Source of the DNA: Candidatus Saccharicenans subterraneus
GTDB lineage: Bacteria; Acidobacteriota; Aminicenantia; Aminicenantales; Saccharicenantaceae
Direction: 5' to 3'
DNA length: 64,000 nt
Assembly: GCA_003426165.1 (NCBI GenBank)
Contig: QUAH01000004.1
Span: forward strand, 7,501-71,500
Shown in pieces: positions 1 through 64,000 of this stretch; the first letter of the stretch is position 1; every line of letters starts with the position of its first letter. The position numbers were made by a program, and so were the translations under genes. A model generated the notes under the pieces. The model saw only the letters and a list, made by a program, of their open reading frames with translations. It did not search any database and was not told the DNA's origin.

Positions 1-104
1 TGGCTGAAAGCAACCTGGCCTCGGTTACTATCTCCATTGAATCAGGAGGAGGGGTCCATGAATGCGAGCTGGTTATGTATCCTAAAAATCTCAGTCGGTT
101 ATGA
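1..104 (+). CDS. C-terminal end of a pseudopilin-like protein (partial)
   Basis: The reading frame starting at base 3 is open from the window edge to TGA at 102-104. It encodes about 33 residues rich in Val, Ile, Ser and Gly, like the beta-rich tail of a minor pilin or pseudopilin. The next two genes are pilin-like (a PilX-like protein and a GspH/FimT-like one), so this is probably the preceding minor pilin gene of the same operon, whose start lies outside the window. Its last 47 bases overlap the chosen ATG of the next gene, which is a long overlap and makes that start doubtful. The family is inferred from context only. Confidence 0.45.
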   Translation, partial: AESNLASVTISIESGGGVHECELVMYPKNLSRL

Positions 105-1947
105 CAGACGGGGCAACCTGGCAGCAAGAACAGTAAGAGAAGTAGATAGAGCTAGGAAACTCCGGCCAAAACGGTCTAGAAGGGGAACCAACCTAACCAA
201 TCCAGAGCATCGCCAGGTATTCTCATTCTTGAAAGAACCGGCGGGTTGGCCGTCCCTTTCCAATATGCCGCCGCCCCCATTTGTTAATGAGGCAGGCCGG
301 GCACTGCCGAAGGGCTGGCTGTCGAATAATCTTGAATACCTTCTATCAACAGAATCTATTCCGCCCGGACGGACTCCTTTCGATAAGGACGTAAATCGCC
401 GCTCAAACCATTTTAAACCGCTTAGAACTCCGCGGGGCTCGGCCCTGATGGTCTGCCTCCTGGTCATGGCCATCCTGATAACCCTGGGAACGGGTCTTCT
501 GTTTAACTCGGGTCTTTTCCTCAAGACCCATGGCCTGCGTAAAATGTCACGGCTGGCTTCCTTCGCCGCCGAGAATGGAATCAAGCAGGCCCTGAACCGG
601 GTGGAGGCCAGGGCGGCGACGATTTTTGCCGAACCAGAAATCAGCGAGGAACTCTTTCAGGCCATGCAACAGGCCCCGGAATCAAGAGGCCTGGAAATTA
701 TCCGGCCTCTGCTGGAAGCGGGAAGCACCGGCCAGGAGGACGATTTTTCAGGCCTGGGCTGGGGAACGATCTCCTCCGCCGGCCTTACGGAACTTTATTC
801 AGAAGATCGTTACCTGAAAGCAACCTTCGGGTTTAACATAAAATCCAGCGGGCGGGTGCGGGGATTTGCCGGGGCCAGGGTTGAAGAGCTTAAATGCCAG
901 CTGGTCCTGCTGGCCGGGCACCTGCCCCTGGACCAGGTCCCGGCTGCGGTTAATGCGGACGGGATTCAAAAAGAAGACCTGAATAAGATCAGGGTCAAAA
1001 GTCTTCAGCCGGGAGCGACTGCGGCCTCAGGGCTCAAGACCCTGACCCGGAAATTCATCCCCGACGACGCCCTGCCTCTGCTGGCCGGCGGCTTTAAGAT
1101 CTTAAAGCCGGATTCGCTTCCAAACTGGCTTCTGCGACAGGCATTGGGACTGGAGCCGGGAAACGATCCCATCCCGGATGGAGTCTACCTGGTCCAGGAC
1201 AGCCTGGGACCGGGAGGTATCTACGTTCAGGGTAACCTGGACCAGCTCTTGCTGGGCATTGACAGTGGTTTCCAGGTCATCCAGTTTCAGCAGGGAGAGA
1301 ATACCTGGCTTCTTCGGTTCAATCCCTCGACAGCCAGTGCTTCTTTTATCTCCCCTTCCGAACGCCAGGACTTCAACGAGTTGCCGGTCCCGGTAATCAT
1401 GATAAACGGCCGGGTGCTGGAGCTGGCTACTGGCCGCCCCAACGGTTCTGGGTTTATTAAAAAGGTTGATGATGAAAACACCCCGGCTTTTCTGAGCGGC
1501 CTGAAGCTGACGATTGTCTGTTCTGGAAAAATCAACCTTACTTCAAACCTTTTTTCAGACGGCCTTGACTGGAAGGAAGGCCTGCCCTACCTCAGAAGCA
1601 AGCAGTCGGAACTTATCATCTGTTCAACCGGGAAAGATTTTCAATCAGAAGAAAACGTAGACGCTGGGATAAACCTTCTGGGAGAAGCGGAAAAGGAAGC
1701 GGTCGTTGAGGCCAGCCTGATAGCCGGGGGCCGAGGATTTTCGGCTGCTGCCTCAGCCGATAAGATCAACATAATCGGTTCGCTGGCGGCTACGGCCCTG
1801 TACCCGGGCCGAAATGAAATCGACATCTATAATCTTCCGCCGATGGTTCAGCCCTCACCTTCAGAACCCGACCTCCGGGTCTACTCGGAGGTCGCTTTAC
1901 TCCACCTGAGCCATATCAAGATCCTGGAATGGAGGCCATCAAAATGA
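58..1947 (+). CDS. PilX-like minor pilin / pilus assembly protein
   Basis: This is a large protein with one hydrophobic segment encoded near bases 440-510, preceded by the sequence RGSAL. That is the usual N-terminal anchor of PilX-type minor pilins, which lack the classical prepilin cleavage site. The rest is a long periplasmic region with no recognised domain. ATG at 58 has a strong AGGAGGAGG upstream, but it adds about 130 residues before the anchor. Those residues are Arg-rich, use codons unlike the rest of the gene (AGA, GTA, CTA) and look non-coding. The true start may lie closer to base 420, although no good ATG with a ribosome site exists there (ATG at 265 is an alternative). The gene ends in an ATGA overlap with the following gspH-like gene, so the two are translated together. 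Confidence 0.65.
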   Translation: MNASWLCILKISVGYDRRGNLAARTVREVDRARKLRPKRSRRGTNLTNPEHRQVFSFLKEPAGWPSLSNMPPPPFVNEAGRALPKGWLSNNLEYLLSTESIPPGRTPFDKDVNRRSNHFKPLRTPRGSALMVCLLVMAILITLGTGLLFNSGLFLKTHGLRKMSRLASFAAENGIKQALNRVEARAATIFAEPEISEELFQAMQQAPESRGLEIIRPLLEAGSTGQEDDFSGLGWGTISSAGLTELYSEDRYLKATFGFNIKSSGRVRGFAGARVEELKCQLVLLAGHLPLDQVPAAVNADGIQKEDLNKIRVKSLQPGATAASGLKTLTRKFIPDDALPLLAGGFKILKPDSLPNWLLRQALGLEPGNDPIPDGVYLVQDSLGPGGIYVQGNLDQLLLGIDSGFQVIQFQQGENTWLLRFNPSTASASFISPSERQDFNELPVPVIMINGRVLELATGRPNGSGFIKKVDDENTPAFLSGLKLTIVCSGKINLTSNLFSDGLDWKEGLPYLRSKQSELIICSTGKDFQSEENVDAGINLLGEAEKEAVVEASLIAGGRGFSAAASADKINIIGSLAATALYPGRNEIDIYNLPPMVQPSPSEPDLRVYSEVALLHLSHIKILEWRPSK

Positions 1948-2390
1948 TCAAGAAATCAAGCGAAATGAAGCAAGGCGGGTTTTCTCTCCTGGAAACGACG
2001 GTGGTACTTTCCATCGTAGCCCTCCTGTTTCTCATCGGTTCTTCCTTCAAGCTCAACAACAAGAAACACCTGCTGGAAGTGGCCGTCCGCAAGGTTCATT
2101 CCAGCCTGTCCCTGGCTCGCTTCCGCTCGGTGCAGCGCCAGGTTCCGGTCAGGGTCAGCTTTGACGGGAGCTTTTGCGAACTGGCCGAATACGACAGCGA
2201 ACTGGCACAATGGTTGAATAGGCGCCGGGAACTGCTGGAAGGAGTGGAGGTCACCGCCAATAACGCCCCGGTCTTCTATCCGCAGGGCACGGTCTCCGGC
2301 CTGGCCACCATAAAAATCCGAAACGACAGCGGGGCCTACCAGGTGACCGTGGCCATAACCGGTCGGATTAAAATTACTGCCGTGGAATGA
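1944..2390 (+). CDS. GspH/FimT-type pseudopilin
   Basis: This is a short prepilin with a type III signal: GG then FSLLE, with Glu at position +5 of the mature protein, followed by a roughly 20-residue hydrophobic helix. This is the substrate motif of prepilin peptidase PilD/GspO. The C-terminal part (about 110 residues) is a beta-rich globular domain as in FimT/GspH. ATG at 1944 is preferred over 1929 because it overlaps the previous stop codon (ATGA) and has GGAGG 8 nt upstream. It sits at the end of the minor pilin cluster, and the protein would be inserted in the inner membrane and join the tip of a type IV pilus or type II secretion pseudopilus. Confidence 0.85.
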   Translation: MIKKSSEMKQGGFSLLETTVVLSIVALLFLIGSSFKLNNKKHLLEVAVRKVHSSLSLARFRSVQRQVPVRVSFDGSFCELAEYDSELAQWLNRRRELLEGVEVTANNAPVFYPQGTVSGLATIKIRNDSGAYQVTVAITGRIKITAVE

Positions 2391-2734
2391 TGGGAGAAGC
2401 TGCGGAAGCGAAAAGAGAATGAAGAACAATAAGGACTGAGATCTTTACAATCGAGATTATCATTCCAAAAATGTTAATCATTTATCACATATCATATTTC
2501 TCACCGCTCTTTCACTGAATTCTTCGACTGCAAAGATTATTGAATGCTTTAAAGTTACAAATCATTTCCTTTATGCTTGACCCCGTTTCAAAGAACAATA
2601 AATAATTAAAACAATCCCTGCCCTGTTTAACCCTGTTTGCTCAAAACTAATTTTGATTGCATAAAACCGCCGTATATTTTATAAAAAATATCTCATGCCA
2701 GAATTTTTCTTTGACCAGTGAGAAGGAGGATAAT
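2391..2734. other. AT-rich intergenic region
   Basis: This gap separates the pilin cluster from the S9D peptidase gene. It is clearly more AT-rich than the flanking genes. I see no credible ORF, tRNA or strong terminator. A possible promoter lies near its end (2657-2685) and the ribosome site AGGAGG at about 2724-2730. Confidence 0.6.
2657..2685 (+). promoter_or_regulatory. Possible sigma-70 promoter of the S9D peptidase gene
   Basis: TTGCAT (2657-2662), a 17-nt spacer, then TATAAA (2680-2685). This would start transcription near 2692, about 43 nt before the ATG. TTGATT at 2653-2658 is an alternative -35. Confidence 0.35.
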
Positions 2735-5146
2735 ATGAAAAGGCAGAAATCTCCGTTTTTAATTCCTTTCCTGGCCTTGCTTTTAATTGTTACTGCCAGC
2801 CCCATCCAGCTCGTAGCCCAGGAACCTTATAAGCTCCCGCCCAAGGAGATAGTGGATATACTGAGCGCTCCTCCCCTGCCCATGGTCAGCTTTGACCCCA
2901 CCAGACAGACCATGCTCCTCAGCTACTACGAGTCCATGCCTTCTATTGAGGAAGTAAGCCGGCCCTTTTACCGGCTGGCCGGTATCAGGATCACGCCACA
3001 TAATAACAGCAGGCAGGTCTTGCGCACTTTCACCAGGTTCGTTCTGAAAGACATCAAGTCTGGCAGGGAAATTCCAGTTAATATCCCTGAAGAACCGAGG
3101 TATGGTTCACCCGAATGGTCGCCCGACGGAAAACTGCTCGCCTTCCCGCGGTACCTGGATAATGGACAGGAACTGTGGGTGGCCGAGGCCAGGACCGGGC
3201 AGGCCAGAAAAGTCTTCGGGCCCGAACTGAATTCCGTGGCTTCGGACGGCTTTGCCTGGTGGCCGGACAGCCAGAGCCTGCTCATCATGAGCAACCCTGA
3301 AGGACGGGGTCCAGAGCCAGCCGCTCCCCGGGTCCCGGTTGGACCGAACATCCAGGAAACCTCGGGGAAATTCGCCCAGGTAGCCACCTTCCAGGACCTG
3401 CTGCGCACCCCGTACGACGAAAAGCTTTTTGAGTATTATGCCACGGCGCAGGTGGCCAGGCTGGACCTGAAAACCGGTCACCTACAAAAAATTGGCTTAC
3501 CCGGAATCTATCAGTTCGTAACGCCCTCGCCCGACGGCAAGTTCCTGCTGGTCAAAAAAATCAAGAAACCATTCTCTTACAGCGTCCCCTATTTATCTTT
3601 CCCGCATACCCTGGAAATCTGGGATGAGCGGGGACAACTGGCAAAAGTAATCGCCGACCTGCCGGCGGCTGAAGAAGTCCCAAGGAACGGCGTGCCCACC
3701 GGTCCGCGTTCGGCCGGCTGGCAGCCCTTAAGGCCAGCCACCCTGGTCTGGGTGGAAGCCCTGGACGGCGGCGACCCGGAAAAAACAACTGAGCACCGGG
3801 ACCGCGTTCTGGCCCTGGAGACGCCCTTTAGCGGCGACCCGGTTGAACTCTTCAGACTCCCCCAGAGATTCCAGGGAATAATCTGGCTGGGCCAGCCGGG
3901 GCAGGGACTGGTCAACGAATTTGAATGGAGAAAGAGATGGCGCACGACCTACCATTTCGATTCGGCCCGGCCGGGAGTCCTCAGGAAAATCTTTGACCTG
4001 AGCGCCCAGGACCAGTACAACGACCCGGGACGGCCGGTTATGGTCCCGACGAATTCAGGAGACCTGGTCGCCCTTCAGGATGGTGATTTCATTTACCTCA
4101 ACGGAAACGGTGCTTCGCCAGAGGGCGACAGGCCATTCCTGGACAGGTTCAACCTGAAGACGTTGAAAAAGACCAGGCTGTTCCACTGCGCACGCGGTGT
4201 CTACGAGAGCTTCGTGGCTTTTGCCGGTAACAGCCGGGAGCGAATCATAACCAGTTTTGAGTCCCCGACTGTCCCGCCAAACTATTACCTGGTTGAACTT
4301 AAGACCCACAAGAAGACTGCCCTGACTTCCTTTGCCGACCCGGCTCCACAGCTGACGGCGGTCAAGAAGCAATTGATAAAGTACAGGAGAGATGATGGGG
4401 TGGAGCTGTCCGGTACGCTGTATTTGCCCCCAGGCTATAAAGAGGGGGAAAGGCTGCCGGTAGTGGTCTGGGCTTATCCCATGGAATACAACGACCCGGC
4501 CACCGCCGGACAGGTTCGCGGCTCTCCTTACAGGTTTACTTTTTACCGGGGAGCCAGCCAGCTTTTCTTCCTGACCCAGGGATATGCCGTTCTTGACAAC
4601 GCCCAGATGCCGGTGGTGGGAGACCCCAAGACGATGAATGACACCTTTATTCCCCAGATAGTGGCCAACGCTAAGGCTGCCATTGACATCCTGGACCAGA
4701 TGGGAATCGCCGACCGCAAGAGGGTTGGAGTCGGCGGCCATAGCTACGGGGCCTTCATGACAGCCAATCTTCTGGCCCATTCCGACCTGTTTGCCGCCGG
4801 GATTGCCAGGAGTGGGGCCTACAATCGAACCCTGACTCCTTTCGGTTTTCAGAATGAAAGGAGGACCCTCTGGGAAGCGCCCGACCTCTACCTGAAAGTC
4901 TCCCCGTTCATGTATGCCAACAAGATAAACGAACCCATCCTGCTGATTCACGGTGAGGCCGACAATAACTCTGGAACATTCCCGATCCAGTCGGAAAGAC
5001 TATTCGCCGCCCTGAAAGGATTCGGGGCTACGGCCAGGCTGGTCATGCTACCGTATGAAAGCCATGGCTATTCGGCCAGAGAGTCGGTGCTCCATGTGCT
5101 GGCCGAAATGATTGAATGGTTTGACAGGTATGTTAAGAAAAAGTGA
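2735..5146 (+). CDS. Secreted S9D-type prolyl oligopeptidase family peptidase (glutamyl endopeptidase-like)
   Basis: The 803-residue serine peptidase has a Sec signal peptide (about residues 1-28), a long region of beta-propeller-like (PD40/WD40-type) repeats, and a C-terminal alpha/beta-hydrolase domain. The catalytic Ser670 is in GGHSYGAF, Asp743 in GEADNN and His777 in ESHGYSAR. The Ser and His motifs and their surroundings match the chloroplast glutamyl endopeptidase (CGEP) branch, MEROPS S9D, better than classical POP or DPP4. Preference for cleavage after Glu is therefore likely but inferred. ATG at 2735 is chosen because AGGAGG lies 5 nt upstream and a signal peptide begins at once. 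It is monocistronic. It probably digests peptides in the periplasm or outside, which fits a peptide-fermenting life. Confidence 0.92.
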   Translation: MKRQKSPFLIPFLALLLIVTASPIQLVAQEPYKLPPKEIVDILSAPPLPMVSFDPTRQTMLLSYYESMPSIEEVSRPFYRLAGIRITPHNNSRQVLRTFTRFVLKDIKSGREIPVNIPEEPRYGSPEWSPDGKLLAFPRYLDNGQELWVAEARTGQARKVFGPELNSVASDGFAWWPDSQSLLIMSNPEGRGPEPAAPRVPVGPNIQETSGKFAQVATFQDLLRTPYDEKLFEYYATAQVARLDLKTGHLQKIGLPGIYQFVTPSPDGKFLLVKKIKKPFSYSVPYLSFPHTLEIWDERGQLAKVIADLPAAEEVPRNGVPTGPRSAGWQPLRPATLVWVEALDGGDPEKTTEHRDRVLALETPFSGDPVELFRLPQRFQGIIWLGQPGQGLVNEFEWRKRWRTTYHFDSARPGVLRKIFDLSAQDQYNDPGRPVMVPTNSGDLVALQDGDFIYLNGNGASPEGDRPFLDRFNLKTLKKTRLFHCARGVYESFVAFAGNSRERIITSFESPTVPPNYYLVELKTHKKTALTSFADPAPQLTAVKKQLIKYRRDDGVELSGTLYLPPGYKEGERLPVVVWAYPMEYNDPATAGQVRGSPYRFTFYRGASQLFFLTQGYAVLDNAQMPVVGDPKTMNDTFIPQIVANAKAAIDILDQMGIADRKRVGVGGHSYGAFMTANLLAHSDLFAAGIARSGAYNRTLTPFGFQNERRTLWEAPDLYLKVSPFMYANKINEPILLIHGEADNNSGTFPIQSERLFAALKGFGATARLVMLPYESHGYSARESVLHVLAEMIEWFDRYVKKK

Positions 5147-5331
5147 AGTAGAATAATTATTCAATCACGAATAACAGAAAATTCTTTACTCGCTCGCTAT
5201 TCTGAAAAATAAAAATTTTTACCAAACCATCGATTTAAAGACGTGACAACATTTGATTTTTCATTATCAAAATGTGTCTTTGTTTTGATAAGCAGAATGC
5301 TCTTCACACGATAAAACTATAAGCATGAAAA

Positions 5332-5366
5332 ATTTCCACAAATACTGTGCAAAAGTTTGTGGAAAT
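5332..5366. repeat. 11-bp perfect inverted repeat
   Basis: ATTTCCACAAA (5332-5342) and TTTGTGGAAAT (5356-5366), separated by 13 nt. It lies in an AT-rich non-coding gap, more than 220 nt before the next gene. It could be a regulator site or a structured RNA; no T-run follows. Confidence 0.6.
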
Positions 5367-5417
5367 CCCGGATGAAAAATCACCTATGCTATTGAAATTT
5401 AATAAGATGTGGTAAAT

Positions 5418-5434
5418 TGCACATTTTTTGTGCA
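5418..5434. repeat. Short inverted repeat TGCACA-N5-TGTGCA
   Basis: TGCACA (5418-5423) and TGTGCA (5429-5434) are perfectly complementary around five T residues. It is about 160 nt upstream of the secreted GyrI-like gene and could be an operator. No functional evidence is visible. Confidence 0.4.
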
Positions 5435-5591
5435 TCGATAATTTTGGCCTTATTTTTAACTGTTTTATTATCACATGGTTAAAGCAGACCAGAAAGTATT
5501 TACTTGCTAAAAAATCTATGCGTCTTCTCAAAAACTTTATCGCCGTCGACTAAAATGTTAAGATATTGATGATTCAGGCAGAGGAGAAAAA

Positions 5592-6167
5592 ATGAAAAAT
5601 AGTCAGGCGAAATTAATTATCTTCATTTTTTGCATCACTTTAACCTTTAACCCGGTTTTTTCAAGCAATCTGTCAGCTTCCAGCACGCAACAGCTGCCGG
5701 CTCCGGGGAAAGTTGAAATTCGCACGGTCGAACCTTTTGTTTATTGCTCGCTGGGCCGGGAAGGCTCTTTTTCAGAAATTGAAGCGACCGTGGGTGAACT
5801 GATGCAGCACATGCAGAACCAGAACGTTTTCCCGACCGGAGCCATGATCGGCATCTATTACGGAGACGCAGGGCTGACCGACCCGGACAGGATGCGCTGG
5901 GAGATCGGCTTTCCCATAAACGAGCAGGCCCAGGTTCTGGCCCCGCTTGAGAAGAAACAGTGGGTCTTCAGCCAGGTGGCCGTCAGCATTCACCAGGGAC
6001 CTTACGACACCATCGGGGAAACGATAACCACGATCCAGGAGTGGCTGGAAGAAAACGGCTATTCTCAGGCCGGTCCCATCCTGGAAAGATACCTTGACCC
6101 TGACCCATCCCGGGTCAGTTCCAGCGGTCTTAAGACTGAAATCTGGATTCCCTGCGTGAAAAGGTAG
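5592..6167 (+). CDS. Exported GyrI-like effector-binding domain protein
   Basis: 191 residues. A hydrophobic signal peptide (about residues 1-28) is followed by one GyrI-like / AraC effector-binding fold. Support comes from the length, the alternation of strands, the Tyr/Gly-rich segment GIYYGD, and the C-terminal region with a buried Glu and an EIWIPC ending. In cytoplasmic relatives (SbmC/GyrI, BmrR C-terminus) this fold binds small hydrophobic molecules. Here the domain would be outside the cytoplasm and is not attached to a DNA-binding domain, so a binding or carrier role is more likely than gyrase inhibition. ATG has GAGGAG 6 nt upstream. It is monocistronic, with a T-run at 6187-6193 after the stop. 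Confidence 0.75.
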   Translation: MKNSQAKLIIFIFCITLTFNPVFSSNLSASSTQQLPAPGKVEIRTVEPFVYCSLGREGSFSEIEATVGELMQHMQNQNVFPTGAMIGIYYGDAGLTDPDRMRWEIGFPINEQAQVLAPLEKKQWVFSQVAVSIHQGPYDTIGETITTIQEWLEENGYSQAGPILERYLDPDPSRVSSSGLKTEIWIPCVKR

Positions 6168-6312
6168 GAAGGCCGGCCAAATCTGATTTTTTTCCAAGAA
6201 AGCCCCTTCTGAACTTTAACAATCAGATTAAGGCCATTCTGTCTAATAATTCCCCTGCGAACACCCAGGCTTTATCCCCGGACGGCTAATTTTAGGCGCA
6301 CCAGAAGAAAGG

Positions 6313-7020
6313 TTACCTCTGCTCCAGGTCTTCAATCCGTTTCTGGCCATAGCAGGCCTTGACGCAGATTCCACAGATATACTGGCCCACCAGGCCCCGG
6401 TCCCGGAATTCTTTCAATTTGGCAAAGCAGGCCAGGTGGTCAAACTGAGAGGGATCATCTTTAATAGCGCCGGCCGGGCAGACCCGCTGGCAGCGGTGGC
6501 AGTTGCCGCAACCAAAAGGCAGGGGCGAGTCGGTTTTAAGAGGAAGATTGGTCAGAACGGTTACCAGGCGGAAGCGGGCCCCAAGGACCGGGTTGACCAG
6601 AAGGTTATTTCTGCCGAGCCAGCCCAGCCCGGCTAACTGGCCGATCTTTTTGTGAGACAGGTGAGCTTTTTGGTTCTTCCAGTCGGTTACCTGGGAGGCG
6701 GCCACGGGCAGGGCCAGGTAGCCACGGGAGTTAATCAGGACCGAAAGCTCCAGGGCAGCCCTGTCAAGAAAGGCATTGAGCTGGCGGTAATGATGGAAGT
6801 ACAGGGAAGTGGGCCCATCCCTGATATCATCAAGGACTGAAAGCAGAACTTCTTTGCCCAGGGAAACGGCATAATCATAGCGGTCGGCCAGGCCTGCGGA
6901 GAAAGAAAAAGTTGAGCGGATTTCTCTGATATCGGCTACACCAAAAATGTCGAGGTCGAGCTCTTCCAGGCAAATTTTTTTCAGATTTTCATAATCGAGA
7001 ATTTCAGGGGCTCCGGCCAT
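6313..7020 (-). CDS. Short QueG-related double 4Fe-4S protein
   Basis: 235 residues from ATG at 7020, which begins just before the LKKICLEELDLDIFGVA segment that matches the N-terminus of epoxyqueuosine reductase (QueG/DUF1730). The middle carries the family segment GWLGRNNLLVNP. The C-terminus has CGNCHRCQRVCP followed later by CGICVKAC, enough Cys for two 4Fe-4S clusters. QueG itself is about 300-380 residues and has a C-terminal extension that is absent here. The protein may reduce another substrate or be a simplified relative, so function in queuosine synthesis is not assured. The ribosome site is weak (GAAGAAG). An in-frame TTG at 7191 would add 57 residues without family support. Confidence 0.75.
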   Translation of the reverse strand: MAGAPEILDYENLKKICLEELDLDIFGVADIREIRSTFSFSAGLADRYDYAVSLGKEVLLSVLDDIRDGPTSLYFHHYRQLNAFLDRAALELSVLINSRGYLALPVAASQVTDWKNQKAHLSHKKIGQLAGLGWLGRNNLLVNPVLGARFRLVTVLTNLPLKTDSPLPFGCGNCHRCQRVCPAGAIKDDPSQFDHLACFAKLKEFRDRGLVGQYICGICVKACYGQKRIEDLEQR

Positions 7021-7249
7021 AGCTTCTTCATTGTATTGCCCGCGAGGCCGGAAGTCAAAACCAGAATATAATGAGGCAGAGCCCCGGCTTCCCAGAAAAA
7101 ACCAAGATTTAACGTGAGTGTTTATTCCGGTCGTTTTAGAAACCAGATTGGCCGGGCAGAAAAAGTGAACAGCCCGGGCAACAAGGAGCAACCTGGTCGG
7201 GTTAATCCAGTTTAATTTAAGTCAGGCAACATATCGGCCTCGGAACCTG

Positions 7250-7278
7250 TTGACCGGTAATAGTTTTTGAAGTATATG
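7250..7278 (+). promoter_or_regulatory. Sigma-70 type promoter of ndk
   Basis: TTGACC (7250-7255), a 17-nt spacer, then TATATG (7273-7278). Predicted start near 7285, giving a leader of about 54 nt that contains the AAGGAGAGG site of ndk. Confidence 0.5.
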
Positions 7279-7338
7279 TTAATTTTCGGACCCTGCGGTC
7301 CCGAATGTCTCGAAGATGAAGATAAGGAGAGGAAACCG

Positions 7339-7740
7339 ATGGCAGAAAAAACGCTGGCCATAATCAAGCCTGATGCCGTCAGGAAAAGAGTTGTGGGGAA
7401 AATAATCCAGAGAATAGAAGACGAAGGCTTTGAGATCCGGGGTCTCAAAATGCTTCACCTGAGCAAGGACGAAGCCAGGAAGTTTTACCACGTGCATAAA
7501 GACAAACCTTTTTATGAGAGCCTGACCGATTTTATGTCTTCCGGTCCGGTGGTTGTTCTCCTGCTGGAGAAAGAAAACGCTATCAAGCACTGGAGAGAGG
7601 TCATGGGCGCCACCGACCCGGCCCAGGCCAGGCCGGGAACCCTCCGTCGCCAGTTCGGTTTCTCGGTAGAAAGAAATGCAGTCCACGGGTCAGACGCTCC
7701 CGAGACAGCTGAGTACGAAATTGGCTTTTTTTTTAGCTGA
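7339..7740 (+). CDS. ndk: Nucleoside diphosphate kinase
   Basis: 133 residues, the usual size of the family. It transfers the gamma phosphate from ATP to NDPs through a phospho-histidine. The conserved KPDAV motif is near the N-terminus, and the active-site His lies in NAVHGSD near residue 115. The start at ATG 7339 gives the canonical N-terminus (AEKTLAIIKPDAV) and has AAGGAGAGG a few bases upstream; an upstream in-frame extension to 7267 is not part of the protein. It is transcribed alone from a likely promoter at 7250-7278. Confidence 0.96.
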   Translation: MAEKTLAIIKPDAVRKRVVGKIIQRIEDEGFEIRGLKMLHLSKDEARKFYHVHKDKPFYESLTDFMSSGPVVVLLLEKENAIKHWREVMGATDPAQARPGTLRRQFGFSVERNAVHGSDAPETAEYEIGFFFS

Positions 7741-7784
7741 TAACAGGGTAAAAATTATTTTTTGGCCCGCAATAAAAAAAATAC

Positions 7785-7813
7785 TTGACAAAAACTAAAT
7801 AAAGTTTTACATT
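7785..7813 (+). promoter_or_regulatory. Strong sigma-70 promoter of the small secreted protein gene
   Basis: A perfect TTGACA (7785-7790), a 17-nt spacer, then TACATT (7808-7813). The predicted start is near 7820, leaving a leader of about 100 nt before the ATG at 7924, longer than for most genes here. Confidence 0.6.
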
Positions 7814-7923
7814 TTTTGTGCGCCTTGGATGAGAATGAGAGTCAGGGGGTATTGTTCTTTCTTTTTTCTTCCCTCTTGGTCTGTCATTCCTCCGGGCTGA
7901 AAAGCTTATAGGAGGTACCCACA

Positions 7924-8199
7924 ATGCGTAAATCCTTAATTAAAGTCGTTGCCATCCTGGCCTGCCTGATTTTCACCATTAGCCTGGTGCCGGCAATGTA
8001 TGCCGCCGAGAAAAGGATTTCCAAGGATGATCGGCTGATTCTGCAGAAACCCTTGACCCTGCTGGTCTCGATTTTCCCGTTCCTTGGCTCTGTTATTGAC
8101 AGCGGCAGCAAGTCCAGCACCAGCACCACGGTCAAGAAGAGCCTGAAGCCGACTGCCGAGATTCAGGTTGGAACCAAACCGGGTAACGACAGAGATTGA
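7924..8199 (+). CDS. Small secreted protein, unknown function
   Basis: 91 residues. The N-terminal Lys-rich start, hydrophobic core and VPAMYAA processing site form a typical Sec signal peptide (about residues 1-27). The mature part of about 64 residues is basic, has a Leu/Ile/Phe-rich middle (near LLVSIFPFLG) and a Ser/Thr-rich linker. No known domain is recognised. The start is secured by AGGAGG 8 nt before the ATG. The gene has its own consensus promoter and a hairpin after it (8232-8266). It lies 134 nt upstream of the first TPR-CHAT gene on the same strand, so it could be a partner, substrate or signal for that system; this is only a guess from position. Confidence 0.7.
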   Translation: MRKSLIKVVAILACLIFTISLVPAMYAAEKRISKDDRLILQKPLTLLVSIFPFLGSVIDSGSKSSTSTTVKKSLKPTAEIQVGTKPGNDRD

Positions 8200-8231
8200 T
8201 AATAATATCCACAATAGTTTTAAATCACCCT

Positions 8232-8266
8232 GAGGGGTGAGGAAATTTATAAAATCTCACCCCCTC
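8232..8266 (+). terminator. Hairpin after the small secreted protein gene
   Basis: GGGGTGAG (8234-8241) pairs with CTCACCCC (8256-8263) around a 14-nt AT-rich loop. The 3' side is pyrimidine-rich but has no continuous T-run, so termination strength is uncertain; it may be an mRNA 3' stabiliser. Confidence 0.45.
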
Positions 8267-8284
8267 TTTCCCCCTCTCAAGCAA

Positions 8285-8313
8285 TTGACAAAAATCCCCT
8301 TAACTGGTTTATT
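8285..8313 (+). promoter_or_regulatory. Possible short-leader promoter of the first TPR-CHAT gene
   Basis: TTGACA (8285-8290), a 17-nt spacer, then TTTATT (8308-8313). Transcription would begin near 8320, only about 13 nt before the ATG and within the GGGGAGG ribosome site, so the mapping of the start matters. Confidence 0.4.
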
Positions 8314-8332
8314 TTAGGGGAGGATTTCCTTA

Positions 8333-11320
8333 ATGGAAAAGAGTTTAAAGCCAGGACTGGCCTTACTTTTATTCTGCTTTCTCAACCTAAACTTATTTCC
8401 CCAGTCCAGCCCCACCCTTAATAAGCCACAAGAAAACTTTACCCAGCTATTGTCCAACGCCCAAAGTTTGCTAGCTGAAGGCCAGTATTCCCGGGCCCTG
8501 AAAATCCTCCAGCAGAGCCTGAACCTGGCCAGGACCGCCGAGGAAAAAAAATCAGCGCTTTTCTACCTGGCTGAAACCAATGCCAGCCTCGGCCAACTGC
8601 CCCAGGCCAGCGAAAGGTACGTCCAGTGTCTTGAATTAGCCAGGAAACTGGCCGATTCGGCCACAATTCAATACTGCCAGAAAGCTATAGAAATAATTGA
8701 TCTGTTTAATAAGGCCAAAGAGCTACGTCAAGATAAAAAGTGTTCGGAAGCAATCGAAACTCTGAATAGAGCCATTGTCATCTGTAACGAGATTAAAAAC
8801 GATACTCTTAAGATGAAATGCCTGCGGCGGAAAAGCCTTTGCTTGCTTGATATGAATGATTCGGAAAATTATCTAAAAGTAAATATCGAAGCAAACACAA
8901 TTGCCAAAAAATTAAAAAATGCTTATGAAATTATAATAACGCTAAATAATATCGGACACTGGTACTTTTCTATAAATAACATAAATTTAGCCATTGACTA
9001 TTTTACCCAGGCCATTTCATACATCAATGAAGATACTCTGCCCCAGGACATTTTTGATATATATTATAACCTGGGTACTGTATACAATGAAATTGGAAAT
9101 TTCGACCGGGCCATTGAATACTTCAACAATGCTCTGGCCATAATCTCCAATGACAGAACCAACCCATACTATTCAGCCACCCTGATCGGGCTGGGATTCA
9201 GTTATGTTAAAAAGGGCCTATCCACGGGGAGCCGTGAAGATTACGACCGGGCCTTTGACTGCTTCTCTCAAGCCCAGCAGATAGCAGCCAAAACCGGAAA
9301 CAAGAATTATGAGGTTATCACCTATAACAACCTCGGTTCCCTCAAGGCCCACCTGGAAGAAAACCTGGATGCCCTCTATTACTTAAACAAGGCCCGGGCC
9401 CTGGCCGAGGAACTAAAACTAAATTCTTATCTGGCTTCAATATACACAAATATCGGAATAATCTACGGCCGCCTCGGGGATTACCAGAACTCCACGCTCT
9501 TTTATGACAAGGCTATCAACCTGGCCGTAAACGAGAACGAAAATCGCTACCTGTGGGAAAGCTACCTGGAAAAAGCCAACCTGCTCAGAAAGCAGGGGCA
9601 GCCCGAGGAAGCAAAATTTTACTACTTGAATTCCATTAACATCATAGAGAGCCTGCGCAGCCAGCTTCTGACCGAAGAAGACAAGGCCAGCTTCTTCGGA
9701 AGCGATAAGAGGCTCGATGCCTACTACAACCTGACCGACCTGCTGATCAACCAGCAAGAAAAGGGTTCAAGCCAGTCAACCCTGGGCCAGGCCTTCAATT
9801 ACATGGAAAGAGCCAGGGCCCGGGCTTTCCTGGAGAGCATCGAAGCTTCAAAGGTCAGCCAGCAGTTTCCGGTCGATATCCGCCTGGCCAACAGGGAAAA
9901 GGAGCTGATGAGCGACCTGTCCAGGATTTATACTAGGTTGATAACTCCGGAGGTAGAAGATAAAGAAAGGACCGCCCTCCTGGACCAGGTCAAACGCCTG
10001 GAAGAAGACCTGGAAAATGTCAGGCGACAGATCAGGTCCAAAAACCCGGCCTTCGCCAACCTGGCCTACCCGGAAGTCATAACTTACGAGCAGGCCCGGA
10101 AGGAGTTCGTTGACTGGAAAACGGCAGTTTTTGCCTTCCTGGTGGGAAAGGATTCTGCCTACGCCTTTTGCCTTACGAGGAAAGGACTGAAGGTCTATCC
10201 GGTCCCGGCCCAAAAAGAACTGAGGGAAATGGTCACCCGCCACCGCCGGGCCATCTCGGATACGGATAATCAGGATTTCAGCAGCGGTTACACACTCTAT
10301 AAAGCCCTGATTGAACCTGGCCTGGAAAATGGCCTTAAAAATGGCTTAAATAAATTGCTGATCGTCCCGGACGATATTCTGACCATTCTTCCCTTTGAAA
10401 CCCTGGTTCTTTCCAGCCAGCCGGCCGACTGGCTGGTAAGGCATTACACCATAAACTATGCTCCCTCTCTCAGCTCACTCAAGGGACTCGCCCATAAACA
10501 GAACCGAAAGGACCGCAAGAAACCGTCCTATAACCTCCTGGCCATAGGCGATCCTTATTACGGCGAGCTGGAAGAAAAATACTCCGAGCTGTCCACCAAG
10601 ACTATCTTCCAGAACCTCTACAGCCTGTCCGACATGAAGTTTTACCGGCTCCGGTACTCCGAGGAAGAGGTCCGCAGGATTTCCGGCCAGATACCAAAGT
10701 CCAGGATGCTGACCAGGGAAAGGGCTTCAGAAGACCTGGTCAAGAGGGCCAACCTGGCCGATTACCGAATTCTGCATTTTGCCGCTCACGGGCTCATCGA
10801 CGACCAGAAACCGGCCCGCTCGGCCATCGTCCTGACCCTGGACAATGACCCGGCTGAAGACGGCTTCCTGCAGATGAGGGAAATCCTTAACCTCAAGCTG
10901 AATGCCGACCTGGTTGTCCTATCCTCCTGCCAGACCGGCCTGGGGCAATTCATCCGGGGCGAAGGTATAGAAGGACTCAGCCGGGCCTTTTTCTATGCTG
11001 GAGCTTCCTCCGTCCTGATGAGCCTCTGGACGGTTAACGACCAGGTGGCCAGCCAGTTCATGGATAGATTCTATCTTCATCTCAAGCAATCCGAGAGCCA
11101 GGCCGAGGCCCTGCGGGCGGTCAAGCTGGAAATGATTGAGTCCGGAGTGGTCTCCCACCCCTTCTACTGGGCGCCCTTCGTCATAAACGGCGACGGAGAC
11201 CTGAAAATGTTTGTGCCCGGCTACCAGACTCCCCTGGTGATAGGACTATCTGTCCTGGGACTGACCCTGGGAGCCCTTATCTTCCGAAAGAAGCTGTTCA
11301 ACAACAAAAAGGGGCACTGA
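8333..11320 (+). CDS. Exported TPR-CHAT protein (caspase-like protease candidate), membrane anchored
   Basis: 995 residues. The signal peptide (about 1-25) is followed by many tetratricopeptide repeats (about 30-480), a helical linker, and a C-terminal CHAT domain (about 590-960). The catalytic pair is His819 in HFAAHGL and Cys866 in SSCQTG, as in caspase HetF-associated proteases. A single hydrophobic segment near residues 965-985 followed by Lys/Arg residues suggests that the CHAT domain is held outside the inner membrane with a short cytoplasmic tail. CHAT proteases act in defence and signalling; TPRs bind partners. The start has GGGGAGG 9 nt upstream. Downstream are an ECF sigma/anti-sigma pair and a second TPR-CHAT gene facing back, so a role in proteolytic control of the sigma factor is an attractive inference. 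The substrate is unknown. Confidence 0.88.
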   Translation: MEKSLKPGLALLLFCFLNLNLFPQSSPTLNKPQENFTQLLSNAQSLLAEGQYSRALKILQQSLNLARTAEEKKSALFYLAETNASLGQLPQASERYVQCLELARKLADSATIQYCQKAIEIIDLFNKAKELRQDKKCSEAIETLNRAIVICNEIKNDTLKMKCLRRKSLCLLDMNDSENYLKVNIEANTIAKKLKNAYEIIITLNNIGHWYFSINNINLAIDYFTQAISYINEDTLPQDIFDIYYNLGTVYNEIGNFDRAIEYFNNALAIISNDRTNPYYSATLIGLGFSYVKKGLSTGSREDYDRAFDCFSQAQQIAAKTGNKNYEVITYNNLGSLKAHLEENLDALYYLNKARALAEELKLNSYLASIYTNIGIIYGRLGDYQNSTLFYDKAINLAVNENENRYLWESYLEKANLLRKQGQPEEAKFYYLNSINIIESLRSQLLTEEDKASFFGSDKRLDAYYNLTDLLINQQEKGSSQSTLGQAFNYMERARARAFLESIEASKVSQQFPVDIRLANREKELMSDLSRIYTRLITPEVEDKERTALLDQVKRLEEDLENVRRQIRSKNPAFANLAYPEVITYEQARKEFVDWKTAVFAFLVGKDSAYAFCLTRKGLKVYPVPAQKELREMVTRHRRAISDTDNQDFSSGYTLYKALIEPGLENGLKNGLNKLLIVPDDILTILPFETLVLSSQPADWLVRHYTINYAPSLSSLKGLAHKQNRKDRKKPSYNLLAIGDPYYGELEEKYSELSTKTIFQNLYSLSDMKFYRLRYSEEEVRRISGQIPKSRMLTRERASEDLVKRANLADYRILHFAAHGLIDDQKPARSAIVLTLDNDPAEDGFLQMREILNLKLNADLVVLSSCQTGLGQFIRGEGIEGLSRAFFYAGASSVLMSLWTVNDQVASQFMDRFYLHLKQSESQAEALRAVKLEMIESGVVSHPFYWAPFVINGDGDLKMFVPGYQTPLVIGLSVLGLTLGALIFRKKLFNNKKGH

Positions 11321-11365
11321 CCCGCCGTCATCCCGAATCCCTGAATTTTTCCCGCCTATGAGAAT

Positions 11366-11394
11366 TTTTCTTTGTTTCCAGCATCTATTATAAT
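11366..11394 (+). promoter_or_regulatory. Promoter of the ECF sigma gene (consensus -10, weak -35)
   Basis: TATAAT at 11389-11394 with a poor -35 (TTTTCT, 11366-11371) 17 nt upstream. Predicted start near 11401, about 20 nt before the ATG. An activator or an alternative sigma factor could make up for the weak -35. Confidence 0.4.
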
Positions 11395-11419
11395 CGAACC
11401 TTAAAACACCGAGCCTGAG

Positions 11420-11962
11420 ATGCTATCGCGGCAGAGAAAAGAGCGGGAATTTCAGAAAATCCTGGATGATTTTTCTGTTTTCATTCGTTCCCTGGTCCTG
11501 AGATACAGGCTGGACAGACTGGGCCTGGATGCCGACGACCTGGTCCAGGAGATCCGCCTCAGACTCTGGAAAATTATCGACGATGAGAAAAATATCCACA
11601 ACCCGGCGTCCTATATAAAGAAGGTGGTGGAGTCAGCCGTGATCGACCAGATCAGGAAAATCAGGAGAGAAGAAGAGGTGGTCATTTCCGAGAAGCAAAA
11701 GCTTATTTCCGAACTCGAGCCCAGGGCCAGCCATTATGCCGATCCCCCGGGTTCAATTAAAGACTACCTGTTAAAGGCAGCCGACAACCTGATGGACTCC
11801 AGGAAAACGGTAGTCAAACTATACCTCCTGAACATGAGCCTGCCAGAAATTTCCGCCTATCTGAACTACAGTCCAGCCAAGACCAGAAACCTCCTCTATC
11901 GGGGACTGGCTGACTTAAAGGCCATTTTACGAAAAATGGGGTTCAATCATGAAAAGATTTGA
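11420..11962 (+). CDS. ECF-type RNA polymerase sigma factor
   Basis: 180 residues, the size of an ECF sigma factor. Region 2 lies near residues 10-75, with the conserved DADDLVQEIRLRLW core-binding helix. Region 4 lies near residues 125-172, with a helix-turn-helix (LPEISAYLNYSPAKTRNLLYRG). It would direct RNA polymerase to a specific promoter set. Its 3' end overlaps the next gene by 14 nt, which encodes a one-TM protein with a zinc-binding anti-sigma motif, so the two form a sigma/anti-sigma pair. It is flanked on both sides by exported TPR-CHAT genes. No SD of good quality is seen before the ATG at 11420, although GAG-rich sequence is present. Confidence 0.88.
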   Translation: MLSRQRKEREFQKILDDFSVFIRSLVLRYRLDRLGLDADDLVQEIRLRLWKIIDDEKNIHNPASYIKKVVESAVIDQIRKIRREEEVVISEKQKLISELEPRASHYADPPGSIKDYLLKAADNLMDSRKTVVKLYLLNMSLPEISAYLNYSPAKTRNLLYRGLADLKAILRKMGFNHEKI

Positions 11963-12647
11963 AAAAAGACTCCAGGAGCTGGCTCGAACCGACCCGGAGC
12001 TTCAAAATCCCCTCGCCCGCGATAATTGCCCCTCGCCCGAGGATCTCTCTTTTTCCTTCGAGCCGAATTGCCCCCCGGAATTGAAAATCTCGATAATAAA
12101 CCATGTTTCAGGATGTCCCGCCTGCCGGAGAGAATTCGAGCTGCTCAGGGGTAGCCGGCAATTGATTGGCCGCCTGGAGGAGATGTTTGCTTCACCAAAA
12201 TCAAGATTCCTGGACAGAAGAATCTCATTCTTTGGCCTGGCCCTGCCCTGGTGGAAAATGGCCTCGGTCCTTATAACTTTACTGGCCTTTATTTCTATAT
12301 TTTACCTGGGATTCAACCACCTGAATTCTCTCAAAGAAGAGAGAAAAATTGCCACCGCCGAGCAGGTCATCCTCTACGAGGAGGTGAGCTGGCCACAACC
12401 GGCCGTGATCAGACTGGGCTGGAAATCTGCCAGAGACGGCCTGTTTTACCGGGTGGAAGTTTACGACCAGAATATGTATCTTCTCTGGCAGAGCCCGTTG
12501 ATTTCTGAAAACAGGCTGGAACTACCGGGCTCGGTGCTCGATTCCCTGAAAGATTATCAACACTTCTTCTGGCAGCTACTAATTTACAGCGGTCAAAATA
12601 AAGTCATTGAGTCCGAGGTCAGAAAGGTCCGCCTGGTGTCTCAGTAA
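11949..12647 (+). CDS. Membrane anti-sigma factor with zinc-finger motif and exported C-terminal domain
   Basis: 232 residues. The cytoplasmic N-terminus carries His52-x3-Cys56-x2-Cys59 (NHVSGCPAC), the ZAS/zf-HC2 signature of anti-sigma factors. One TM helix spans about 103-122. The exported C-terminus (about 140-230) is beta-rich, FN3-like, and includes a WQSPL/FFWQLL pattern. It overlaps the ECF sigma gene by 14 nt, the usual order for such pairs. The exported region is a plausible sensor and protease target. It resembles, by eye, the C-terminus of the second anti-sigma factor at 54999-55646 (WKxxxxGxxYxVxV...LLW...LP...Y.W..). The gene ends 7 nt inside the opposing TPR-CHAT gene. The cognate sigma factor is inferred from adjacency. 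Confidence 0.82.
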   Translation: MKRFEKRLQELARTDPELQNPLARDNCPSPEDLSFSFEPNCPPELKISIINHVSGCPACRREFELLRGSRQLIGRLEEMFASPKSRFLDRRISFFGLALPWWKMASVLITLLAFISIFYLGFNHLNSLKEERKIATAEQVILYEEVSWPQPAVIRLGWKSARDGLFYRVEVYDQNMYLLWQSPLISENRLELPGSVLDSLKDYQHFFWQLLIYSGQNKVIESEVRKVRLVSQ

Positions 12648-15490
12648 ATTCTTCCGGGATTCCCGATTAATACATAACCCGCCCAGTAATAAGGATGAGA
12701 GGTGCCCCCATTGATCATTTTTAGCTTGGCCTGTCTCAGGGCTTCAGCCCTCGACTTTCCGGCCAGAAGGCCCCGGTAGAAGTCCAGCATCAGGATCTCC
12801 GAAGCCCGGTCATTCACCGCCCACAGGGCAGAGACAACCGCCCGGCTGCCGGCCAGCAGGAAGACCCGCGGCAGGCCGATAATTCCCTCCATCCTTTCAA
12901 TACTTCCGCGACTGCTCTGACAGGAGGCCAGGACCACCAGTTCCGAACTTAGCCGGAGGGTATAAATTTCCCTGACAGTCAAGAACCCGTCCTCGGAGCT
13001 CTGTTTAGAAGAAGACAGCACCAGCGACGAGCGCTGCGGAAATTTCTCGCTGACCAGGCCGTGGCAGGCGAAATGAATAATCCGGTAGTCGCCGAGTCTA
13101 AGGGCCTTCAGGTTGTCCTCGCTGGCCCTTTTTCGCAGAAACAGGTCATAACTCTTTACGGGAAACAGTTCCGCCAGCTGCTTCGTTTCCTTCTGGGAAA
13201 AGGGCAGGGTTCCCAGGCTGAAATCAGCCGGGGGATGTACTCCATTAATGAAATAGACCCTGGTCCTGACCTGGTTATCAAACCAATGGCTGTAGACCGG
13301 ATTGCCGAAGGCCAGGAGTTCTTTCTGGTAACTAGCAGATTTAGGCTCTGCCCTGAACCGGGTAATCAGGGCCAGGGCCGGACTGTAAGAAATGCTGTGG
13401 GTCTCAACCAGGTAGCCGCGGGTCCCCGGCTCTCCAGCGATCAGGGTTTCAAAGGGCAGGTTATTCAGAAGTCCGTCAGGCACGATAATAAGAGATGAAA
13501 ACTTTTCTGAGGCCAGTTCTTCGACCGGGAGCAGGAGCCTTCCTATTCTACTTCCAGCCAGCCTGAGGTCGTCCTCGCCAACAGCCGTCGATCCCAGGAG
13601 TTTTATATAAAGCTTCACCGACCTCTCAATTTCCTTTTCATCCGGAAGCCGGACGATGCGGAAATGGTCACGGCTGATAATGAAACAGTAAGACTCTTCC
13701 TGACCGAGAAAATAATCAAGAATTAACTGGTCTTCGGACAGGACTTCTTTCTGGATGAATTCGAGATTTGGCAAATTATTCCGTGAGTTTGTCACCGCGG
13801 CCTGCCCGCCCATCTCCCGGAGCCTCAAATACCTGTATTCCAGCTCGGCCAGGCGGCTGGATGAAGATTCATCCAGAGTGTTTTCCGGCCGCCTGAAAAA
13901 ATCATTTATCATCCGGTCAATCCTGTTTAACTCCTCAGCCTGATGGCCCGATTCCTGGGTAGATGACAACCTTTCCATCTCCTCGATCAGCACCCGGGCC
14001 TTGATACTGTTCAGCCCCAGGAAGGCCATTTCATCTGCCTGGCGTCCCTGGTACTTTAACCTGTATTTTACCAGCGACCGGATCAGCCCCTCGTAAATCT
14101 CTTTTTTTCCCCTGTCGAAACCGATGCGGAAAAGTTCCAGGGTAATACTACCCCTGACTTGATCAACGGTTTCCAGTGCCTTTTGATAGCTCTGGATGGC
14201 AGACTTATAATCACCCAACTTTTCAAAACAACGGGCCAGGCCATAATAATTGCTAAAGATCTCAACCCAGTAATCTTCTTTGATGGCTAAAGCTAAAGAA
14301 CGGGTGTAGAGTTCTTTGGCCCGGATGACCTTATTTTCTCTAAGGCTAAGGGTGGCCAGGTTGTTGATGGAAGCAATAATCACCTTGCTATCCTTGAGAT
14401 GTTCTCCAAGCCTCCAGGACCGCAGGCACAGGTCCCTGGCTTTTTCCGGGTCAATTTCAAGAAGGACATAACCCAGGTTATTAAGCATCCTGGCTTCCAG
14501 GTCCCTCATTCCCGCTTGCCGGCTCAGTTCCAGGGCTGTGGACAGCAACTCCTGAGGACGCCTCCCACCTGGAAGGTCATTATTCTCCCTTTCCTTCTTG
14601 TGCAGAGAAAGGGCCAGCTCCGATAGAAGATAGATGGTGGTGGCCAGGTCCTCTCCCTTCTGGTAAAATTCCAGGGCCCTCTCCAGATAATGCTCTGAAA
14701 GTTCATACAGTCCTAATTGATAGCTATTGACAGCCAGGTTCAACAGAACAACCGGCTCTTTATGTAACAAATTTTCCTTTTCAGCCAGAACCAGGGCCCG
14801 GTCAAAATAATCATAGCTTTTGAATACTTCTCTCTTGTGAAAATGATAATTCCCAATATTTATTAGAGCTCTAAACACCTCAAAATAGTTTTTAAGACGC
14901 TCGGCTATTATTAACACCTCATTACTACAATTAAAATAATCATCGATCTTATTCTGATAATAATAAGTAAAAGAAAGCTGGAATAAAGATTTACATTTAA
15001 ATTCATCCATTTCTTTTTTGTCAGCTAATTCTATTGCCATCCTAAAAGCGGATTCTGATTCTTGATATTTCTTGTCTTCCTTTTTATTTTTCCCTTCTCG
15101 ATAAAGCTTGATTATTTTAAGGGCGGTGCTGGCATAATCCCGGAGGTTCTCATCTTTCAGTTCCTCAACCAGTGCCCTAACATAAATGAAGGCGTTCTCC
15201 GCCCGGCTGACCTCTCCCAGATTCCAGTAATCCAGGGCCATGTTCAGCCAGCAGTTGGCCCTGTAGCCTGCATCCGACCGCGTATTGGTCCCGTTAATTT
15301 CTTTTTCCAGAATCGCCAGGGAATCCTCGTACCGACCCTGCAGGCGGAGCCAGATGGCCCTTTCCAGATTGCTGTTGTGAACTGGCTGCCCTTCGGCCAG
15401 CAAGACGCCGGGCAATGCCAGAAACAGGGAAAAAATAGCCGCGGAAACCGGGAATACCCGGCAGCACCAAATCCTCAACCTTCCTTCCAT
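12641..15490 (-). CDS. Second exported TPR-CHAT protein (caspase-like protease candidate)
   Basis: 949 residues with an N-terminal signal peptide (about 1-32), a long array of tetratricopeptide repeats (about 35-460), a linker, and a CHAT domain (about 570-945). The catalytic residues are His810 in HFACHGL and Cys857 in LASCQSS. It is clearly a paralogue of the protein at 8333-11320, with the same domain order and similar blocks (LIVPDGLLNNLPFETL versus LIVPDDILTILPFETL), but it lacks the C-terminal TM tail, so it is probably soluble in the periplasm or secreted. It converges on the anti-sigma gene with a 7-nt overlap of the coding ends. The start has no clear ribosome site. A promoter at 15506-15534 predicts a leader of only about 9 nt. 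Confidence 0.87.
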   Translation of the reverse strand: MEGRLRIWCCRVFPVSAAIFSLFLALPGVLLAEGQPVHNSNLERAIWLRLQGRYEDSLAILEKEINGTNTRSDAGYRANCWLNMALDYWNLGEVSRAENAFIYVRALVEELKDENLRDYASTALKIIKLYREGKNKKEDKKYQESESAFRMAIELADKKEMDEFKCKSLFQLSFTYYYQNKIDDYFNCSNEVLIIAERLKNYFEVFRALINIGNYHFHKREVFKSYDYFDRALVLAEKENLLHKEPVVLLNLAVNSYQLGLYELSEHYLERALEFYQKGEDLATTIYLLSELALSLHKKERENNDLPGGRRPQELLSTALELSRQAGMRDLEARMLNNLGYVLLEIDPEKARDLCLRSWRLGEHLKDSKVIIASINNLATLSLRENKVIRAKELYTRSLALAIKEDYWVEIFSNYYGLARCFEKLGDYKSAIQSYQKALETVDQVRGSITLELFRIGFDRGKKEIYEGLIRSLVKYRLKYQGRQADEMAFLGLNSIKARVLIEEMERLSSTQESGHQAEELNRIDRMINDFFRRPENTLDESSSSRLAELEYRYLRLREMGGQAAVTNSRNNLPNLEFIQKEVLSEDQLILDYFLGQEESYCFIISRDHFRIVRLPDEKEIERSVKLYIKLLGSTAVGEDDLRLAGSRIGRLLLPVEELASEKFSSLIIVPDGLLNNLPFETLIAGEPGTRGYLVETHSISYSPALALITRFRAEPKSASYQKELLAFGNPVYSHWFDNQVRTRVYFINGVHPPADFSLGTLPFSQKETKQLAELFPVKSYDLFLRKRASEDNLKALRLGDYRIIHFACHGLVSEKFPQRSSLVLSSSKQSSEDGFLTVREIYTLRLSSELVVLASCQSSRGSIERMEGIIGLPRVFLLAGSRAVVSALWAVNDRASEILMLDFYRGLLAGKSRAEALRQAKLKMINGGTSHPYYWAGYVLIGNPGRIY

Positions 15491-15505
15491 CGATTGTTTC
15501 TAAAT

Positions 15506-15534
15506 TTATTATTATTTTTATAAGGGCAAGTCAA
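15506..15534 (-). promoter_or_regulatory. Promoter of the second TPR-CHAT gene
   Basis: On the minus strand TTGACT (15534-15529), a 17-nt spacer, then TAATAA (15511-15506). Predicted start about 15499, nine nt before the ATG at 15490. Confidence 0.45.
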
Positions 15535-15601
15535 TTATTTTCTGGCAATAAACAGGCTCCGGATAATATAATAATTTTGAATTTGTTTAAGGAGCTTTAC
15601 A

Positions 15602-16342
15602 ATGAATAAGACGCCCGCACTACTGATTTTTCTCACCTTGTTTCTGCTGTTTTCTTTTTCCCTGGCCACAACGCCAGCCGCTGCCCAGGAACAGCAGCTC
15701 AGGCCAGCCCTGCTGGAACAGCCGATGCCAGATTTCGCCCTGCCCTCATACCAGGGCCCTGAAGTCCGGATTTCAGGCCTCAAGGGCAAAAACGTGATGC
15801 TCATCTTTCCCCGGGGCTACGCCGCCCCCGACCGCTGGTGCACCATCTGCAACTACAAGTACGTGGAACTGGCCGAGCTGGAAAAAGCAAAGCAGCTTCG
15901 CAAGAAATACAACCTCGAGATCATTTTTGTTCTTCCCTATCCCCGCGACACGGTCAAGCTCTGGCTGGAGAGTCTGCCCGAGCAAATGGCCAAGGTCAAG
16001 AACTGGAAATACCCCGAGAACCTGGACCAGCTGGACGAAAAGGGTAAGCAATCGGTAGAACGTTACCGGCGGATTTTCCCCAAGGATTTTACAGTCAGCA
16101 AGGACAACATTCCCATGCCCTTCCCCATCCTGGTAGACGCCGACCACCAGGTTTCATCCGGGCTGGGCCTGTTCACCACTTCCTGGGGAGGGAGCCAGGT
16201 GGAGCAGAATATACCAGCCGTCTACCTCCTTGATGAGAAGGGCATACTGCGCTTCAAGTACATCAGCCAGAACACCCTTGACCGGCCGGAATACGAATAC
16301 CTGCTCAAGATCCTGGATATGATCAGGCAGAAAAAGCTTTAA
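15602..16342 (+). CDS. Exported thioredoxin-like / AhpC-TSA family redoxin
   Basis: 246 residues. A signal peptide (about 1-29, ending near PAAAQ) is followed by a thioredoxin fold of the AhpC/TSA (redoxin) type: PMPDFALPSYQG at the start, then a strand GKNVMLIFPRG. The redox site Cys-Thr-Ile-Cys lies in RWCTICNYKY, near residue 80, and a cis-Pro region IPAVYLLD follows near the end. The Cys-x2-Cys placement suggests thiol-disulfide exchange or a peroxiredoxin-like role in the periplasm. AAGGAG lies 8 nt before the ATG, and TATAAT at 15567-15572 is a likely -10. It is divergent from the second TPR-CHAT gene. The exact substrate is unknown. Confidence 0.8.
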   Translation: MNKTPALLIFLTLFLLFSFSLATTPAAAQEQQLRPALLEQPMPDFALPSYQGPEVRISGLKGKNVMLIFPRGYAAPDRWCTICNYKYVELAELEKAKQLRKKYNLEIIFVLPYPRDTVKLWLESLPEQMAKVKNWKYPENLDQLDEKGKQSVERYRRIFPKDFTVSKDNIPMPFPILVDADHQVSSGLGLFTTSWGGSQVEQNIPAVYLLDEKGILRFKYISQNTLDRPEYEYLLKILDMIRQKKL

Positions 16343-16354
16343 GACCGGGGCCAA

Positions 16355-16834
16355 TCAGTCCGGGCTGGTCCGGGCCGCGTAATTAAATTCCTTGAGCTTC
16401 TGAATTATATCTATGATTATGTCTTCTTTCCCCAGTTTAAGAATGTCCTCCGGCTTGACCTCCGGCATAAAGGGCCTTTCCCTTTCCTCAAGCTGGGACT
16501 TCTTGTTCTTCCGGCCGGCGGTCTTGAGCAGCAGCTTGAGTTCCAGCGAATTCGGCGGAAGTATGATGGTGTAATGGAAGTTGTCAATCTTGCTCTCGGG
16601 GAAATTTATCTGGATATGGATTGAGCTTTTCTTGCGGTGGTCATACTTGACCTTTATTCCCCGGGGTTCAAGGGCCTGCTCCAGCGCCTCAAAGGCCGGC
16701 TCCACGATGAACTCGCAGAACTGGTCGAAATGGTCCCTGGCTTCCTGCTGGCATTTTTCTATTATTCTGAGGTCTTCAAAATAGCGGTTGAGTTCCTTCA
16801 TCCACTTTTCTTCAATCATCTTTCCCATCTCCAT
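16355..16834 (-). CDS. Conserved-looking helical protein, unknown function
   Basis: 159 residues from ATG at 16834, with no signal peptide or membrane segment. The N-terminal half is charged and helical (EEKWMKELNRYFEDL), the middle has two strands with alternating residues (SSIHIQINFP, FHYTIILPP), and the C-terminus is Lys/Glu-rich. I do not recognise the family. An upstream in-frame TTG at 16870 would add 12 residues. The 3' end is 12 nt from the opposing redoxin gene. The next upstream gene on this strand is the glycerate kinase (62 nt away), so the two may be co-transcribed, without clear functional meaning. Confidence 0.6.
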   Translation of the reverse strand: MEMGKMIEEKWMKELNRYFEDLRIIEKCQQEARDHFDQFCEFIVEPAFEALEQALEPRGIKVKYDHRKKSSIHIQINFPESKIDNFHYTIILPPNSLELKLLLKTAGRKNKKSQLEERERPFMPEVKPEDILKLGKEDIIIDIIQKLKEFNYAARTSPD

Positions 16835-16895
16835 GGCCCTATTATGATACCTTTTGCCGGTTGATTTCAACCCGGCCTCAAAATTCTGCCAGATA

Positions 16896-18260
16896 TCACT
16901 TCGGGCGCGGCGCCAGCAAAAACAGCCTGAGGTCCATGACGTTGGTCCCGGTGGGCCCCGTTTTAAGAAGGCTGCCGATTTCCTGGAAAAAGCGGTAGGA
17001 ATCGTTATTCTCGAGATAAGATTGCGGGGAAATGCCCGTCGCCCTGACTTTTTCCAGGATTTCCGGGCCGGCCCAGGCTCCGGCCGAATCGGTCGGGCCG
17101 TCCCGGCCGTCGGAGGCCAGGCTCATCACCAGCCAGTCTATCCCCTGAAAATCTTCTTCGTTATTGAGAACCTCCAGCAAGCAGGCCAGGACGAATTCGG
17201 TATTGCGACCGCCGAGCCCCTGTCCTCTAACCGTGACCGTCAGCTCGCCGCCGGCCAGCAGGCAGAAGGTCCGGTTCTGCTCCCGGGCCTTTCGCCTGAA
17301 TTCACCGAGTTTACCCATATAATCTCTGGCCACTTCCCTGGCCTCGCCCTGGTCTTCCGAGGTCAGGATAACGGTTTCCAGGCCAAACTGCCGGGCCGCT
17401 TCCTTGGCCGCGTAGAGCGCCCTCAGATTGTCGCCGATGATCACCGGCTTAACCTTTTCCAGTACCCGGTCGCCTTTCTTGACGGTTTCTTCCCTGAGCC
17501 CGGCCTGGCCCTCCTCCAGGACCCGCCTGATGCCTTCCGGGCAAGTTTCCCAGAGCGCGTATTTTTTTAGAATTGAAATGGCCTGTTCGAAGGTGGTGGA
17601 GTCATGCCAGGTCGGGCCCGAGGCGATGCTCTCCAGGTCATTGCCCACAACATCGGATACGATCAGGTTGAAAACGCGAGCCGGCCAGCCGGCCCGGGCC
17701 AGGCGACCTCCTTTAATACGGGAAAGGTGCTTGCGCACGGTATTGAGTTCCCTGATGTCAGCCCCGGCCTTCATCAGTAGCTCCGTAACCTGCCTCTTGT
17801 CCTCCAGGCTGATCCCTTCTTCGGGAAGGCAGAGATGGGCCGAACCGCCCCCGGAAATCAATAACAGTAGAAGGTCTCTTTCGGAGAGGGAAAGAGCCAG
17901 TTCGTAAGCTTTGCTCCCGGCCCTCAGGCTCCATTCGTCTGGAAGCGGATGGGCCGCCGGGAAATAGCTGATTTTGCCTTTTTCCAGGTACTCCTGGCTG
18001 CCGGTTATAACCGCCGCCTCCAACCTGTCTTCGACCAGAGGCAGCATGGCTTCGGCCAGGAGCAGGCCCGCCTTGCCAGTACTTATCATCGCCACTTTTC
18101 CAAAATCGTCCAGGTTTAATTTCTGGCCGCCGATGACCAGGTTCCGACCGTCCCGGGCCACATTTTCAGCCACCAGGCGTTCCGGTCGCACCGCCCCCAG
18201 CGCCACCTGGCCCAGTCTTCTGGCGATTTCTTTCAGGTCCAGGGATGGCAAGTCCGGCAT
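16896..18260 (-). CDS. Glycerate 2-kinase (MOFRL family)
   Basis: 454 residues with the two domains of the GckA/TtuD family. The N-terminal DUF4147 part (about 15-250) includes the LLLISGGGSAHL loop and the LNTVRKHLSRIKGGRLA segment. The C-terminal MOFRL part (about 330-440) includes GGELTVTVRGQGLGGRNTE and ASDGRDGPTDSAGAW. The enzyme phosphorylates D-glycerate to 2-phosphoglycerate using ATP and links serine/glyoxylate or sugar-acid breakdown to glycolysis. Length is normal. The start at 18260 has GGGTGAG upstream. It is divergent from the EnvC-like gene, whose start is only 36 nt away. Confidence 0.93.
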   Translation of the reverse strand: MPDLPSLDLKEIARRLGQVALGAVRPERLVAENVARDGRNLVIGGQKLNLDDFGKVAMISTGKAGLLLAEAMLPLVEDRLEAAVITGSQEYLEKGKISYFPAAHPLPDEWSLRAGSKAYELALSLSERDLLLLLISGGGSAHLCLPEEGISLEDKRQVTELLMKAGADIRELNTVRKHLSRIKGGRLARAGWPARVFNLIVSDVVGNDLESIASGPTWHDSTTFEQAISILKKYALWETCPEGIRRVLEEGQAGLREETVKKGDRVLEKVKPVIIGDNLRALYAAKEAARQFGLETVILTSEDQGEAREVARDYMGKLGEFRRKAREQNRTFCLLAGGELTVTVRGQGLGGRNTEFVLACLLEVLNNEEDFQGIDWLVMSLASDGRDGPTDSAGAWAGPEILEKVRATGISPQSYLENNDSYRFFQEIGSLLKTGPTGTNVMDLRLFLLAPRPK

Positions 18261-18295
18261 AATCTCACCCTTTTTCTTTCACTCGGGCTTCCGTT

Positions 18296-19540
18296 ATGGT
18301 AAAAATAATTAGGTATCAGAGAATGAAATCCGCTTTCCAGTCCGCCCCGGCCAGAACAAGAACCGGCCGTTTATCTTTCCTTATAATTCCGGTCGCAATT
18401 TTCATCTTTGTGCTTATTCTATCCGAACCGGCGGCCCTGGCGCAAGAACAGGAATCGGTCATCTCCGACGTGGAAAAGCGAATAGAACAGATAAACCGGC
18501 AGATTGCAGAGCTCCGGTCCAGGTTGAAAGAAGAAGAGAAGAGGGAAAGCTCACTGCTGTCTTCGCTGGAAAAAATCAGGTTGAATAAGAGGGTCCTTCA
18601 GAATGAAATTGAATCGCTGAACCTGAGGCGGACCCTGGTGAACCGACAGCTCAACGACCTCAGACTCAAAGCAGCCGAAACCGAAAAGATACTTCAGAAA
18701 GAAAAGGAGGCCGTTGAGAAGACCCTGGTCACCCTTTACCGCTACGGCCGCCTGGACTTCATGCACTTTTTCCTAAAGGCCCAAAACCTGGAAACATTCC
18801 TGCGGGAGAGCAAGAACCTGACCTTCCTGGCCAGCTACCAGGGAGAGGCCATCAGCAGTTACTTGAGAACCATTGAACAGATGCAGTCGCTGGAAAAAGA
18901 GCTCAAGGAAAAAATGGCCGAAGCCGAATCGCTGCTCCAGCAGGCCCGGGCCAACCAGTCCCGGCTGGCCGAAGAAGAAGCCAGGAACCAGAAGTTGCTG
19001 GCCGAAATCAAAAAGAACAAGACCACCTACCAGCAGATGGTCTCCGAACTGCAGGAAAGCCAGGAACAATTACAGCACCTCTTAAAGCGGTTGCAGGCCC
19101 AGGAAATCTCCCTGCCCTCTCCCTTTATCCCCCTGTACGAGAGAAAGGGAAAGCTTCCCTGGCCGGTTAACGGACGGGTGATCACCAGGTTTGGCAAGGA
19201 AAAACATCCCAGGTTCAACACGGTTACCATCAACAACGGCGTGGAAATCGCCCCCTCGGGCCAGGACAGAAAAATCAGAGCGGTTCACGGCGGACGGGTG
19301 GTCTTCGCCGATTATTTTCAGGGCTACGGCAACCTGATCATCATCGACCACGGACTGTCCTATTACACTCTTTACGGACACTGCGCCAGCTTCCTGGTCA
19401 GGACCGGGGACCTGGTCAGGGACGGGCAGGATATCGCCCTGGTCGGAGACTCTGATTCCCTGAAGGGCGAATGCCTGTATTTTGAAATCCGCCACAAGGC
19501 CCGGCCGGTCGATCCCTTGCAATGGTTAAAGAGAAGATGA
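18296..19540 (+). CDS. EnvC-like protein with degenerate LytM domain and coiled coil
   Basis: 414 residues. An N-terminal signal or anchor (about 25-50) is followed by a long coiled coil (about 55-275, rich in Glu/Leu/Lys heptads) and a C-terminal LytM/M23 domain (about 290-412). Active M23 enzymes bind zinc through HxxxD and HxH. Here those positions read Asn314/Glu317 (NNGVEI) and Cys-x-Tyr (ECLYFEIR), so the zinc site is lost, exactly as in E. coli EnvC. EnvC-type proteins do not cut peptidoglycan but activate amidases at the septum. ATG at 18323 with a weak ribosome site is an alternative start. The next two genes (S41-like and polysaccharide deacetylase-like) form the usual envC/yibQ neighbourhood. 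Confidence 0.88.
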   Translation: MVKIIRYQRMKSAFQSAPARTRTGRLSFLIIPVAIFIFVLILSEPAALAQEQESVISDVEKRIEQINRQIAELRSRLKEEEKRESSLLSSLEKIRLNKRVLQNEIESLNLRRTLVNRQLNDLRLKAAETEKILQKEKEAVEKTLVTLYRYGRLDFMHFFLKAQNLETFLRESKNLTFLASYQGEAISSYLRTIEQMQSLEKELKEKMAEAESLLQQARANQSRLAEEEARNQKLLAEIKKNKTTYQQMVSELQESQEQLQHLLKRLQAQEISLPSPFIPLYERKGKLPWPVNGRVITRFGKEKHPRFNTVTINNGVEIAPSGQDRKIRAVHGGRVVFADYFQGYGNLIIIDHGLSYYTLYGHCASFLVRTGDLVRDGQDIALVGDSDSLKGECLYFEIRHKARPVDPLQWLKRR

Positions 19541-19600
19541 TAGAATTTACTGGATTTCGACAGAGTATAACGGATAATCAGGATTAGACGGGAAATCAAT

Positions 19601-20761
19601 ATGAGATTTAACAAGCTTAATGTTTATCTCCTGGTCATCATCCTGCTGCTGACCGCCATGCTGCTCCTGGACAAGCGCTTCCTGCCGGCCAAGAGCCCGC
19701 TGCCGCAGTTCAGTCCCAGCAACGCCGACCTGTTAAGCACGGTGATGAACTACATCAAGACCGATTACCTGGAGGAACCCAACCCGGCCAGGATAACCGA
19801 GGGCGCCTACCGCGGCCTGATAAATTCCCTGGACCCGCTCAGCGCCTACCTGGACAAGGACCTGGCCTCAAGGTACCTTAACCGCAAGATCCCGGTGAAG
19901 GGCACGGGACTGATCATCTTCAAAAAATACGGGGTCTTTCCCATGGTGATAGCGGTCAGGGAAAATTCCCCCGCGGCCCAGGCTGGTCTTAAGGTGGGCG
20001 ACAATATCAGCGCCATAAACGACCGGAACACCATGAACCTCAGCCTGCTCGAGACCAGCCTGCTCCTGGAAGCCGAGCCGGGTCCCAATGGTCAACCACC
20101 CGTGCGGCTCAGGGTGTTGCGGGGAAGCGAAACCCTGGAGATCCAGGTCAACCGTGATTTCCTGTTAAGGGACAACCTTAAATTCAGTGCCGGCCCCTCA
20201 GGGCTGGTGGTATTGCGCCCGACCTCAATTTACCAGGGGCTGGCGGCCGAAATAAGCAAGACCCTCAAGGCCCGGCTAAAAACCAGGCCAGTCCCCAGAG
20301 CGGCTGTGCTCGACCTGCGCGATTGCTGGGGAGGCGACTACGAGGAAGCCCGGAAACTGATTAACCTTTTTATAAAGGTGGAGGAGGCAGCCAGCCTGGA
20401 AAGTCGCAGCCAGAAACAGGTCATTGCCTGTTCCGATTCACCAGAATTTCCGAACCTCAAGCTTTTTATCTGGGTCAACCAGGCCACCGCTGGCCCGGCC
20501 GAGCTGGTGGGCGGAGTCCTCAAGGACTTAAACCGGGCCCAGACCATAGGCCTGGAAACGCCCGGGCTGGCCGGGGTCCAGGAGTCGTTCCCGCTTGCCG
20601 ACGGCAGCCTGGTGGTCCTGACCACGGCCGTATTTTCCTTGAAATCCGGAACAAAGCTCTGGGATAACAGCCTGCCCCTGGACGTTAAGCTATCTTATTC
20701 CGAGTCGATGGATAAACTCTACCAGGATAAGACCCTGAGCCTTCTGTCCGCCAAGAATTAA
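19601..20761 (+). CDS. S41 (C-terminal processing) peptidase-like protein, catalytic Ser and Lys missing
   Basis: 386 residues with an N-terminal TM helix (about 7-23), a cap/N-domain, a PDZ domain (about 100-185; PAAQAGLKVGD), and an S41 domain (about 195-370). Compared without gaps to the CTP consensus (VN-x2-SASASE then GKGSVQ 25 residues on), the nucleophile Ser is Gly298 (ATAGPAEL) and the general-base Lys is Leu323 (GLAGVQ). Only the Gln corresponding to the third residue remains (Gln327). The protein is therefore probably not a protease and may act as a PDZ scaffold. It sits in an operon with the EnvC-like gene (60 nt upstream), and its stop overlaps the next start (TAATG). Confidence 0.87.
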   Translation: MRFNKLNVYLLVIILLLTAMLLLDKRFLPAKSPLPQFSPSNADLLSTVMNYIKTDYLEEPNPARITEGAYRGLINSLDPLSAYLDKDLASRYLNRKIPVKGTGLIIFKKYGVFPMVIAVRENSPAAQAGLKVGDNISAINDRNTMNLSLLETSLLLEAEPGPNGQPPVRLRVLRGSETLEIQVNRDFLLRDNLKFSAGPSGLVVLRPTSIYQGLAAEISKTLKARLKTRPVPRAAVLDLRDCWGGDYEEARKLINLFIKVEEAASLESRSQKQVIACSDSPEFPNLKLFIWVNQATAGPAELVGGVLKDLNRAQTIGLETPGLAGVQESFPLADGSLVVLTTAVFSLKSGTKLWDNSLPLDVKLSYSESMDKLYQDKTLSLLSAKN

Positions 20762-21987
20762 TGCGCCCGGCAAAAAAAGCAAAGACCAGAGAAACCTCCA
20801 GGCCGCGGTTTCGCCTGGGGTTACTGGCCGCAGCGCTCACTTTCCTGGCCCTGATCTCTGCCGCCTGGCTTGACCATCTCAACTTCCGGCAGCAAAAAGT
20901 CTCCTACCTGCCCTGGCCTGAAATCGCCCGTAACGGTGAAACAACTCTCCTTCAATCCCAGGCTCCATTCTCCCTGTCCGAATTCCTGCACCAGCAGCTT
21001 TCCCAGCTCGGTCTCTCCCCCGAAGCTATCACGGAGGAAAAGACGGATGAGGGGTTAACCTACGTTTCGGCCAGAACCACAGCCCGCGATTACCGCCGAT
21101 TCAAGGATAACCTGCTGTCGGCCTTAAAAAAGAAAAAAATAAAGACGGGCCTGAAAGAGGAAAAGACCGGAAGCGGAGAGATGGTGGCCACCTTCGAATT
21201 GCGGCAGAATTCCAGGACTAAAGGCTGGCTGGTCCTGCGCTATCCCCTGCCTGTCCGGGCCGGTAAACGTGCCCGGGCCGAGTCCGCTCCAGCTACCGTT
21301 CCCGGCCAGAAACCCGCGGACCGGGTGGTGGCAGTCGTTATCGATGACATGGGGGAAGACCTGAATTTTCTCCGGGAACTCATTAATCTCAAGAGCCCGC
21401 TGACCGTGGCCATCCTTCCCGATTCGAGCCTGGCCCAGGAATGCGCCGCTCTGGCCGAAAAAAACGGGCTGGAAGTGATCATCCATCTCCCCCTCGAGGC
21501 CTTCAACAATCACCTCACTTCGGCCGGAGCCGAGGGGCTGATCACCACCTCAATGAGTCCCCAGGATGTCCGCTTCATCCTGGAGAGGGACCTGGGCCTT
21601 CTCCCCCAGGCCCGTGGCCTTAACAACCACATGGGGTCAAAGGCCACCTCCAGCGAAGCCCTGATGGAAATCATCATCTCCTTTCTGCGGGAAAAGAACC
21701 TGTATTTCCTTGACAGCAAGACCAGCCCCAGGTCGGTAGCCTACGAACTGGCCCTGAAGAAAAAAGTCCCGGCCGCCGCCAGGCAGGTTTTCCTGGATGC
21801 CGACGAAGACCGGAGCCTCGTTAAAGACCGGATGATGGAACTGTTCAACCTGGCCAGGAAGAACGGCCAGGCCATCGGCATAGGTCATCCCTTTCCGGAG
21901 ACCCTGGAAGTTCTCAAAACTTACCTGCCGCGGGCAGCAGAATTTGGAGTCCAGCTGGCCCCGGTTTCAGCCCTTGTCAAGAACTGA
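20761..21987 (+). CDS. Divergent polysaccharide deacetylase (YibQ/DUF610 family)
   Basis: 408 residues. A single N-terminal TM helix (about 20-38) is followed by a linker of about 140 residues and a divergent polysaccharide deacetylase domain (about 175-405). Typical blocks are VAVVIDDMG, the PLTVAILPDS segment, IHLPLEA, GLNNHMGS and GIGHPFPETL. The family is usually encoded next to envC, as here, and is thought to act on cell-wall glycans in the periplasm, although activity of the family is little tested. The start codon overlaps the previous stop (TAATG), so translation is coupled. A short GC-rich stem (22002-22017) follows the stop. Confidence 0.88.
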   Translation: MRPAKKAKTRETSRPRFRLGLLAAALTFLALISAAWLDHLNFRQQKVSYLPWPEIARNGETTLLQSQAPFSLSEFLHQQLSQLGLSPEAITEEKTDEGLTYVSARTTARDYRRFKDNLLSALKKKKIKTGLKEEKTGSGEMVATFELRQNSRTKGWLVLRYPLPVRAGKRARAESAPATVPGQKPADRVVAVVIDDMGEDLNFLRELINLKSPLTVAILPDSSLAQECAALAEKNGLEVIIHLPLEAFNNHLTSAGAEGLITTSMSPQDVRFILERDLGLLPQARGLNNHMGSKATSSEALMEIIISFLREKNLYFLDSKTSPRSVAYELALKKKVPAAARQVFLDADEDRSLVKDRMMELFNLARKNGQAIGIGHPFPETLEVLKTYLPRAAEFGVQLAPVSALVKN

Positions 21988-22055
21988 AGGGAGGGCTGGA
22001 CCCGGTCTTAAAACCGGACCTGGTTTTCCTCCATACTTTCTGCCTTTCATTTCTG

Positions 22056-22069
22056 CTATACTAGTATAG
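22056..22069. promoter_or_regulatory. 14-bp perfect palindrome overlapping a -10 box
   Basis: CTATACTAGTATAG is a perfect 14-nt palindrome that contains TATACT (22057-22062), a good -10 box, 21 nt before the lipoprotein ATG. This layout fits an operator for a dimeric repressor that blocks the promoter. The -35 region is weak. Confidence 0.5.
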
Positions 22070-22089
22070 AATCCTCAGGGAGGAAAAAA

Positions 22090-22644
22090 ATGAAAAGAAC
22101 TCTTGTCCCGGCTTTAATGCTCAGTCTTATTATCTCGGGCCTGTTTTTCCCGGCCTGTAAGAAAATGTCGACCGAAGAACTCAAGAACTCGATGGAGATA
22201 ATAGATGTCGAAACCAAGTGGGTCAGCAAGGAATACCGGGCCTGGCCGCCCAAGCTGGTGCTGGTTCCGGTTATTTCTTTCCGGGTAAAAAACATCAGCG
22301 ACAAGCCGCTGACCTACGTCAACTTCAACGCCATTTTCAAGTTCAAGGACGAGGCCAAGAACCTGGGCGACAATTTCCTGGCGGCCATTCGCAAGAAACC
22401 GGTGATGCCGGGGGAGGTCAGCCAGGTCATCACCCTGAAGAGCAATTACGGGGTAGAAGGCAAGACGCTCGATTCCTTCAAGAATAATCCCTACTGGAAA
22501 CCGGTCGTGGTCAAGCTGTTTGCCCGTTCCTTCGGTTCAGAGTTCGTCCTGCTGGGAGAATGGGAAGTCTCCAAGACCATCGACTTCAAGGAAGACCAGG
22601 CGGTAACGCCGGTGGTTGAGAAGAAAGAAGATGTGAAGAAATAA
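22090..22644 (+). CDS. Lipoprotein of unknown function
   Basis: 184 residues. A type II signal peptide ends in LFFPAC, with the lipobox Cys near residue 23, so the mature protein is probably lipid-anchored. The mature part is a single beta-rich domain with an LVPVISFRVKNISDKPL segment, which resembles FxLD/DUF4352-like immunoglobulin-type folds. The C-terminal 20 residues are charged (KKEDVKK). The ribosome site GGGAGG lies 8 nt before the ATG, and a palindromic promoter/operator candidate lies at 22056-22069. The arginine decarboxylase gene follows 50 nt later on the same strand. I do not recognise a specific family. Confidence 0.7.
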   Translation: MKRTLVPALMLSLIISGLFFPACKKMSTEELKNSMEIIDVETKWVSKEYRAWPPKLVLVPVISFRVKNISDKPLTYVNFNAIFKFKDEAKNLGDNFLAAIRKKPVMPGEVSQVITLKSNYGVEGKTLDSFKNNPYWKPVVVKLFARSFGSEFVLLGEWEVSKTIDFKEDQAVTPVVEKKEDVKK

Positions 22645-22694
22645 ATTTCTTCTTGCAATTTCAGCGGAGAATTGACCGAGAAAGGATAGCCCAG

Positions 22695-23246
22695 ATGGAG
22701 ACAATTTTACCAAGGCAGGTTTTTCTGACCAGGGGTAAGGGCCAGCATGCCCAGAAACTGGTCAGCTTCGAGCTGGCCCTGCGCGAGGCCGGAATCTCAC
22801 CCTTTAACCTGGTCCGGGTCTCCAGCATCTTCCCACCCCACTGCCGGCTGATCAGCCGGGCCGAGGGACTGAAGAAACTGAAACCGGGGCAGGTGGTTTT
22901 CCTGGTAATGAGTGAAAACGCCACTGACGAAGCCCATCGCCTGATTTCAGCATCCATCGGACTGGCCATACCCCAGGATGCGGAACAATACGGTTACCTG
23001 GCCGAGCACGAGGGCTTCGGTGAAAGCGAGAAGGAAGCCGGTGCCCAGGCCGAGGAGCTGGCGGCCGAGATGCTGGCCACCAAGCTCGGGGAGGTCTATT
23101 CCCGGCACAACTTCAAGCGCGGGCGCGAGAATTATTACCGCATCAACCAGCACCTGACGGTCAGGACCAGGAGTATTTCCCAGGTGGCAGCCGGGGCTAA
23201 AGGGCTCTGGACAACAGCCGTGGCGGCCGCGGTTTTTGTGACCTGA
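22695..23246 (+). CDS. Pyruvoyl-dependent arginine decarboxylase
   Basis: 183 residues, the usual size of PvlArgDC. The proenzyme cuts itself between Ser43 and Ser44 in RVSSIFPP to give the pyruvoyl cofactor, and decarboxylates arginine to agmatine for polyamine synthesis. Other family blocks are FLTRGKG near the N-terminus, SFELALREAGI, and ASIGLAIP. ATG at 22695 is chosen because it gives the family N-terminus and has AAAGGAT upstream; the frame stays open to TTG at 22653. The family is best known from archaea and is scattered in bacteria. No agmatine-processing gene is beside it. Confidence 0.92.
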   Translation: METILPRQVFLTRGKGQHAQKLVSFELALREAGISPFNLVRVSSIFPPHCRLISRAEGLKKLKPGQVVFLVMSENATDEAHRLISASIGLAIPQDAEQYGYLAEHEGFGESEKEAGAQAEELAAEMLATKLGEVYSRHNFKRGRENYYRINQHLTVRTRSISQVAAGAKGLWTTAVAAAVFVT

Positions 23247-23287
23247 CCTTTTAGATTGCCCAATCCTCCAAGCCCCAGTTGGCACCC

Positions 23288-24256
23288 TCAAAGGTTCAGG
23301 GGATTGGGGTTCAGGATTTTTATAAAACTTTCTTCCTTAAGCTTTTTAACGTACTCGTTTATCTTTTGCTCCCTCTTCTGGGCGTAGAGCTTCTGCTCGA
23401 TTTCCGACCGGGCCTGGTCGAAGGTCTTCTGGTAGCTTTCCTTCTTCTCTTCCAGTTTTACCAGATACCAGCCGTTGCGGGCCTGGATCCAGGGAGAAAT
23501 TTCGCCCGGCTTGAGCTTTTCCACGCCCTGTTCGATGGCCTTGTCCAGCTCTCCCTTCTTGAAGAATCCCAGGTCGCCGCCGTTTTCCTTGGGCCCTTCC
23601 GAGTATTCGGCTACCAGGTCCTCGAAGGTTGAACCGCTCTTCAATTTTTCCGAAATGGCGTTTCTCTTTTCCTCCAGCAGGTAGTCGGGGTTGGTGGCCA
23701 CCGACAGGTAGATGGCCTTTATCCTGTACTCGGGGGGCACAACGAATTCTTCCGGTTTCTTCTTGTAATACGAAACGATCTCCGAGTCGTCCAGGACGAT
23801 GTTCCGGTCCACCTCAACGTAAATTACCGCCTGGCGCATCAGGTTTTCTTCCAGTTCCTTCACCCAGACGTTGTAGTCTATGCCCTGGGCATTCATGGCC
23901 CGGATCAGCTCTTCATCCGAAGACAGGTTGTTATCCGCTTTGATTTTTTCTATGGTGGCCTTAAGCTGCTCCTTGACGTTCAGGTTCTGTTCCCGGGCCT
24001 TCTGGATCAGCAGCAGGTCGGTGATCATCATGTCCAGCAGCGAATCCTTCAACCGTTCGTATTCCTTGAAATACTCCTCGCCGCTCAACTGGGCCCGCAG
24101 CATCTGGACGGTGGTGTTGAACTGCTCCCGGTACTCGGACAGGGTGATGACGTCGCCGTTGACGATGGCCACTATTTCTTCAACCACGTCTCCCGGAAGC
24201 CAGAGGGCGATGGCCACCACGGCCAGCCCCAGCATTACCAATTTTTTTGCAGTCAT
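23288..24256 (-). CDS. SurA-like periplasmic peptidyl-prolyl isomerase
   Basis: 322 residues from ATG at 24256, one base after the stop of the upstream ppi gene and preceded by GAAGGGA. ATG at 24271 is the alternative. A hydrophobic signal or anchor (about 1-22) is followed by a SurA N-domain (VAIVNGDVITLSEY, about 30-160) and one parvulin domain (about 175-285), with segments GGDLGFFKKGEL and PWIQARNGWYLVKL typical of PpiC rotamases. The C-terminus is helical and Lys/Glu-rich. It would assist folding of outer membrane proteins. It is the last gene in the order mfd, ppiC, surA-like. Confidence 0.88.
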   Translation of the reverse strand: MTAKKLVMLGLAVVAIALWLPGDVVEEIVAIVNGDVITLSEYREQFNTTVQMLRAQLSGEEYFKEYERLKDSLLDMMITDLLLIQKAREQNLNVKEQLKATIEKIKADNNLSSDEELIRAMNAQGIDYNVWVKELEENLMRQAVIYVEVDRNIVLDDSEIVSYYKKKPEEFVVPPEYRIKAIYLSVATNPDYLLEEKRNAISEKLKSGSTFEDLVAEYSEGPKENGGDLGFFKKGELDKAIEQGVEKLKPGEISPWIQARNGWYLVKLEEKKESYQKTFDQARSEIEQKLYAQKREQKINEYVKKLKEESFIKILNPNPLNL

Positions 24257-24257
24257 A

Positions 24258-25205
24258 TTAATTCCCTTCATACTTAAAAGGCAGGTTGGCCGGATAAACC
24301 TCCCAGTGATAAGTAGCTTTGAGCTCTTCCACTTCCCGGCTCACTATATTCTTAACTTTCCTCTCCAGCAAAAGGTTTCGGATTCGCGAATAGGCCTCTT
24401 CCAGGCTCAACAGGCTGGGCGAGTATCTCCTGTCCAGGCGGAAGATATGGTAACCGTAAGCTGACTGGAAAACTGTGGACAGCCGCCCTTCCTCCAGGGA
24501 AAAGATCACCTTTTCCATGTCGGCCGGAAGCTCGCCCGGTCTGAAGACACCCATGACTCCGCCCTTGTAAGCGTCGGGAGCCTTCGAGAACTCCCTGGCC
24601 GCCTGCCTGAACTCCTCCTCGCTGGCTCCCTGCAATTTTTCCCTCAGCTTGATAGCCTGCTCGCTCGACCCGACCAGGATCTGGCTGACCCGGACCCGCT
24701 CCGGGGCCAGGAAATCCTTCTTGTTTTCCTCGTAATATTTTTTTATCTCGTCTTCGGTCACCACCACTTCTTTTATCTTTTCGTGCTTGTACTTCTCCAC
24801 CAGCAGGCTTTCTTCCAGGCCGCGGTCGGCGGCCAGCTTCTCGGCCAGGCCTTCCTCGGCCGGGTAATCGCGGGTCATCCGCCGCAGGAAAGCCTCCTTT
24901 TCCTCGGCCGTCAGCTCCAGGCCCTGCTTCATGGCAGAATAGAGTATCAACTTGTCTTCGATAAACTGGTCAAAAAGCTGGCTCAGGGCTTCGCCCGGGA
25001 GCTCCTGGCGGTCTGGGTTTAGAATCTTGACATAGTTTTCAAAATCCGCCAGGGTATAGCTCTTCTCTTCTACCCGGAAGACAACCTTTTCTCCCCGGTT
25101 ATTGGCCTCCTCTGCCCCTTTTTTCCCCTGGAAATAGTGGTAGCCGAAATAAAGGACGGCCCCTACCAGAACCAGCAGCAGGATGGCCAGGACAGCTTTT
25201 TTCAT
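24258..25205 (-). CDS. PpiC/PrsA-like parvulin-type peptidyl-prolyl isomerase
   Basis: 315 residues. An N-terminal TM/signal anchor (about 4-26) is followed by a chaperone N-domain and a parvulin domain (about 165-265) with RVRVSQILVG, KGGVMGVFRPGELP and FQSAYGYHIFRLD, the usual rotamase blocks. It is located in the periplasm or anchored to the inner membrane. It begins 17 nt after mfd and runs into the SurA-like gene, so all three share a transcript. The pair of distinct parvulins suggests a division of labour in envelope protein folding. Confidence 0.87.
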   Translation of the reverse strand: MKKAVLAILLLVLVGAVLYFGYHYFQGKKGAEEANNRGEKVVFRVEEKSYTLADFENYVKILNPDRQELPGEALSQLFDQFIEDKLILYSAMKQGLELTAEEKEAFLRRMTRDYPAEEGLAEKLAADRGLEESLLVEKYKHEKIKEVVVTEDEIKKYYEENKKDFLAPERVRVSQILVGSSEQAIKLREKLQGASEEEFRQAAREFSKAPDAYKGGVMGVFRPGELPADMEKVIFSLEEGRLSTVFQSAYGYHIFRLDRRYSPSLLSLEEAYSRIRNLLLERKVKNIVSREVEELKATYHWEVYPANLPFKYEGN

Positions 25206-25222
25206 GGAAATTCTCGGCAGCC

Positions 25223-28200
25223 TCAGTTGATTATAGTATAGCCCGAGAGCTCCTTCAAGATAAGCCGGGCCTGAACCAGGAACTCCCGGTCGGAACCGGC
25301 CGGCAGGTTAAAGGTCATCAGTCCCAGGGGAGAAACGTTACCCCGGTAGCGCTTGAGCAGCCCCTGCACCGCCTCCCAGCGAAAATGAACCTCGGGCGGG
25401 AATTTGACCAGCAGCCTCTGGCCGTTGCGGTCGAGTGACTTGAGCTTTATCCTGCCGGCGTAATACTTGATCTGGGCATAGAGAAAGAGGTTCTCCACTC
25501 CGGGCGGCAGGGGACCAAAGCGGTCCTGGATTTCCTCCCTTATTTTCAGGGCTTCGTCCGGGTTTTCCAGGGCCGACAGCCTCTTGTAAAGGTTCAGGCG
25601 GAGGTTAACCTGGGGCAGGTAATCTTCCGGGATCCTGAAGTCAACCTTGAGGTTTATCTCGCACCGGGCTTCTTCTAACTTTTCTCCCTTCTGTTCCCTG
25701 ACCGCCCGCTCCAGGAGCTGCAGGAAATACTCATAGCCGACCGCTTCGATAAAACCATGCTGCCGGTGTCCCAGGATGTTGCCCGCTCCCCTGATTTCGA
25801 GGTCACGGGCGGCCAGCCGGAAGCCGGAGCCGAGCTCGCTGAACTCCTTCAGGGCCTTAAGTCTTTCCCTGGCCTCCGGGCTCAGTTCAAAAAGAGGCGG
25901 CACCAGGAAATAGGCATAGGCCTGCCGGGAGGACCGGCCTACCCTTCCCCGAAGCTGGTAGAGCTGGGCCAGCCCGTACAGGTCGGCCCGGTCCACGATC
26001 AGGGTATTGACCAGCGGAATGTCGATTCCGTTCTCGATGATGGTGGTGGAGACCAGGACGTTGTATTTCTGGTTTATGAAATCGAGCATTCTCTTTTCCA
26101 GCTCCGGACCTTTCATCCGTCCGTGAATGGTAATCACCCTGGCCTGGGGGACCAGCTTGCGGACAAGGTCGGCCACCCGGTCAATATCCTCTATGCGGTT
26201 GTGAATGTAATAGACCTGGCCCTGGCGCTCGAGCTCCTGCTTGACGGCCGAGGCCACCAGGCCCGAATTGAAGGGCGCCACCACCGTGTGCACCGCCAGC
26301 CGGTCCCGGGGCGGCGTCTCGATGAGGCTGATGTCCCGCAGGCCGCTCAGGGCCAGGTTGAGGGTTCGGGGTATGGGAGTGGCGGTCAGGGTCAAAACAT
26401 CGATGCTGGCTTTAAGCTGCTTGATTCTTTCTTTATGACTGACCCCGAACCTCTGCTCCTCGTCAATTATCAGCAGCCCGAGGTTATGAAAGCCGACGTC
26501 CGGGGAAAGCAGCCGGTGGGTGCCGATGATGATGTCCACAAAACCCTTTTTCAAGTCCTCTATTATCTTCTGCTGTTCCTTCCGCGACTGCAGCCTGGTC
26601 AGGGCTTCCACCCTCACCGGGAATAGCAGCATCCGCTGGCGAAAGGTGTTGAGGTGCTGAACGGCCAGCACGGTGGTCGGGCAGAGAACGGCTACCTGCC
26701 TTCCGTCCATAACCGCCTTGAAGGCAGCCCGCATGGCCACCTCGGTCTTCCCGTAGCCGACATCGCCGCACAGCAACCGGTCCATCGGGCGCGGGGATTC
26801 CATGTCCCTCTTGACCTCTTCTATGGCCCGGAGCTGGTCCTCGGTCTCCTCGTAGATGAACATTTTTTCAAATTCCCTTTCCCACTGTCCTCCGGGACTG
26901 TAGGCAATACCCTCCACCGTCTTTCTCCGGGCATAGAGCTCCAGGAGTTCCTGGGCGATTTCTTCGACGGCCTTCTTAACCCGGGCCTTGGTCCTGGCCC
27001 AGGTCTGGGTGCCGAGCTTATCAAGCTGGGGGGCCACCCCGGGCGCGCTGGAAAATTTCTGGACCAGGTTCAGGTCCTCCACCGGCACCAGCAGCCGGTC
27101 ATCGTCCCGGTAGATTATCTCTATAAAGTCGTGCGCCCGTCCGTCAAAGTCCAGTTTTTTCAGACCGTTGAAGCGGCCCACCCCGTACTCGGTATGAACC
27201 ACGTAGTCCCCCTGGTTAAGGTCCTGGAACTGGGAGAAGAACAGCTTCCGCGGAACGCGGCTCGTTATGACTTTTTCCTCGGTAAAGATATCCCGCTCGG
27301 CAAAAAAGAAGATTTTTTGCCGGGGGAAGCAGAAGCCGCGCCGAAGCTCACCTTCAACCAGGTTGACCTCCTCTCCGCGCGGGCCCTCCCGGGGGTCGGA
27401 GAGAAGCCTGGCCGGGATGTCTTCTTCCCGCAGCACCGCGGCCAGACGTTCCCGCTTTCCGGGATTAGAAATGAAGAGGTAACAGAGGTCGCGCTCCTCC
27501 TGTCGCTTCTTCAGGTACTGGAGAAAGAACGGTATCCTGTTATCAAAGCGGGGTACCGTCTGGAAGGAAAAATGAACCCCGTCGCCACCTTCTTCTCCAC
27601 CCAGCTCGCTGAGGTTCAGGGCTCGTTTCCGGACCGATTCCAGGATTTCAGGCAGGAAAATCTCTTCCGGCGGCAGGAAAAATCCTGACTGGGTCGCCTG
27701 CTCTGCGTAAGCTTTACGCCACTCGGCCAGCCGTTCTTCCCAGTCTTTTTCCACGAGCTCCCGCTCTTCAAATACGTACAGGGGGTTTTCCAGGAGTCCG
27801 GTTATGGGGGCAAAATGTTCGCCGACCAGCAAGGCCGAATAGGCAAAGGAAGGGAAGAATTCCCCCTGCCGCAGAAGCTCTATCTTTTTCTCAAGGTCCC
27901 GGCTGCGGGGAGCCCGCTTCCGCGCCTGCCGGCAGAACTTTTCGACGAATTCATCCTCTCCCGGAAATTCCCTCAACGATGGAATCACGGCCGACTCAAT
28001 GCGGTTGACCGACCTCTGGGTCGAAGCGTCGAATTCCCTGATGGAGCTCACCAGGTTGCCGGCAAACTCCAGGCGCACCGGGTAATCCGACCAGACCGAA
28101 TAGACATCTACGATGCCGCCACGGTAGGCGTATTCGCCGGCCGAAGCCACCAGGTCTTCATGGGCATAACCAAATTCTTTCAGCCTTTCGAGCAGCCAGT

Positions 28201-28657
28201 CCCGGTCGAGCTCCTCCCCGGAATTTATCCTGATAAAGGATTTTCTTAAGTCTTCGCTCGTCGGCACCGGCTTCAACAGTCCGGCCAGGCTGGTAAAGAC
28301 GAGTGGCCGGTGCCCGAGTAGAAGGCTGTAAAAGGTCTTCATCCTGGAAGCCACGGCCTCCAGGGGCGCGGCCACCTCCAGGTAGGGTTCGTTCCCCAGG
28401 GCCGGGAGAATCTGGATTTCTCTTTTTACGGATAGCAACTGGAAGAAATTTTCGGTTTCCTGCCTGATATCGGCAGGGGAAATACTGCCCGGCAAAATAA
28501 CCACGATTGGCCGGTCTACTTCCCTGGACAGGAGGGCGTAGAAGTAAGGACGGGCTTCGGGGATCAGCCCGGTCAAAAAAAGACAGTCCTCCCCCTTCTT
28601 TAACCTGGCTACCAGGGCCCTGAACTCCGGCAGCCCTGCCAGAAATTCCAGACTCAC
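25223..28657 (-). CDS. mfd: Transcription-repair coupling factor Mfd
   Basis: 1144 residues, the normal size. Mfd removes stalled RNA polymerase from DNA damage and recruits UvrA. Domains in order: UvrB-homology N-terminus (about 1-330), a CarD-like RNA-polymerase interaction domain (NQGDYVVHTEYGVGRF, about 465-530), helicase domains with Walker A GDVGYGKTE and DEEQ box (about 580-960; the QLRGRVGRS motif VI block is seen), and the TRCF C-terminal domain. The start is GTG at 28657. A TAAAAT box ends six bases before the GTG, which predicts a leaderless mRNA. Two ppi genes follow closely. Confidence 0.96.
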   Translation of the reverse strand: MSLEFLAGLPEFRALVARLKKGEDCLFLTGLIPEARPYFYALLSREVDRPIVVILPGSISPADIRQETENFFQLLSVKREIQILPALGNEPYLEVAAPLEAVASRMKTFYSLLLGHRPLVFTSLAGLLKPVPTSEDLRKSFIRINSGEELDRDWLLERLKEFGYAHEDLVASAGEYAYRGGIVDVYSVWSDYPVRLEFAGNLVSSIREFDASTQRSVNRIESAVIPSLREFPGEDEFVEKFCRQARKRAPRSRDLEKKIELLRQGEFFPSFAYSALLVGEHFAPITGLLENPLYVFEERELVEKDWEERLAEWRKAYAEQATQSGFFLPPEEIFLPEILESVRKRALNLSELGGEEGGDGVHFSFQTVPRFDNRIPFFLQYLKKRQEERDLCYLFISNPGKRERLAAVLREEDIPARLLSDPREGPRGEEVNLVEGELRRGFCFPRQKIFFFAERDIFTEEKVITSRVPRKLFFSQFQDLNQGDYVVHTEYGVGRFNGLKKLDFDGRAHDFIEIIYRDDDRLLVPVEDLNLVQKFSSAPGVAPQLDKLGTQTWARTKARVKKAVEEIAQELLELYARRKTVEGIAYSPGGQWEREFEKMFIYEETEDQLRAIEEVKRDMESPRPMDRLLCGDVGYGKTEVAMRAAFKAVMDGRQVAVLCPTTVLAVQHLNTFRQRMLLFPVRVEALTRLQSRKEQQKIIEDLKKGFVDIIIGTHRLLSPDVGFHNLGLLIIDEEQRFGVSHKERIKQLKASIDVLTLTATPIPRTLNLALSGLRDISLIETPPRDRLAVHTVVAPFNSGLVASAVKQELERQGQVYYIHNRIEDIDRVADLVRKLVPQARVITIHGRMKGPELEKRMLDFINQKYNVLVSTTIIENGIDIPLVNTLIVDRADLYGLAQLYQLRGRVGRSSRQAYAYFLVPPLFELSPEARERLKALKEFSELGSGFRLAARDLEIRGAGNILGHRQHGFIEAVGYEYFLQLLERAVREQKGEKLEEARCEINLKVDFRIPEDYLPQVNLRLNLYKRLSALENPDEALKIREEIQDRFGPLPPGVENLFLYAQIKYYAGRIKLKSLDRNGQRLLVKFPPEVHFRWEAVQGLLKRYRGNVSPLGLMTFNLPAGSDREFLVQARLILKELSGYTIIN

Positions 28658-28663
28658 GGGATT

Positions 28664-28669
28664 ATTTTA
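28664..28669 (-). promoter_or_regulatory. -10 box giving a leaderless mfd transcript
   Basis: TAAAAT on the minus strand, separated from the GTG start codon by six bases (AATCCC), so the expected transcription start falls on the G of GTG. The same geometry is found at uvrA. No consensus -35 is seen, and that position lies in the hairpin at 28679-28703. Confidence 0.5.
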
Positions 28670-28678
28670 GACGAGAGA

Positions 28679-28703
28679 GGGGCGGAGGTCTATCCTTCGC
28701 CCC
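28679..28703 (-). terminator. 10-bp hairpin between the DUF5916 gene and mfd
   Basis: GGGGCGGAGG (28679-28688) pairs with CCTTCGCCCC (28694-28703) around the loop TCTAT, with one G-U pair possible. It stands after the stop of the DUF5916 gene. No T-run follows, but the stem is strong enough to end or process the upstream transcript. Confidence 0.5.
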
Positions 28704-28747
28704 AATTTATGTGGATTGGCAGGCCATATTTCTGTCCGCCGGAGCGG

Positions 28748-30937
28748 TCAGATCCTCCACCAGTAGGAGAATTTCATGAACACACCGTAATTGGTCCGGC
28801 CATAATGCCCGAATTCATCCCGGAGGTAATTGGAGTCGGCTCCCAGGTAGAAGAGGGTGCCGGGCCGCAGCACCCAGCTCACAAGCAGGCTGCCGAATAT
28901 CTTCTTATAATAATCGTTGTAATCGACGATGGTCCGGATGGACAGAGTCTTTGAAATCTGGAAGGTCGTTTTTTGCCTGATGACCAGGTAATCCCAGAGC
29001 TTCTCGCCGCCCCATTCCCTCCAGTAGGTCTGCCAGTTAATGTCCAGGCCGAGTTGCAGCCTTTTTTCCGGCTTGAGTGTCAGGAACAGGCCGTAGATAT
29101 TGCTGTAGCCAAGAAAGGGATCCTCCGGGTCGTAGTTGATGCTGTGCCCGGTCTGAAAATAAAAATTCAGGGGTAACCAGCTCAGAAAGGTGGTCTGGCC
29201 TTCCAGGTAAAAGGTGGTCTTGTTGAAATCGATATCGGCATAACGTTCCATGGAACGGGTCAGGAACAGGAAGATCCGGTTGAACTCGGTCAGGCGGAAC
29301 TGGAGCCGGGCCCGGAACCACCTGTCCTGGACGATGTCGCCCCGGTAGGAATCTCGCTGGGCCACCTGGAGGTTCAGGTCAACCTGGTTGAGGTATTTTT
29401 TATCCGTGTACAGGTTGAAAAAGGTAAAAAGACCCGTCAGGCGGTAATCCACCCGGTTGACAAAACCCGAAGAGGCTTCAAAATCGGGATGCATGGCCTG
29501 GAAATAGCCGCCGATTCCCCAGTGCAGCTTTTTCCTGAGCCGGGTGTAATAGTAGAACTCGCTGTAAAGGGCCGGGGCCAGGGCGGTATTCCGTTCTTCA
29601 TTCTTGGTGTCGGAAGCCAGGGCCTGGAAGGAAAAGAAGAAGCGGTCCTTGAAGCGCCACATTCCATCTATTCCGGCCACCCGGTTCCAGGCTCCGCCGG
29701 TAATTTCTTTGTCAGCCAGAGTGAAGCCCACGTAGGACTGGTCGAAGACGTCGGCCTTCACCCGGAAGATGTTGAACAGGGCATTGCGGTCGACCGTTTC
29801 CTCTCCGCCTCCGTTATGAACGTCCCACAGGCTTTCGGTGGGCTTCTGGTCGTAGGCGGTGAGCAGGCCGTAGGTAAACCGACCGGTCTTCCCGGTTACC
29901 CGGGCCCCGAACAGCGGGTCGATGATCCTCCTGGTATATACCATTTCAATCGCCGGGTAACGGAAGATTTCCATGCCTTCCAGGAAGAAGGGCCTCTTTT
30001 CCTGGTAGTAAAGGGCGTAGCGAAGGTTGAGGTCGATCTGGGGAACGTCGGCCTCCACCTGGCTGAAGTCCGGGTTGGCCGTCAGGTCGAGAGTCAGGTT
30101 AGAGTTGGCTCCATACTTAAGGTTAAGGCCCGGCTGCACGTCTATCTTCTGGCCTTCGGTCTTGGCCGAGGTGACCACCGGCATTATTTCCAGGTTTTTT
30201 CCCTTTTCCAGGTTACCGGTCAGGATAAAGGGCCGGCCCTGGCTGAGCAGTCCGGGAATGGTGCGGGAATACCGCGGCCAGATTATTATCTCGCCGGTAC
30301 GGGGCAGGTTGCGCCCCAGGACGATATTCCAGGTCTTGGGGTCCTCGTCAGGAAAACGGATGCTTTTAAAAGGAATGGCCGCTTCCACCGTATAGCCCCG
30401 GTCATCCATCTTCCCGTCTGAAATGAAAAACGTGTCCCAGGAATCATCCATGTTGTCGTTGCCGCCTTCTTCCATGCGCATGAAGTCAGCCTGGACACCG
30501 ATGGGATTTAAAACGAAGGTGAAGGCCCGCCGCTTCTCGCCGAAGGTATCAAGAAAAATGATCACCCAGTCATCCTCCATGCAGTTGTCGCGGCTGGTGA
30601 CCGAGCAGCGGATTTTCTTGGGCTGGGAATCAAAGCAGCGGAAGGCCAGGTAGAGACTCTTTTCGTCGTAACCGAGGTAGGCGACGGTCTTCTCGGTAGG
30701 CTGACCATTTTCCTTGGGAGAAAGCTGCACGAAATCTTCAATCTTGAGCGCTTCCCGCTCGTAGACCTCGTCCAGAACGCCATCAATCTTCGGCGGGTGG
30801 GACAGCCTGGGGATGGTCAGTTTTTCGCCCTGGTCCTGGGCCGTTGCCTGGGCCAGAAACGGAAGCGGTAAAATGACCAATAGAAAAACCAACCAGGTTA
30901 ACGGGTAGGTTAAAAGTAATAAAGCACTCCTTCTCAT
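28748..30937 (-). CDS. DUF5916 protein: CBM9-like N-domain plus outer-membrane-like beta-barrel
   Basis: 729 residues. The signal peptide (about 1-34) is followed by a carbohydrate-binding-family-9-like domain (about 40-235; PPKIDGVLDEVYE near its start, TVEAAIPFKSIRFP at its end), then a DUF5916 region. The block DLTANPDFSQVEADV and the downstream EKRPFFLEG are diagnostic of that family. The remainder (about 340-729) is rich in alternating aromatic/polar strands and ends in a Trp-rich strand near the C-terminus, as in outer membrane beta-barrels. Function is not known; binding or uptake of glycans or peptides is a guess. It is monocistronic, with a hairpin after the stop. Confidence 0.85.
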   Translation of the reverse strand: MRRSALLLLTYPLTWLVFLLVILPLPFLAQATAQDQGEKLTIPRLSHPPKIDGVLDEVYEREALKIEDFVQLSPKENGQPTEKTVAYLGYDEKSLYLAFRCFDSQPKKIRCSVTSRDNCMEDDWVIIFLDTFGEKRRAFTFVLNPIGVQADFMRMEEGGNDNMDDSWDTFFISDGKMDDRGYTVEAAIPFKSIRFPDEDPKTWNIVLGRNLPRTGEIIIWPRYSRTIPGLLSQGRPFILTGNLEKGKNLEIMPVVTSAKTEGQKIDVQPGLNLKYGANSNLTLDLTANPDFSQVEADVPQIDLNLRYALYYQEKRPFFLEGMEIFRYPAIEMVYTRRIIDPLFGARVTGKTGRFTYGLLTAYDQKPTESLWDVHNGGGEETVDRNALFNIFRVKADVFDQSYVGFTLADKEITGGAWNRVAGIDGMWRFKDRFFFSFQALASDTKNEERNTALAPALYSEFYYYTRLRKKLHWGIGGYFQAMHPDFEASSGFVNRVDYRLTGLFTFFNLYTDKKYLNQVDLNLQVAQRDSYRGDIVQDRWFRARLQFRLTEFNRIFLFLTRSMERYADIDFNKTTFYLEGQTTFLSWLPLNFYFQTGHSINYDPEDPFLGYSNIYGLFLTLKPEKRLQLGLDINWQTYWREWGGEKLWDYLVIRQKTTFQISKTLSIRTIVDYNDYYKKIFGSLLVSWVLRPGTLFYLGADSNYLRDEFGHYGRTNYGVFMKFSYWWRI

Positions 30938-31486
30938 TACCTCTCAACCAGAAACGGATAAATTTTAAGGAATTCACAACTATAGACGGAATCTCCTGGC
31001 AAAAGGTTCCCCGCCCGGCCAAATTTTTTCTTCCCTGAGGCAAGAGCTGGTGAACGGGCAGAAGGATGAACCTCCCTAGCCTGCCCGACTTCTCCCCGGG
31101 AGCCTAGCCGGGCCGGTCGTCTTGGCTACCCCGGGCCGGCAGCAAGCAATTGATAAACTTTCTTGCGGGCCAGCATGATAAGGCTTAAACTTCAGGTTCA
31201 AGACGGGGCTTCCGGAAAAAATGAACGAACAGGCCACCCTGCCCGCTAAATAAAGGCCGGATTATTTCGCTGCTGATTTTCTTGTTTTGAACTGTAAATT
31301 GAATATGGCTTAGTCCCACCGTTCATGATTACAGGCGTTCTAATTCTCCAGCGTTACCAGGAATTTCGGAAATTAGATTGCCCCGGATCATAATGACAAC
31401 CGCGGCCACGATGGCACGATAGAATTCAACCCGCCTCAGAAGAATCTATAAATAATTAGCTGTCTTCCCGGGCTGCCCCCAGCCGC
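30938..31486. other. Non-coding gap, no gene found
   Basis: 549 bases between two minus-strand genes. No ORF with a ribosome site, tRNA or terminator is visible. A 9-nt direct repeat CCGGGCCGG occurs at 31108-31116 and 31131-31139. TAAAAT on the minus strand at about 30960 could belong to the DUF5916 promoter, but no -35 fits. Confidence 0.5.
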
Positions 31487-32569
31487 TTACGGATTTTCCT
31501 TGACCCGGCCGACTTCAAATAGCGGTTCCCCCCGGTTGCAGGGCGGTGTGCCGATTATATAGAGCAAAATGCCGGTAAAAGGAGCCCGCATCTCGGCCAG
31601 AACTTTCCCGTGATAATCGGTGATCATCCCGACTATCTGCCCGGCCCTGACATAATCACCCATTCCGGCCCGGGGATGGAACAGCCCATCATGCTCGGAA
31701 TAGATGACTTGGTACTTGTCGATCCAGACCGGGTCTGCCTGGAGCTCAGCCTTCCCGGGCAGCATCCCGAAATATCTCATCACGTTCAGGATGCCGGCCA
31801 CGTTGGCCGCAATGGCTTCTTCCTCCACCCGGCCCAGGTAACCGGACTCGGTGGTGATGGCCGGCTTTTTTCGGACGATGGCCGTGTTGCCCAGGTACTT
31901 GGAGTTTTTAAGGTCCTGGGCCCTGGTATCGTCAATGATGATATGCTTGAGGCCAAAGGCCAGGGCCATTTCCCGGGTGACGGCGTCAAGCTTCCGGTCC
32001 CCGCTCAGCATCCAGTAGGTATAGGGAATCAGGGCCTCGTTGCCGTCCCCGCAGTGCATGTCGATCAGAGCCTCGACCCGGTCCACGATTTCAGAAGTCA
32101 GGACGGCGGCTATCCTCTGGCTCTGCGTGCCCCCGGGGTCCCCGGGAAACACCCGGTTGAGATTTTTCCAGTCGAAAGGATTGTAATAGATGGTACGCCG
32201 TTGAAAGGCTGGCAGGTTGGCGATGTGAACCAGAACCAATGTCCCGGACAGTTCTTCCGGCTTTATCAACTCTTTAACCCGGTAAAGGGCCAGGATGGGC
32301 GGATACTCGTAGGGATGGACGCCAGCCACGGCGGCCAGCACCCGGCCAGCTTTTCGGCCGTTGATGATCGTAACCGGAATCCCGGTGGCCGGGTCCTGGC
32401 CGGCCGGCACTTCCAGGAAGCCGCTGACGACCTGGCCCGGCCCGGCGGCCAGCTGGCCCACCCGGAAGACTTTATTCGGCGACGGCCGGGCTTCAATCCG
32501 CGCCGCCAGAAACAGAAACAGTAGTAACCCGACATAATATAAAAAGATCGCTGCTTTATTTTTTCTCAT
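31487..32569 (-). CDS. Exported succinylglutamate desuccinylase/aspartoacylase family hydrolase
   Basis: 360 residues. A signal peptide (about 1-27) precedes a zinc carboxypeptidase-like domain of the AstE/AspA family. The zinc ligands are seen in GVHPYEYPP (His and Glu) and in IDMHCGD (His), with a catalytic Glu candidate in TTESGYLG. The C-terminal 90 residues form a lipoyl-like beta domain (AGMGDYVRAGQIVGMI), common in this family. It would remove an acyl group from an N-acyl amino acid or trim a small peptide outside the cytoplasm. AGGAGG stands 5 nt before the ATG. It is monocistronic. The substrate is unknown. Confidence 0.85.
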   Translation of the reverse strand: MRKNKAAIFLYYVGLLLFLFLAARIEARPSPNKVFRVGQLAAGPGQVVSGFLEVPAGQDPATGIPVTIINGRKAGRVLAAVAGVHPYEYPPILALYRVKELIKPEELSGTLVLVHIANLPAFQRRTIYYNPFDWKNLNRVFPGDPGGTQSQRIAAVLTSEIVDRVEALIDMHCGDGNEALIPYTYWMLSGDRKLDAVTREMALAFGLKHIIIDDTRAQDLKNSKYLGNTAIVRKKPAITTESGYLGRVEEEAIAANVAGILNVMRYFGMLPGKAELQADPVWIDKYQVIYSEHDGLFHPRAGMGDYVRAGQIVGMITDYHGKVLAEMRAPFTGILLYIIGTPPCNRGEPLFEVGRVKENP

Positions 32570-32716
32570 CTGTCCTCCTTTCGGGCCGTATGTCCCGCCA
32601 GAAAAAGGCCGTTTCCTGATAACGAACAGACCCGGCCATCCCGCAGGCCACCTTCAATATTCTATGTAAAGCCGACCGGATTAATCCAGCCTGTTATTCA
32701 TCGCCTCCTCATTACG

Positions 32717-32753
32717 CCCTGATATATGAACAGCCATTCATATATCATCAGGG
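32717..32753. repeat. Large inverted repeat (13-bp stem with a bulge)
   Basis: TGATATATGA (32720-32729) pairs perfectly with TCATATATCA (32738-32747) across an 8-nt loop. CCC (32717-32719) pairs with GGG (32751-32753) after a 3-nt bulge. It lies between the small gene and the AstE-like gene. No T-run follows on either strand, so an operator or structured RNA is as likely as a terminator. Confidence 0.6.
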
Positions 32754-32785
32754 TTAGCCCTCCGGGTGCTAATTCTATTCATCGA

Positions 32786-33007
32786 CTATTTTTCACTTTC
32801 CGATTCGTTATATTTTACAATCCTGACCTGGTTTCCCCCGGCCAGGCGACAAAGGAAGACTTCCCGGGTCCTCCCGCTTTTTGCCTCTCTTATTCTTTTC
32901 TGCCAGATGATTTCCTCAACTTCTATCTTTTTCCCGGCTACCCAGACCGCCCGTGGCTTTTCCTGGCCGCGGTAACCGGCGTACCATTCCACCCGGTCTA
33001 TGTCCAT
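32786..33007 (-). CDS. Small protein of unknown function
   Basis: 73 residues from ATG at 33007; the frame is open to 33058. It begins MDIDRVEWYAGYRG and continues with a strand-rich, charged pattern (PRAVWVAGKKIEVEEI, EVFLCRLAGG, VRIVKY), which looks like a small beta-barrel. It reads as a genuine soluble protein, unlike the low-complexity plus-strand ORF that covers the same bases. It has GCAGGTAAC before the ATG and no signal peptide. I do not recognise the family. A large inverted repeat follows its stop. Confidence 0.6.
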   Translation of the reverse strand: MDIDRVEWYAGYRGQEKPRAVWVAGKKIEVEEIIWQKRIREAKSGRTREVFLCRLAGGNQVRIVKYNESESEK

Positions 33008-33118
33008 GTTACCTGCCCTGTCTTTGCTTATTATAAATCCAGACCGCTCTAAAAGCATTCGGTTCCCGGAGCCACCATTATCCAGCAGCGGGGCAACTGG
33101 CCCAACCTTTTCATCAGT

Positions 33119-33147
33119 TTGAATCTTCCCGCCTTAAACAATATAAT
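33119..33147 (+). promoter_or_regulatory. Consensus promoter of the secreted amidotransferase operon
   Basis: TTGAAT (33119-33124), a 17-nt spacer, then a perfect TATAAT (33142-33147). The start is predicted near 33154, leaving a 16-nt leader that contains GGAGGTGA. Confidence 0.65.
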
Positions 33148-33169
33148 GGCCATCTGGACGGAGGTGACA

Positions 33170-34300
33170 ATGAAAGCGAACAGGTGGTGGCTGGCTGCTC
33201 TGCTTTTATTCATATTTTTATGCGGCCTGACTGTCCCATTGCTGAGGGCCCAGTCCGCGGAGGTTCGGCTGACGGTGTTTTACCCCTCGGTCGGAACCAT
33301 CAGGAATCTCCAGGCTCTGCTGGAGAACGGCTTAATCAATCTTCCCGGCCTCCAGGTGACCGGCGTCTATCACGTCCGGGAAGCGACCAATTATGATGAG
33401 GCCCGCAACTATGTCAGGAACAACAATCTGGACTGGTTTACCTTCAAGGCCTTCTCGGCCGAGATCGGCCCGGAAAATATTTTCAAGACCAACGGCCTGA
33501 CAGCCGAGCTGACCGAAATTTTCAGGCAATCCGACGGCATCATTTTCTTCGGGGGCCCGGACATACCGCCGGTTGTCTGGGGCGAGCGGACCAATCTCCT
33601 CACTGAAATCACCGACCCCTACCGCCACTACTTTGAGCTCTCGGCCATTTTTCACCTGCTGGGCGGCTACCAGGACCCGAACTTCAAACCCCTGCTGGAA
33701 GAAAACCCGGAACTGCCGGTCCTGGGCATCTGCCTGGGAGCCCAGAGCCTGAATGTCGGTACCGGCGGAACGCTTATCCAGGACATCTGGTCAGAAGTTT
33801 ACGGGAAAAATTATGTCGAAGATATCATCGCCCTCGGTCCCGAGCGCTGGCATAACAATCCCTATATCAAGCTGCATCCGGACCTCAGGCTCAGCGGCTA
33901 CAGTTTTCACTGGATAAAGCTCCTGCCGGATGGTTTCTTCGTCAAGAAACTCGGTTTTTCTGACCGGGACCGCCCGAGGATTCTGAGCTCCCATCACCAG
34001 GCCTTCAAGAAACTGGGCCGGGGCTTCAAGATAATCGCCACTTCGCCCGACGGAAAAATCGCCGAAGCCATCCACCATACCAGGTACCCCAACGTCCTCG
34101 GGCTGCAGTTTCACCCGGAACATTACCGTCTCTGGGACCAGAACCTCCAGGTCAAGTTCAGCCCCGATGGCCAGCCGACCAGCTACTGGGAAATCCTTAG
34201 CACCAATCCGCCCAGCGTTGAATTTCACCGGAAAATCTGGCAGTGGCTGGCCGAAGCCATGAAACAGCACAGGCTTAAGCAGGAGTCGCTGGCCAGATGA
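33170..34300 (+). CDS. Exported class-I glutamine amidotransferase / gamma-glutamyl hydrolase-like (C26) protein
   Basis: 376 residues. The signal peptide (about 1-27) is followed by a GATase-1 fold. The nucleophile Cys lies in LGICLGAQ, and the His-x-Glu pair in LQFHPEHY. A FFGGPDIPP segment upstream matches the peptidase C26 / PuuD-like group. Export of such an enzyme is unusual, since relatives are cytoplasmic, and suggests hydrolysis of gamma-glutamyl compounds in the periplasm. ATG at 33170 has a perfect GGAGGTGA 2-9 nt upstream. Its TGA overlaps the ATG of the next gene (ATGA), so the VirK-like protein is made together with it. Confidence 0.85.
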   Translation: MKANRWWLAALLLFIFLCGLTVPLLRAQSAEVRLTVFYPSVGTIRNLQALLENGLINLPGLQVTGVYHVREATNYDEARNYVRNNNLDWFTFKAFSAEIGPENIFKTNGLTAELTEIFRQSDGIIFFGGPDIPPVVWGERTNLLTEITDPYRHYFELSAIFHLLGGYQDPNFKPLLEENPELPVLGICLGAQSLNVGTGGTLIQDIWSEVYGKNYVEDIIALGPERWHNNPYIKLHPDLRLSGYSFHWIKLLPDGFFVKKLGFSDRDRPRILSSHHQAFKKLGRGFKIIATSPDGKIAEAIHHTRYPNVLGLQFHPEHYRLWDQNLQVKFSPDGQPTSYWEILSTNPPSVEFHRKIWQWLAEAMKQHRLKQESLAR

Positions 34301-34797
34301 ACAAGCCGGCCGCCCTTTGTGTCTCGCTTATTTTCTTACTCTGCTTATTCAGTCCTGACCTGGTCGGAGCTCCCCGGCCGGAGCTGTTGAAAAATTTCGA
34401 TCAGTTGTTATCTGCCCTGAAACTGGGACAGGAGGTTCGGCTGGTAATCCACTATGAAAAATGCTGGAAAAAACCGGGAGGAGAAGGATCCCCGCCGGAA
34501 AAAGGACCGGCCGCGGTCGGCGGGATGGCCCTGGTGAACTTCGAATATTTCCCGGCCGGCCTTATTCCCGGACAAGCCCGGGCTTTTATTTCTTCCTCAA
34601 CCCTGCAGTTCATTCAGCACCAGCGGCATGGCGTCGTCTACAACTATGCCCGGGTCCGGGTTTTCTCGGATAACCGGGTGGAAATCACCGTCCGTTATTA
34701 CCAGCCCCAGACTTTTGAAGTCCTGATGGAAGACGTTTACCAGACAGTGATGGCTGACCGAAAAAACGAAGGCGGGGCTTTCTTTTACCGAAGGTGA
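34297..34797 (+). CDS. Exported VirK-like protein
   Basis: 166 residues with a signal peptide (about 1-24). The mature protein opens with a LLSALKLGQEVRLVIHYEKC pattern: a helix, then a strand ending in Cys, as in the VirK family. It ends with strands that carry Tyr/Arg pairs (VVYNYARVRVFSD, EITVRYYQP). VirK-like proteins are small exported proteins of uncertain function. The start codon overlaps the previous stop, so it is expressed with the exported C26-like enzyme and may assist or inhibit it. The family call comes from pattern recall and needs a profile search. Confidence 0.6.
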   Translation: MNKPAALCVSLIFLLCLFSPDLVGAPRPELLKNFDQLLSALKLGQEVRLVIHYEKCWKKPGGEGSPPEKGPAAVGGMALVNFEYFPAGLIPGQARAFISSSTLQFIQHQRHGVVYNYARVRVFSDNRVEITVRYYQPQTFEVLMEDVYQTVMADRKNEGGAFFYRR

Positions 34798-34956
34798 AAA
34801 GCAGCATCCACCAGATATAATCTCCACTGCTCCTTTTCCCCGAAGCCAACGGCCAGGTGGAGAAGGTCGTTGATTACCTCTAGCCGTCATTCAAAATTTC
34901 AGGTTGCGGGCCATCGCTAACAATCGGCCTGGTTCCAGCTCTAAATTTTTCCCCCG

Positions 34957-34998
34957 ACGTATACTTTTGATTTTCACGAAACGTATATTTATGATTTT
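34957..34998 (+). repeat. Imperfect 18-nt direct repeat with 24-nt period
   Basis: ACGTATACTTTTGATTTT (34957-34974) and ACGTATATTTATGATTTT (34981-34998) match at 16 of 18 positions. They lie about 60-100 nt upstream of the predicted start of the DUF6786-like gene, on the position expected for activator sites. Confidence 0.5.
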
Positions 34999-35023
34999 TA
35001 TGTAACAAGCCCTAACTTTTCTC

Positions 35024-35052
35024 TTGAGATTTTTGGGGTCAATTGGTATCCT
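35024..35052 (+). promoter_or_regulatory. Promoter of the DUF6786-like lipoprotein gene
   Basis: TTGAGA (35024-35029), a 17-nt spacer, then TATCCT (35047-35052). Start near 35059, 21 nt before the ATG. Confidence 0.5.
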
Positions 35053-35079
35053 GATTTTTACTCCAGACAGGAGGTTAAG

Positions 35080-36327
35080 ATGCGTCTTTATCTATCAAGC
35101 CTGTTGCTTATTTTATCATTCGCCATTGTAATCATGATGGTTTCCTGTTCCAGGCCTTCGGGCCAGGTCCAGGGGACGCTTTTTAAAGACGACCTGGAAT
35201 TCCTGAAAAAGCACACCTCGGTTATCACCCTGACCGCAGAAGACGGACGGGCCATGGTGGCCGTCAACCCCGACATCCAGGGCCGGGTGATGACCAGCAC
35301 CGCCGCCGGGCCGGAAGGCCTGAGCTTCGGCTGGATTAACCGCGAGCTGATTTCCTCCAAGGAAAACAATCCCCATATCAACGCCTTCGGCGGCGAAGAC
35401 CGTTTCTGGCTCGGACCGGAAGGCGGCCAGTACTCACTGTTCTTCAAGAAAGGCTCGCCCTTTGACCTGGAACACTGGTTCACTCCCCCGCCGATAAACG
35501 AAGGGGCCTTCGACCTGGTGAGCAAGGACGAGCGGCAGGTTGTCCTGAAGAAAGACATGAACCTGGTCAATTACTCGGAATTCGAGTTCAGGATAAAAGT
35601 CGACCGGACAATCAGGCTACTCCCGGGCCCGGAGCTGGAAGCCCTGGGAATTCCGCTCGGTGGCAAACTCAGCTGGGTGGCCTTTCAGTCCGATAACCGC
35701 ATCACCAACGCCGGCGAACTCCCCTGGAAAAAAGAGACCGGCCTGGTCTCCATCTGGATCCTGGGCATGTTCAACCCTTCGCCTGACACCACGATAGTTA
35801 TTCCTTATAAGATGGGGCCTGAAGAAGAGCTCGGTCCCGTGGTCAACGACGCCTATTTTGGCAAGGTGCCGGCTGACCGGCTGAAAATCGCCGACGGAGT
35901 CATCTATTTCAAGGGCGACGGCCAGTACCGCAGCAAGATCGGTATCTCCCCCCTGCGGGTCCTTCCCTTCTGCGGAAGCTACGATTCCGGAAACCGCGTC
36001 CTGACCATTGTCCACCTGACCCTGCCCGACAACCCGGCCGAACACAGCTACGTCAACTCCATGTGGGAAATTCAGAAGGACCCATATGCTGGAGACGTGG
36101 TCAACAGCTATAACGATGGCCCGGCCGCTCCCGGGGCCAAGCCCTTCGGGCCGTTCTACGAACTTGAGACTTCCTCACCCGGAGCCATCCTCAACCCAGG
36201 AGAATCGCTGCGGCACGTGCACACCACCATCCACATCCAGGGCGAGGAGAAAGACCTGGACCCGATCGCCAGGAAGATTTTTGGGGTGGGCCTGGCCGAA
36301 ATAAAAAAGGCTTTCAGCCAGAAGTAA
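35080..36327 (+). CDS. DUF6786-like lipoprotein
   Basis: 415 residues. A lipoprotein signal ends in IMMVSC, with Cys near residue 23. The mature part is one large beta-sandwich-like domain with blocks FGGEDRFWLGPEGGQ, HWFTPPPINEG and LPFCGSYDSG that I associate with DUF6786 proteins of Bacteroidetes and related groups. Their fold resembles sugar-mutarotase-type domains (inference). The protein would face the periplasm or cell surface. CAGGAGG stands 5 nt before the ATG, with a good promoter at 35024-35052 and a direct repeat upstream. It is monocistronic. The biological role is unknown. Confidence 0.72.
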   Translation: MRLYLSSLLLILSFAIVIMMVSCSRPSGQVQGTLFKDDLEFLKKHTSVITLTAEDGRAMVAVNPDIQGRVMTSTAAGPEGLSFGWINRELISSKENNPHINAFGGEDRFWLGPEGGQYSLFFKKGSPFDLEHWFTPPPINEGAFDLVSKDERQVVLKKDMNLVNYSEFEFRIKVDRTIRLLPGPELEALGIPLGGKLSWVAFQSDNRITNAGELPWKKETGLVSIWILGMFNPSPDTTIVIPYKMGPEEELGPVVNDAYFGKVPADRLKIADGVIYFKGDGQYRSKIGISPLRVLPFCGSYDSGNRVLTIVHLTLPDNPAEHSYVNSMWEIQKDPYAGDVVNSYNDGPAAPGAKPFGPFYELETSSPGAILNPGESLRHVHTTIHIQGEEKDLDPIARKIFGVGLAEIKKAFSQK

Positions 36328-36730
36328 GAATACCTGGACCTAGGGCTGTTTCCGGTTATCCGGTTGCCTGACCCAGACTGGCATTTACATTCTATCGCTG
36401 GAGATTCTTGGATAGGGCCACCGGAATAAAACCAGGAAAAGGCATCAGAGAGCTAACACAGGCTCCCGGAGCACAGGACTCCGATCTAGCCGGTGACCCA
36501 CCAGCCGGGCAGGCTGCGATTGACGGCCACCGGTCCCGTTGATTAGAATAGGCCTGCGGTACCCGGAGCAGTCTTATAACATGAAGATAAACATGAGCGG
36601 CTTAAACGGCAGCCTTTTTCTTCTAATTTTCTACGTCAACCATTTCAGCGGCTTGTGATCTCTCCCCGCCTCACTTCTCAGGCCATTTCCCAATAACCCC
36701 GAGTCCTGGAAGAAAGAAAGGAGCAAGCCG
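36328..36730. other. Non-coding gap, no gene found
   Basis: 403 bases between two plus-strand genes. No ORF, tRNA or clear terminator is seen. The last 20 bases carry the ribosome site AAAGGAG of the next gene. Confidence 0.5.
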
Positions 36731-37864
36731 ATGAAAATTATCGTTTTGGGAGCCGGGCTGGTCGGCCGGGCCATGGCCCTGGACCTGGCCTCGGAAAAAG
36801 GTTTTGAGGTTTCTGCCGCCGACCGGGATGAAGCCAGGCTGAAGGACCTGGCCGAGCGCGGACTTAAAACGGTCCCGGCTGACCTGAGCCGGGCTCAAGA
36901 CTTAAAAGAAATAATCAGCGGGCAGGACCTGGTTCTCAACGCCCTGCCCGGCTGGCTGGGTTTTAAGACCCTGAGAACCTGCCTGGAGACCGGAAAAGAC
37001 GTGGTCGACATAGCCTTCTTCCCCGAAGACCCCTTTGAACTTGATGCCCTGGCCAGGGAAAAAGGGGCCACGGCCGTAATCGACGCCGGAGTGGCCCCGG
37101 GACTGAGCAACCTGCTGAGCGCCCACGGCCTGAGCCGCCTGGATAAAGGCCGCTCGTTGAGCATCTACGTCGGCGGCCTGCCCTCGATCAGGCAATGGCC
37201 GTTCGAGTACAAGGCAGTTTTTTCCCCGCTGGACGTCATCGAAGAATACCTCAGGCCGGCCAGGCTGAAAGAGGGAGGCCGGGTGGTGGTCAGGGAAGCC
37301 CTGTCCGACCCGGAATTCGTGGAGTTCGAGGAGCTGGGCACCCTGGAAGCCTTCAACACCGACGGGCTGCGTACTCTCCTCAAGACCCTGGACTTCCCGG
37401 ACATGAAAGAAAAAACCCTGCGCTATCCCGGACACAGGGAGAAGATGCTGGTGCTCCGGGAAGCGGGGTTTTTCGACTCCCGGCCGGTTGAGGTTGACGG
37501 CCAGCAGGTCAGGCCCGTTGACTTCACCGCCAGGATCCTTTTCTCTCGCCTCCAGCTCCGGCCCGGCGACGAGGACCTGACGGTGCTGAGAGTGGTGGTG
37601 GAAGGAGACAAGCACGGCCGCCCGCTCCGCCTGACCTATGAGCTGCTTGACCGCTTCGACCGCGGCAGCGGAGTTCACAGCATGGCCAGGACCACCGGTT
37701 ACACCGCCACCATGCTGGCCCGGGCCCTAACCCGCGGCCTCATCAAAAAGAAAGGTATTATCGCCCCGGAAATGCTGGGCTTCCAGCCGGACGTTTTCCT
37801 GTTTGTCAGGGAGGGGCTGGAAAAAAGAGGAATCATAATCAAAGAGGCAACCCAGGCCGGATGA
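36731..37864 (+). CDS. Saccharopine dehydrogenase family protein, lysine dehydrogenase-like
   Basis: 377 residues. A Rossmann N-domain with GAGLVGRAMALDL at the start binds NAD(P), followed by the saccharopine dehydrogenase catalytic region (AVIDAGVAPGLSNLL) and a C-terminal domain that closes the Rossmann fold. Length and layout fit the L-lysine 6-dehydrogenase / saccharopine reductase group of this family rather than carboxynorspermidine synthase. It would oxidise the epsilon-amino group of lysine or act in the aminoadipate pathway; the substrate cannot be fixed from sequence. AAAGGAG lies 8 nt before the ATG. It converges with the VKOR gene, with a hairpin at 37880-37906 between. Confidence 0.82.
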   Translation: MKIIVLGAGLVGRAMALDLASEKGFEVSAADRDEARLKDLAERGLKTVPADLSRAQDLKEIISGQDLVLNALPGWLGFKTLRTCLETGKDVVDIAFFPEDPFELDALAREKGATAVIDAGVAPGLSNLLSAHGLSRLDKGRSLSIYVGGLPSIRQWPFEYKAVFSPLDVIEEYLRPARLKEGGRVVVREALSDPEFVEFEELGTLEAFNTDGLRTLLKTLDFPDMKEKTLRYPGHREKMLVLREAGFFDSRPVEVDGQQVRPVDFTARILFSRLQLRPGDEDLTVLRVVVEGDKHGRPLRLTYELLDRFDRGSGVHSMARTTGYTATMLARALTRGLIKKKGIIAPEMLGFQPDVFLFVREGLEKRGIIIKEATQAG

Positions 37865-37879
37865 GCAGGTAAACAAAGT

Positions 37880-37906
37880 GGCCGGGAGCTGGACTTCTCC
37901 CCGGCC
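37880..37906. terminator. Hairpin between convergent genes
   Basis: GGCCGGGAG (37880-37888) pairs with CTCCCCGGCC (37897-37906) with one bulged base and an 8-nt loop. It separates the dehydrogenase and VKOR genes and could stop transcription in both directions. No T-run is seen. Confidence 0.5.
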
Positions 37907-37908
37907 CT

Positions 37909-37932
37909 GTATCCCGGCTACTATCCCGGCTA
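37909..37932. repeat. Tandem 12-nt duplication next to the VKOR stop codon
   Basis: GTATCCCGGCTA and CTATCCCGGCTA stand side by side (11 of 12 identical). The second copy contains the TAG stop of the VKOR-DsbA gene (37930-37932, minus strand). Confidence 0.55.
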
Positions 37933-39201
37933 CTTCTTCAGCTTTCTGGTGTCAACCCAGTTTTCCAGGAAGCGGCTCTCGCCCGCGGCCGGCTTTTCCT
38001 GCTCGGTCAGCAGCGACTCGATAATTGCCTTCAGGTGAGCGTAGGGCAGCGTCCCGATGATCATCCGGTTGTTGATGATGATGGTCGGGGTGGAGCGGAT
38101 GCCGTAGGGAAAGCGTTCCGAAGTTTTTTCATACTCCTTGCCGGTTTCAATAATCTGCCGGACCAGGGCCTTGGTCTTCTCATCGTTCAGAGCGGCCTCC
38201 ACGCCATACTTTCTGGCCAGCTGCAACCGCCATTCGGGATTCTTGGCCTTCTCAAAATTCCTGAAGATTTCATCATGGATCTGAAGGAACTTGGAGGGGT
38301 CATAGGCGGCGATATAAGAAAGGTCGCAGGAACCGGGGTGTTTGTCCTTGTCCACCACGTCATTGCACTTGGCCTCCAGCGGGAAGAACTGGAAGGCGAT
38401 GTTGATCTTGCCGGCATATTCTTTTTTGATCCTTTCCAGTTGCTTGAACAGGAACAGGCAGTCGGAGCAGAGGAAATCTCCGTATTCAATGATGCGGATC
38501 GGCGCCTCCTCGAACTTCTCGGTGGCCCTGGCCGTCCAGTAGGGTGAAATCAAACTTGGGTTCTTAACGGTTTCCAGGCTGTAAAATTCCTTGACGATTT
38601 TCGTGGCAACACCTCCCAGCTGGGCGTCTTTTTTGGCCTGATAAAAAAGGTGAAAGCCGTAGGCGCCCATCAGGGTCAGGACCCCGATGACCACCAGTGG
38701 CTTGATGGACCCGAATACCAGGTCCCGGAAAAACCCGTAGAGACCCGGATATTCGTTCCTGACACCATACTTCCAGAACAGAAAAAAGTTAAGAAGCGAG
38801 AATACATAAAAGCCAGAACAGAGCAGGCACAGGCTCTTCAGGAAGAAAACCGAGTAGATGAAAAGGGATATGACACCCAGGGCGTTGAGCAGGGACAGCA
38901 GCTTGTTAACCCTTTCCAGCCTGACCGAGGGCAGCACCGCCCCCACCATCACCAGTATGCCCAGGACCAGTCCCCAGTAACCCAGCGGAACCCCCTGGAA
39001 ATGGGCGATGGAAGAATAGGCCGAACTGTCGCAGTTAAAGAAGGCGCTGATATCGCAGAAGGCCCCGGTAAAAATGGTCTCCGGGAAATTGGCCTGGAAA
39101 AAATGGTCGATGGTCAGGTAGGAAAAAACGGCCATGCCCAGGCCGGCCAGGAAACTCCAGAACCTCAACCAGTAACTTCTCAGGGTCAGGCTTCTGTCCA
39201 T
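37930..39201 (-). CDS. VKOR-DsbA fusion (vitamin K epoxide reductase plus thioredoxin-like domain)
   Basis: 423 residues. The N-terminal part (about 10-195) has four or five TM helices and the VKOR cysteines: the loop pair Cys49 and Cys57, and the membrane CxxC Cys125-x2-Cys128 (SLCLLCSG). After a last TM helix, a DsbA-like thioredoxin domain (about 215-400) has Cys245-Ser-Asp-Cys248 and a cis-Pro region RSTPTIIINN. The fusion joins the disulfide-forming oxidase (DsbB role) with its partner (DsbA role), passing electrons to quinone. It is thus the likely main source of periplasmic disulfides for the exported Cys-rich proteins here. It is transcribed from a consensus promoter at 39399-39427 with a leader of about 190 nt. 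Confidence 0.93.
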   Translation of the reverse strand: MDRSLTLRSYWLRFWSFLAGLGMAVFSYLTIDHFFQANFPETIFTGAFCDISAFFNCDSSAYSSIAHFQGVPLGYWGLVLGILVMVGAVLPSVRLERVNKLLSLLNALGVISLFIYSVFFLKSLCLLCSGFYVFSLLNFFLFWKYGVRNEYPGLYGFFRDLVFGSIKPLVVIGVLTLMGAYGFHLFYQAKKDAQLGGVATKIVKEFYSLETVKNPSLISPYWTARATEKFEEAPIRIIEYGDFLCSDCLFLFKQLERIKKEYAGKINIAFQFFPLEAKCNDVVDKDKHPGSCDLSYIAAYDPSKFLQIHDEIFRNFEKAKNPEWRLQLARKYGVEAALNDEKTKALVRQIIETGKEYEKTSERFPYGIRSTPTIIINNRMIIGTLPYAHLKAIIESLLTEQEKPAAGESRFLENWVDTRKLKK

Positions 39202-39398
39202 CTCACACCTCGCTCCAGCAATTTTTATTCATCCGGATAGCCCTGGAAAAAGCTGGACCCGGCTTTAACAGCAGGCAAGACACAACTGATTCCAGCCGGT
39301 GTCTTCAAGGCATCTTTTCCTTTGCGCCCTGAGGCGCGCTTCAGGCCGTATCCGGATTTCCTACTAATCCTATATTTTTAATATCCTTAACCTAAGGC

Positions 39399-39427
39399 AT
39401 TTTAATCGTCGGGCTGACGACTGTCAA
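39399..39427 (-). promoter_or_regulatory. Consensus promoter of the VKOR gene with an inverted repeat in the spacer
   Basis: On the minus strand a perfect TTGACA (39427-39422), a 17-nt spacer, then TAAAAT (39404-39399). The spacer holds TCGTC-N5-GACGA (39406-39420), a perfect inverted repeat where a repressor could bind. The start is near 39391, so the leader before the ATG at 39201 is about 190 nt. Confidence 0.6.
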
Positions 39428-39429
39428 TT

Positions 39430-40171
39430 TCAGCCCTCGCGGCCGGCCCGGCCGGCAAAAATCTCCTCGGCCTCCCGGGTATATTTTCCATCCGGACCGT
39501 AGAGTATGAGGGGTGGGATGTCCCGGTAACCAAGGTCCGAAAAGCCACACTCGGCCAGAAAGAAGTTGGCCGGTTCGTTGGCCCGGGGATAGACCGACCG
39601 GCCGGTTTTGAGCTTAAGGCCCTGCCTTTCCAGCTCTCCCTCGAACTCCGCCCGGCGGCTGCCGGGAAAGATGAAGTAGGCCCGCCCGGTTTCTTTAAGC
39701 CAGTTCCTGGTGAAGGACAGCAGTTCTTCCAGGCTGCAGAGCAACTCGTGCTTGGCAATATTTTTTTCTTCCGAGGGGCTTAAAAAGCCGCTGTTGCGCC
39801 GGATGTAGGGCGGGTTGGAGAAGATGACATCAAACTTGCGGTTGGGCTGATACTGGCGGAAGTCTTTTTGAAGGACGGTAACCCGCCCCTCCAGGTTGTT
39901 GAGCAGGATGTTGCGCCGGGCCAGTTCCACCAGGACCGGTTGAACTTCCAGGGCCAGGATATGCTTGAAGGGCTTCAGGCTCAGCAGGAGAGAAATGATG
40001 CCACAACCGGTGCCCACCTCCAGCAGCTCCTCTCCTTCCCTGGTGGTGATGAAATCGGCCAGGAGCGGGGCGTCCAGTGAAAAGCGGAAACCGTTCTTTC
40101 TCTGCAGGACCAGAATTCGCCCGCGGTAAAAAGTATCCAAACTTTCATCCGGTCTTATTCCGGGGTCAAAC

Positions 40172-40182
<11 letters not shown>
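39430..40182 (-). CDS. tRNA1(Val) N6-adenine methyltransferase-like protein (TrmN6 family)
   Basis: 250 residues. A class I SAM-dependent methyltransferase with the SAM motif LEVGTGCGIISLLL and the catalytic NPPY (FSNPPYIRRN), typical of enzymes methylating adenine at N6. The N-terminal FRFSLDAPLLADF segment matches TrmN6 (YfiC), which modifies A37 of tRNA1(Val). The start is taken at ATG 40182, which overlaps the end of atpC by 11 nt and has GGAAG nearby, so it is probably translated as a tail of the ATP synthase operon. Upstream in-frame sequence to 40260 is the shadow of atpC. Confidence 0.85.
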
Positions 40183-44288
<4,106 letters not shown>

Positions 44289-44292
44289 CTTT

Positions 44293-44835
44293 TTACCTCT
44301 GGCTGACTATTTCCTTCAACTTCAGCAGGCCACCCCTGACCGAAACGTCATAGTGAACATTCCCCTTCTTCAGGACCAGCCCGCCGATGATCTCCGGGTT
44401 AATCCGGAAATTAAGACGGACGGGCTTTTTCCACTTCTCCTCCAGGGTTCTCTGGAGCTCGGTTTTTTCTTCTTCGGTCAGGTCCACCGCCGAATCTATT
44501 TCAAAGACTTCTATCCCCTTTTCCTCGGCCCAGACTCCGGGCAACTCGTCCAGGATTTCCGGAAGCAGGGACATTTTTTCCTTCTCGGTCAGCAGCTTGA
44601 CCAGGCGGGCCAGCCTGGGGTCAAGATCCAACCGTTTGAGAATCTCTTCCACCATCAGCTTTTTCTGTTGAACGGGAATGAAAGCCGAGGTCAGGGCATA
44701 GGTCAGGGCCGGGGTGGCCTTGATCAACTCGGCCAGGCCCCTGAGCTGTTCCAGGCAGGCCTTAAACTCGGATTCCCGGTCCAGGGCCCGGGCCAGCCCC
44801 CTGGCATATCTTCTAACTATTAACCGATGGTTCAT
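44293..44835 (-). CDS. atpH: ATP synthase F1 delta subunit
   Basis: 180 residues. The N-terminal helical domain ([14 protein letters not shown]) and the C-terminal region with the typical strand/helix [16 protein letters not shown] are both present, as in OSCP/delta. It links F1 to the b stalk. It overlaps the preceding atpF by 23 nt and runs into atpA with a 4-nt gap. Confidence 0.94.
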
Positions 44836-45406
44836 TGGTTGACCTCAACCTGTCGATGGCTCTATGGATCAACTTCCGGTGTAGCTCGGGAGTCATTTTT
44901 TCCTTTATCCTTTTTTCGGCCAGGGAAACGCTGAGGTCTATGGCATAGGCTTTCAAATCCCTGATGCTCAGCCTGACCATGGTGTCGATTTCTTCCCGGG
45001 CCAGTTTTCTCAACCTCTCAGCCTCTCTTTGAGCTTCCTGCCGGATGGCTTCTCTTTCCCGCTCGGCTTCTTTCTCAGCCTGTTCTTTCAGGACCTGGAT
45101 TTCACCGGCCAGGTTGTTCAGCCGCTTCCTGGCTTCTTCCAGTTTCTGAAGGGACTCCTGTTTCATGGTTTCGGCCTGGCGCAGCCTGGCCGCTACCTGC
45201 TCAACCCTGCCTTTCAGGTATTCATTAAGGGGTTTTCGCAGCAGGTAGGCCAGCCCGCCGAACAGGACCACGAAGTTCAGGACCTGCCCCAGAAAAGTGG
45301 CCAGGTCAAAATGGCCGTGGGCCTCTTCGGCCAGTCCCTGGGCTCTCAGAACGAGGACCAGGAAGACCAGGGTCAACGGCTTGGATTCGGGCCGGAATCC
45401 TATCAA
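44813..45406 (-). CDS. atpF: ATP synthase b subunit (second stalk gene)
   Basis: 197 residues. A short hydrophobic N-terminus (possible signal peptide, about 10-25) is followed by one TM helix (about 36-56) and a long Glu/Arg/Lys-rich helix that forms the peripheral stalk. It overlaps the upstream b'-type gene by 4 nt and atpH by 23 nt. Two different b-like genes in a row suggest a hetero-dimeric stalk, as in photosynthetic and some other bacteria. Confidence 0.9.
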   Translation of the reverse strand: MIGFRPESKPLTLVFLVLVLRAQGLAEEAHGHFDLATFLGQVLNFVVLFGGLAYLLRKPLNEYLKGRVEQVAARLRQAETMKQESLQKLEEARKRLNNLAGEIQVLKEQAEKEAEREREAIRQEAQREAERLRKLAREEIDTMVRLSIRDLKAYAIDLSVSLAEKRIKEKMTPELHRKLIHRAIDRLRSTNEPSVNS

Positions 45407-45819
45407 TGAAGTATCTTCTCCTCGAGCTGGCGGGCCAGGCCTTCGACTTCCCGGCCGAGCTCGTCCTTGAGTTTCTCCGTCTGCTGGCTGAGTTCCACCC
45501 GGGCCGCGGCCACCTGTTGCTTGACTTCAGCCTGGATATCGGCCACCAGCCTAGCCTTCTCGTTCAGGGCTTCAGAAACGATTTTTTCCCTGAGGAGCTG
45601 GGATTCCTGGCGGGCTTCTTTTAAACCTGTTTCGACCTGCTGAAGGTGGCTTTCATAGTCTCGCATCGCCTGGCGATAGGTCCTTTCATTCTCCTCCAGG
45701 ATATTCCTCCGCTTTTCCCGCATGTTAAGGTATGGCTTGAAGAACACCCGGCCCAGGACAATGACCAGAACCCAGACCAGCACAAAGACTGCTATGAATG
45801 TCAGGTCGACCTGTAACAC
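45403..45819 (-). CDS. ATP synthase b'-type stalk subunit
   Basis: 138 residues. One N-terminal TM helix (about 6-26) is followed by a charged helix (ERTYRQAMRDYESHLQQ and so on) typical of b/b' subunits. It is the first gene of the F1 operon. It starts with GTG, with AAAGG 9 nt upstream, and overlaps atpF by 4 nt. The a (atpB) and c (atpE) subunits are not in this cluster, so the membrane part must be encoded elsewhere. Confidence 0.88.
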   Translation of the reverse strand: MLQVDLTFIAVFVLVWVLVIVLGRVFFKPYLNMREKRRNILEENERTYRQAMRDYESHLQQVETGLKEARQESQLLREKIVSEALNEKARLVADIQAEVKQQVAAARVELSQQTEKLKDELGREVEGLARQLEEKILH

Positions 45820-45841
45820 GGTTCTAACCTTTCAGTCTATA

Positions 45842-45871
45842 AGAATAAAAAAATAACATTAAAGGGGTCAA
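45842..45871 (-). promoter_or_regulatory. Promoter of the F1 ATP synthase operon
   Basis: On the minus strand TTGACC (45871-45866), an 18-nt spacer, then TATTCT (45847-45842). The start is near 45835, 16 nt before the GTG. The -35 box overlaps the T-run of the folC terminator. Confidence 0.45.
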
Positions 45872-45894
45872 AAAGCAACCTGGCCGAAGGCCAG
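45870..45894 (-). terminator. Rho-independent terminator of folC
   Basis: On the minus strand CTGGCC-TTC-GGCCAG (6-bp stem, 45894-45880) is followed by GTTGC and five T residues (45874-45870), immediately after the folC stop codon. Confidence 0.7.
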
Positions 45895-45895
45895 C

Positions 45896-47200
45896 TTAAC
45901 CCTTCCCGGCCTGTGATTGGAGAAACTGCCTGGCTTCGCCCACAAGGAAAAGAGAGCCGGCCACCAGGACGGGGACCTCGCCTTCTGATAGGGCCAGGGC
46001 CAGGCTGAGGGCCGAGGGCACAGTCTCTTCCAGGAAATACTTGCCCCGGTATTCGGGCATCCGGGCAGCTAAGTCCATAGGCCTGGCCGCCCGCTCGAGT
46101 GATGGGCGGGTCAGGATTATCCGCGAGGCCAGGGGAAACAGCCAGCGGGCTATTTTTTCTATTTCCTTGTCTTTCATAACTCCAAAGACCAGGATGGCCG
46201 GCCGGTTAAAGGTCTTCTTCCAGAACCTGTTGACCACCATGGCCCCGGCCTCGTTGTGGCAACCATCCAGGACCACCGGTGGAGAGGAACCGAAAATTTC
46301 CAGTCGGCCGGGCCAGGAGGCGCTTTCCACCCCCTGGATTATCTTTTTTTTGCTTAGCTTCCAGCCGCGGCCCACCATTACTTCAGAAGTGGCGATGGCC
46401 ACGGCCGCATTTTCACCCTGGTGCTGGCCGGGAAGAAGCGGCCTGAACCTGTAGGTGGCGGAGTCCGTCCGGTAAAGAAAAACCTCACCCCGCCTGGTGT
46501 CTACCAGGCTGAATTCTCTCTTTTTGTCGAAAACCTGGACCAGCGGGGCGTCCTCTTCCCGGCATTTTTTCTTGATGACCCGCAGGGCTTCCAGGTTCCT
46601 GACTCCACAGACACAGGGTACCTTCCCCTTGATTATCCCGGCCTTTTCAAAGGCGATTTTTTCCAGGGTTGAACCCAGGTATTGCTGGTGGTCATAGGAA
46701 ACGGTGGTTATGACCGAAACCTCGGGCCTGACCACGTTGGTGGCGTCGAACCGGCCGCCCATCCCGACTTCCAGAATGGCCAGGTCCACCTTTTTCCGGG
46801 CAAAGTAAAGAAAAGCGGCAACGGTCAGTATCTCAAAGTAGGTCAGGGCCCCGGCCACCCGGCCTTCACCCTTCAGCCTTTTTTCGCTTTTTTCTATCTC
46901 ACCCAGCAATTCCTTGAGTTCTTTTTCCCGAATCAGTCTACCGTTAACCCGGATTCTTTCCCTGACATCCACCAGGTGGGGAGAGGTATACAGGCCGGTC
47001 CGGTAGCCATGCAACCTGAAAATATTGTCCAGCATGGCACAGACCGAACCCTTGCCGTTGGTGCCGGCCACGTGGATGACCGGATAATCCCGGTGAGGAT
47101 ATCCGAAGTCTTCCAGCACCGCCTGGATGTTCTCCAGCCCCAGGCGGATGCCAAAAAGCTGGGCCTGTTCAAGATAGGGGTAAGAGGCGAGAGGGCGCAT
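45896..47200 (-). CDS. folC: Bifunctional folylpolyglutamate synthase / dihydrofolate synthase
   Basis: 434 residues. A Mur-ligase-type ATP enzyme that adds glutamate to dihydropteroate and tetrahydrofolate. The P-loop GTNGKGS is near residue 45, followed by LYTSPHLVDVRERIRVNG, the magnesium-site region EVGMGGRFDATN and the C-terminal domain block VLDGCHNEAGA. It starts six nt after the accD stop and lacks a ribosome site of its own, so translation is probably coupled. A clear terminator follows. Confidence 0.95.
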   Translation of the reverse strand: MRPLASYPYLEQAQLFGIRLGLENIQAVLEDFGYPHRDYPVIHVAGTNGKGSVCAMLDNIFRLHGYRTGLYTSPHLVDVRERIRVNGRLIREKELKELLGEIEKSEKRLKGEGRVAGALTYFEILTVAAFLYFARKKVDLAILEVGMGGRFDATNVVRPEVSVITTVSYDHQQYLGSTLEKIAFEKAGIIKGKVPCVCGVRNLEALRVIKKKCREEDAPLVQVFDKKREFSLVDTRRGEVFLYRTDSATYRFRPLLPGQHQGENAAVAIATSEVMVGRGWKLSKKKIIQGVESASWPGRLEIFGSSPPVVLDGCHNEAGAMVVNRFWKKTFNRPAILVFGVMKDKEIEKIARWLFPLASRIILTRPSLERAARPMDLAARMPEYRGKYFLEETVPSALSLALALSEGEVPVLVAGSLFLVGEARQFLQSQAGKG

Positions 47201-47206
47201 TAAATC

Positions 47207-48004
47207 TTAAGCTTCCGGCCGGTTCAGAAACAGGCGCAGGGCCTTGATCAGGTAATTGCGCAGGTACTTTCTTTCCACCACGTCATCCAGCATGCCGTGG
47301 GCCAGCAGGAACTCGGCCCTCTGGAATCCCTTGGGCAATTTCTCTTTTATGGTCTGCTCTATGACCCTGGGCCCGGCAAAGCCGATCAGGGCGTTGGGCT
47401 CGGCGATGTTGATATCGCCCAGCATGGCAAAACTGGCGGTGGTGCCACCGGTGGTGGGGTCGGCCAGCACCGAAATGTAGGGCAGCCTGGCCTCGGACAG
47501 CCTGGCCAGGGCTGCGGCTGTCTTGATCATCTGCATCAGGGACATCATCCCTTCCTGCATCCTGGCCCCGCCGGAACAGGAAATGATGATCAATGGCAAC
47601 TTTTCTTCCACGGCCCTTTCGGCCGCCCTGGCCACCTTCTCACCGACCACCGAGCCCATGCTGCCGCCCATGAAGGCAAACTCCATGGCCTGGATTATGA
47701 CCGGCAGCCCACCCAGGGTGCCCCGGGCGGTGACGATGGCTTCGGGCAACCCGGTTTTCTTCTGGCTATCCTTCAACCTGTCCTCATACTTCTGCTGGTC
47801 CTGGAAACCCAGGAAATCAACCGGGTAGATATCCTGGTCGAGAAGCTCGAACTGGCCGTCGTCGAAAAGCTGTTGCAGTCGTTCCAGGGCTCCCAGGCGG
47901 AAATGGTAGTTGCACTGGGGACAGACCTTCAGGTTATCTATTATGTCCTGCTTGTACAGGATTTTCTGGCAATTATTGCACCTGGTCCACAAACCTTCAT
48001 TCAT
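47207..48004 (-). CDS. accD: Acetyl-CoA carboxylase carboxyltransferase beta subunit
   Basis: 265 residues from ATG at 48004, where AGGAGG lies 7 nt upstream. The open frame extends to 48079 but that part is not conserved. The N-terminal zinc ribbon Cys-x2-Cys (CNNC) and Cys-x2-Cys (CPQC) is seen at residues 9-31, and the crotonase-like core follows with ISCSGGARMQEGM and PTTGGTTASFAMLGDI. It transfers the carboxyl group from biotin to acetyl-CoA, making malonyl-CoA for fatty acids. accA is not nearby. The upstream gene is the pseudo-receiver, and the downstream gene is folC. Confidence 0.95.
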   Translation of the reverse strand: MNEGLWTRCNNCQKILYKQDIIDNLKVCPQCNYHFRLGALERLQQLFDDGQFELLDQDIYPVDFLGFQDQQKYEDRLKDSQKKTGLPEAIVTARGTLGGLPVIIQAMEFAFMGGSMGSVVGEKVARAAERAVEEKLPLIIISCSGGARMQEGMMSLMQMIKTAAALARLSEARLPYISVLADPTTGGTTASFAMLGDINIAEPNALIGFAGPRVIEQTIKEKLPKGFQRAEFLLAHGMLDDVVERKYLRNYLIKALRLFLNRPEA

Positions 48005-48059
48005 TACCACGCCTCCTTGATTCCTGGGACTTTGTTTATTCCAGCCTTCCTCGGGCCGC

Positions 48060-48503
48060 CTACTTGCCCTTGGGCTCAATCAGCGATAAGACCGAGTCGG
48101 GATCGGGCAGGACGTCTTCGATTTCTTCTTCGGCACTCAGCAGCCGGCTGACTATTTCCAGCAGAACATCGGGGTTGAAGGGCTTTTCCAGGTATTCAGC
48201 CGCTCCCAGGTTAGCCACGGCTTCATGCTTGTACTGGGGCCCCTTGTAAAGGCCGGTCAGGATGATGACCGGCACCGTCCCCTGGGAGTCCTGGACAATT
48301 TTCCTGGTCAGGTCAAAGCCATGGAGTTTCGGCAGGATGGCTTCCAGGATGACCAGGTCTGGCTTTTCTTCCTTGAACAGGTCATAAGCCTGGGCTCCAT
48401 CGGTGGCCTGGATGACCTGGACCTTTATGTTCTTGAGAATTCGGGATAGGTTTTCCAGCGAAGACGGTTCGTAGTCGACTATCAGGATTTTCTTCTCGGT
48501 CAT
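48060..48503 (-). CDS. Single-domain response regulator with substituted phosphorylation site (pseudo-receiver)
   Basis: 147 residues from ATG at 48503. The receiver fold is complete: strands ILIVDYEP, VQVIQATDG and LVILEAILP, then VPVIILTGL and EYLEKPFNP. The key residues are altered, however. The acidic pair is Asp10-Tyr11 instead of Asp-Asp, and the phospho-acceptor Asp is Glu54; Thr83 and Lys107 are kept. The protein thus probably cannot be phosphorylated and may be fixed in one state. A 20-residue charged tail follows. No output domain is present. It is first in the operon with accD (56 nt downstream) and folC, with a promoter only 13 nt from its ATG. Confidence 0.8.
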   Translation of the reverse strand: MTEKKILIVDYEPSSLENLSRILKNIKVQVIQATDGAQAYDLFKEEKPDLVILEAILPKLHGFDLTRKIVQDSQGTVPVIILTGLYKGPQYKHEAVANLGAAEYLEKPFNPDVLLEIVSRLLSAEEEIEDVLPDPDSVLSLIEPKGK

Positions 48504-48516
48504 TTCAATCAAGCCA

Positions 48517-48546
48517 ATTTTAGTTTAAGGCGAAAGGCCTTGTCAA
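48517..48546 (-). promoter_or_regulatory. Consensus promoter of the pseudo-receiver-accD-folC operon
   Basis: On the minus strand a perfect TTGACA (48546-48541), an 18-nt spacer, then TAAAAT (48522-48517). The start is near 48510, about seven nt before the ATG, so the mRNA is almost leaderless. No ribosome site is visible. Confidence 0.6.
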
Positions 48547-48579
48547 CCTGGCCATGGCCAGGCTCCTGATACTCCGGGC

Positions 48580-48609
48580 TTTACAGGCGGACGGCTTTTA
48601 GCATATAAA
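48580..48609 (+). promoter_or_regulatory. Promoter of the DAACS symporter gene
   Basis: TTTACA (48580-48585), an 18-nt spacer, then TATAAA (48604-48609). Start near 48616, with a 38-nt leader including AAGGAGAAGG. Confidence 0.45.
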
Positions 48610-48653
48610 CACTCTGTTATGTTCTTTTCGGATGACAAGGAGAAGGCATTGAG

Positions 48654-49895
48654 ATGAAGAAGGTCCCCCTTCATACCAAGATCTTTATCGGGCTTTTTCT
48701 CGGAGTGGTGGCCGGCCTGGTCCTGGGTCCCAAGGCCAGGAGCATCGAGTTTGTGGGCACCATTTTTATCCGCCTCATCACCATGGTGGTGGTCCCCCTG
48801 GTCTTTTTTTCCCTGGCCCTGGGAACGGCCAGCCTGGGAGACATCAAGAAGCTGGGGCGGGTAGGCCTCAAGACCTTTCTCTATTTCACCCTGACCACGG
48901 CCATAGCCATTACCATCGGTCTTCTGGCCGCCAATCTCCTGAAGCCCGGGATGGGACTTAACGAGCAGGTCAAGCAGGAGCTCTTGAAAAATTACCAGCA
49001 GGCCGCCCAGAGCAAGATCTCGGTGGCCCAGGAAAAACCTTCGCTGATCTCGGTCCTGGTCAACATCGTCCCCACCAACCCGGTTAAGGCCATGGCCGAG
49101 GGGGAGATGCTCCAGGTCATTTTCCTGGCCCTGGTCTTCGGATTGTGCCTGAGCCTGATAACACCGGAAAAATCAAAACCGATTTTGCACTTTTTCGACG
49201 GAATCAACGAAACCGTTCTCCAGGTGGTCAACCTGGTGATGAAGTTTGCTCCTTTTGGGGTCCTGGCCCTGCTGGCCTCAATCATCGGCCAGTTCGGCCT
49301 GGGCATCCTGGTAACGCTCTTGAAGTACGCCCTGGTAACCATCCTGGGCCTGACCTTTCACGCCCTGGTTATCGATGGACTCCTGGTAAGATTCCTGGGC
49401 AGGATGAAACCGGGCAGGTTTTTTAAGGGAACGTCCGATGCCATGCTCATCGCCTTTTCCACTTCCAGCTCCAACGCCACCATCCCGGTGGCCCTGGAAT
49501 GCCTGGATGAGCTGAAGGTGAAAAAAGAATATTCCAGTTTCGTGGTCCCGCTGGGAGCCACCATCAACATGGACGGAACAGCCCTCTACCAGGGTGTGGC
49601 CGCGGTTTTCATCGCCCAGATTTACGGCATTCCACTTAGCCTGGCTGCCCAGGCCACGATAGTCCTGATGGCCATCCTGGCTTCCATCGGTACGGCCGGT
49701 GTGCCCGGGGCCGGCATGATCATGCTGGCCATGGTCTTAAAACAGATTGGCATTCCTCTTGAAGGGGTGGCCCTGATTCTCGGGGTGGACCGGCTGCTGG
49801 ACATGTGCCGGACGACAGTTAACATGATCGGCAACATGGCGGCCTCGGTCGTCATTCATCGCTCGGAAGAAAAGAGACCGGCCGGACAGGCCTGA
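48654..49895 (+). CDS. Dicarboxylate/amino acid:cation symporter (DAACS family)
   Basis: 413 residues with eight or so TM segments and the two re-entrant hairpins of the GltPh/DctA family. The first hairpin contains the Ser-rich motif AFSTSSSNATIPV, the second the GVPGAGM block, and the NMDGTALYQG segment binds substrate and sodium. It imports glutamate, aspartate or C4-dicarboxylates with sodium or protons; which one cannot be decided. AAGGAG stands upstream of the ATG. It is divergent from the pseudo-receiver operon and followed by rsmA after 47 nt. Confidence 0.92.
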   Translation: MKKVPLHTKIFIGLFLGVVAGLVLGPKARSIEFVGTIFIRLITMVVVPLVFFSLALGTASLGDIKKLGRVGLKTFLYFTLTTAIAITIGLLAANLLKPGMGLNEQVKQELLKNYQQAAQSKISVAQEKPSLISVLVNIVPTNPVKAMAEGEMLQVIFLALVFGLCLSLITPEKSKPILHFFDGINETVLQVVNLVMKFAPFGVLALLASIIGQFGLGILVTLLKYALVTILGLTFHALVIDGLLVRFLGRMKPGRFFKGTSDAMLIAFSTSSSNATIPVALECLDELKVKKEYSSFVVPLGATINMDGTALYQGVAAVFIAQIYGIPLSLAAQATIVLMAILASIGTAGVPGAGMIMLAMVLKQIGIPLEGVALILGVDRLLDMCRTTVNMIGNMAASVVIHRSEEKRPAGQA

Positions 49896-49942
49896 GGCCG
49901 GGCCGCTCTTAAAAAATAAAGCTACCTGAAGGGAAATTAAAG

Positions 49943-50764
49943 TTGGGCAGGAAAACCAGGCGTCAGCTTCTCGGCCAGCATTTTCTACACGAGAAACGAA
50001 TCCTGCAAAAAATCGTGGAAGCGGTGGAGCCCGGGCCGGAAGACCTGGTGGTGGAAATCGGTCCCGGCCAGGGGGCCCTGACCTTTCCCCTGGCGGCCAG
50101 GGCCGGCCGGGTTCTGGCCATCGAAAAGGATTATGCACTGGTAGAAATGCTTGAGAAAAACAGGCCGGGTAACCTGGAAATAATCGCCGGAGATATTCTG
50201 AAACTGGACCTGCCCGGAATTATCACCGGCCACCGCCGGCCGGGAGAAACGGTTAAACTGGCCGGCAATCTCCCCTACCATATCTCCAGCCAGGTCCTGT
50301 TTGTCCTGCTCGAAGTGAAAGACGTGGTGGAGCGGGCGGTATTTCTGTTTCAGAAAGAAGTGGCCCAGAGAATCACGGCCACGCCGGGCGGCAAGAATTA
50401 TGCTCCGCTGTCCATCCTGCTTCAAAACTATTTTGATTGCCAGTTGTTATTCCGGGTGGGCCCGGGGGCCTTCAGTCCACCGCCCAGGGTCGATTCCGCC
50501 TGCGTCCTTTTTCTGAAAAGAAACCGCCCCCTTTTCTTCCCGGCGGAGGTTGCGGACGAGCTTTTCACGTTTCTTAAGGATGCCTTCTGCCAGCGCAGAA
50601 AGACCCTGAGCCGCAACCTGGAGAGCGCCGGATACAGGAGAGAAAACGTCAGGCAGGCCCTGCTGTACCTGTCGCTCGGTGAACGGGTTAGAGCCGAAGA
50701 ACTTAAACCCGAGACATTGGTTTCGCTTTTTAGATTGCTCAAGGAAAACAACCGTGAAATTTAG
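49943..50764 (+). CDS. rsmA: 16S rRNA dimethyladenosine transferase RsmA (KsgA)
   Basis: 273 residues. It dimethylates two adjacent adenines in helix 45 of 16S rRNA. The family blocks are RRQLLGQHFLHE at the start, the SAM site VVEIGPGQGALT, the acidic end AIEKDYALVEML, and the NLPY catalytic motif (AGNLPYHISSQV). The C-terminal helical domain has FCQRRKTLSRNL. The start codon is TTG with GAAGGGA 9 nt upstream. It is followed at 46 nt by ftsK. Confidence 0.94.
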   Translation: MGRKTRRQLLGQHFLHEKRILQKIVEAVEPGPEDLVVEIGPGQGALTFPLAARAGRVLAIEKDYALVEMLEKNRPGNLEIIAGDILKLDLPGIITGHRRPGETVKLAGNLPYHISSQVLFVLLEVKDVVERAVFLFQKEVAQRITATPGGKNYAPLSILLQNYFDCQLLFRVGPGAFSPPPRVDSACVLFLKRNRPLFFPAEVADELFTFLKDAFCQRRKTLSRNLESAGYRRENVRQALLYLSLGERVRAEELKPETLVSLFRLLKENNREI

Positions 50765-50793
50765 ACCCGACGATGAAAACCGTAAGGTCCCTG

Positions 50794-50802
50794 TGCTATA
50801 AT
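50794..50802 (+). promoter_or_regulatory. Extended -10 promoter just before ftsK
   Basis: TGC then a perfect TATAAT (50797-50802). It ends eight nt before the ATG, so a transcript from here would start at about 50809 and be practically leaderless. AGGA in this gap can act as a ribosome site on read-through mRNA from rsmA. Confidence 0.5.
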
Positions 50803-50810
50803 CAGGAAAA

Positions 50811-53162
50811 ATGGCCAGAGCTAAGAAGGAAAAGAAAGCAGAGAAAAAAGAAGGCCAGAAGAATAAGATTCTGGCCGAAGTTATTTCCATAATTCTCATT
50901 TTCCTGGCCGCCTTTTCCTTCCTGAGCATTTTTACCTACAACCCGGCCGACCCGACCTGGGCCAGCACCTCTCCCCCCGGGCACCGTGTCCAGAACTTCG
51001 GGGGAAGGCTCGGGGCCGGTTTCGCCGAAAGCCTGCTGCAGGTCTTTGGCTTGATTGCCCTGTTTCTGCCGCTGGCCCTGGGCTATCTGGGAATCAGGAG
51101 CCTGTTCCCGGGGCAGTCCGGGCGGCTCTTCAAGCGCAGCCTGAGCGGACTGCTCTATCTCCTTGTGCTTTCGCCCCTACTGAACCTGGTCCTGGAAAGA
51201 GCCCCCTGGAGGGGAAAAGAGTTCCCGGCCGGGGGGTTGCTGGGGGAACTGGTCGGAAATTTTTTTGCCCGCTACCTTAACCACACCGGGTCTTTCATCC
51301 TCTTCCTGTGCCTTCTGGCCCTGCTGCTGATTTTCACCACCCACTGGAGCCTGGCCCGGACCGTCGACTTTTTCGCCAGGCTTTTCAGGAATACCACCGG
51401 CCAGGTCATCATCAGGATCAGCCAGTACCAGAAGGAGCGAAAGCAAGAAAAGCTCAAGAAGAAGCTGGCAGAGAAAGAGGCCAGAGAAAAGCTGGCCGCC
51501 TCCCGCGCCCCAGCGGCCGAAGCCAGGAGCCTTACCGAGAAACCCGTCAGGGCAACACTCCCGGCCGAGGAGAAAAAACCTCCGAAGCCGGTGGAAAAAC
51601 CCCCGGCTGCCAGGAAAAAAGAAGAGGCGGCCGGAGAAAAAATGCTGCTTCCGGACTTGAGGAAATCAGGCGACTACCGGTTCCCGCCGTTCAGCCTGCT
51701 CGACCCGGGCAAACCCACGGAAAAAATTGACCGCGATGAGCTGTTTGAAAAGAAGCGCAGGATTGAAGAGAAGCTGCTGGAATTCAAGGTGTCCGGCGAG
51801 GTCCGGGAATACCACCCGGGGCCGGTCATCACCACCTACGAGTATTTCCCGGATGCCGGCATAAAGGTCAGCCAGGTGGCCAGCCTGAGCGAGGAGCTGT
51901 CGCTGGCCCTGGAGGCCGAAGCGGTGCGCATCCAGCGCATCCCGGGAAAATCCTCGCTGGGCATTGAAATCCCAAATAACAAGCGAGAAATAATAAAACT
52001 AAGAGACATCATCCAGTCGGAGAAATTCCAGAATTCAACCTCCAAGCTGACCTTTGCCCTGGGCAAAACCGTCCACGGCGATGTTTACATCACCGACCTG
52101 GCCATCATGCCCCACCTGCTGATTGCCGGCGCCACCGGCACCGGGAAAAGCGTGGCCCTCAATGCCCTGATCGCCAGCATCCTTTACAAGGCCACTCCAG
52201 ATGAAGTCAAGCTGATCCTGATCGACCCCAAGCGCCTGGAATTCACACTTTACGATGGTATCCCCCACCTGCTGGCTCCGGTGGTCAACGACTCCAAGAA
52301 GGCCGGCATCATCCTGATGAACGCCGTGAAGAAGATGGAAGAGCGGCTGCGTCAGCTCGGGCAGATGAAGGTCAGGAACATCGAGCAGTACAACCAGCAG
52401 GTCAAAGCCCTGCTCGAACAGAAAAAGGGCAAACTGAGCGAAGAAGAAAGGGCCAGGCTCAAGCCGCTTCCCTACATTGTCATCATCATCGACGAGCTGG
52501 CCGAACTGATGATGACCAGCCCCCAGGACGTGGAATACTGTATCGGCCGGCTGGCCCAGCTGGCCCGGGCCGTGGGTATTCACCTGGTGATGGCCACCCA
52601 GAGGCCATCGATTGACGTCATCACCGGTACCATCAAGAACAACTTCAACAGCCGGATTGCCTTTAAGGTACCGTCCAAGATTGACTCCCGGGTCATCATC
52701 GATACCGTCGGCGCGGAAAAACTCCTGGGCCTGGGCGACATGCTCTTCATGCCACCCAACTATCCTAGAATCATCAGGTTGCACTGCGCCTATGTCTCCA
52801 TCCCCGAGGTTCAGCGCCTGGTCAAGTTCGTTAAAGACCAGGGCCAGCCCGAATTCGACGACCGGATCATGCAGATCCTGAAGCGGACCGGAGACCTGAC
52901 TCTCGATGGCGACCTGGGAGAGAAGGACGAACTGTTCGACCGGGCGGTGGAACTGGTCCTGGCCACCGGGCAGGCCTCGGCCTCATACCTGCAGAGGAAA
53001 CTGAAACTGGGTTATGCCCGGGCTTCCCGAATAATAGACCAGATGGAGCAGGAAGGAATAATCGGCCCCTCCGAAGGAGCCAAACCCCGGGAAATCCTGG
53101 TTGACCCCAAGTCCTATTTCAAGGACAGGCAGAAAGCCAAGGTACCGGAAGATAAGACTTGA
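50811..53162 (+). CDS. ftsK: DNA translocase FtsK/SpoIIIE
   Basis: 783 residues, compact for the family. Four TM helices (about 20-190) are followed by a charged linker (about 200-290), an alpha/beta motor domain with Walker A GATGTGKS (about 440-447) and Walker B YIVIIIDELAEL, and a C-terminal winged-helix gamma domain (about 700-775; SASYLQRKLKLGYARASRIID) that reads the KOPS sequence. It pumps chromosomal DNA at the septum so that dimers can be resolved and chromosomes separate before division. It has an extended -10 box just before its ATG. Confidence 0.95.
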   Translation: MARAKKEKKAEKKEGQKNKILAEVISIILIFLAAFSFLSIFTYNPADPTWASTSPPGHRVQNFGGRLGAGFAESLLQVFGLIALFLPLALGYLGIRSLFPGQSGRLFKRSLSGLLYLLVLSPLLNLVLERAPWRGKEFPAGGLLGELVGNFFARYLNHTGSFILFLCLLALLLIFTTHWSLARTVDFFARLFRNTTGQVIIRISQYQKERKQEKLKKKLAEKEAREKLAASRAPAAEARSLTEKPVRATLPAEEKKPPKPVEKPPAARKKEEAAGEKMLLPDLRKSGDYRFPPFSLLDPGKPTEKIDRDELFEKKRRIEEKLLEFKVSGEVREYHPGPVITTYEYFPDAGIKVSQVASLSEELSLALEAEAVRIQRIPGKSSLGIEIPNNKREIIKLRDIIQSEKFQNSTSKLTFALGKTVHGDVYITDLAIMPHLLIAGATGTGKSVALNALIASILYKATPDEVKLILIDPKRLEFTLYDGIPHLLAPVVNDSKKAGIILMNAVKKMEERLRQLGQMKVRNIEQYNQQVKALLEQKKGKLSEEERARLKPLPYIVIIIDELAELMMTSPQDVEYCIGRLAQLARAVGIHLVMATQRPSIDVITGTIKNNFNSRIAFKVPSKIDSRVIIDTVGAEKLLGLGDMLFMPPNYPRIIRLHCAYVSIPEVQRLVKFVKDQGQPEFDDRIMQILKRTGDLTLDGDLGEKDELFDRAVELVLATGQASASYLQRKLKLGYARASRIIDQMEQEGIIGPSEGAKPREILVDPKSYFKDRQKAKVPEDKT

Positions 53163-53183
53163 AGGCCAGAGGTAACAGGCTGA

Positions 53184-54113
53184 CTAATTGACGGCTGGCT
53201 GCCGCAGGGATTTTAGAACCTTCTCTTTGACCTTTCTCCACTTTTCGGGCGGGATTTCCAAAGTCACCTCAACCAGGCGCGGGTCAAACTGGGTGCCGCT
53301 GCAGAGCTTGATCTCTTCCAGGGCATCTTCAAAACCACGGCTCCGGCGATAAGGCCGGTCCGAGGTGATGGCGTCAATGGTGTCGGCCAGCGAAAAAAGC
53401 CTGGCGCTCAAGGGAATTTCTTCACCCTGAAGGCCGAAGGGGTAGCCGGTTCCGTCAAACCGTTCATGGTGAAAGAGAACAATTTCGGCCGCCCCCTGCA
53501 GAAAGCTGAATTCCTCGATCATGGCAAAGCCGATCAGGGGATGGTATTTTATGATTTCCATCTCTTCATCGGTCAGCGGCCCCTTCTTCTGCAGGATGTC
53601 CTCGGGAATCCCGACCTTCCCCAGGTCATGGAGCAGGGCCCCGCGCTCGATGTCCAGCAGGGCCCGGCGGCTGGTGACGCCGGCGGCCTGGGCCAGCAAA
53701 ACGGTATAAGCGGCCACGAACCTGGAATGGCCGAGGCTCTCTTCCCGGCTGTCGGTCGCGGCCAGGAAATAGATCAGCTCCGAGTTAAAAAATCTGCTTT
53801 CGTTAAACAGGTTTTTCAGCCCGGGGATACGGACAAATTCTTCCTGGCGAATGGCATTTTCCAGCCGGTCCAGTATGCGGCTGGCTTTAAGGAAAGCTTC
53901 AATTTTCGACAGGGCGTAAGGCGAGCTGTAAGGTGAGTTCAGCAGAGCCGAAGCCACCTGGCCCCAGCCCTGGATGTCCCAGTTGGTCTTGAGCCAGCTG
54001 AGGTCAAAGACCTTAACCCTGGAGTTTTCCTGGACCGCGGCCAGATACCGGTTCTTATCTTTTCTGCCTTCTGTTTCAACCACGGGGGTTTTCTTCAGGC
54101 GATCTTCCTTCAT
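53184..54113 (-). CDS. HD-GYP domain protein (probable c-di-GMP phosphodiesterase)
   Basis: 309 residues from ATG at 54113, in a TGATG overlap with the upstream small gene; GTG at 54116 is an alternative. The first 110 residues are an unknown N-domain with a helical part. The HD-GYP domain (about 125-290) keeps the metal and catalytic signature: HDLGK, then HHERFDGTGYP and the DAITSDRPYR block. These enzymes hydrolyse cyclic di-GMP. No receiver domain is attached, so control is through its N-domain or partners. The very close small gene upstream may encode such a partner. Confidence 0.9.
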   Translation of the reverse strand: MKEDRLKKTPVVETEGRKDKNRYLAAVQENSRVKVFDLSWLKTNWDIQGWGQVASALLNSPYSSPYALSKIEAFLKASRILDRLENAIRQEEFVRIPGLKNLFNESRFFNSELIYFLAATDSREESLGHSRFVAAYTVLLAQAAGVTSRRALLDIERGALLHDLGKVGIPEDILQKKGPLTDEEMEIIKYHPLIGFAMIEEFSFLQGAAEIVLFHHERFDGTGYPFGLQGEEIPLSARLFSLADTIDAITSDRPYRRSRGFEDALEEIKLCSGTQFDPRLVEVTLEIPPEKWRKVKEKVLKSLRQPAVN

Positions 54114-54301
54114 CACCTGACCCTTTCCGCCTGGCCCGGCAGGCTGGTTGAGCTGGGAGCAGTCTCGGTCCTGGTCCTGACCAGAGGAGAGGTCTCTACC
54201 AGGACGTATCCCCGGTTGCGGGCCAGTAATTCCAGGTAGCGACAGAAGGATTCTTCTGTCCGGAAAAACTTCAATTTTGCATCCTTGGCTGATGGTGTCA
54301 T
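54113..54301 (-). CDS. Small protein coupled to the HD-GYP gene, unknown function
   Basis: 62 residues. It is real because GGAGG stands 5 nt before the ATG at 54301 and its TGA overlaps the ATG of the HD-GYP gene (TGATG), the mark of translational coupling. The N-terminal half is basic and helical (SAKDAKLKFFRTEESFCRYLELLARNRG), followed by a strand and a Ser/Thr/Arg-rich tail. No domain is recognised and no signal peptide is present. It may bind or tune the HD-GYP enzyme, which is only an inference. Confidence 0.6.
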   Translation of the reverse strand: MTPSAKDAKLKFFRTEESFCRYLELLARNRGYVLVETSPLVRTRTETAPSSTSLPGQAERVR

Positions 54302-54355
54302 GCGCCCTCCGCTTCCTCTAGGGGCAAAAAATTAGTCGACCCGGCAAAGAAAAAA

Positions 54356-54385
54356 TTGAAAAATGGGTCGGAGATGTGGTATTTT
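54356..54385 (+). promoter_or_regulatory. Promoter of the second ECF sigma gene
   Basis: TTGAAA (54356-54361), an 18-nt spacer, then TATTTT (54380-54385). Start near 54392, 43 nt before the ATG. Confidence 0.4.
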
Positions 54386-54434
54386 CATCAGGAACAACTG
54401 AATTTTAAGCTAAAGGAAGCAGCCAGGTTCAGAC

Positions 54435-54932
54435 ATGCGACCAAGGGTAGATGAAGATATCCAGGAGCTGATGGTCCGCTACCGGCCGATCATTGCCTTC
54501 CGGGTCCGCAAAGCCCTGGGTGCCCAGAACACAGATTGCGAAGACCTGGTCTCGGAAATTCTCTCTCAGGTCCTGGAGAAACTCCAGACAGGGGAATTCC
54601 GGGGTGAATCTTCTCTTGGAACCTTTGTTTATACCATAACTTCCCGCCGGATAGTCGACTATATAAGAGAGAAGACCAAGGTCATGAAATACGCGCCAGA
54701 GCCGGCTAATTTCCCCGACCCCCAGGAAACCCTGGAAGTGGCCGAAATGTCAGAAAAGGTAAAAAGGGCCCTGTCCCGGCTGAAACCCAAATACCGGGAA
54801 GTTCTATATCTTTATTATTATCAAGAACTTAGTCGCGAAGAGGTGGCCCGGCACCTGGGGGTGTCCACCAGAAAGGTCAGCGAGCTGGTCAACTACGCCC
54901 TGAAACTGATAAGAAAAGAGCTGAAACCATGA
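54435..54932 (+). CDS. ECF-type RNA polymerase sigma factor (second copy)
   Basis: 165 residues with region 2 (about 10-75; NTDCEDLVSEILSQVLEK, then TFVYTITSRRIVDYIRE) and region 4 (about 105-160; LSREEVARHLGVSTRKVSELVNYALKLI). It is of the same general type as the sigma factor at 11420 but clearly different in sequence. It is followed after 66 nt by a one-TM anti-sigma gene. Its target promoters cannot be read from the window. The promoter at 54356-54385 is a candidate, so autoregulation should be tested there. Confidence 0.88.
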   Translation: MRPRVDEDIQELMVRYRPIIAFRVRKALGAQNTDCEDLVSEILSQVLEKLQTGEFRGESSLGTFVYTITSRRIVDYIREKTKVMKYAPEPANFPDPQETLEVAEMSEKVKRALSRLKPKYREVLYLYYYQELSREEVARHLGVSTRKVSELVNYALKLIRKELKP

Positions 54933-54998
54933 AAATTTTTTCCATTTTTGCCTGATTCCGGCGACTAAAAGGGTGAAGAAAAGGGAAGGCGGATTAAA

Positions 54999-55646
54999 AT
55001 GAGCAAATGCAAGTTTGAAGACCTGATCGATGGGTACCTGCTTAACAAACTTAGCGAAGGGGATAAAGAGGCCTTCGAAGAGCATTATTTCAATTGCTCT
55101 TCTTGCTTCGAGAAGCTCCAGGAAAGAGATGTCATTATCCGGACCATCAAGAACAACCCGGCCCTGCTCGAAGAAAAAGAAGAAGTGCGCTCCTCGGTCC
55201 TGGCCAGTCTTCGGAGAGAGGTAGCTTCTTTCCTGACCGTCAGGCAACTGGCCTTCGCCGGAGTCACCGCCCTGCTGGTCATGATCATAGTCTTCGCCGT
55301 TCTGCCCCGTGGCCAGGCACCAGCCCCCAACTTCTTCCTGACCGATGAAGAAACGGTCCGCGGCTCTTCCATCACCCTGATTTCTCCGGTCATCGACATG
55401 AGCCAGATACCGTCCTCGTTCGAGTGGAAAAAACTGGGCGAAAATATCGAATACCAGATTTCAATCTTCAATGGCCAGCTCCTGTGGAAAGCCACCACCA
55501 GGGAGAACCGGATTACCCTCCCCGACGAGGTCAAGGCCAGGATGGTTCCGGGAGAAAAGTACTCCTGGCAGGTCAAAGCCTTTGGACCAGACGGAACGCT
55601 GATCGCCGTTTCCAGCCGGGTGCAGTTCAAGATTTCTGCTAAGTAA
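54999..55646 (+). CDS. Membrane anti-sigma factor with zinc motif and exported C-terminus (second copy)
   Basis: 215 residues. His29-x3-Cys33-x2-Cys36 (EEHYFNCSSC) is the zinc-binding anti-sigma motif, followed by one TM helix (about 84-102). The exported C-terminus (about 110-214) is beta-rich and contains WKKLGENIEYQISIFNGQLLW, resembling the C-terminus of the anti-sigma factor at 11949-12647. It is the next gene after the ECF sigma factor, so the pair is likely functional. The exported domain is the probable sensing or cleavage region. No CHAT gene is adjacent to this pair. Confidence 0.82.
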   Translation: MSKCKFEDLIDGYLLNKLSEGDKEAFEEHYFNCSSCFEKLQERDVIIRTIKNNPALLEEKEEVRSSVLASLRREVASFLTVRQLAFAGVTALLVMIIVFAVLPRGQAPAPNFFLTDEETVRGSSITLISPVIDMSQIPSSFEWKKLGENIEYQISIFNGQLLWKATTRENRITLPDEVKARMVPGEKYSWQVKAFGPDGTLIAVSSRVQFKISAK

Positions 55647-55660
55647 AAGAAAGCAGGCAA

Positions 55661-56347
55661 CTAGTCTTCTATCAAATCACTGCCGAGTTCTTCTATATAG
55701 AGTCTCCCCTTGCTTTCTTCTTCAAAAGCCAGACAGCACATCAGTCGCCCGCACAGGCCTGAGATCTTGGTGGGGTTAATCACAATCTGCTGTTTCCTGG
55801 CCTTCTGGATGGTGATGGGCTCAAAGTTCTTGATGAAGGAAAAACAGCACAGGGGACGGCCGCAGACACCCAGCCCGCCCACCAGCTTGGCTTCATCCCT
55901 GACCCCGATCTGGCGCATCTCGATCCGCATCCTCAATTCCTTGGCCAGGTCCTTTACCAGCTGACGGAAGTCAATCCGGCCGTCGGCCGTATAATAAAAG
56001 ATGCCTTTCTTCTCGTTGAAAAAATAACGCACCGCCACCAGCTTCATCGGCAGGTTGCGGGCCTTGATCCGGCTCAGGCAGAATTCAAAGGCCTTCTTCT
56101 CCCGGTCTCTGAGCCAGTTAAACTTTTTTATATCCTCTTCGGTAGCCTTCCTGATTATTTTGACCGCACGGCGGGCAGCCTTGGGACACCGGGCCAGCTC
56201 GCTGTCGAGGTCGATCACCATGGCCAGGTCGCCGCCGTACTCGGACTCCACCAGGCAGTAATCCCCCACTTCCAGGGGCTCCTCGCCCCGGAGGGCCCGG
56301 ATAATCTTGCCGGTGGACTCCGATAGCAAGAGTACAGCTTCAGTCAT
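55661..56347 (-). CDS. PSP1 domain protein, RicT (YaaT)-like
   Basis: 228 residues from ATG at 56347, which overlaps the holB stop by 8 nt. It has the PSP1 domain, with YFFNEKKGIFYYTADGRIDFRQLVKDL and the double-Cys motifs GVCGRPLCC and GLCGRLMCC. In Bacillus subtilis RicT is part of the Y-complex with iron-sulfur clusters that affects mRNA processing, development and competence. The order holB-ricT is conserved in many Gram-positive and other bacteria, which supports the assignment. Confidence 0.9.
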   Translation of the reverse strand: MTEAVLLLSESTGKIIRALRGEEPLEVGDYCLVESEYGGDLAMVIDLDSELARCPKAARRAVKIIRKATEEDIKKFNWLRDREKKAFEFCLSRIKARNLPMKLVAVRYFFNEKKGIFYYTADGRIDFRQLVKDLAKELRMRIEMRQIGVRDEAKLVGGLGVCGRPLCCFSFIKNFEPITIQKARKQQIVINPTKISGLCGRLMCCLAFEEESKGRLYIEELGSDLIED

Positions 56348-57335
56348 TTCTGATCTCTCTAAAAAAAATTGTGAGTTCATTACCCATTATAGCCAAATTC
56401 GGGTTCTTCTTTAAGCGCCCCAGGTAATCCTCCATCAGCCGGACGCCCTGACCGGCTCTTTCCGCAGAAACCAGGCGAGAAACCTGTTCCAGTTCCGGGC
56501 CGAGGTCAGGGTTGAGCAGCAGCTCCTTCCGACCGGCCAGGACTACCAGCAGGTCACGAAAAAAAACCGAAAAGAATTTCAGGGTTTCCCGGAACCCGGA
56601 CAGGGCATCCTTCCTGGCCCGGCCGGCCACCAGGCTCAGGAAGTCTTCTACCTCGCCTGCCTCCAGCAGCTGCTTGAAGATCAGCCAGGCCTGATTGCGC
56701 CCGGACAGGAATTCATCCCAGTCCGTTTCCAGCACAGACTCCAGGTTGCCTTCGGAGGACTGGGCCAGGAGCCTGGCCCTCTCGGCCGGAAACCCGCGGT
56801 CCACCAGGGCTCTTTCCACCTCTTCCTGGCTGAGGGGATTGAACCTCAGGACCTGGCAGCGGGAGCGGATGGTGGGTAGAATGAGCTGCAGGTCTTCCGT
56901 GACCAGGATGAAATAAGCAAACGACCGCGGCTCTTCCAGGGTCTTGAGCAACGAATTGGCCACGGTCTCGTTCATTCTTTCGGCTTCATCGATGATGAAG
57001 ACCAGCCGACCCCGTCCCCAGGGCCGCAGGGTGGCCAGGCTATTTAGCTCTTCAATTTGTTCTTTAACAATCTGTTCGCGGTTCTTGTCCCGGGTTATGA
57101 CCCGAACGTTGGGATGCTGTCCCCGGTCTATTCTCAAGCAGGAATCACAGCGGTCGCAGGAATCGTCAGTCCTCTCCAGGCAGTTTAAGGCCTTGGCCAC
57201 GGTCAGGGCCGTTTTCAACTTGCCGGTCCCGGCCGGTCCGAAAAATAGCAGGGAGTTGGGCAGCCTGCCTTTGCCCAGGGAAAGTCTCAAAATTTGCTTT
57301 ACCTGTTCGTTTCCCCAGATCTCCCTGAAACTCAT
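56340..57335 (-). CDS. holB: DNA polymerase III delta-prime subunit (HolB)
   Basis: 331 residues. The AAA+ clamp-loader subunit starts MSFREIWGNEQVKQIL. The P-loop is GPAGTGKLK (normal Thr/Ser after Lys is Leu, as seen in some delta-prime subunits, which do not hydrolyse ATP). It has a zinc module CDRCDSC, the DEAERM box and IRSRCQ, the sensor motif of the family. It starts six nt after uvrA and overlaps ricT. Confidence 0.93.
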   Translation of the reverse strand: MSFREIWGNEQVKQILRLSLGKGRLPNSLLFFGPAGTGKLKTALTVAKALNCLERTDDSCDRCDSCLRIDRGQHPNVRVITRDKNREQIVKEQIEELNSLATLRPWGRGRLVFIIDEAERMNETVANSLLKTLEEPRSFAYFILVTEDLQLILPTIRSRCQVLRFNPLSQEEVERALVDRGFPAERARLLAQSSEGNLESVLETDWDEFLSGRNQAWLIFKQLLEAGEVEDFLSLVAGRARKDALSGFRETLKFFSVFFRDLLVVLAGRKELLLNPDLGPELEQVSRLVSAERAGQGVRLMEDYLGRLKKNPNLAIMGNELTIFFREIRND

Positions 57336-57341
57336 CCCGCG

Positions 57342-59867
57342 CTATCCTCTCAACCCGCTGTGCACCCCGGAAAAGAGCACCTGGCGCAGATAACGACCGG
57401 TGTGGGATTTTTCCACCCTGGCCACCTCTTCCGGCCGCCCGGCCGCCACCACTTCCCCGCCGGCCTGCCCGCCCTCCGGGCCCAGGTCAATAATGTAATC
57501 GCAATACTTGATAACTTCAAGGTTATGCTCGATTATGATCACCGTGTTGCCCATTTCCACCAGGCGTTCCAGGACTTTGAGCAGCTTGCTGACGTCGTCA
57601 AAATGGAGCCCGGTGGTCGGTTCGTCCAGCAGATAGAGTGTCTTTCCAGTATCGCGGCGGCTGAGCTCCCGGGTCAGCTTGATTCTCTGGGCCTCTCCAC
57701 CCGATAGCTGTGGTGCCGGCTGGCCCAGTCTGAGATAGCCCAGTCCTACCTGTTTCAGCAGCTCCAGCTTGCGGCGCAGCGAGGGATGGGCCCGGAGCAG
57801 TTCAAAGGCCTCATCTACCGTCATGTCCAGAAAATCGGCGATGTTTTTCCCGCGGTAGGTCACGGCCAGCGTTTCCTTGTTGTACCTGCGGCCGTGGCAG
57901 CGGTCGCAGGTGACATAGACATCGGGCAAAAAATGCATCTCCACCTTCTTCACCCCGGCTCCCTGGCAGTCCTCGCAGCGCCCGCCGTGCACGTTGAAAC
58001 TGAAACGCCCGGGGCGGTATCCCTTCCGACGGGCTTCCGGGGTCATGGAAAAAAGCTGCCGCAGGTGCCCGAAAATTCCCGTATAGGTAGCCGGGTTTGA
58101 CCTGGGCGTCCGGCCTATGGGTTTCTGGTCAACTGAAACTACCTTGTCTATATTCTCCAGCCCTTCGAGTGCCCGGTGCTTTCCTGGCTGAACTTTGGCC
58201 CGATAAAATTTCTTCAACAGGGCCCGGTAAAGAACGTCATAAACCAGGCTGCTCTTGCCCGAACCCGACACCCCGGTTACGGCCGTCATCACTCCTAGGG
58301 GAAAACTAACATCTATGCCCTTCAGGTTATGCTCGGCCGCGCCCCGGACTGTAAGCCAGCCAGAGGGAGTCCGGCGGACCGCCGGCACCGGCACCGATTT
58401 TTCCCCGCGCAGGTACTGGGCGGTCAGGGACTCGCTCGAGTTCAAAACCTTCTGGAGTGGGCCGCAGGCCACCACCCGCCCGCCATTTTCTCCCGCCCCC
58501 GGGCCCAGGTCAATCAGGTAATCGGCCGAGCGAATGGTCTGCTCGTCATGCTCAACCACCACTATGGAATTACCGGCATCACGAAGCTGGCGGAGCAGCC
58601 TGATCAACTGGCCATTATCCCGCTGGTGCAGGCCGATGGTCGGTTCATCCAGCACGTAGAGAATACCCCGCAACCTGGAACCGACCTGGGCCGCCAGCCT
58701 GATTCTCTGGGCCTCACCGCCCGACAGCGAGGAACCTGTCCGGTTAAGGTCAAGATAGGACAGGCCGAGTTCCCTCATAACCAGCAACCGGTCTTTAACT
58801 TCCTTCAATATTTTTTCAGCCACCGTCTGAACCTGGCCGGGAAAACTCAGCCTGTCTATTTTTTCAAGCAGGCGATCCACGTCGAGCGAGGCCAGCTCGT
58901 GGATGTTCAGACCGTCAATTCTGACCCAGAGACTTTCTTTTTTCAGTCTCTGGCCCCGGCAGTCGGGACAGAGGTCGGAGGTCAGCTCCACCTCGCCCCA
59001 CTCGTTTAGAGTGGTAAGGTAGCCCAGACCGTGGCACCGGCCGCAGGCACCATAAGGACTGTTGAAAGAAAAATTCCTGGGTTCCAGCGGCTGGTAACTG
59101 CGGCCGCAGGAGGGACAGGCCAGCTTCCTGGAGAAATAAGATTCCTGGCCGGAGGCCTCCAGCACCAGCACTCCTCCGTCGGCCATCTCCAGGCTTCTCT
59201 CCACGGCTTCCTGTAAGCGGCGTTCCTTTCCGGGTTCCAGTTTCAATTCGTCCACCAGGATTTCGATGCTATGTTTTCTGTTCCTGTCCAAACGGATTTT
59301 TTCTTCCAGGTCATGCATCCAGCCGTCAATCCGGGCTCTCAGGAAACCCTTTTTCCTGAATTTCTCGAGCAGCTGCTGGTACTCGCCTTTCCGGCCGCGG
59401 ACGACCGGGGCCAGAATCATTATGTTCCGCCCGGAGTAACGGGAAGCGATCATCTCCAAAATCTGCTCCCGGCTGCTGGCCGTAACTGGCACCCGGCAGT
59501 CGGGGCAGTAAATTGTTCCCAGCCGGGCATACAGCAGGCGCAGCAGGTCATAAATTTCGGTTATGGTGCCAACCGTCGACCGGGGGTTGAAAGAAATGGT
59601 TTTCTGGTCAACTGAAATGGCCGGGGACAGGCCCTCGATCGACTCGACTTCAGGCTTCTCCAGCTGTTCGATAAACTGCCGGGCGTAGGCCGAAAGGCAC
59701 TCTATGTATCTCCGCTGTCCCTCGGCAAACAGGGTGTCAAAGGCCAGGGAAGACTTGCCCGAGCCACTGGGCCCGGTGACTATGACTAGACGGTTTCTGG
59801 GCAGCTCAACGTCAATCTTTTTGAGGTTATGCTGGGCGGCCTTGCGTACCCGGATCTCCTGAAGCAT
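57342..59867 (-). CDS. uvrA: UvrA excinuclease ABC subunit A, compact form
   Basis: 841 residues, about 100 fewer than E. coli UvrA. Two ABC ATPase modules are present, with Walker A GPSGSGKSS and GVSGSGKSS, and signature motifs LSGGEAQRIRL and LSGGEAQRIKL. The UvrB-binding region and zinc modules Cys251/Cys254 and Cys275/Cys278 are kept. The stretch between Cys275/Cys278 and the next CxxC (Cys300/Cys303) is only 21 residues, whereas it is more than 100 in E. coli. The damage sensor lacks that insertion. ATG at 59867 has TAAAAT ending six nt upstream, so the transcript is probably leaderless. It is followed by holB and ricT. Confidence 0.95.
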   Translation of the reverse strand: MLQEIRVRKAAQHNLKKIDVELPRNRLVIVTGPSGSGKSSLAFDTLFAEGQRRYIECLSAYARQFIEQLEKPEVESIEGLSPAISVDQKTISFNPRSTVGTITEIYDLLRLLYARLGTIYCPDCRVPVTASSREQILEMIASRYSGRNIMILAPVVRGRKGEYQQLLEKFRKKGFLRARIDGWMHDLEEKIRLDRNRKHSIEILVDELKLEPGKERRLQEAVERSLEMADGGVLVLEASGQESYFSRKLACPSCGRSYQPLEPRNFSFNSPYGACGRCHGLGYLTTLNEWGEVELTSDLCPDCRGQRLKKESLWVRIDGLNIHELASLDVDRLLEKIDRLSFPGQVQTVAEKILKEVKDRLLVMRELGLSYLDLNRTGSSLSGGEAQRIRLAAQVGSRLRGILYVLDEPTIGLHQRDNGQLIRLLRQLRDAGNSIVVVEHDEQTIRSADYLIDLGPGAGENGGRVVACGPLQKVLNSSESLTAQYLRGEKSVPVPAVRRTPSGWLTVRGAAEHNLKGIDVSFPLGVMTAVTGVSGSGKSSLVYDVLYRALLKKFYRAKVQPGKHRALEGLENIDKVVSVDQKPIGRTPRSNPATYTGIFGHLRQLFSMTPEARRKGYRPGRFSFNVHGGRCEDCQGAGVKKVEMHFLPDVYVTCDRCHGRRYNKETLAVTYRGKNIADFLDMTVDEAFELLRAHPSLRRKLELLKQVGLGYLRLGQPAPQLSGGEAQRIKLTRELSRRDTGKTLYLLDEPTTGLHFDDVSKLLKVLERLVEMGNTVIIIEHNLEVIKYCDYIIDLGPEGGQAGGEVVAAGRPEEVARVEKSHTGRYLRQVLFSGVHSGLRG

Positions 59868-59873
59868 GGTTAT

Positions 59874-59882
59874 ATTTTAGCA
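59874..59882 (-). promoter_or_regulatory. Extended -10 promoter giving a leaderless uvrA mRNA
   Basis: On the minus strand TGC then TAAAAT (59879-59874), followed by ATAACC and the ATG. The expected start is the A of the ATG. No ribosome site is present. Confidence 0.55.
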
Positions 59883-59915
59883 CTTCTGGGTTGATTTCCG
59901 AGGTCCGGAAACGGG

Positions 59916-59944
59916 TTTAATAATCCGGTCCTTTATTTTATAAT
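59916..59944 (+). promoter_or_regulatory. Promoter of the MrfA-type helicase gene
   Basis: TTTAAT (59916-59921), a 17-nt spacer, then a perfect TATAAT (59939-59944). Start near 59951, only 11 nt before the ATG, and no ribosome site is present. Confidence 0.5.
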
Positions 59945-59961
59945 AGCAACGATTAAACGCC

Positions 59962-62322
59962 ATGGACAAAGAAGACCGCCTGCATCGGGCCATCAGCGCC
60001 CTCCGTGATATGGCCGCGCCCTACGGTTCCATAACCACCATAAAATACCTGCCGCCGCGGCCCGGGAGTTTCAACGACTATCCCCCGGATGTTCATCCCC
60101 GCCTGGTGGAAGCGCTGAAGAAGAAAGGGTTCAGTTCGCTCTATTCCCACCAGAGCCAGGCCTGGCAAAAGATCAGGGAAGGGAAGAACGTGGTGGTGGT
60201 CACCCCGACCGCCTCCGGGAAAACACTCTGCTACAACCTTCCGGTCCTGGATTGTATTCTCCGTGACCCGTCCAGCCGGGCCATCTACCTCTTCCCGACC
60301 AAGGCCCTGAGCCAGGACCAGCGGGCCGAGCTGGATGAAACCATAGAGCTTCTGGGCGAGGAAATAAAAATATTCACCTACGACGGAGACACGCCGCAGG
60401 ACGCCCGCCGGGCCATCCGCAGCCAGGGGCACATAATCATCACCAACCCCGACATGCTGCATTCCGGCATCCTGCCCCATCACACCAAGTGGATAAAACT
60501 GTTCGAGAACCTGAAATTCATAATTATCGACGAACTGCATAACTACCGCGGGGTGTTCGGCAGCCATGTGGCCAACGTCATCAGGAGATTGAAAAGGATA
60601 GCCAGCTTCTACGGAGCCAAACCGCAGTTCATCCTGTCCACGGCCACCATCGCCAATCCCCGGGACATGGCCCAGAAAATGATCGAAGAGCCGGTGGAAC
60701 TCATCGACCAGAACGGCGCTCCGGCCGGAGAAAAATACTTTGTGTTCTACACCCCACCGGTGGTCAATCCCCACCTGGGCATCAGGAGGTCCTATATCAA
60801 CGAGGCCCGCAGAATTGCCACCGTCTTCCTCAAGGAGCGGCTGCAGACGATCGTCTTTGCCCAGAGTCGCCTGCTGACCGAGGTCCTGGTCACCTACCTG
60901 AAAGATGACATGGAAAAGGGACTCAAGGACGAAGGCCTGATCCGCGGTTACCGTGGCGGTTACCTGCCGGCCAGGCGCCGGGAAATCGAAAGAGGCCTGC
61001 GGGAAGGGAAAATTCTCGGGGTGGTTTCCACCAACGCCCTGGAGCTGGGGATAGACATCGGCACGCTGGATGTGGCCGTCCTGGCCGGCTATCCGGGAAC
61101 CATTGCCAGCACCTGGCAGAGGGCCGGCCGGGCCGGGCGCAAGACCGGAAAGTCGGCGGCCGTCCTGGTGGCCTCTTCGGCCCCCCTTGACCAGTTCATC
61201 ATCAACCATCCTGACTATTTCTTTTCCAGCCCCCCTGAAATGGCCCTGATCAACCCTGACAACCTGTCCATCCTGGTCAACCATATCCAGTGTGCCGCCT
61301 TTGAGCTGCCCTTCGAAGACGGGGAGAAATTCGGCACGGTGGAAATCAGCGAAATATTGAAATTGCTGGAAGAGGAAGAGATGCTCCACCACACCCAGAA
61401 CAAGTGGTTCTGGACTTCAGAGGCCTACCCGGCCGATGCCATCTCCCTGCGCAGCATCAGCTCCGACAACTTCGTGGTGGTGGATACGACCGACAAACCG
61501 CGGGTGATCGCCGAGGTGGATTTTTCCTCGGCCCTGACCACCCTGCACCCCAAGGCCATCTACATCTGCGAGGGAGAACAGTACTTCGTGGAAGAATTCG
61601 ACTACGAGCAGCGCAAGGCCTACGTCAAGAAGACCGATGTCGATTACTTCACCGACGCCATAGATTACACCAACGTCAAGATTCTGGACGTTTTTGACCG
61701 GAAGGACATTCCCCAGGGCTGGGTCTCTCACGGCGAGGTCCACGTGGCCACCCAGGTGGTGGGTTTCAAAAAAATCAAGTTCCACACGATGGAAAACGTG
61801 GGAGCCGGAGAACTGCAGCTGCCCCAGAATGAAATGAGTACCACCAGTTTCTGGTTGACCGTGCCGGCCGAAATCTACCAGACCCTGCCCTTTACCCCGG
61901 AGCAGCGGACCAACGGCCTGTTCGGCCTGTCCTACCTTCTCCACCACGTGGCCCCGCTCTTCCTGATGTGCGACCTGCACGACCTGGGCGTGGCCATCGG
62001 TGATAACTCCTCGGGCCAGTCCCTGCCCCCCCGGGACCTGCCCCGCCACCGCCTGCCGCAGGACGAAAAAAACAGGGTCTTTCTCAGCCCGGACTTTTCC
62101 CCCAACCTGTTTCTCTACGACAATTTTCCCGGTGGCATCGGTCTCAGCCCTGCCCTGTTCGAACTGAAGGCCAGCCTGCTCCAGGCCTGCCTGGGGACGA
62201 TTGAAGCCTGTCCCTGCGAAGAGGGCTGCCCTTCCTGCGTGGGACCGGTCAGAGAAAGCGGGGAAAAGGCCAAGCAGGTGGCCCGTGCCATCCTGCAGAA
62301 ACTACTTCTTGCAGGCGCATAA
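59962..62322 (+). CDS. mrfA: MrfA-type DEAD/H helicase with DUF1998 domain (DNA repair)
   Basis: 786 residues. The Q-like region (SSLYSHQSQAW) is followed by Walker A TPTASGKT, DELH (IIIDELHNYRG), motif III STATIAN, motif VI QRAGRAGRKTG, and a C-terminal DUF1998 module with the zinc-binding cluster CPCEEGCPSC near residues 753-763. This is the YprA/MrfA family, which in Bacillus repairs mitomycin C lesions together with exonuclease MrfB. MrfB is not encoded nearby. It stands head to head with uvrA (94 nt apart) and overlaps the end of the convergent trkA gene by 21 nt. The proximity to uvrA is a suggestive repair cluster. Confidence 0.92.
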   Translation: MDKEDRLHRAISALRDMAAPYGSITTIKYLPPRPGSFNDYPPDVHPRLVEALKKKGFSSLYSHQSQAWQKIREGKNVVVVTPTASGKTLCYNLPVLDCILRDPSSRAIYLFPTKALSQDQRAELDETIELLGEEIKIFTYDGDTPQDARRAIRSQGHIIITNPDMLHSGILPHHTKWIKLFENLKFIIIDELHNYRGVFGSHVANVIRRLKRIASFYGAKPQFILSTATIANPRDMAQKMIEEPVELIDQNGAPAGEKYFVFYTPPVVNPHLGIRRSYINEARRIATVFLKERLQTIVFAQSRLLTEVLVTYLKDDMEKGLKDEGLIRGYRGGYLPARRREIERGLREGKILGVVSTNALELGIDIGTLDVAVLAGYPGTIASTWQRAGRAGRKTGKSAAVLVASSAPLDQFIINHPDYFFSSPPEMALINPDNLSILVNHIQCAAFELPFEDGEKFGTVEISEILKLLEEEEMLHHTQNKWFWTSEAYPADAISLRSISSDNFVVVDTTDKPRVIAEVDFSSALTTLHPKAIYICEGEQYFVEEFDYEQRKAYVKKTDVDYFTDAIDYTNVKILDVFDRKDIPQGWVSHGEVHVATQVVGFKKIKFHTMENVGAGELQLPQNEMSTTSFWLTVPAEIYQTLPFTPEQRTNGLFGLSYLLHHVAPLFLMCDLHDLGVAIGDNSSGQSLPPRDLPRHRLPQDEKNRVFLSPDFSPNLFLYDNFPGGIGLSPALFELKASLLQACLGTIEACPCEEGCPSCVGPVRESGEKAKQVARAILQKLLLAGA

Positions 62323-62958
62323 ATCGGCGATGTTTTCTTCCTCGCCCATTACAACCAGTACATCGCTGTCCTTGACCACAAAGTCCGCCCCGGGGATGAA
62401 AATCAGGCGGTCGGGCACCAGCTGCCTGACCGCTATGACCTGGACCCGGTAGCGGTTGGTCAGGTCCAGGTCCCGCAGTTTCTTGCCGATGAAGGCCTCG
62501 GGCGGGACAATTTCCTGGATGCTGATGTTTTCGGCCAGGGGCAGGTACTCCAGGACATTCCTGGAGCTAAGGCGCTGGGCCAGCCTAACGGCCATGTCCC
62601 GTTCGGGGTAGATGACCTCGGTGGCCCCGATGGCCTCCAGGATTTTGCCGTGGTCCGGGCTCAGGGCTTTGGCCAGGATGCGGTTGACACCCAGTTCATG
62701 AAGGTAGAGCACCGTCAGAATCGAAGGTTCCATCTCCGGCCCGAGGCTGACCACCGCCACGTCCATGTCCTGAACGCCCAGGGCCTTAAGGCTTTCCTTG
62801 TCGGCCGAGTCCATCCAGACAGCCTGGCTGGAAAAATCCTTGGCCTCTTCGACCTTATCCTTATCTTTGTCTATGACCAGGACTTCGTGGCCTTTTTCAT
62901 AGAGCGTTTTAGCCAGATAACTGCCAAAACTTCCGAGACCGATAACGGCAAATCTCAT
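62302..62958 (-). CDS. TrkA/KtrA family potassium channel gating subunit
   Basis: 218 residues. The N-terminal RCK Rossmann domain has GLGSFGSYLAKTL for NAD/ATP binding, followed by a C-terminal RCK_C domain (about 135-215). It controls potassium flow through TrkH/KtrB in the membrane. AGGAG lies 7 nt before the ATG, and it is 38 nt downstream of the ktrB-like gene, so the two are one operon. The coding end overlaps the convergent helicase gene by 21 nt. Confidence 0.92.
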   Translation of the reverse strand: MRFAVIGLGSFGSYLAKTLYEKGHEVLVIDKDKDKVEEAKDFSSQAVWMDSADKESLKALGVQDMDVAVVSLGPEMEPSILTVLYLHELGVNRILAKALSPDHGKILEAIGATEVIYPERDMAVRLAQRLSSRNVLEYLPLAENISIQEIVPPEAFIGKKLRDLDLTNRYRVQVIAVRQLVPDRLIFIPGADFVVKDSDVLVVMGEEENIADLCACKK

Positions 62959-62996
62959 TTTGTTACTCCTGGATAAAGCCCGTTCTTGGGGATATT

Positions 62997-64000
62997 TTAG
63001 CCCACCATGATGCTTTCTTCAATAAACTGGTAATGACCGGCCGGCTTAACCCGGCTGAAGGCATAGAGCATGGTCAGTGGCCCGATCCGGCCAAGATACA
63101 TGGTAACCACCAGAATCAACTTGTTCAGGGGATGGAGGTTCGGGGTGATGCCCAGGGACAGGCCAACCGTGCCGAAGGCCGAGACCACCTCGAACAGGGC
63201 TTCTTTTAAAGCCAGCTGGGGCTGAATGATGAGCAGGGCCAGGGTCGAAGCAAAAACCAGAGACATGGCCAGCGAAACCAGGGTGTAGGCCTTGATGATG
63301 TCCTCGTTTTTAATAGCCCTGGAGAAAATCTGAGGGACTTCATGACCATGGATACGTGACCGGAGGAACGCGAAGATCACGCCGAAGGTGGTGGTCTTGA
63401 CCCCGCCTCCAGTCGAGCCCGGCGAAGCCCCGACAAACATTATTAAGATCAGCAACAGCAAAGAAGCTACCGACAGGCTGTTAAGGTCTACGGTGTTAAA
63501 GCCAGCGGTCCGGGCCGAAACCACCTGAAATACCGCGCCCAGGACCTTTTCTTTGAGCGGCAGGCTGGAAAAACCCCGGTCGAATTCCATCAGGAACAGC
63601 AGAATGGCCCCGGTCAGTATGATTCCCAGGGTAATGGCCACCACGAACTTGGTATGTAGAGAAAACCTGACCCTCTCTTTTTGCAGGCAACTTCTAAGAG
63701 CCAGCTTTATTTCCTGCAGGACAAAAAAGCCAAGACCTCCGAAAACAATCAGAAAGATCATGACCAGGTTGACCAGGGTGTCTCCGCGAAAGGCAGCCAG
63801 GTTATCAGAAAAAAGCGAAAAGCCAGCATTGCAAAAAGCGGAAACAGAGTGGAAGACGGACAGGGCCACGGCCCTGGACCAGGAACCAACCCCGGAGAAT
63901 TTCAACATGAGGAGGGCGGCTCCAATCAGTTCGAAACCGAAGGTAAACAGGAAAACATCCCGCAGCAACGACCGGAAATCTGAAATGGCCGCCGGGCGGA
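62997..64000 (-). CDS. TrkH/KtrB family potassium uptake membrane protein (N-terminus outside window)
   Basis: At least 333 residues, and the frame is open through the window edge. The TTG near 63968 is an internal Leu codon, not the start. It shows TM helices and pore loops of the Trk/Ktr family: SVFHSVSAFCNAGFSLF, SARTAGFNTVDL and ASPGSTGGGVKTTTF, with the selectivity-filter glycines (CNAGF, RTAGFN). The fourth loop is near SAFGTVGLSLG. It pairs with the downstream TrkA/KtrA subunit for potassium uptake. Confidence 0.93.
   Translation of the reverse strand, partial: RPAAISDFRSLLRDVFLFTFGFELIGAALLMLKFSGVGSWSRAVALSVFHSVSAFCNAGFSLFSDNLAAFRGDTLVNLVMIFLIVFGGLGFFVLQEIKLALRSCLQKERVRFSLHTKFVVAITLGIILTGAILLFLMEFDRGFSSLPLKEKVLGAVFQVVSARTAGFNTVDLNSLSVASLLLLILIMFVGASPGSTGGGVKTTTFGVIFAFLRSRIHGHEVPQIFSRAIKNEDIIKAYTLVSLAMSLVFASTLALLIIQPQLALKEALFEVVSAFGTVGLSLGITPNLHPLNKLILVVTMYLGRIGPLTMLYAFSRVKPAGHYQFIEESIMVG

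Follow-up and report, generated by a model that had tools for sequence, protein, structure and literature searches.

In regulated proteolysis of the RseA/DegS/RseP type, the sigma factor is controlled by a membrane anti-sigma factor that has one transmembrane (TM) helix and a periplasmic domain. Other described systems join such control to CHAT proteases or to CRISPR loci. PMC10028731, which names proteolysis of the RseA/DegS/RseP type, reports that Csx29 cuts a protein inhibiting an ECF sigma factor, and proposes autoregulation by CASP-sigma for the Csx29-Csx30-CASP-sigma system. For the type III CRISPR effectors SAVED-CHAT and CalpL-CalpT-CalpS, PMC11229360 describes a CHAT protease cascade or an anti-sigma factor cut by a protease. 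In Myxococcus xanthus, according to PMC12288465, an antiphage island that includes a CRISPR system is under the control of the sigma factor DdvS.

The locus described here lies in a stretch of 64,000 nucleotides (the window) from an Aminicenantes bacterium (Acidobacteriota). A sequence-only reading of this DNA had placed two TPR-CHAT genes around an ECF sigma factor gene and the gene of an anti-sigma factor with one TM helix, and the ORFs were found in this arrangement. SMALL (7924-8199, + strand), a 91 aa ORF with a signal-peptide-like N-terminus and a second hydrophobic stretch, is followed by CHAT-A (8333-11320, +; 995 aa), SIG (11420-11962, +; 180 aa) and ANTI (11949-12647, +; 232 aa). CHAT-B (12641-15490, −; 949 aa) lies on the opposite strand, tail to tail with ANTI, the 3′ ends overlapping by 7 bp. 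A paralogous sigma/anti-sigma pair, SIG2/ANTI2, in which the anti-sigma factor has the layout of ANTI, is located at 54435-55646. In the 93% complete genome, the Pfam CHAT search finds no CHAT domain beyond the two of the locus, and an Rfam search of positions 7400-16000 returned no RNA element at the gathering score.

CHAT-A and CHAT-B each match Pfam CHAT (PF12770) with 235 bits, the TPRs preceding the CHAT domain, and both carry the catalytic His and Cys of a CHAT peptidase. The proposed catalytic pairs were recovered in the motifs HFAAHG/SSCQ of CHAT-A (H819/C866, with H815 as the further His) and HFACHG/ASCQ of CHAT-B (H810/C857, with H806). In alignments the three His/His/Cys positions were present in 61, 61 and 60 of 63 CHAT-A rows, the remainder being gaps, and in all 60 CHAT-B rows, so that no ungapped CHAT row of the class showed a replacement of the catalytic His or Cys. 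By simple hydropathy, N-terminal h-regions were present in 43 of 45 CHAT-A and 46 of 52 CHAT-B proteins; a C-terminal TM helix with a positively charged tail, K/R-rich in the window, was found in 58/60 CHAT-A proteins and is lacking in CHAT-B of the window. As far as simple hydropathy shows, the CHAT proteins are therefore not cytoplasmic, a cytoplasmic location having been named beforehand among the grounds for refutation, and the view that their CHAT domains share the periplasm with the C-terminus of the anti-sigma factor gains from the export signals, the CHAT-A anchor and the FN3 domain of ANTI, which together put the CHAT domains, as predicted, next to that FN3 domain. To the eye, most TPRs appeared to be replaced by beta-helix N-termini in three loci (L089, L102 and L124), an impression without Pfam support.

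Sigma70_r2 (40.5 bits, above cut-off) and TIGR02937 (56.1 bits; cut-off 42.9) identify SIG as a sigma factor, and with only regions 2 and 4 it belongs to the ECF type, as had been read; its Sigma70_r4_2 match (22.6 bits) falls slightly below the cut-off of 25.7. In ANTI the zf-HC2 match is likewise below cut-off (14.8 bits against 22.2), and a 32-row alignment shows C27, C56 and C59 to be invariant and H52 almost invariant. The resulting pattern, C27...H52-x3-C56-x2-C59 ahead of one TM helix, is that of a zinc-finger anti-sigma factor (ZAS), with sigma binding putative. The TM helix (residues 101-131) leads through a low-confidence linker (132-137) into a periplasmic FN3-like domain (141-228). 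Arg132 of the linker is near-invariant (58 of 60 ANTI1 proteins), in a gappy alignment that may favour such a column. It was rejected as a CHAT-specific cleavage signature because ANTI2 proteins retain the same Arg in 10/10 cases, mostly with no CHAT neighbour. The anatomy of ANTI and the M50 proteases encoded in the genome are compatible with regulated intramembrane proteolysis, the cleavage itself being hypothetical. No plasmid homologues of the anti-sigma factor were detected at E 0.01.

Conservation of the neighbourhood in relatives had been set beforehand as a test, and it was borne out: with the window included, 53 of 59 CHAT-B-type genes are convergent with an anti-sigma gene within 1 kb, the spacing being −68 to +55 bp in 52 cases and 844 bp in the remaining one. 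An apparent case of CHAT-B without an anti-sigma gene, L214, was set aside; an assembly gap starts just past an anti-sigma match there, presumably in the same genome (G061), so a cut gene is more likely than absence, and the count was left unchanged. A sample independent of ANTI, consisting of 28 CHAT genes listed by a Pfam search of the order, was compared by eye, one gene being typed separately: 25 have an anti-sigma match on the same contig at no more than 5 kb, and 15 of the 16 CHAT genes other than CHAT-A face such a match. These two counts refute a chance neighbourhood, and the link between CHAT-B and the anti-sigma gene is real. In nine of nine loci the stretch retrieved for the SIG2/ANTI2 pair was free of CHAT; one genome from a different order has an ANTI2-type anti-sigma gene facing a CHAT gene, and this paralogue control is therefore valid within the order only. 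In a Chloracidobacterium contig, sigma, anti-sigma and CHAT genes are co-directional in an apparent operon with 7 bp between anti-sigma and CHAT, and the same order with the same gap before CHAT occurs in a contig labelled Bacteroidales. Of 38 CHAT stretches sampled outside the class, only eight contained a sigma-like ORF, and three of these ORFs were weak matches (22-26 bits). A sigma-CHAT fusion suspected in L093 was rejected, the long sigma ORF being an over-extension. CHAT matches occurred in 186 of 297 sampled Acidobacteriota genomes; to our knowledge, most CHAT proteins of this phylum are without an assigned role.

A predicted ECF-type promoter, TGAGAA-N17-CATCT, was located at 11359-11386 (+), 33 bp 5′ of the ATG of SIG, and another, TGAGAA-N16-CGTCT, at 15609-15635 (−), approximately 118 bp 5′ of the ATG of CHAT-B and within the first codons of a divergent redoxin gene. 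Among in-class loci the motif precedes SIG in 24 of 61 (shuffles mean 0.09 of 61) and CHAT-B in 24 of 53 (shuffles mean 0.08 of 53); it was not found in the other 37 SIG and 29 CHAT-B regions, nor in any of 45 regions before CHAT-A. A promoter common to the sigma gene and its targets is the mark of an autoregulated ECF regulon, in which SIG would be the reader. Because they share this promoter, CHAT-B is predicted to be a target of SIG, forming a loop, as is a universal-stress (UspA-like) protein; CHAT-B may thus also be an output. The promoter, the FN3 domain, the separability of CHAT-A, its tracking with SMALL and the fold match to DdvA were absent from the earlier reading of the locus.

We give close to an even chance to a CRISPR-free envelope unit in which CHAT cuts ANTI, frees SIG and starts a positive loop. 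Computation supports its gene set, export signals, catalytic residues, domain anatomy, SIG/CHAT-B promoter and M50 proteases; cleavage of ANTI by CHAT, the place of the cut, the cue and the order of steps we infer as follows. ANTI, with its zinc finger, would tether SIG to the inner membrane and extend its FN3 domain into the periplasm, with the TPR-CHAT proteases in the same compartment: CHAT-A anchored and outside the control of the sigma promoter, CHAT-B soluble. On sensing a periplasmic cue through the TPR part, a CHAT domain would cut ANTI within the few linker residues that join its TM helix to FN3, the near-invariant Arg being a possible site. Further cleavage by a site-2 (M50) protease and by proteases of the cytoplasm would then release SIG, and free SIG would transcribe the SIG/ANTI pair, CHAT-B and a stress regulon (the UspA-like protein and others), closing the loop. 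The unreplaced catalytic residues and the co-directional Chloracidobacterium gene set fit the idea that CHAT cuts the anti-sigma factor. Weighing against it are the sigma promoter before CHAT-B, which an output would also have, the SIG and CHAT-B regions in which the motif was not found, the CHAT-A genes apart from a sigma gene, the retention of Arg132 in ANTI2 and the scarcity of sigma-like ORFs near sampled CHAT genes outside the class.

An unlikely but credible alternative makes CHAT-B an output, perhaps together with CHAT-A and SMALL: SIG would be freed otherwise, by a DegS-like protease or an FN3 ligand, and would then produce an exported protease acting on envelope or foreign proteins. 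The sigma promoter before CHAT-B speaks for this, as it also stands before two CHAT-B-type genes with no adjoining anti-sigma gene (L205 and L213). So does the behaviour of CHAT-A, which can occur apart from the sigma gene (the two are linked in 35/44 loci, and the sigma gene is missing from nine) and travels with SMALL, a possible substrate encoded 5′ of it in 33 of 43 loci whose 5′ flank spans 800 bp or more. However, among the predicted regulon members CHAT-B is the only one observed to lie directly against the anti-sigma gene, sigma/anti-sigma/CHAT strings recur in other genomes, and DdvA is an anti-sigma factor with a CHAT chain. TPR and FN3 domains are typical binding modules, and their presence would suit CHAT proteins acting as non-proteolytic co-sensors or feedback inhibitors that set the state of ANTI by binding FN3, with no cut; an inhibitor made under SIG would yield negative feedback. 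This we regard as improbable, since His/His/Cys in every CHAT-B row and every ungapped CHAT-A row would be unexpected for a pseudo-enzyme. That the CHAT and sigma pairs are neighbours with no functional link is very improbable, being largely refuted by the CHAT-B linkage counts, the common promoter and the alternative layout outside the class, despite the CHAT-A genes away from a sigma gene and an opposite-strand gene between CHAT-A and the sigma gene in the loci of seven relatives inspected (in the four that were scanned, it encodes a family-2 glycosyltransferase).

The proposed regulation through cleavage of ANTI by an exported CHAT protease has two precedents, the cytoplasmic Csx29-Csx30-CASP-sigma system and DdvA of Myxococcus. 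In a Foldseek search with the CHAT-B model the best E-values went to DdvA, Csx29 of Craspase and separase, the lowest (1.2e-15) to DdvA (PDB 8ROT, 8RW5). DdvA is the transmembrane anti-sigma factor of an ECF sigma factor, its chain is named CHAT domain-containing protein, and a His and a Cys of DdvA align at the catalytic places, although superposition of the whole chain is poor (TM-score by query 0.24-0.32, rmsd >23). By PDB titles and chain name, DdvA unites anti-sigma factor and CHAT in one polypeptide, whereas here they are separate ORFs and ANTI has an FN3 domain; among 38 loci from outside the class, no CHAT protein carried a zinc-finger motif in its first 200 residues. In Craspase/CASP (type III-E CRISPR), too, a TPR-CHAT protease is linked with an ECF sigma factor and the inhibitor of that factor, and Csx29 resembles CHAT-B in fold (TM-score by query ≤0.42, by target ≤0.54) and by profile match. 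Craspase, in contrast, is RNA-guided with Cas7-11 and cytoplasmic, and its inhibitor Csx30 is not a membrane zinc-finger protein; export signals are found on the CHAT proteins here and not in Craspase, and a search for Cas1 gave no match in the 93% complete genome, a point of difference from the DdvS island too. A PADLOC defence assignment was rejected, since the five proteins matched nothing more than TPR models of a generic kind and, weakly, GajA. SAVED-CHAT and CalpL-CalpT-CalpS differ in being driven by cyclic oligonucleotides and coupled to CRISPR. With RseA/DegS/RseP the locus shares a one-TM anti-sigma factor with a periplasmic domain, in a genome with M50 proteases, but the candidate for the site-1 role is a CHAT cysteine protease instead of a PDZ serine protease.

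In the portions of the open literature consulted, a scope that takes in few subscription papers, no exported CHAT/sigma/anti-sigma arrangement was described. The earlier suggestion of a new proteolytic signalling system is partly supported, as an exported, CRISPR-free variant, but the idea is not wholly new, given that DdvA, a known transmembrane anti-sigma factor with a CHAT chain, is the top fold match. New here is the predicted ECF-type promoter common to SIG and CHAT-B and missing from CHAT-A; with the linker Arg, it opens both regulon and cut to direct testing in a reconstituted host. With somewhat less than even confidence, we propose that an exported CHAT protein of caspase/separase fold serves as site-1 protease of a membrane anti-sigma factor in a CRISPR-free autocatalytic stress switch of several Acidobacteriota classes, perhaps beyond, and that Csx29 and DdvA may be offshoots of an older use of CHAT in envelope signalling. 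If so, an exported protease with the caspase/separase fold would join the types that initiate regulated proteolysis of anti-sigma factors, and a likely older setting would be at hand for the CHAT/sigma systems linked to CRISPR.

The CHAT/sigma/anti-sigma unit is real. ORF calling placed all five genes where the sequence-only reading had put them: a small exported protein (SMALL, 7924-8199, +), the TPR-CHAT gene CHAT-A (8333-11320, +), an ECF sigma factor (SIG, 11420-11962, +), its one-TM zinc-finger anti-sigma factor (ANTI, 11949-12647, +) and CHAT-B (12641-15490, −). Conservation of this neighbourhood was assessed in 60 stretches from relatives and 78 named loci, whose ORFs were scored with profiles built for the purpose; rows identical over the last 120 residues were merged and a duplicate stretch (L127) was dropped. 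We set aside the six outside-class loci (L218, L222, L226, L227, L230 and L232) and treated the remainder as in-class by similarity, including contigs that bear the labels Atribacteria (L198) and Lokiarchaeota (L219) as well as two loci of another order (L202 and L228), leaving 60 CHAT-B-type and 63 CHAT-A-type genes, window included. The neighbourhood was indeed conserved: of the 59 CHAT-B-type genes whose 3′ flank reached 750 bp or more, 53 had a convergent anti-sigma gene no more than 1 kb away; the spacing was −68 to +55 bp in 52 loci and 844 bp in one. Six genes had no convergent anti-sigma gene (L085, L091, L121, L205, L213 and L214); the place is interrupted by an assembly gap in the last of these, and the same place in G061, taken as the same genome, holds an anti-sigma match. 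Because some loci had been picked via an anti-sigma match, we made a second check independent of it. Among the matches listed by a Pfam search, 25 of 28 CHAT genes of the window's order lay no more than 5 kb from an anti-sigma match on their contig (those on G040:C12, G019:C8 and G034:C77 did not) and 15 of the 16 genes not of CHAT-A type faced an anti-sigma gene, both comparisons being made by eye. One of these 15, on G019:C14, lay outside all earlier stretches; it turned out to be of CHAT-B type, with convergent anti-sigma and sigma genes.

Pfam and the sequence confirmed the two large products as TPR-CHAT proteins that carry the His/Cys catalytic residues first assigned to them, and a Pfam search of the genome found only two CHAT domains, both at this locus. 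CHAT-A was 96 and 93% identical in its closest named records, titled Candidatus Saccharicenans and Candidatus Aminicenantes. The catalytic His/His/Cys were present in 61, 61 and 60 of 63 CHAT-A-type proteins, the remainder being gaps, and in all 60 of CHAT-B type; the six outside-class proteins all carried the second His and the Cys, with the first His absent in one (L222). By simple hydropathy, used in place of a signal-peptide program, an N-terminal h-region was found in 43/45 CHAT-A and 46/52 CHAT-B sequences of sufficient length, so that the export proposed for both proteins holds for most of them as far as sequence tells. The same method found a C-terminal TM segment in 58/60 CHAT-A proteins (mean tail charge +4.4) and in 0/60 CHAT-B proteins. 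In three loci (L089, L102 and L124) the N-terminal half of the CHAT protein appears by eye to be a parallel beta-helix replacing most TPRs, with the convergent anti-sigma gene retained; this possible sensor swap had no Pfam support for the beta-helix.

A sigma gene followed CHAT-A in 35/44 loci, and a small exported protein was encoded upstream of CHAT-A in 33/43. In the seven relatives' loci inspected, an opposite-strand gene separates CHAT-A from the sigma gene, which makes it unlikely that the two formed a single ancestral operon; the separating genes were family-2 glycosyltransferases in all four scanned. Upstream of SMALL we noted a leader, GCGCCTTGGATGAGAATGAGAGTCAGGGGGTATT (7820-7853, +), strongly conserved with few changes over 11 aligned genus regions and without an Rfam match. 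The gap between SMALL and CHAT-A holds an inverted repeat, GGGGTGAG / CTCACCCC (8234-8263, +), similar in most aligned genus regions and a candidate operator or hairpin. Further upstream, 5592-6167 (+) encodes a GyrI-like small-molecule-binding domain in a protein with a signal-peptide-like N-terminus.

The motif TGAGAA-N15-18-C[AG]TC[TA], which we take to resemble ECF promoters, was searched from −260 to +60 of gene starts and occurred at 24/61 SIG and 24/53 CHAT-B genes of in-class loci (the SIG site of L094 sits slightly within the ORF as called), against means of 0.09 and 0.08 in dinucleotide shuffles, with a maximum of 1 in 100 rounds. It was found at 2/27 SMALL genes, 0/45 CHAT-A genes, 0/8 genes for SIG2 (a paralogous sigma factor) and 0/813 other ORFs of at least 200 aa. 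The 37 SIG and 29 CHAT-B genes lacking it lie chiefly outside the genus, where the promoter has therefore drifted or is different. A slightly stricter form ending CRTCT gave 318 sites vs 113 for a reversed control, summed over 19 genus genomes, one of which (G013) had no excess. Four genomes held 81 motif sites, of which 41 were inspected in 40 fetched stretches (all 14 sites outside the locus in the window's own genome, and hand-chosen sites in the other three). A universal-stress-protein gene carried a site in 4/4 genomes. Sites also lay, each in at least 2/4 genomes, at the genes for a sigma-54 activator and a ComM-like ATPase, at cysS and at a gene whose small conserved product matched no Pfam family. 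Seven of the 14 sites in the window's own genome were intergenic, five of these with a gene within 400 bp downstream. After predicted sigma promoters in two genomes we also observed small proteins of 76-77 aa (L331:2760-2990, +; L313:2010-2243, −) with signal-peptide-like starts and a common C-x3-FERC, for which no Pfam match was found. Given the motif at CHAT-B, this protein is a predicted product of the sigma factor's transcription, and a role for it as an output of that factor is accordingly the main rival to cleavage of the anti-sigma factor.

In the structure model of ANTI (pLDDT 80, pTM 0.43), a helical N-terminal region is followed by a TM helix (101-131); beyond a linker of low confidence (132-137) lies a beta-sandwich (141-228) that matches fibronectin-III domains. 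An Arg opens the linker in 58/60 ANTI-type (ANTI1) and 10/10 ANTI2 proteins; since gaps in the linker may bias the alignment towards such a column, this residue is a lead. The second ECF sigma/zinc-finger anti-sigma pair of the window, SIG2/ANTI2 (54435-55646, +), which serves as an internal control, has the same anti-sigma layout with an FN3-like C-part and is flanked by housekeeping genes; eight relatives retain it close to PSP1, HolB and UvrA genes, and no CHAT gene was seen near it in the nine loci, in stretches of 3.8 to 14 kb. This control is limited in two ways: three CHAT-linked anti-sigma factors (L119, L122 and L124) were nearer ANTI2 by single-sequence scoring before profiles re-typed them, and an ANTI2-type anti-sigma gene faces a CHAT gene in one genome of another order (L202/L276).

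Outside the class, sigma, anti-sigma and TPR-CHAT genes are co-directional on a Chloracidobacterium contig (L232), with gaps of 36 and 7 bp; on a Bacteroidales-labelled contig (L218) the genes follow this order too, with a different anti-sigma ectodomain, and the layout on a Pyrinomonadaceae contig (L226) is the convergent one. These three come from the six loci found as CHAT-A relatives and so are not a random draw. Among the matches listed by Pfam search, we took one CHAT gene from each of 38 hand-picked outside-class genomes: a sigma-like ORF above 20 bits was present in 8/38 stretches (three weak, 22-26 bits) and a zinc-finger TM protein close to CHAT in 3/38, and thus most CHAT genes in this hand-picked sample are not sigma-linked. 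On a Calditrichia contig (L227:8422-14318, +), CHAT precedes genes for a 631-aa membrane protein, presumably CHASE2-like, and a 303-aa protein with an anti-sigma profile match of 29 bits; no sigma match was found in that stretch.

The unit keeps its catalytic residues and, judged from sequence, is exported; it is predicted to be sigma-regulated. Cutting of the anti-sigma factor by CHAT is the best single explanation. The output role is argued for by the predicted sigma promoter of CHAT-B, and the two readings may be true together in a positive loop. The absence of Cas genes noted earlier was upheld for Cas1, for which a search of the genome gave no match. For the CHAT-B structure model (pLDDT 85), Foldseek placed DdvA, Csx29/TPR-CHAT of Craspase and separase in ascending order of E-value as putative fold relatives; whole-chain superposition was poor (TM by query 0.24-0.44) because the TPR superhelices differ. 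Csx29 and DdvA were also matched by sequence profiles, in which a His and a Cys align. Csx29 is reported to cleave Csx30, an inhibitor of CASP-sigma (PMC10028731). The best E-value belonged to DdvA of Myxococcus, itself a transmembrane anti-sigma factor; its signal was described as unknown in 2015 (PMC4374960), and an antiphage island is described as under DdvS control (PMC12288465).
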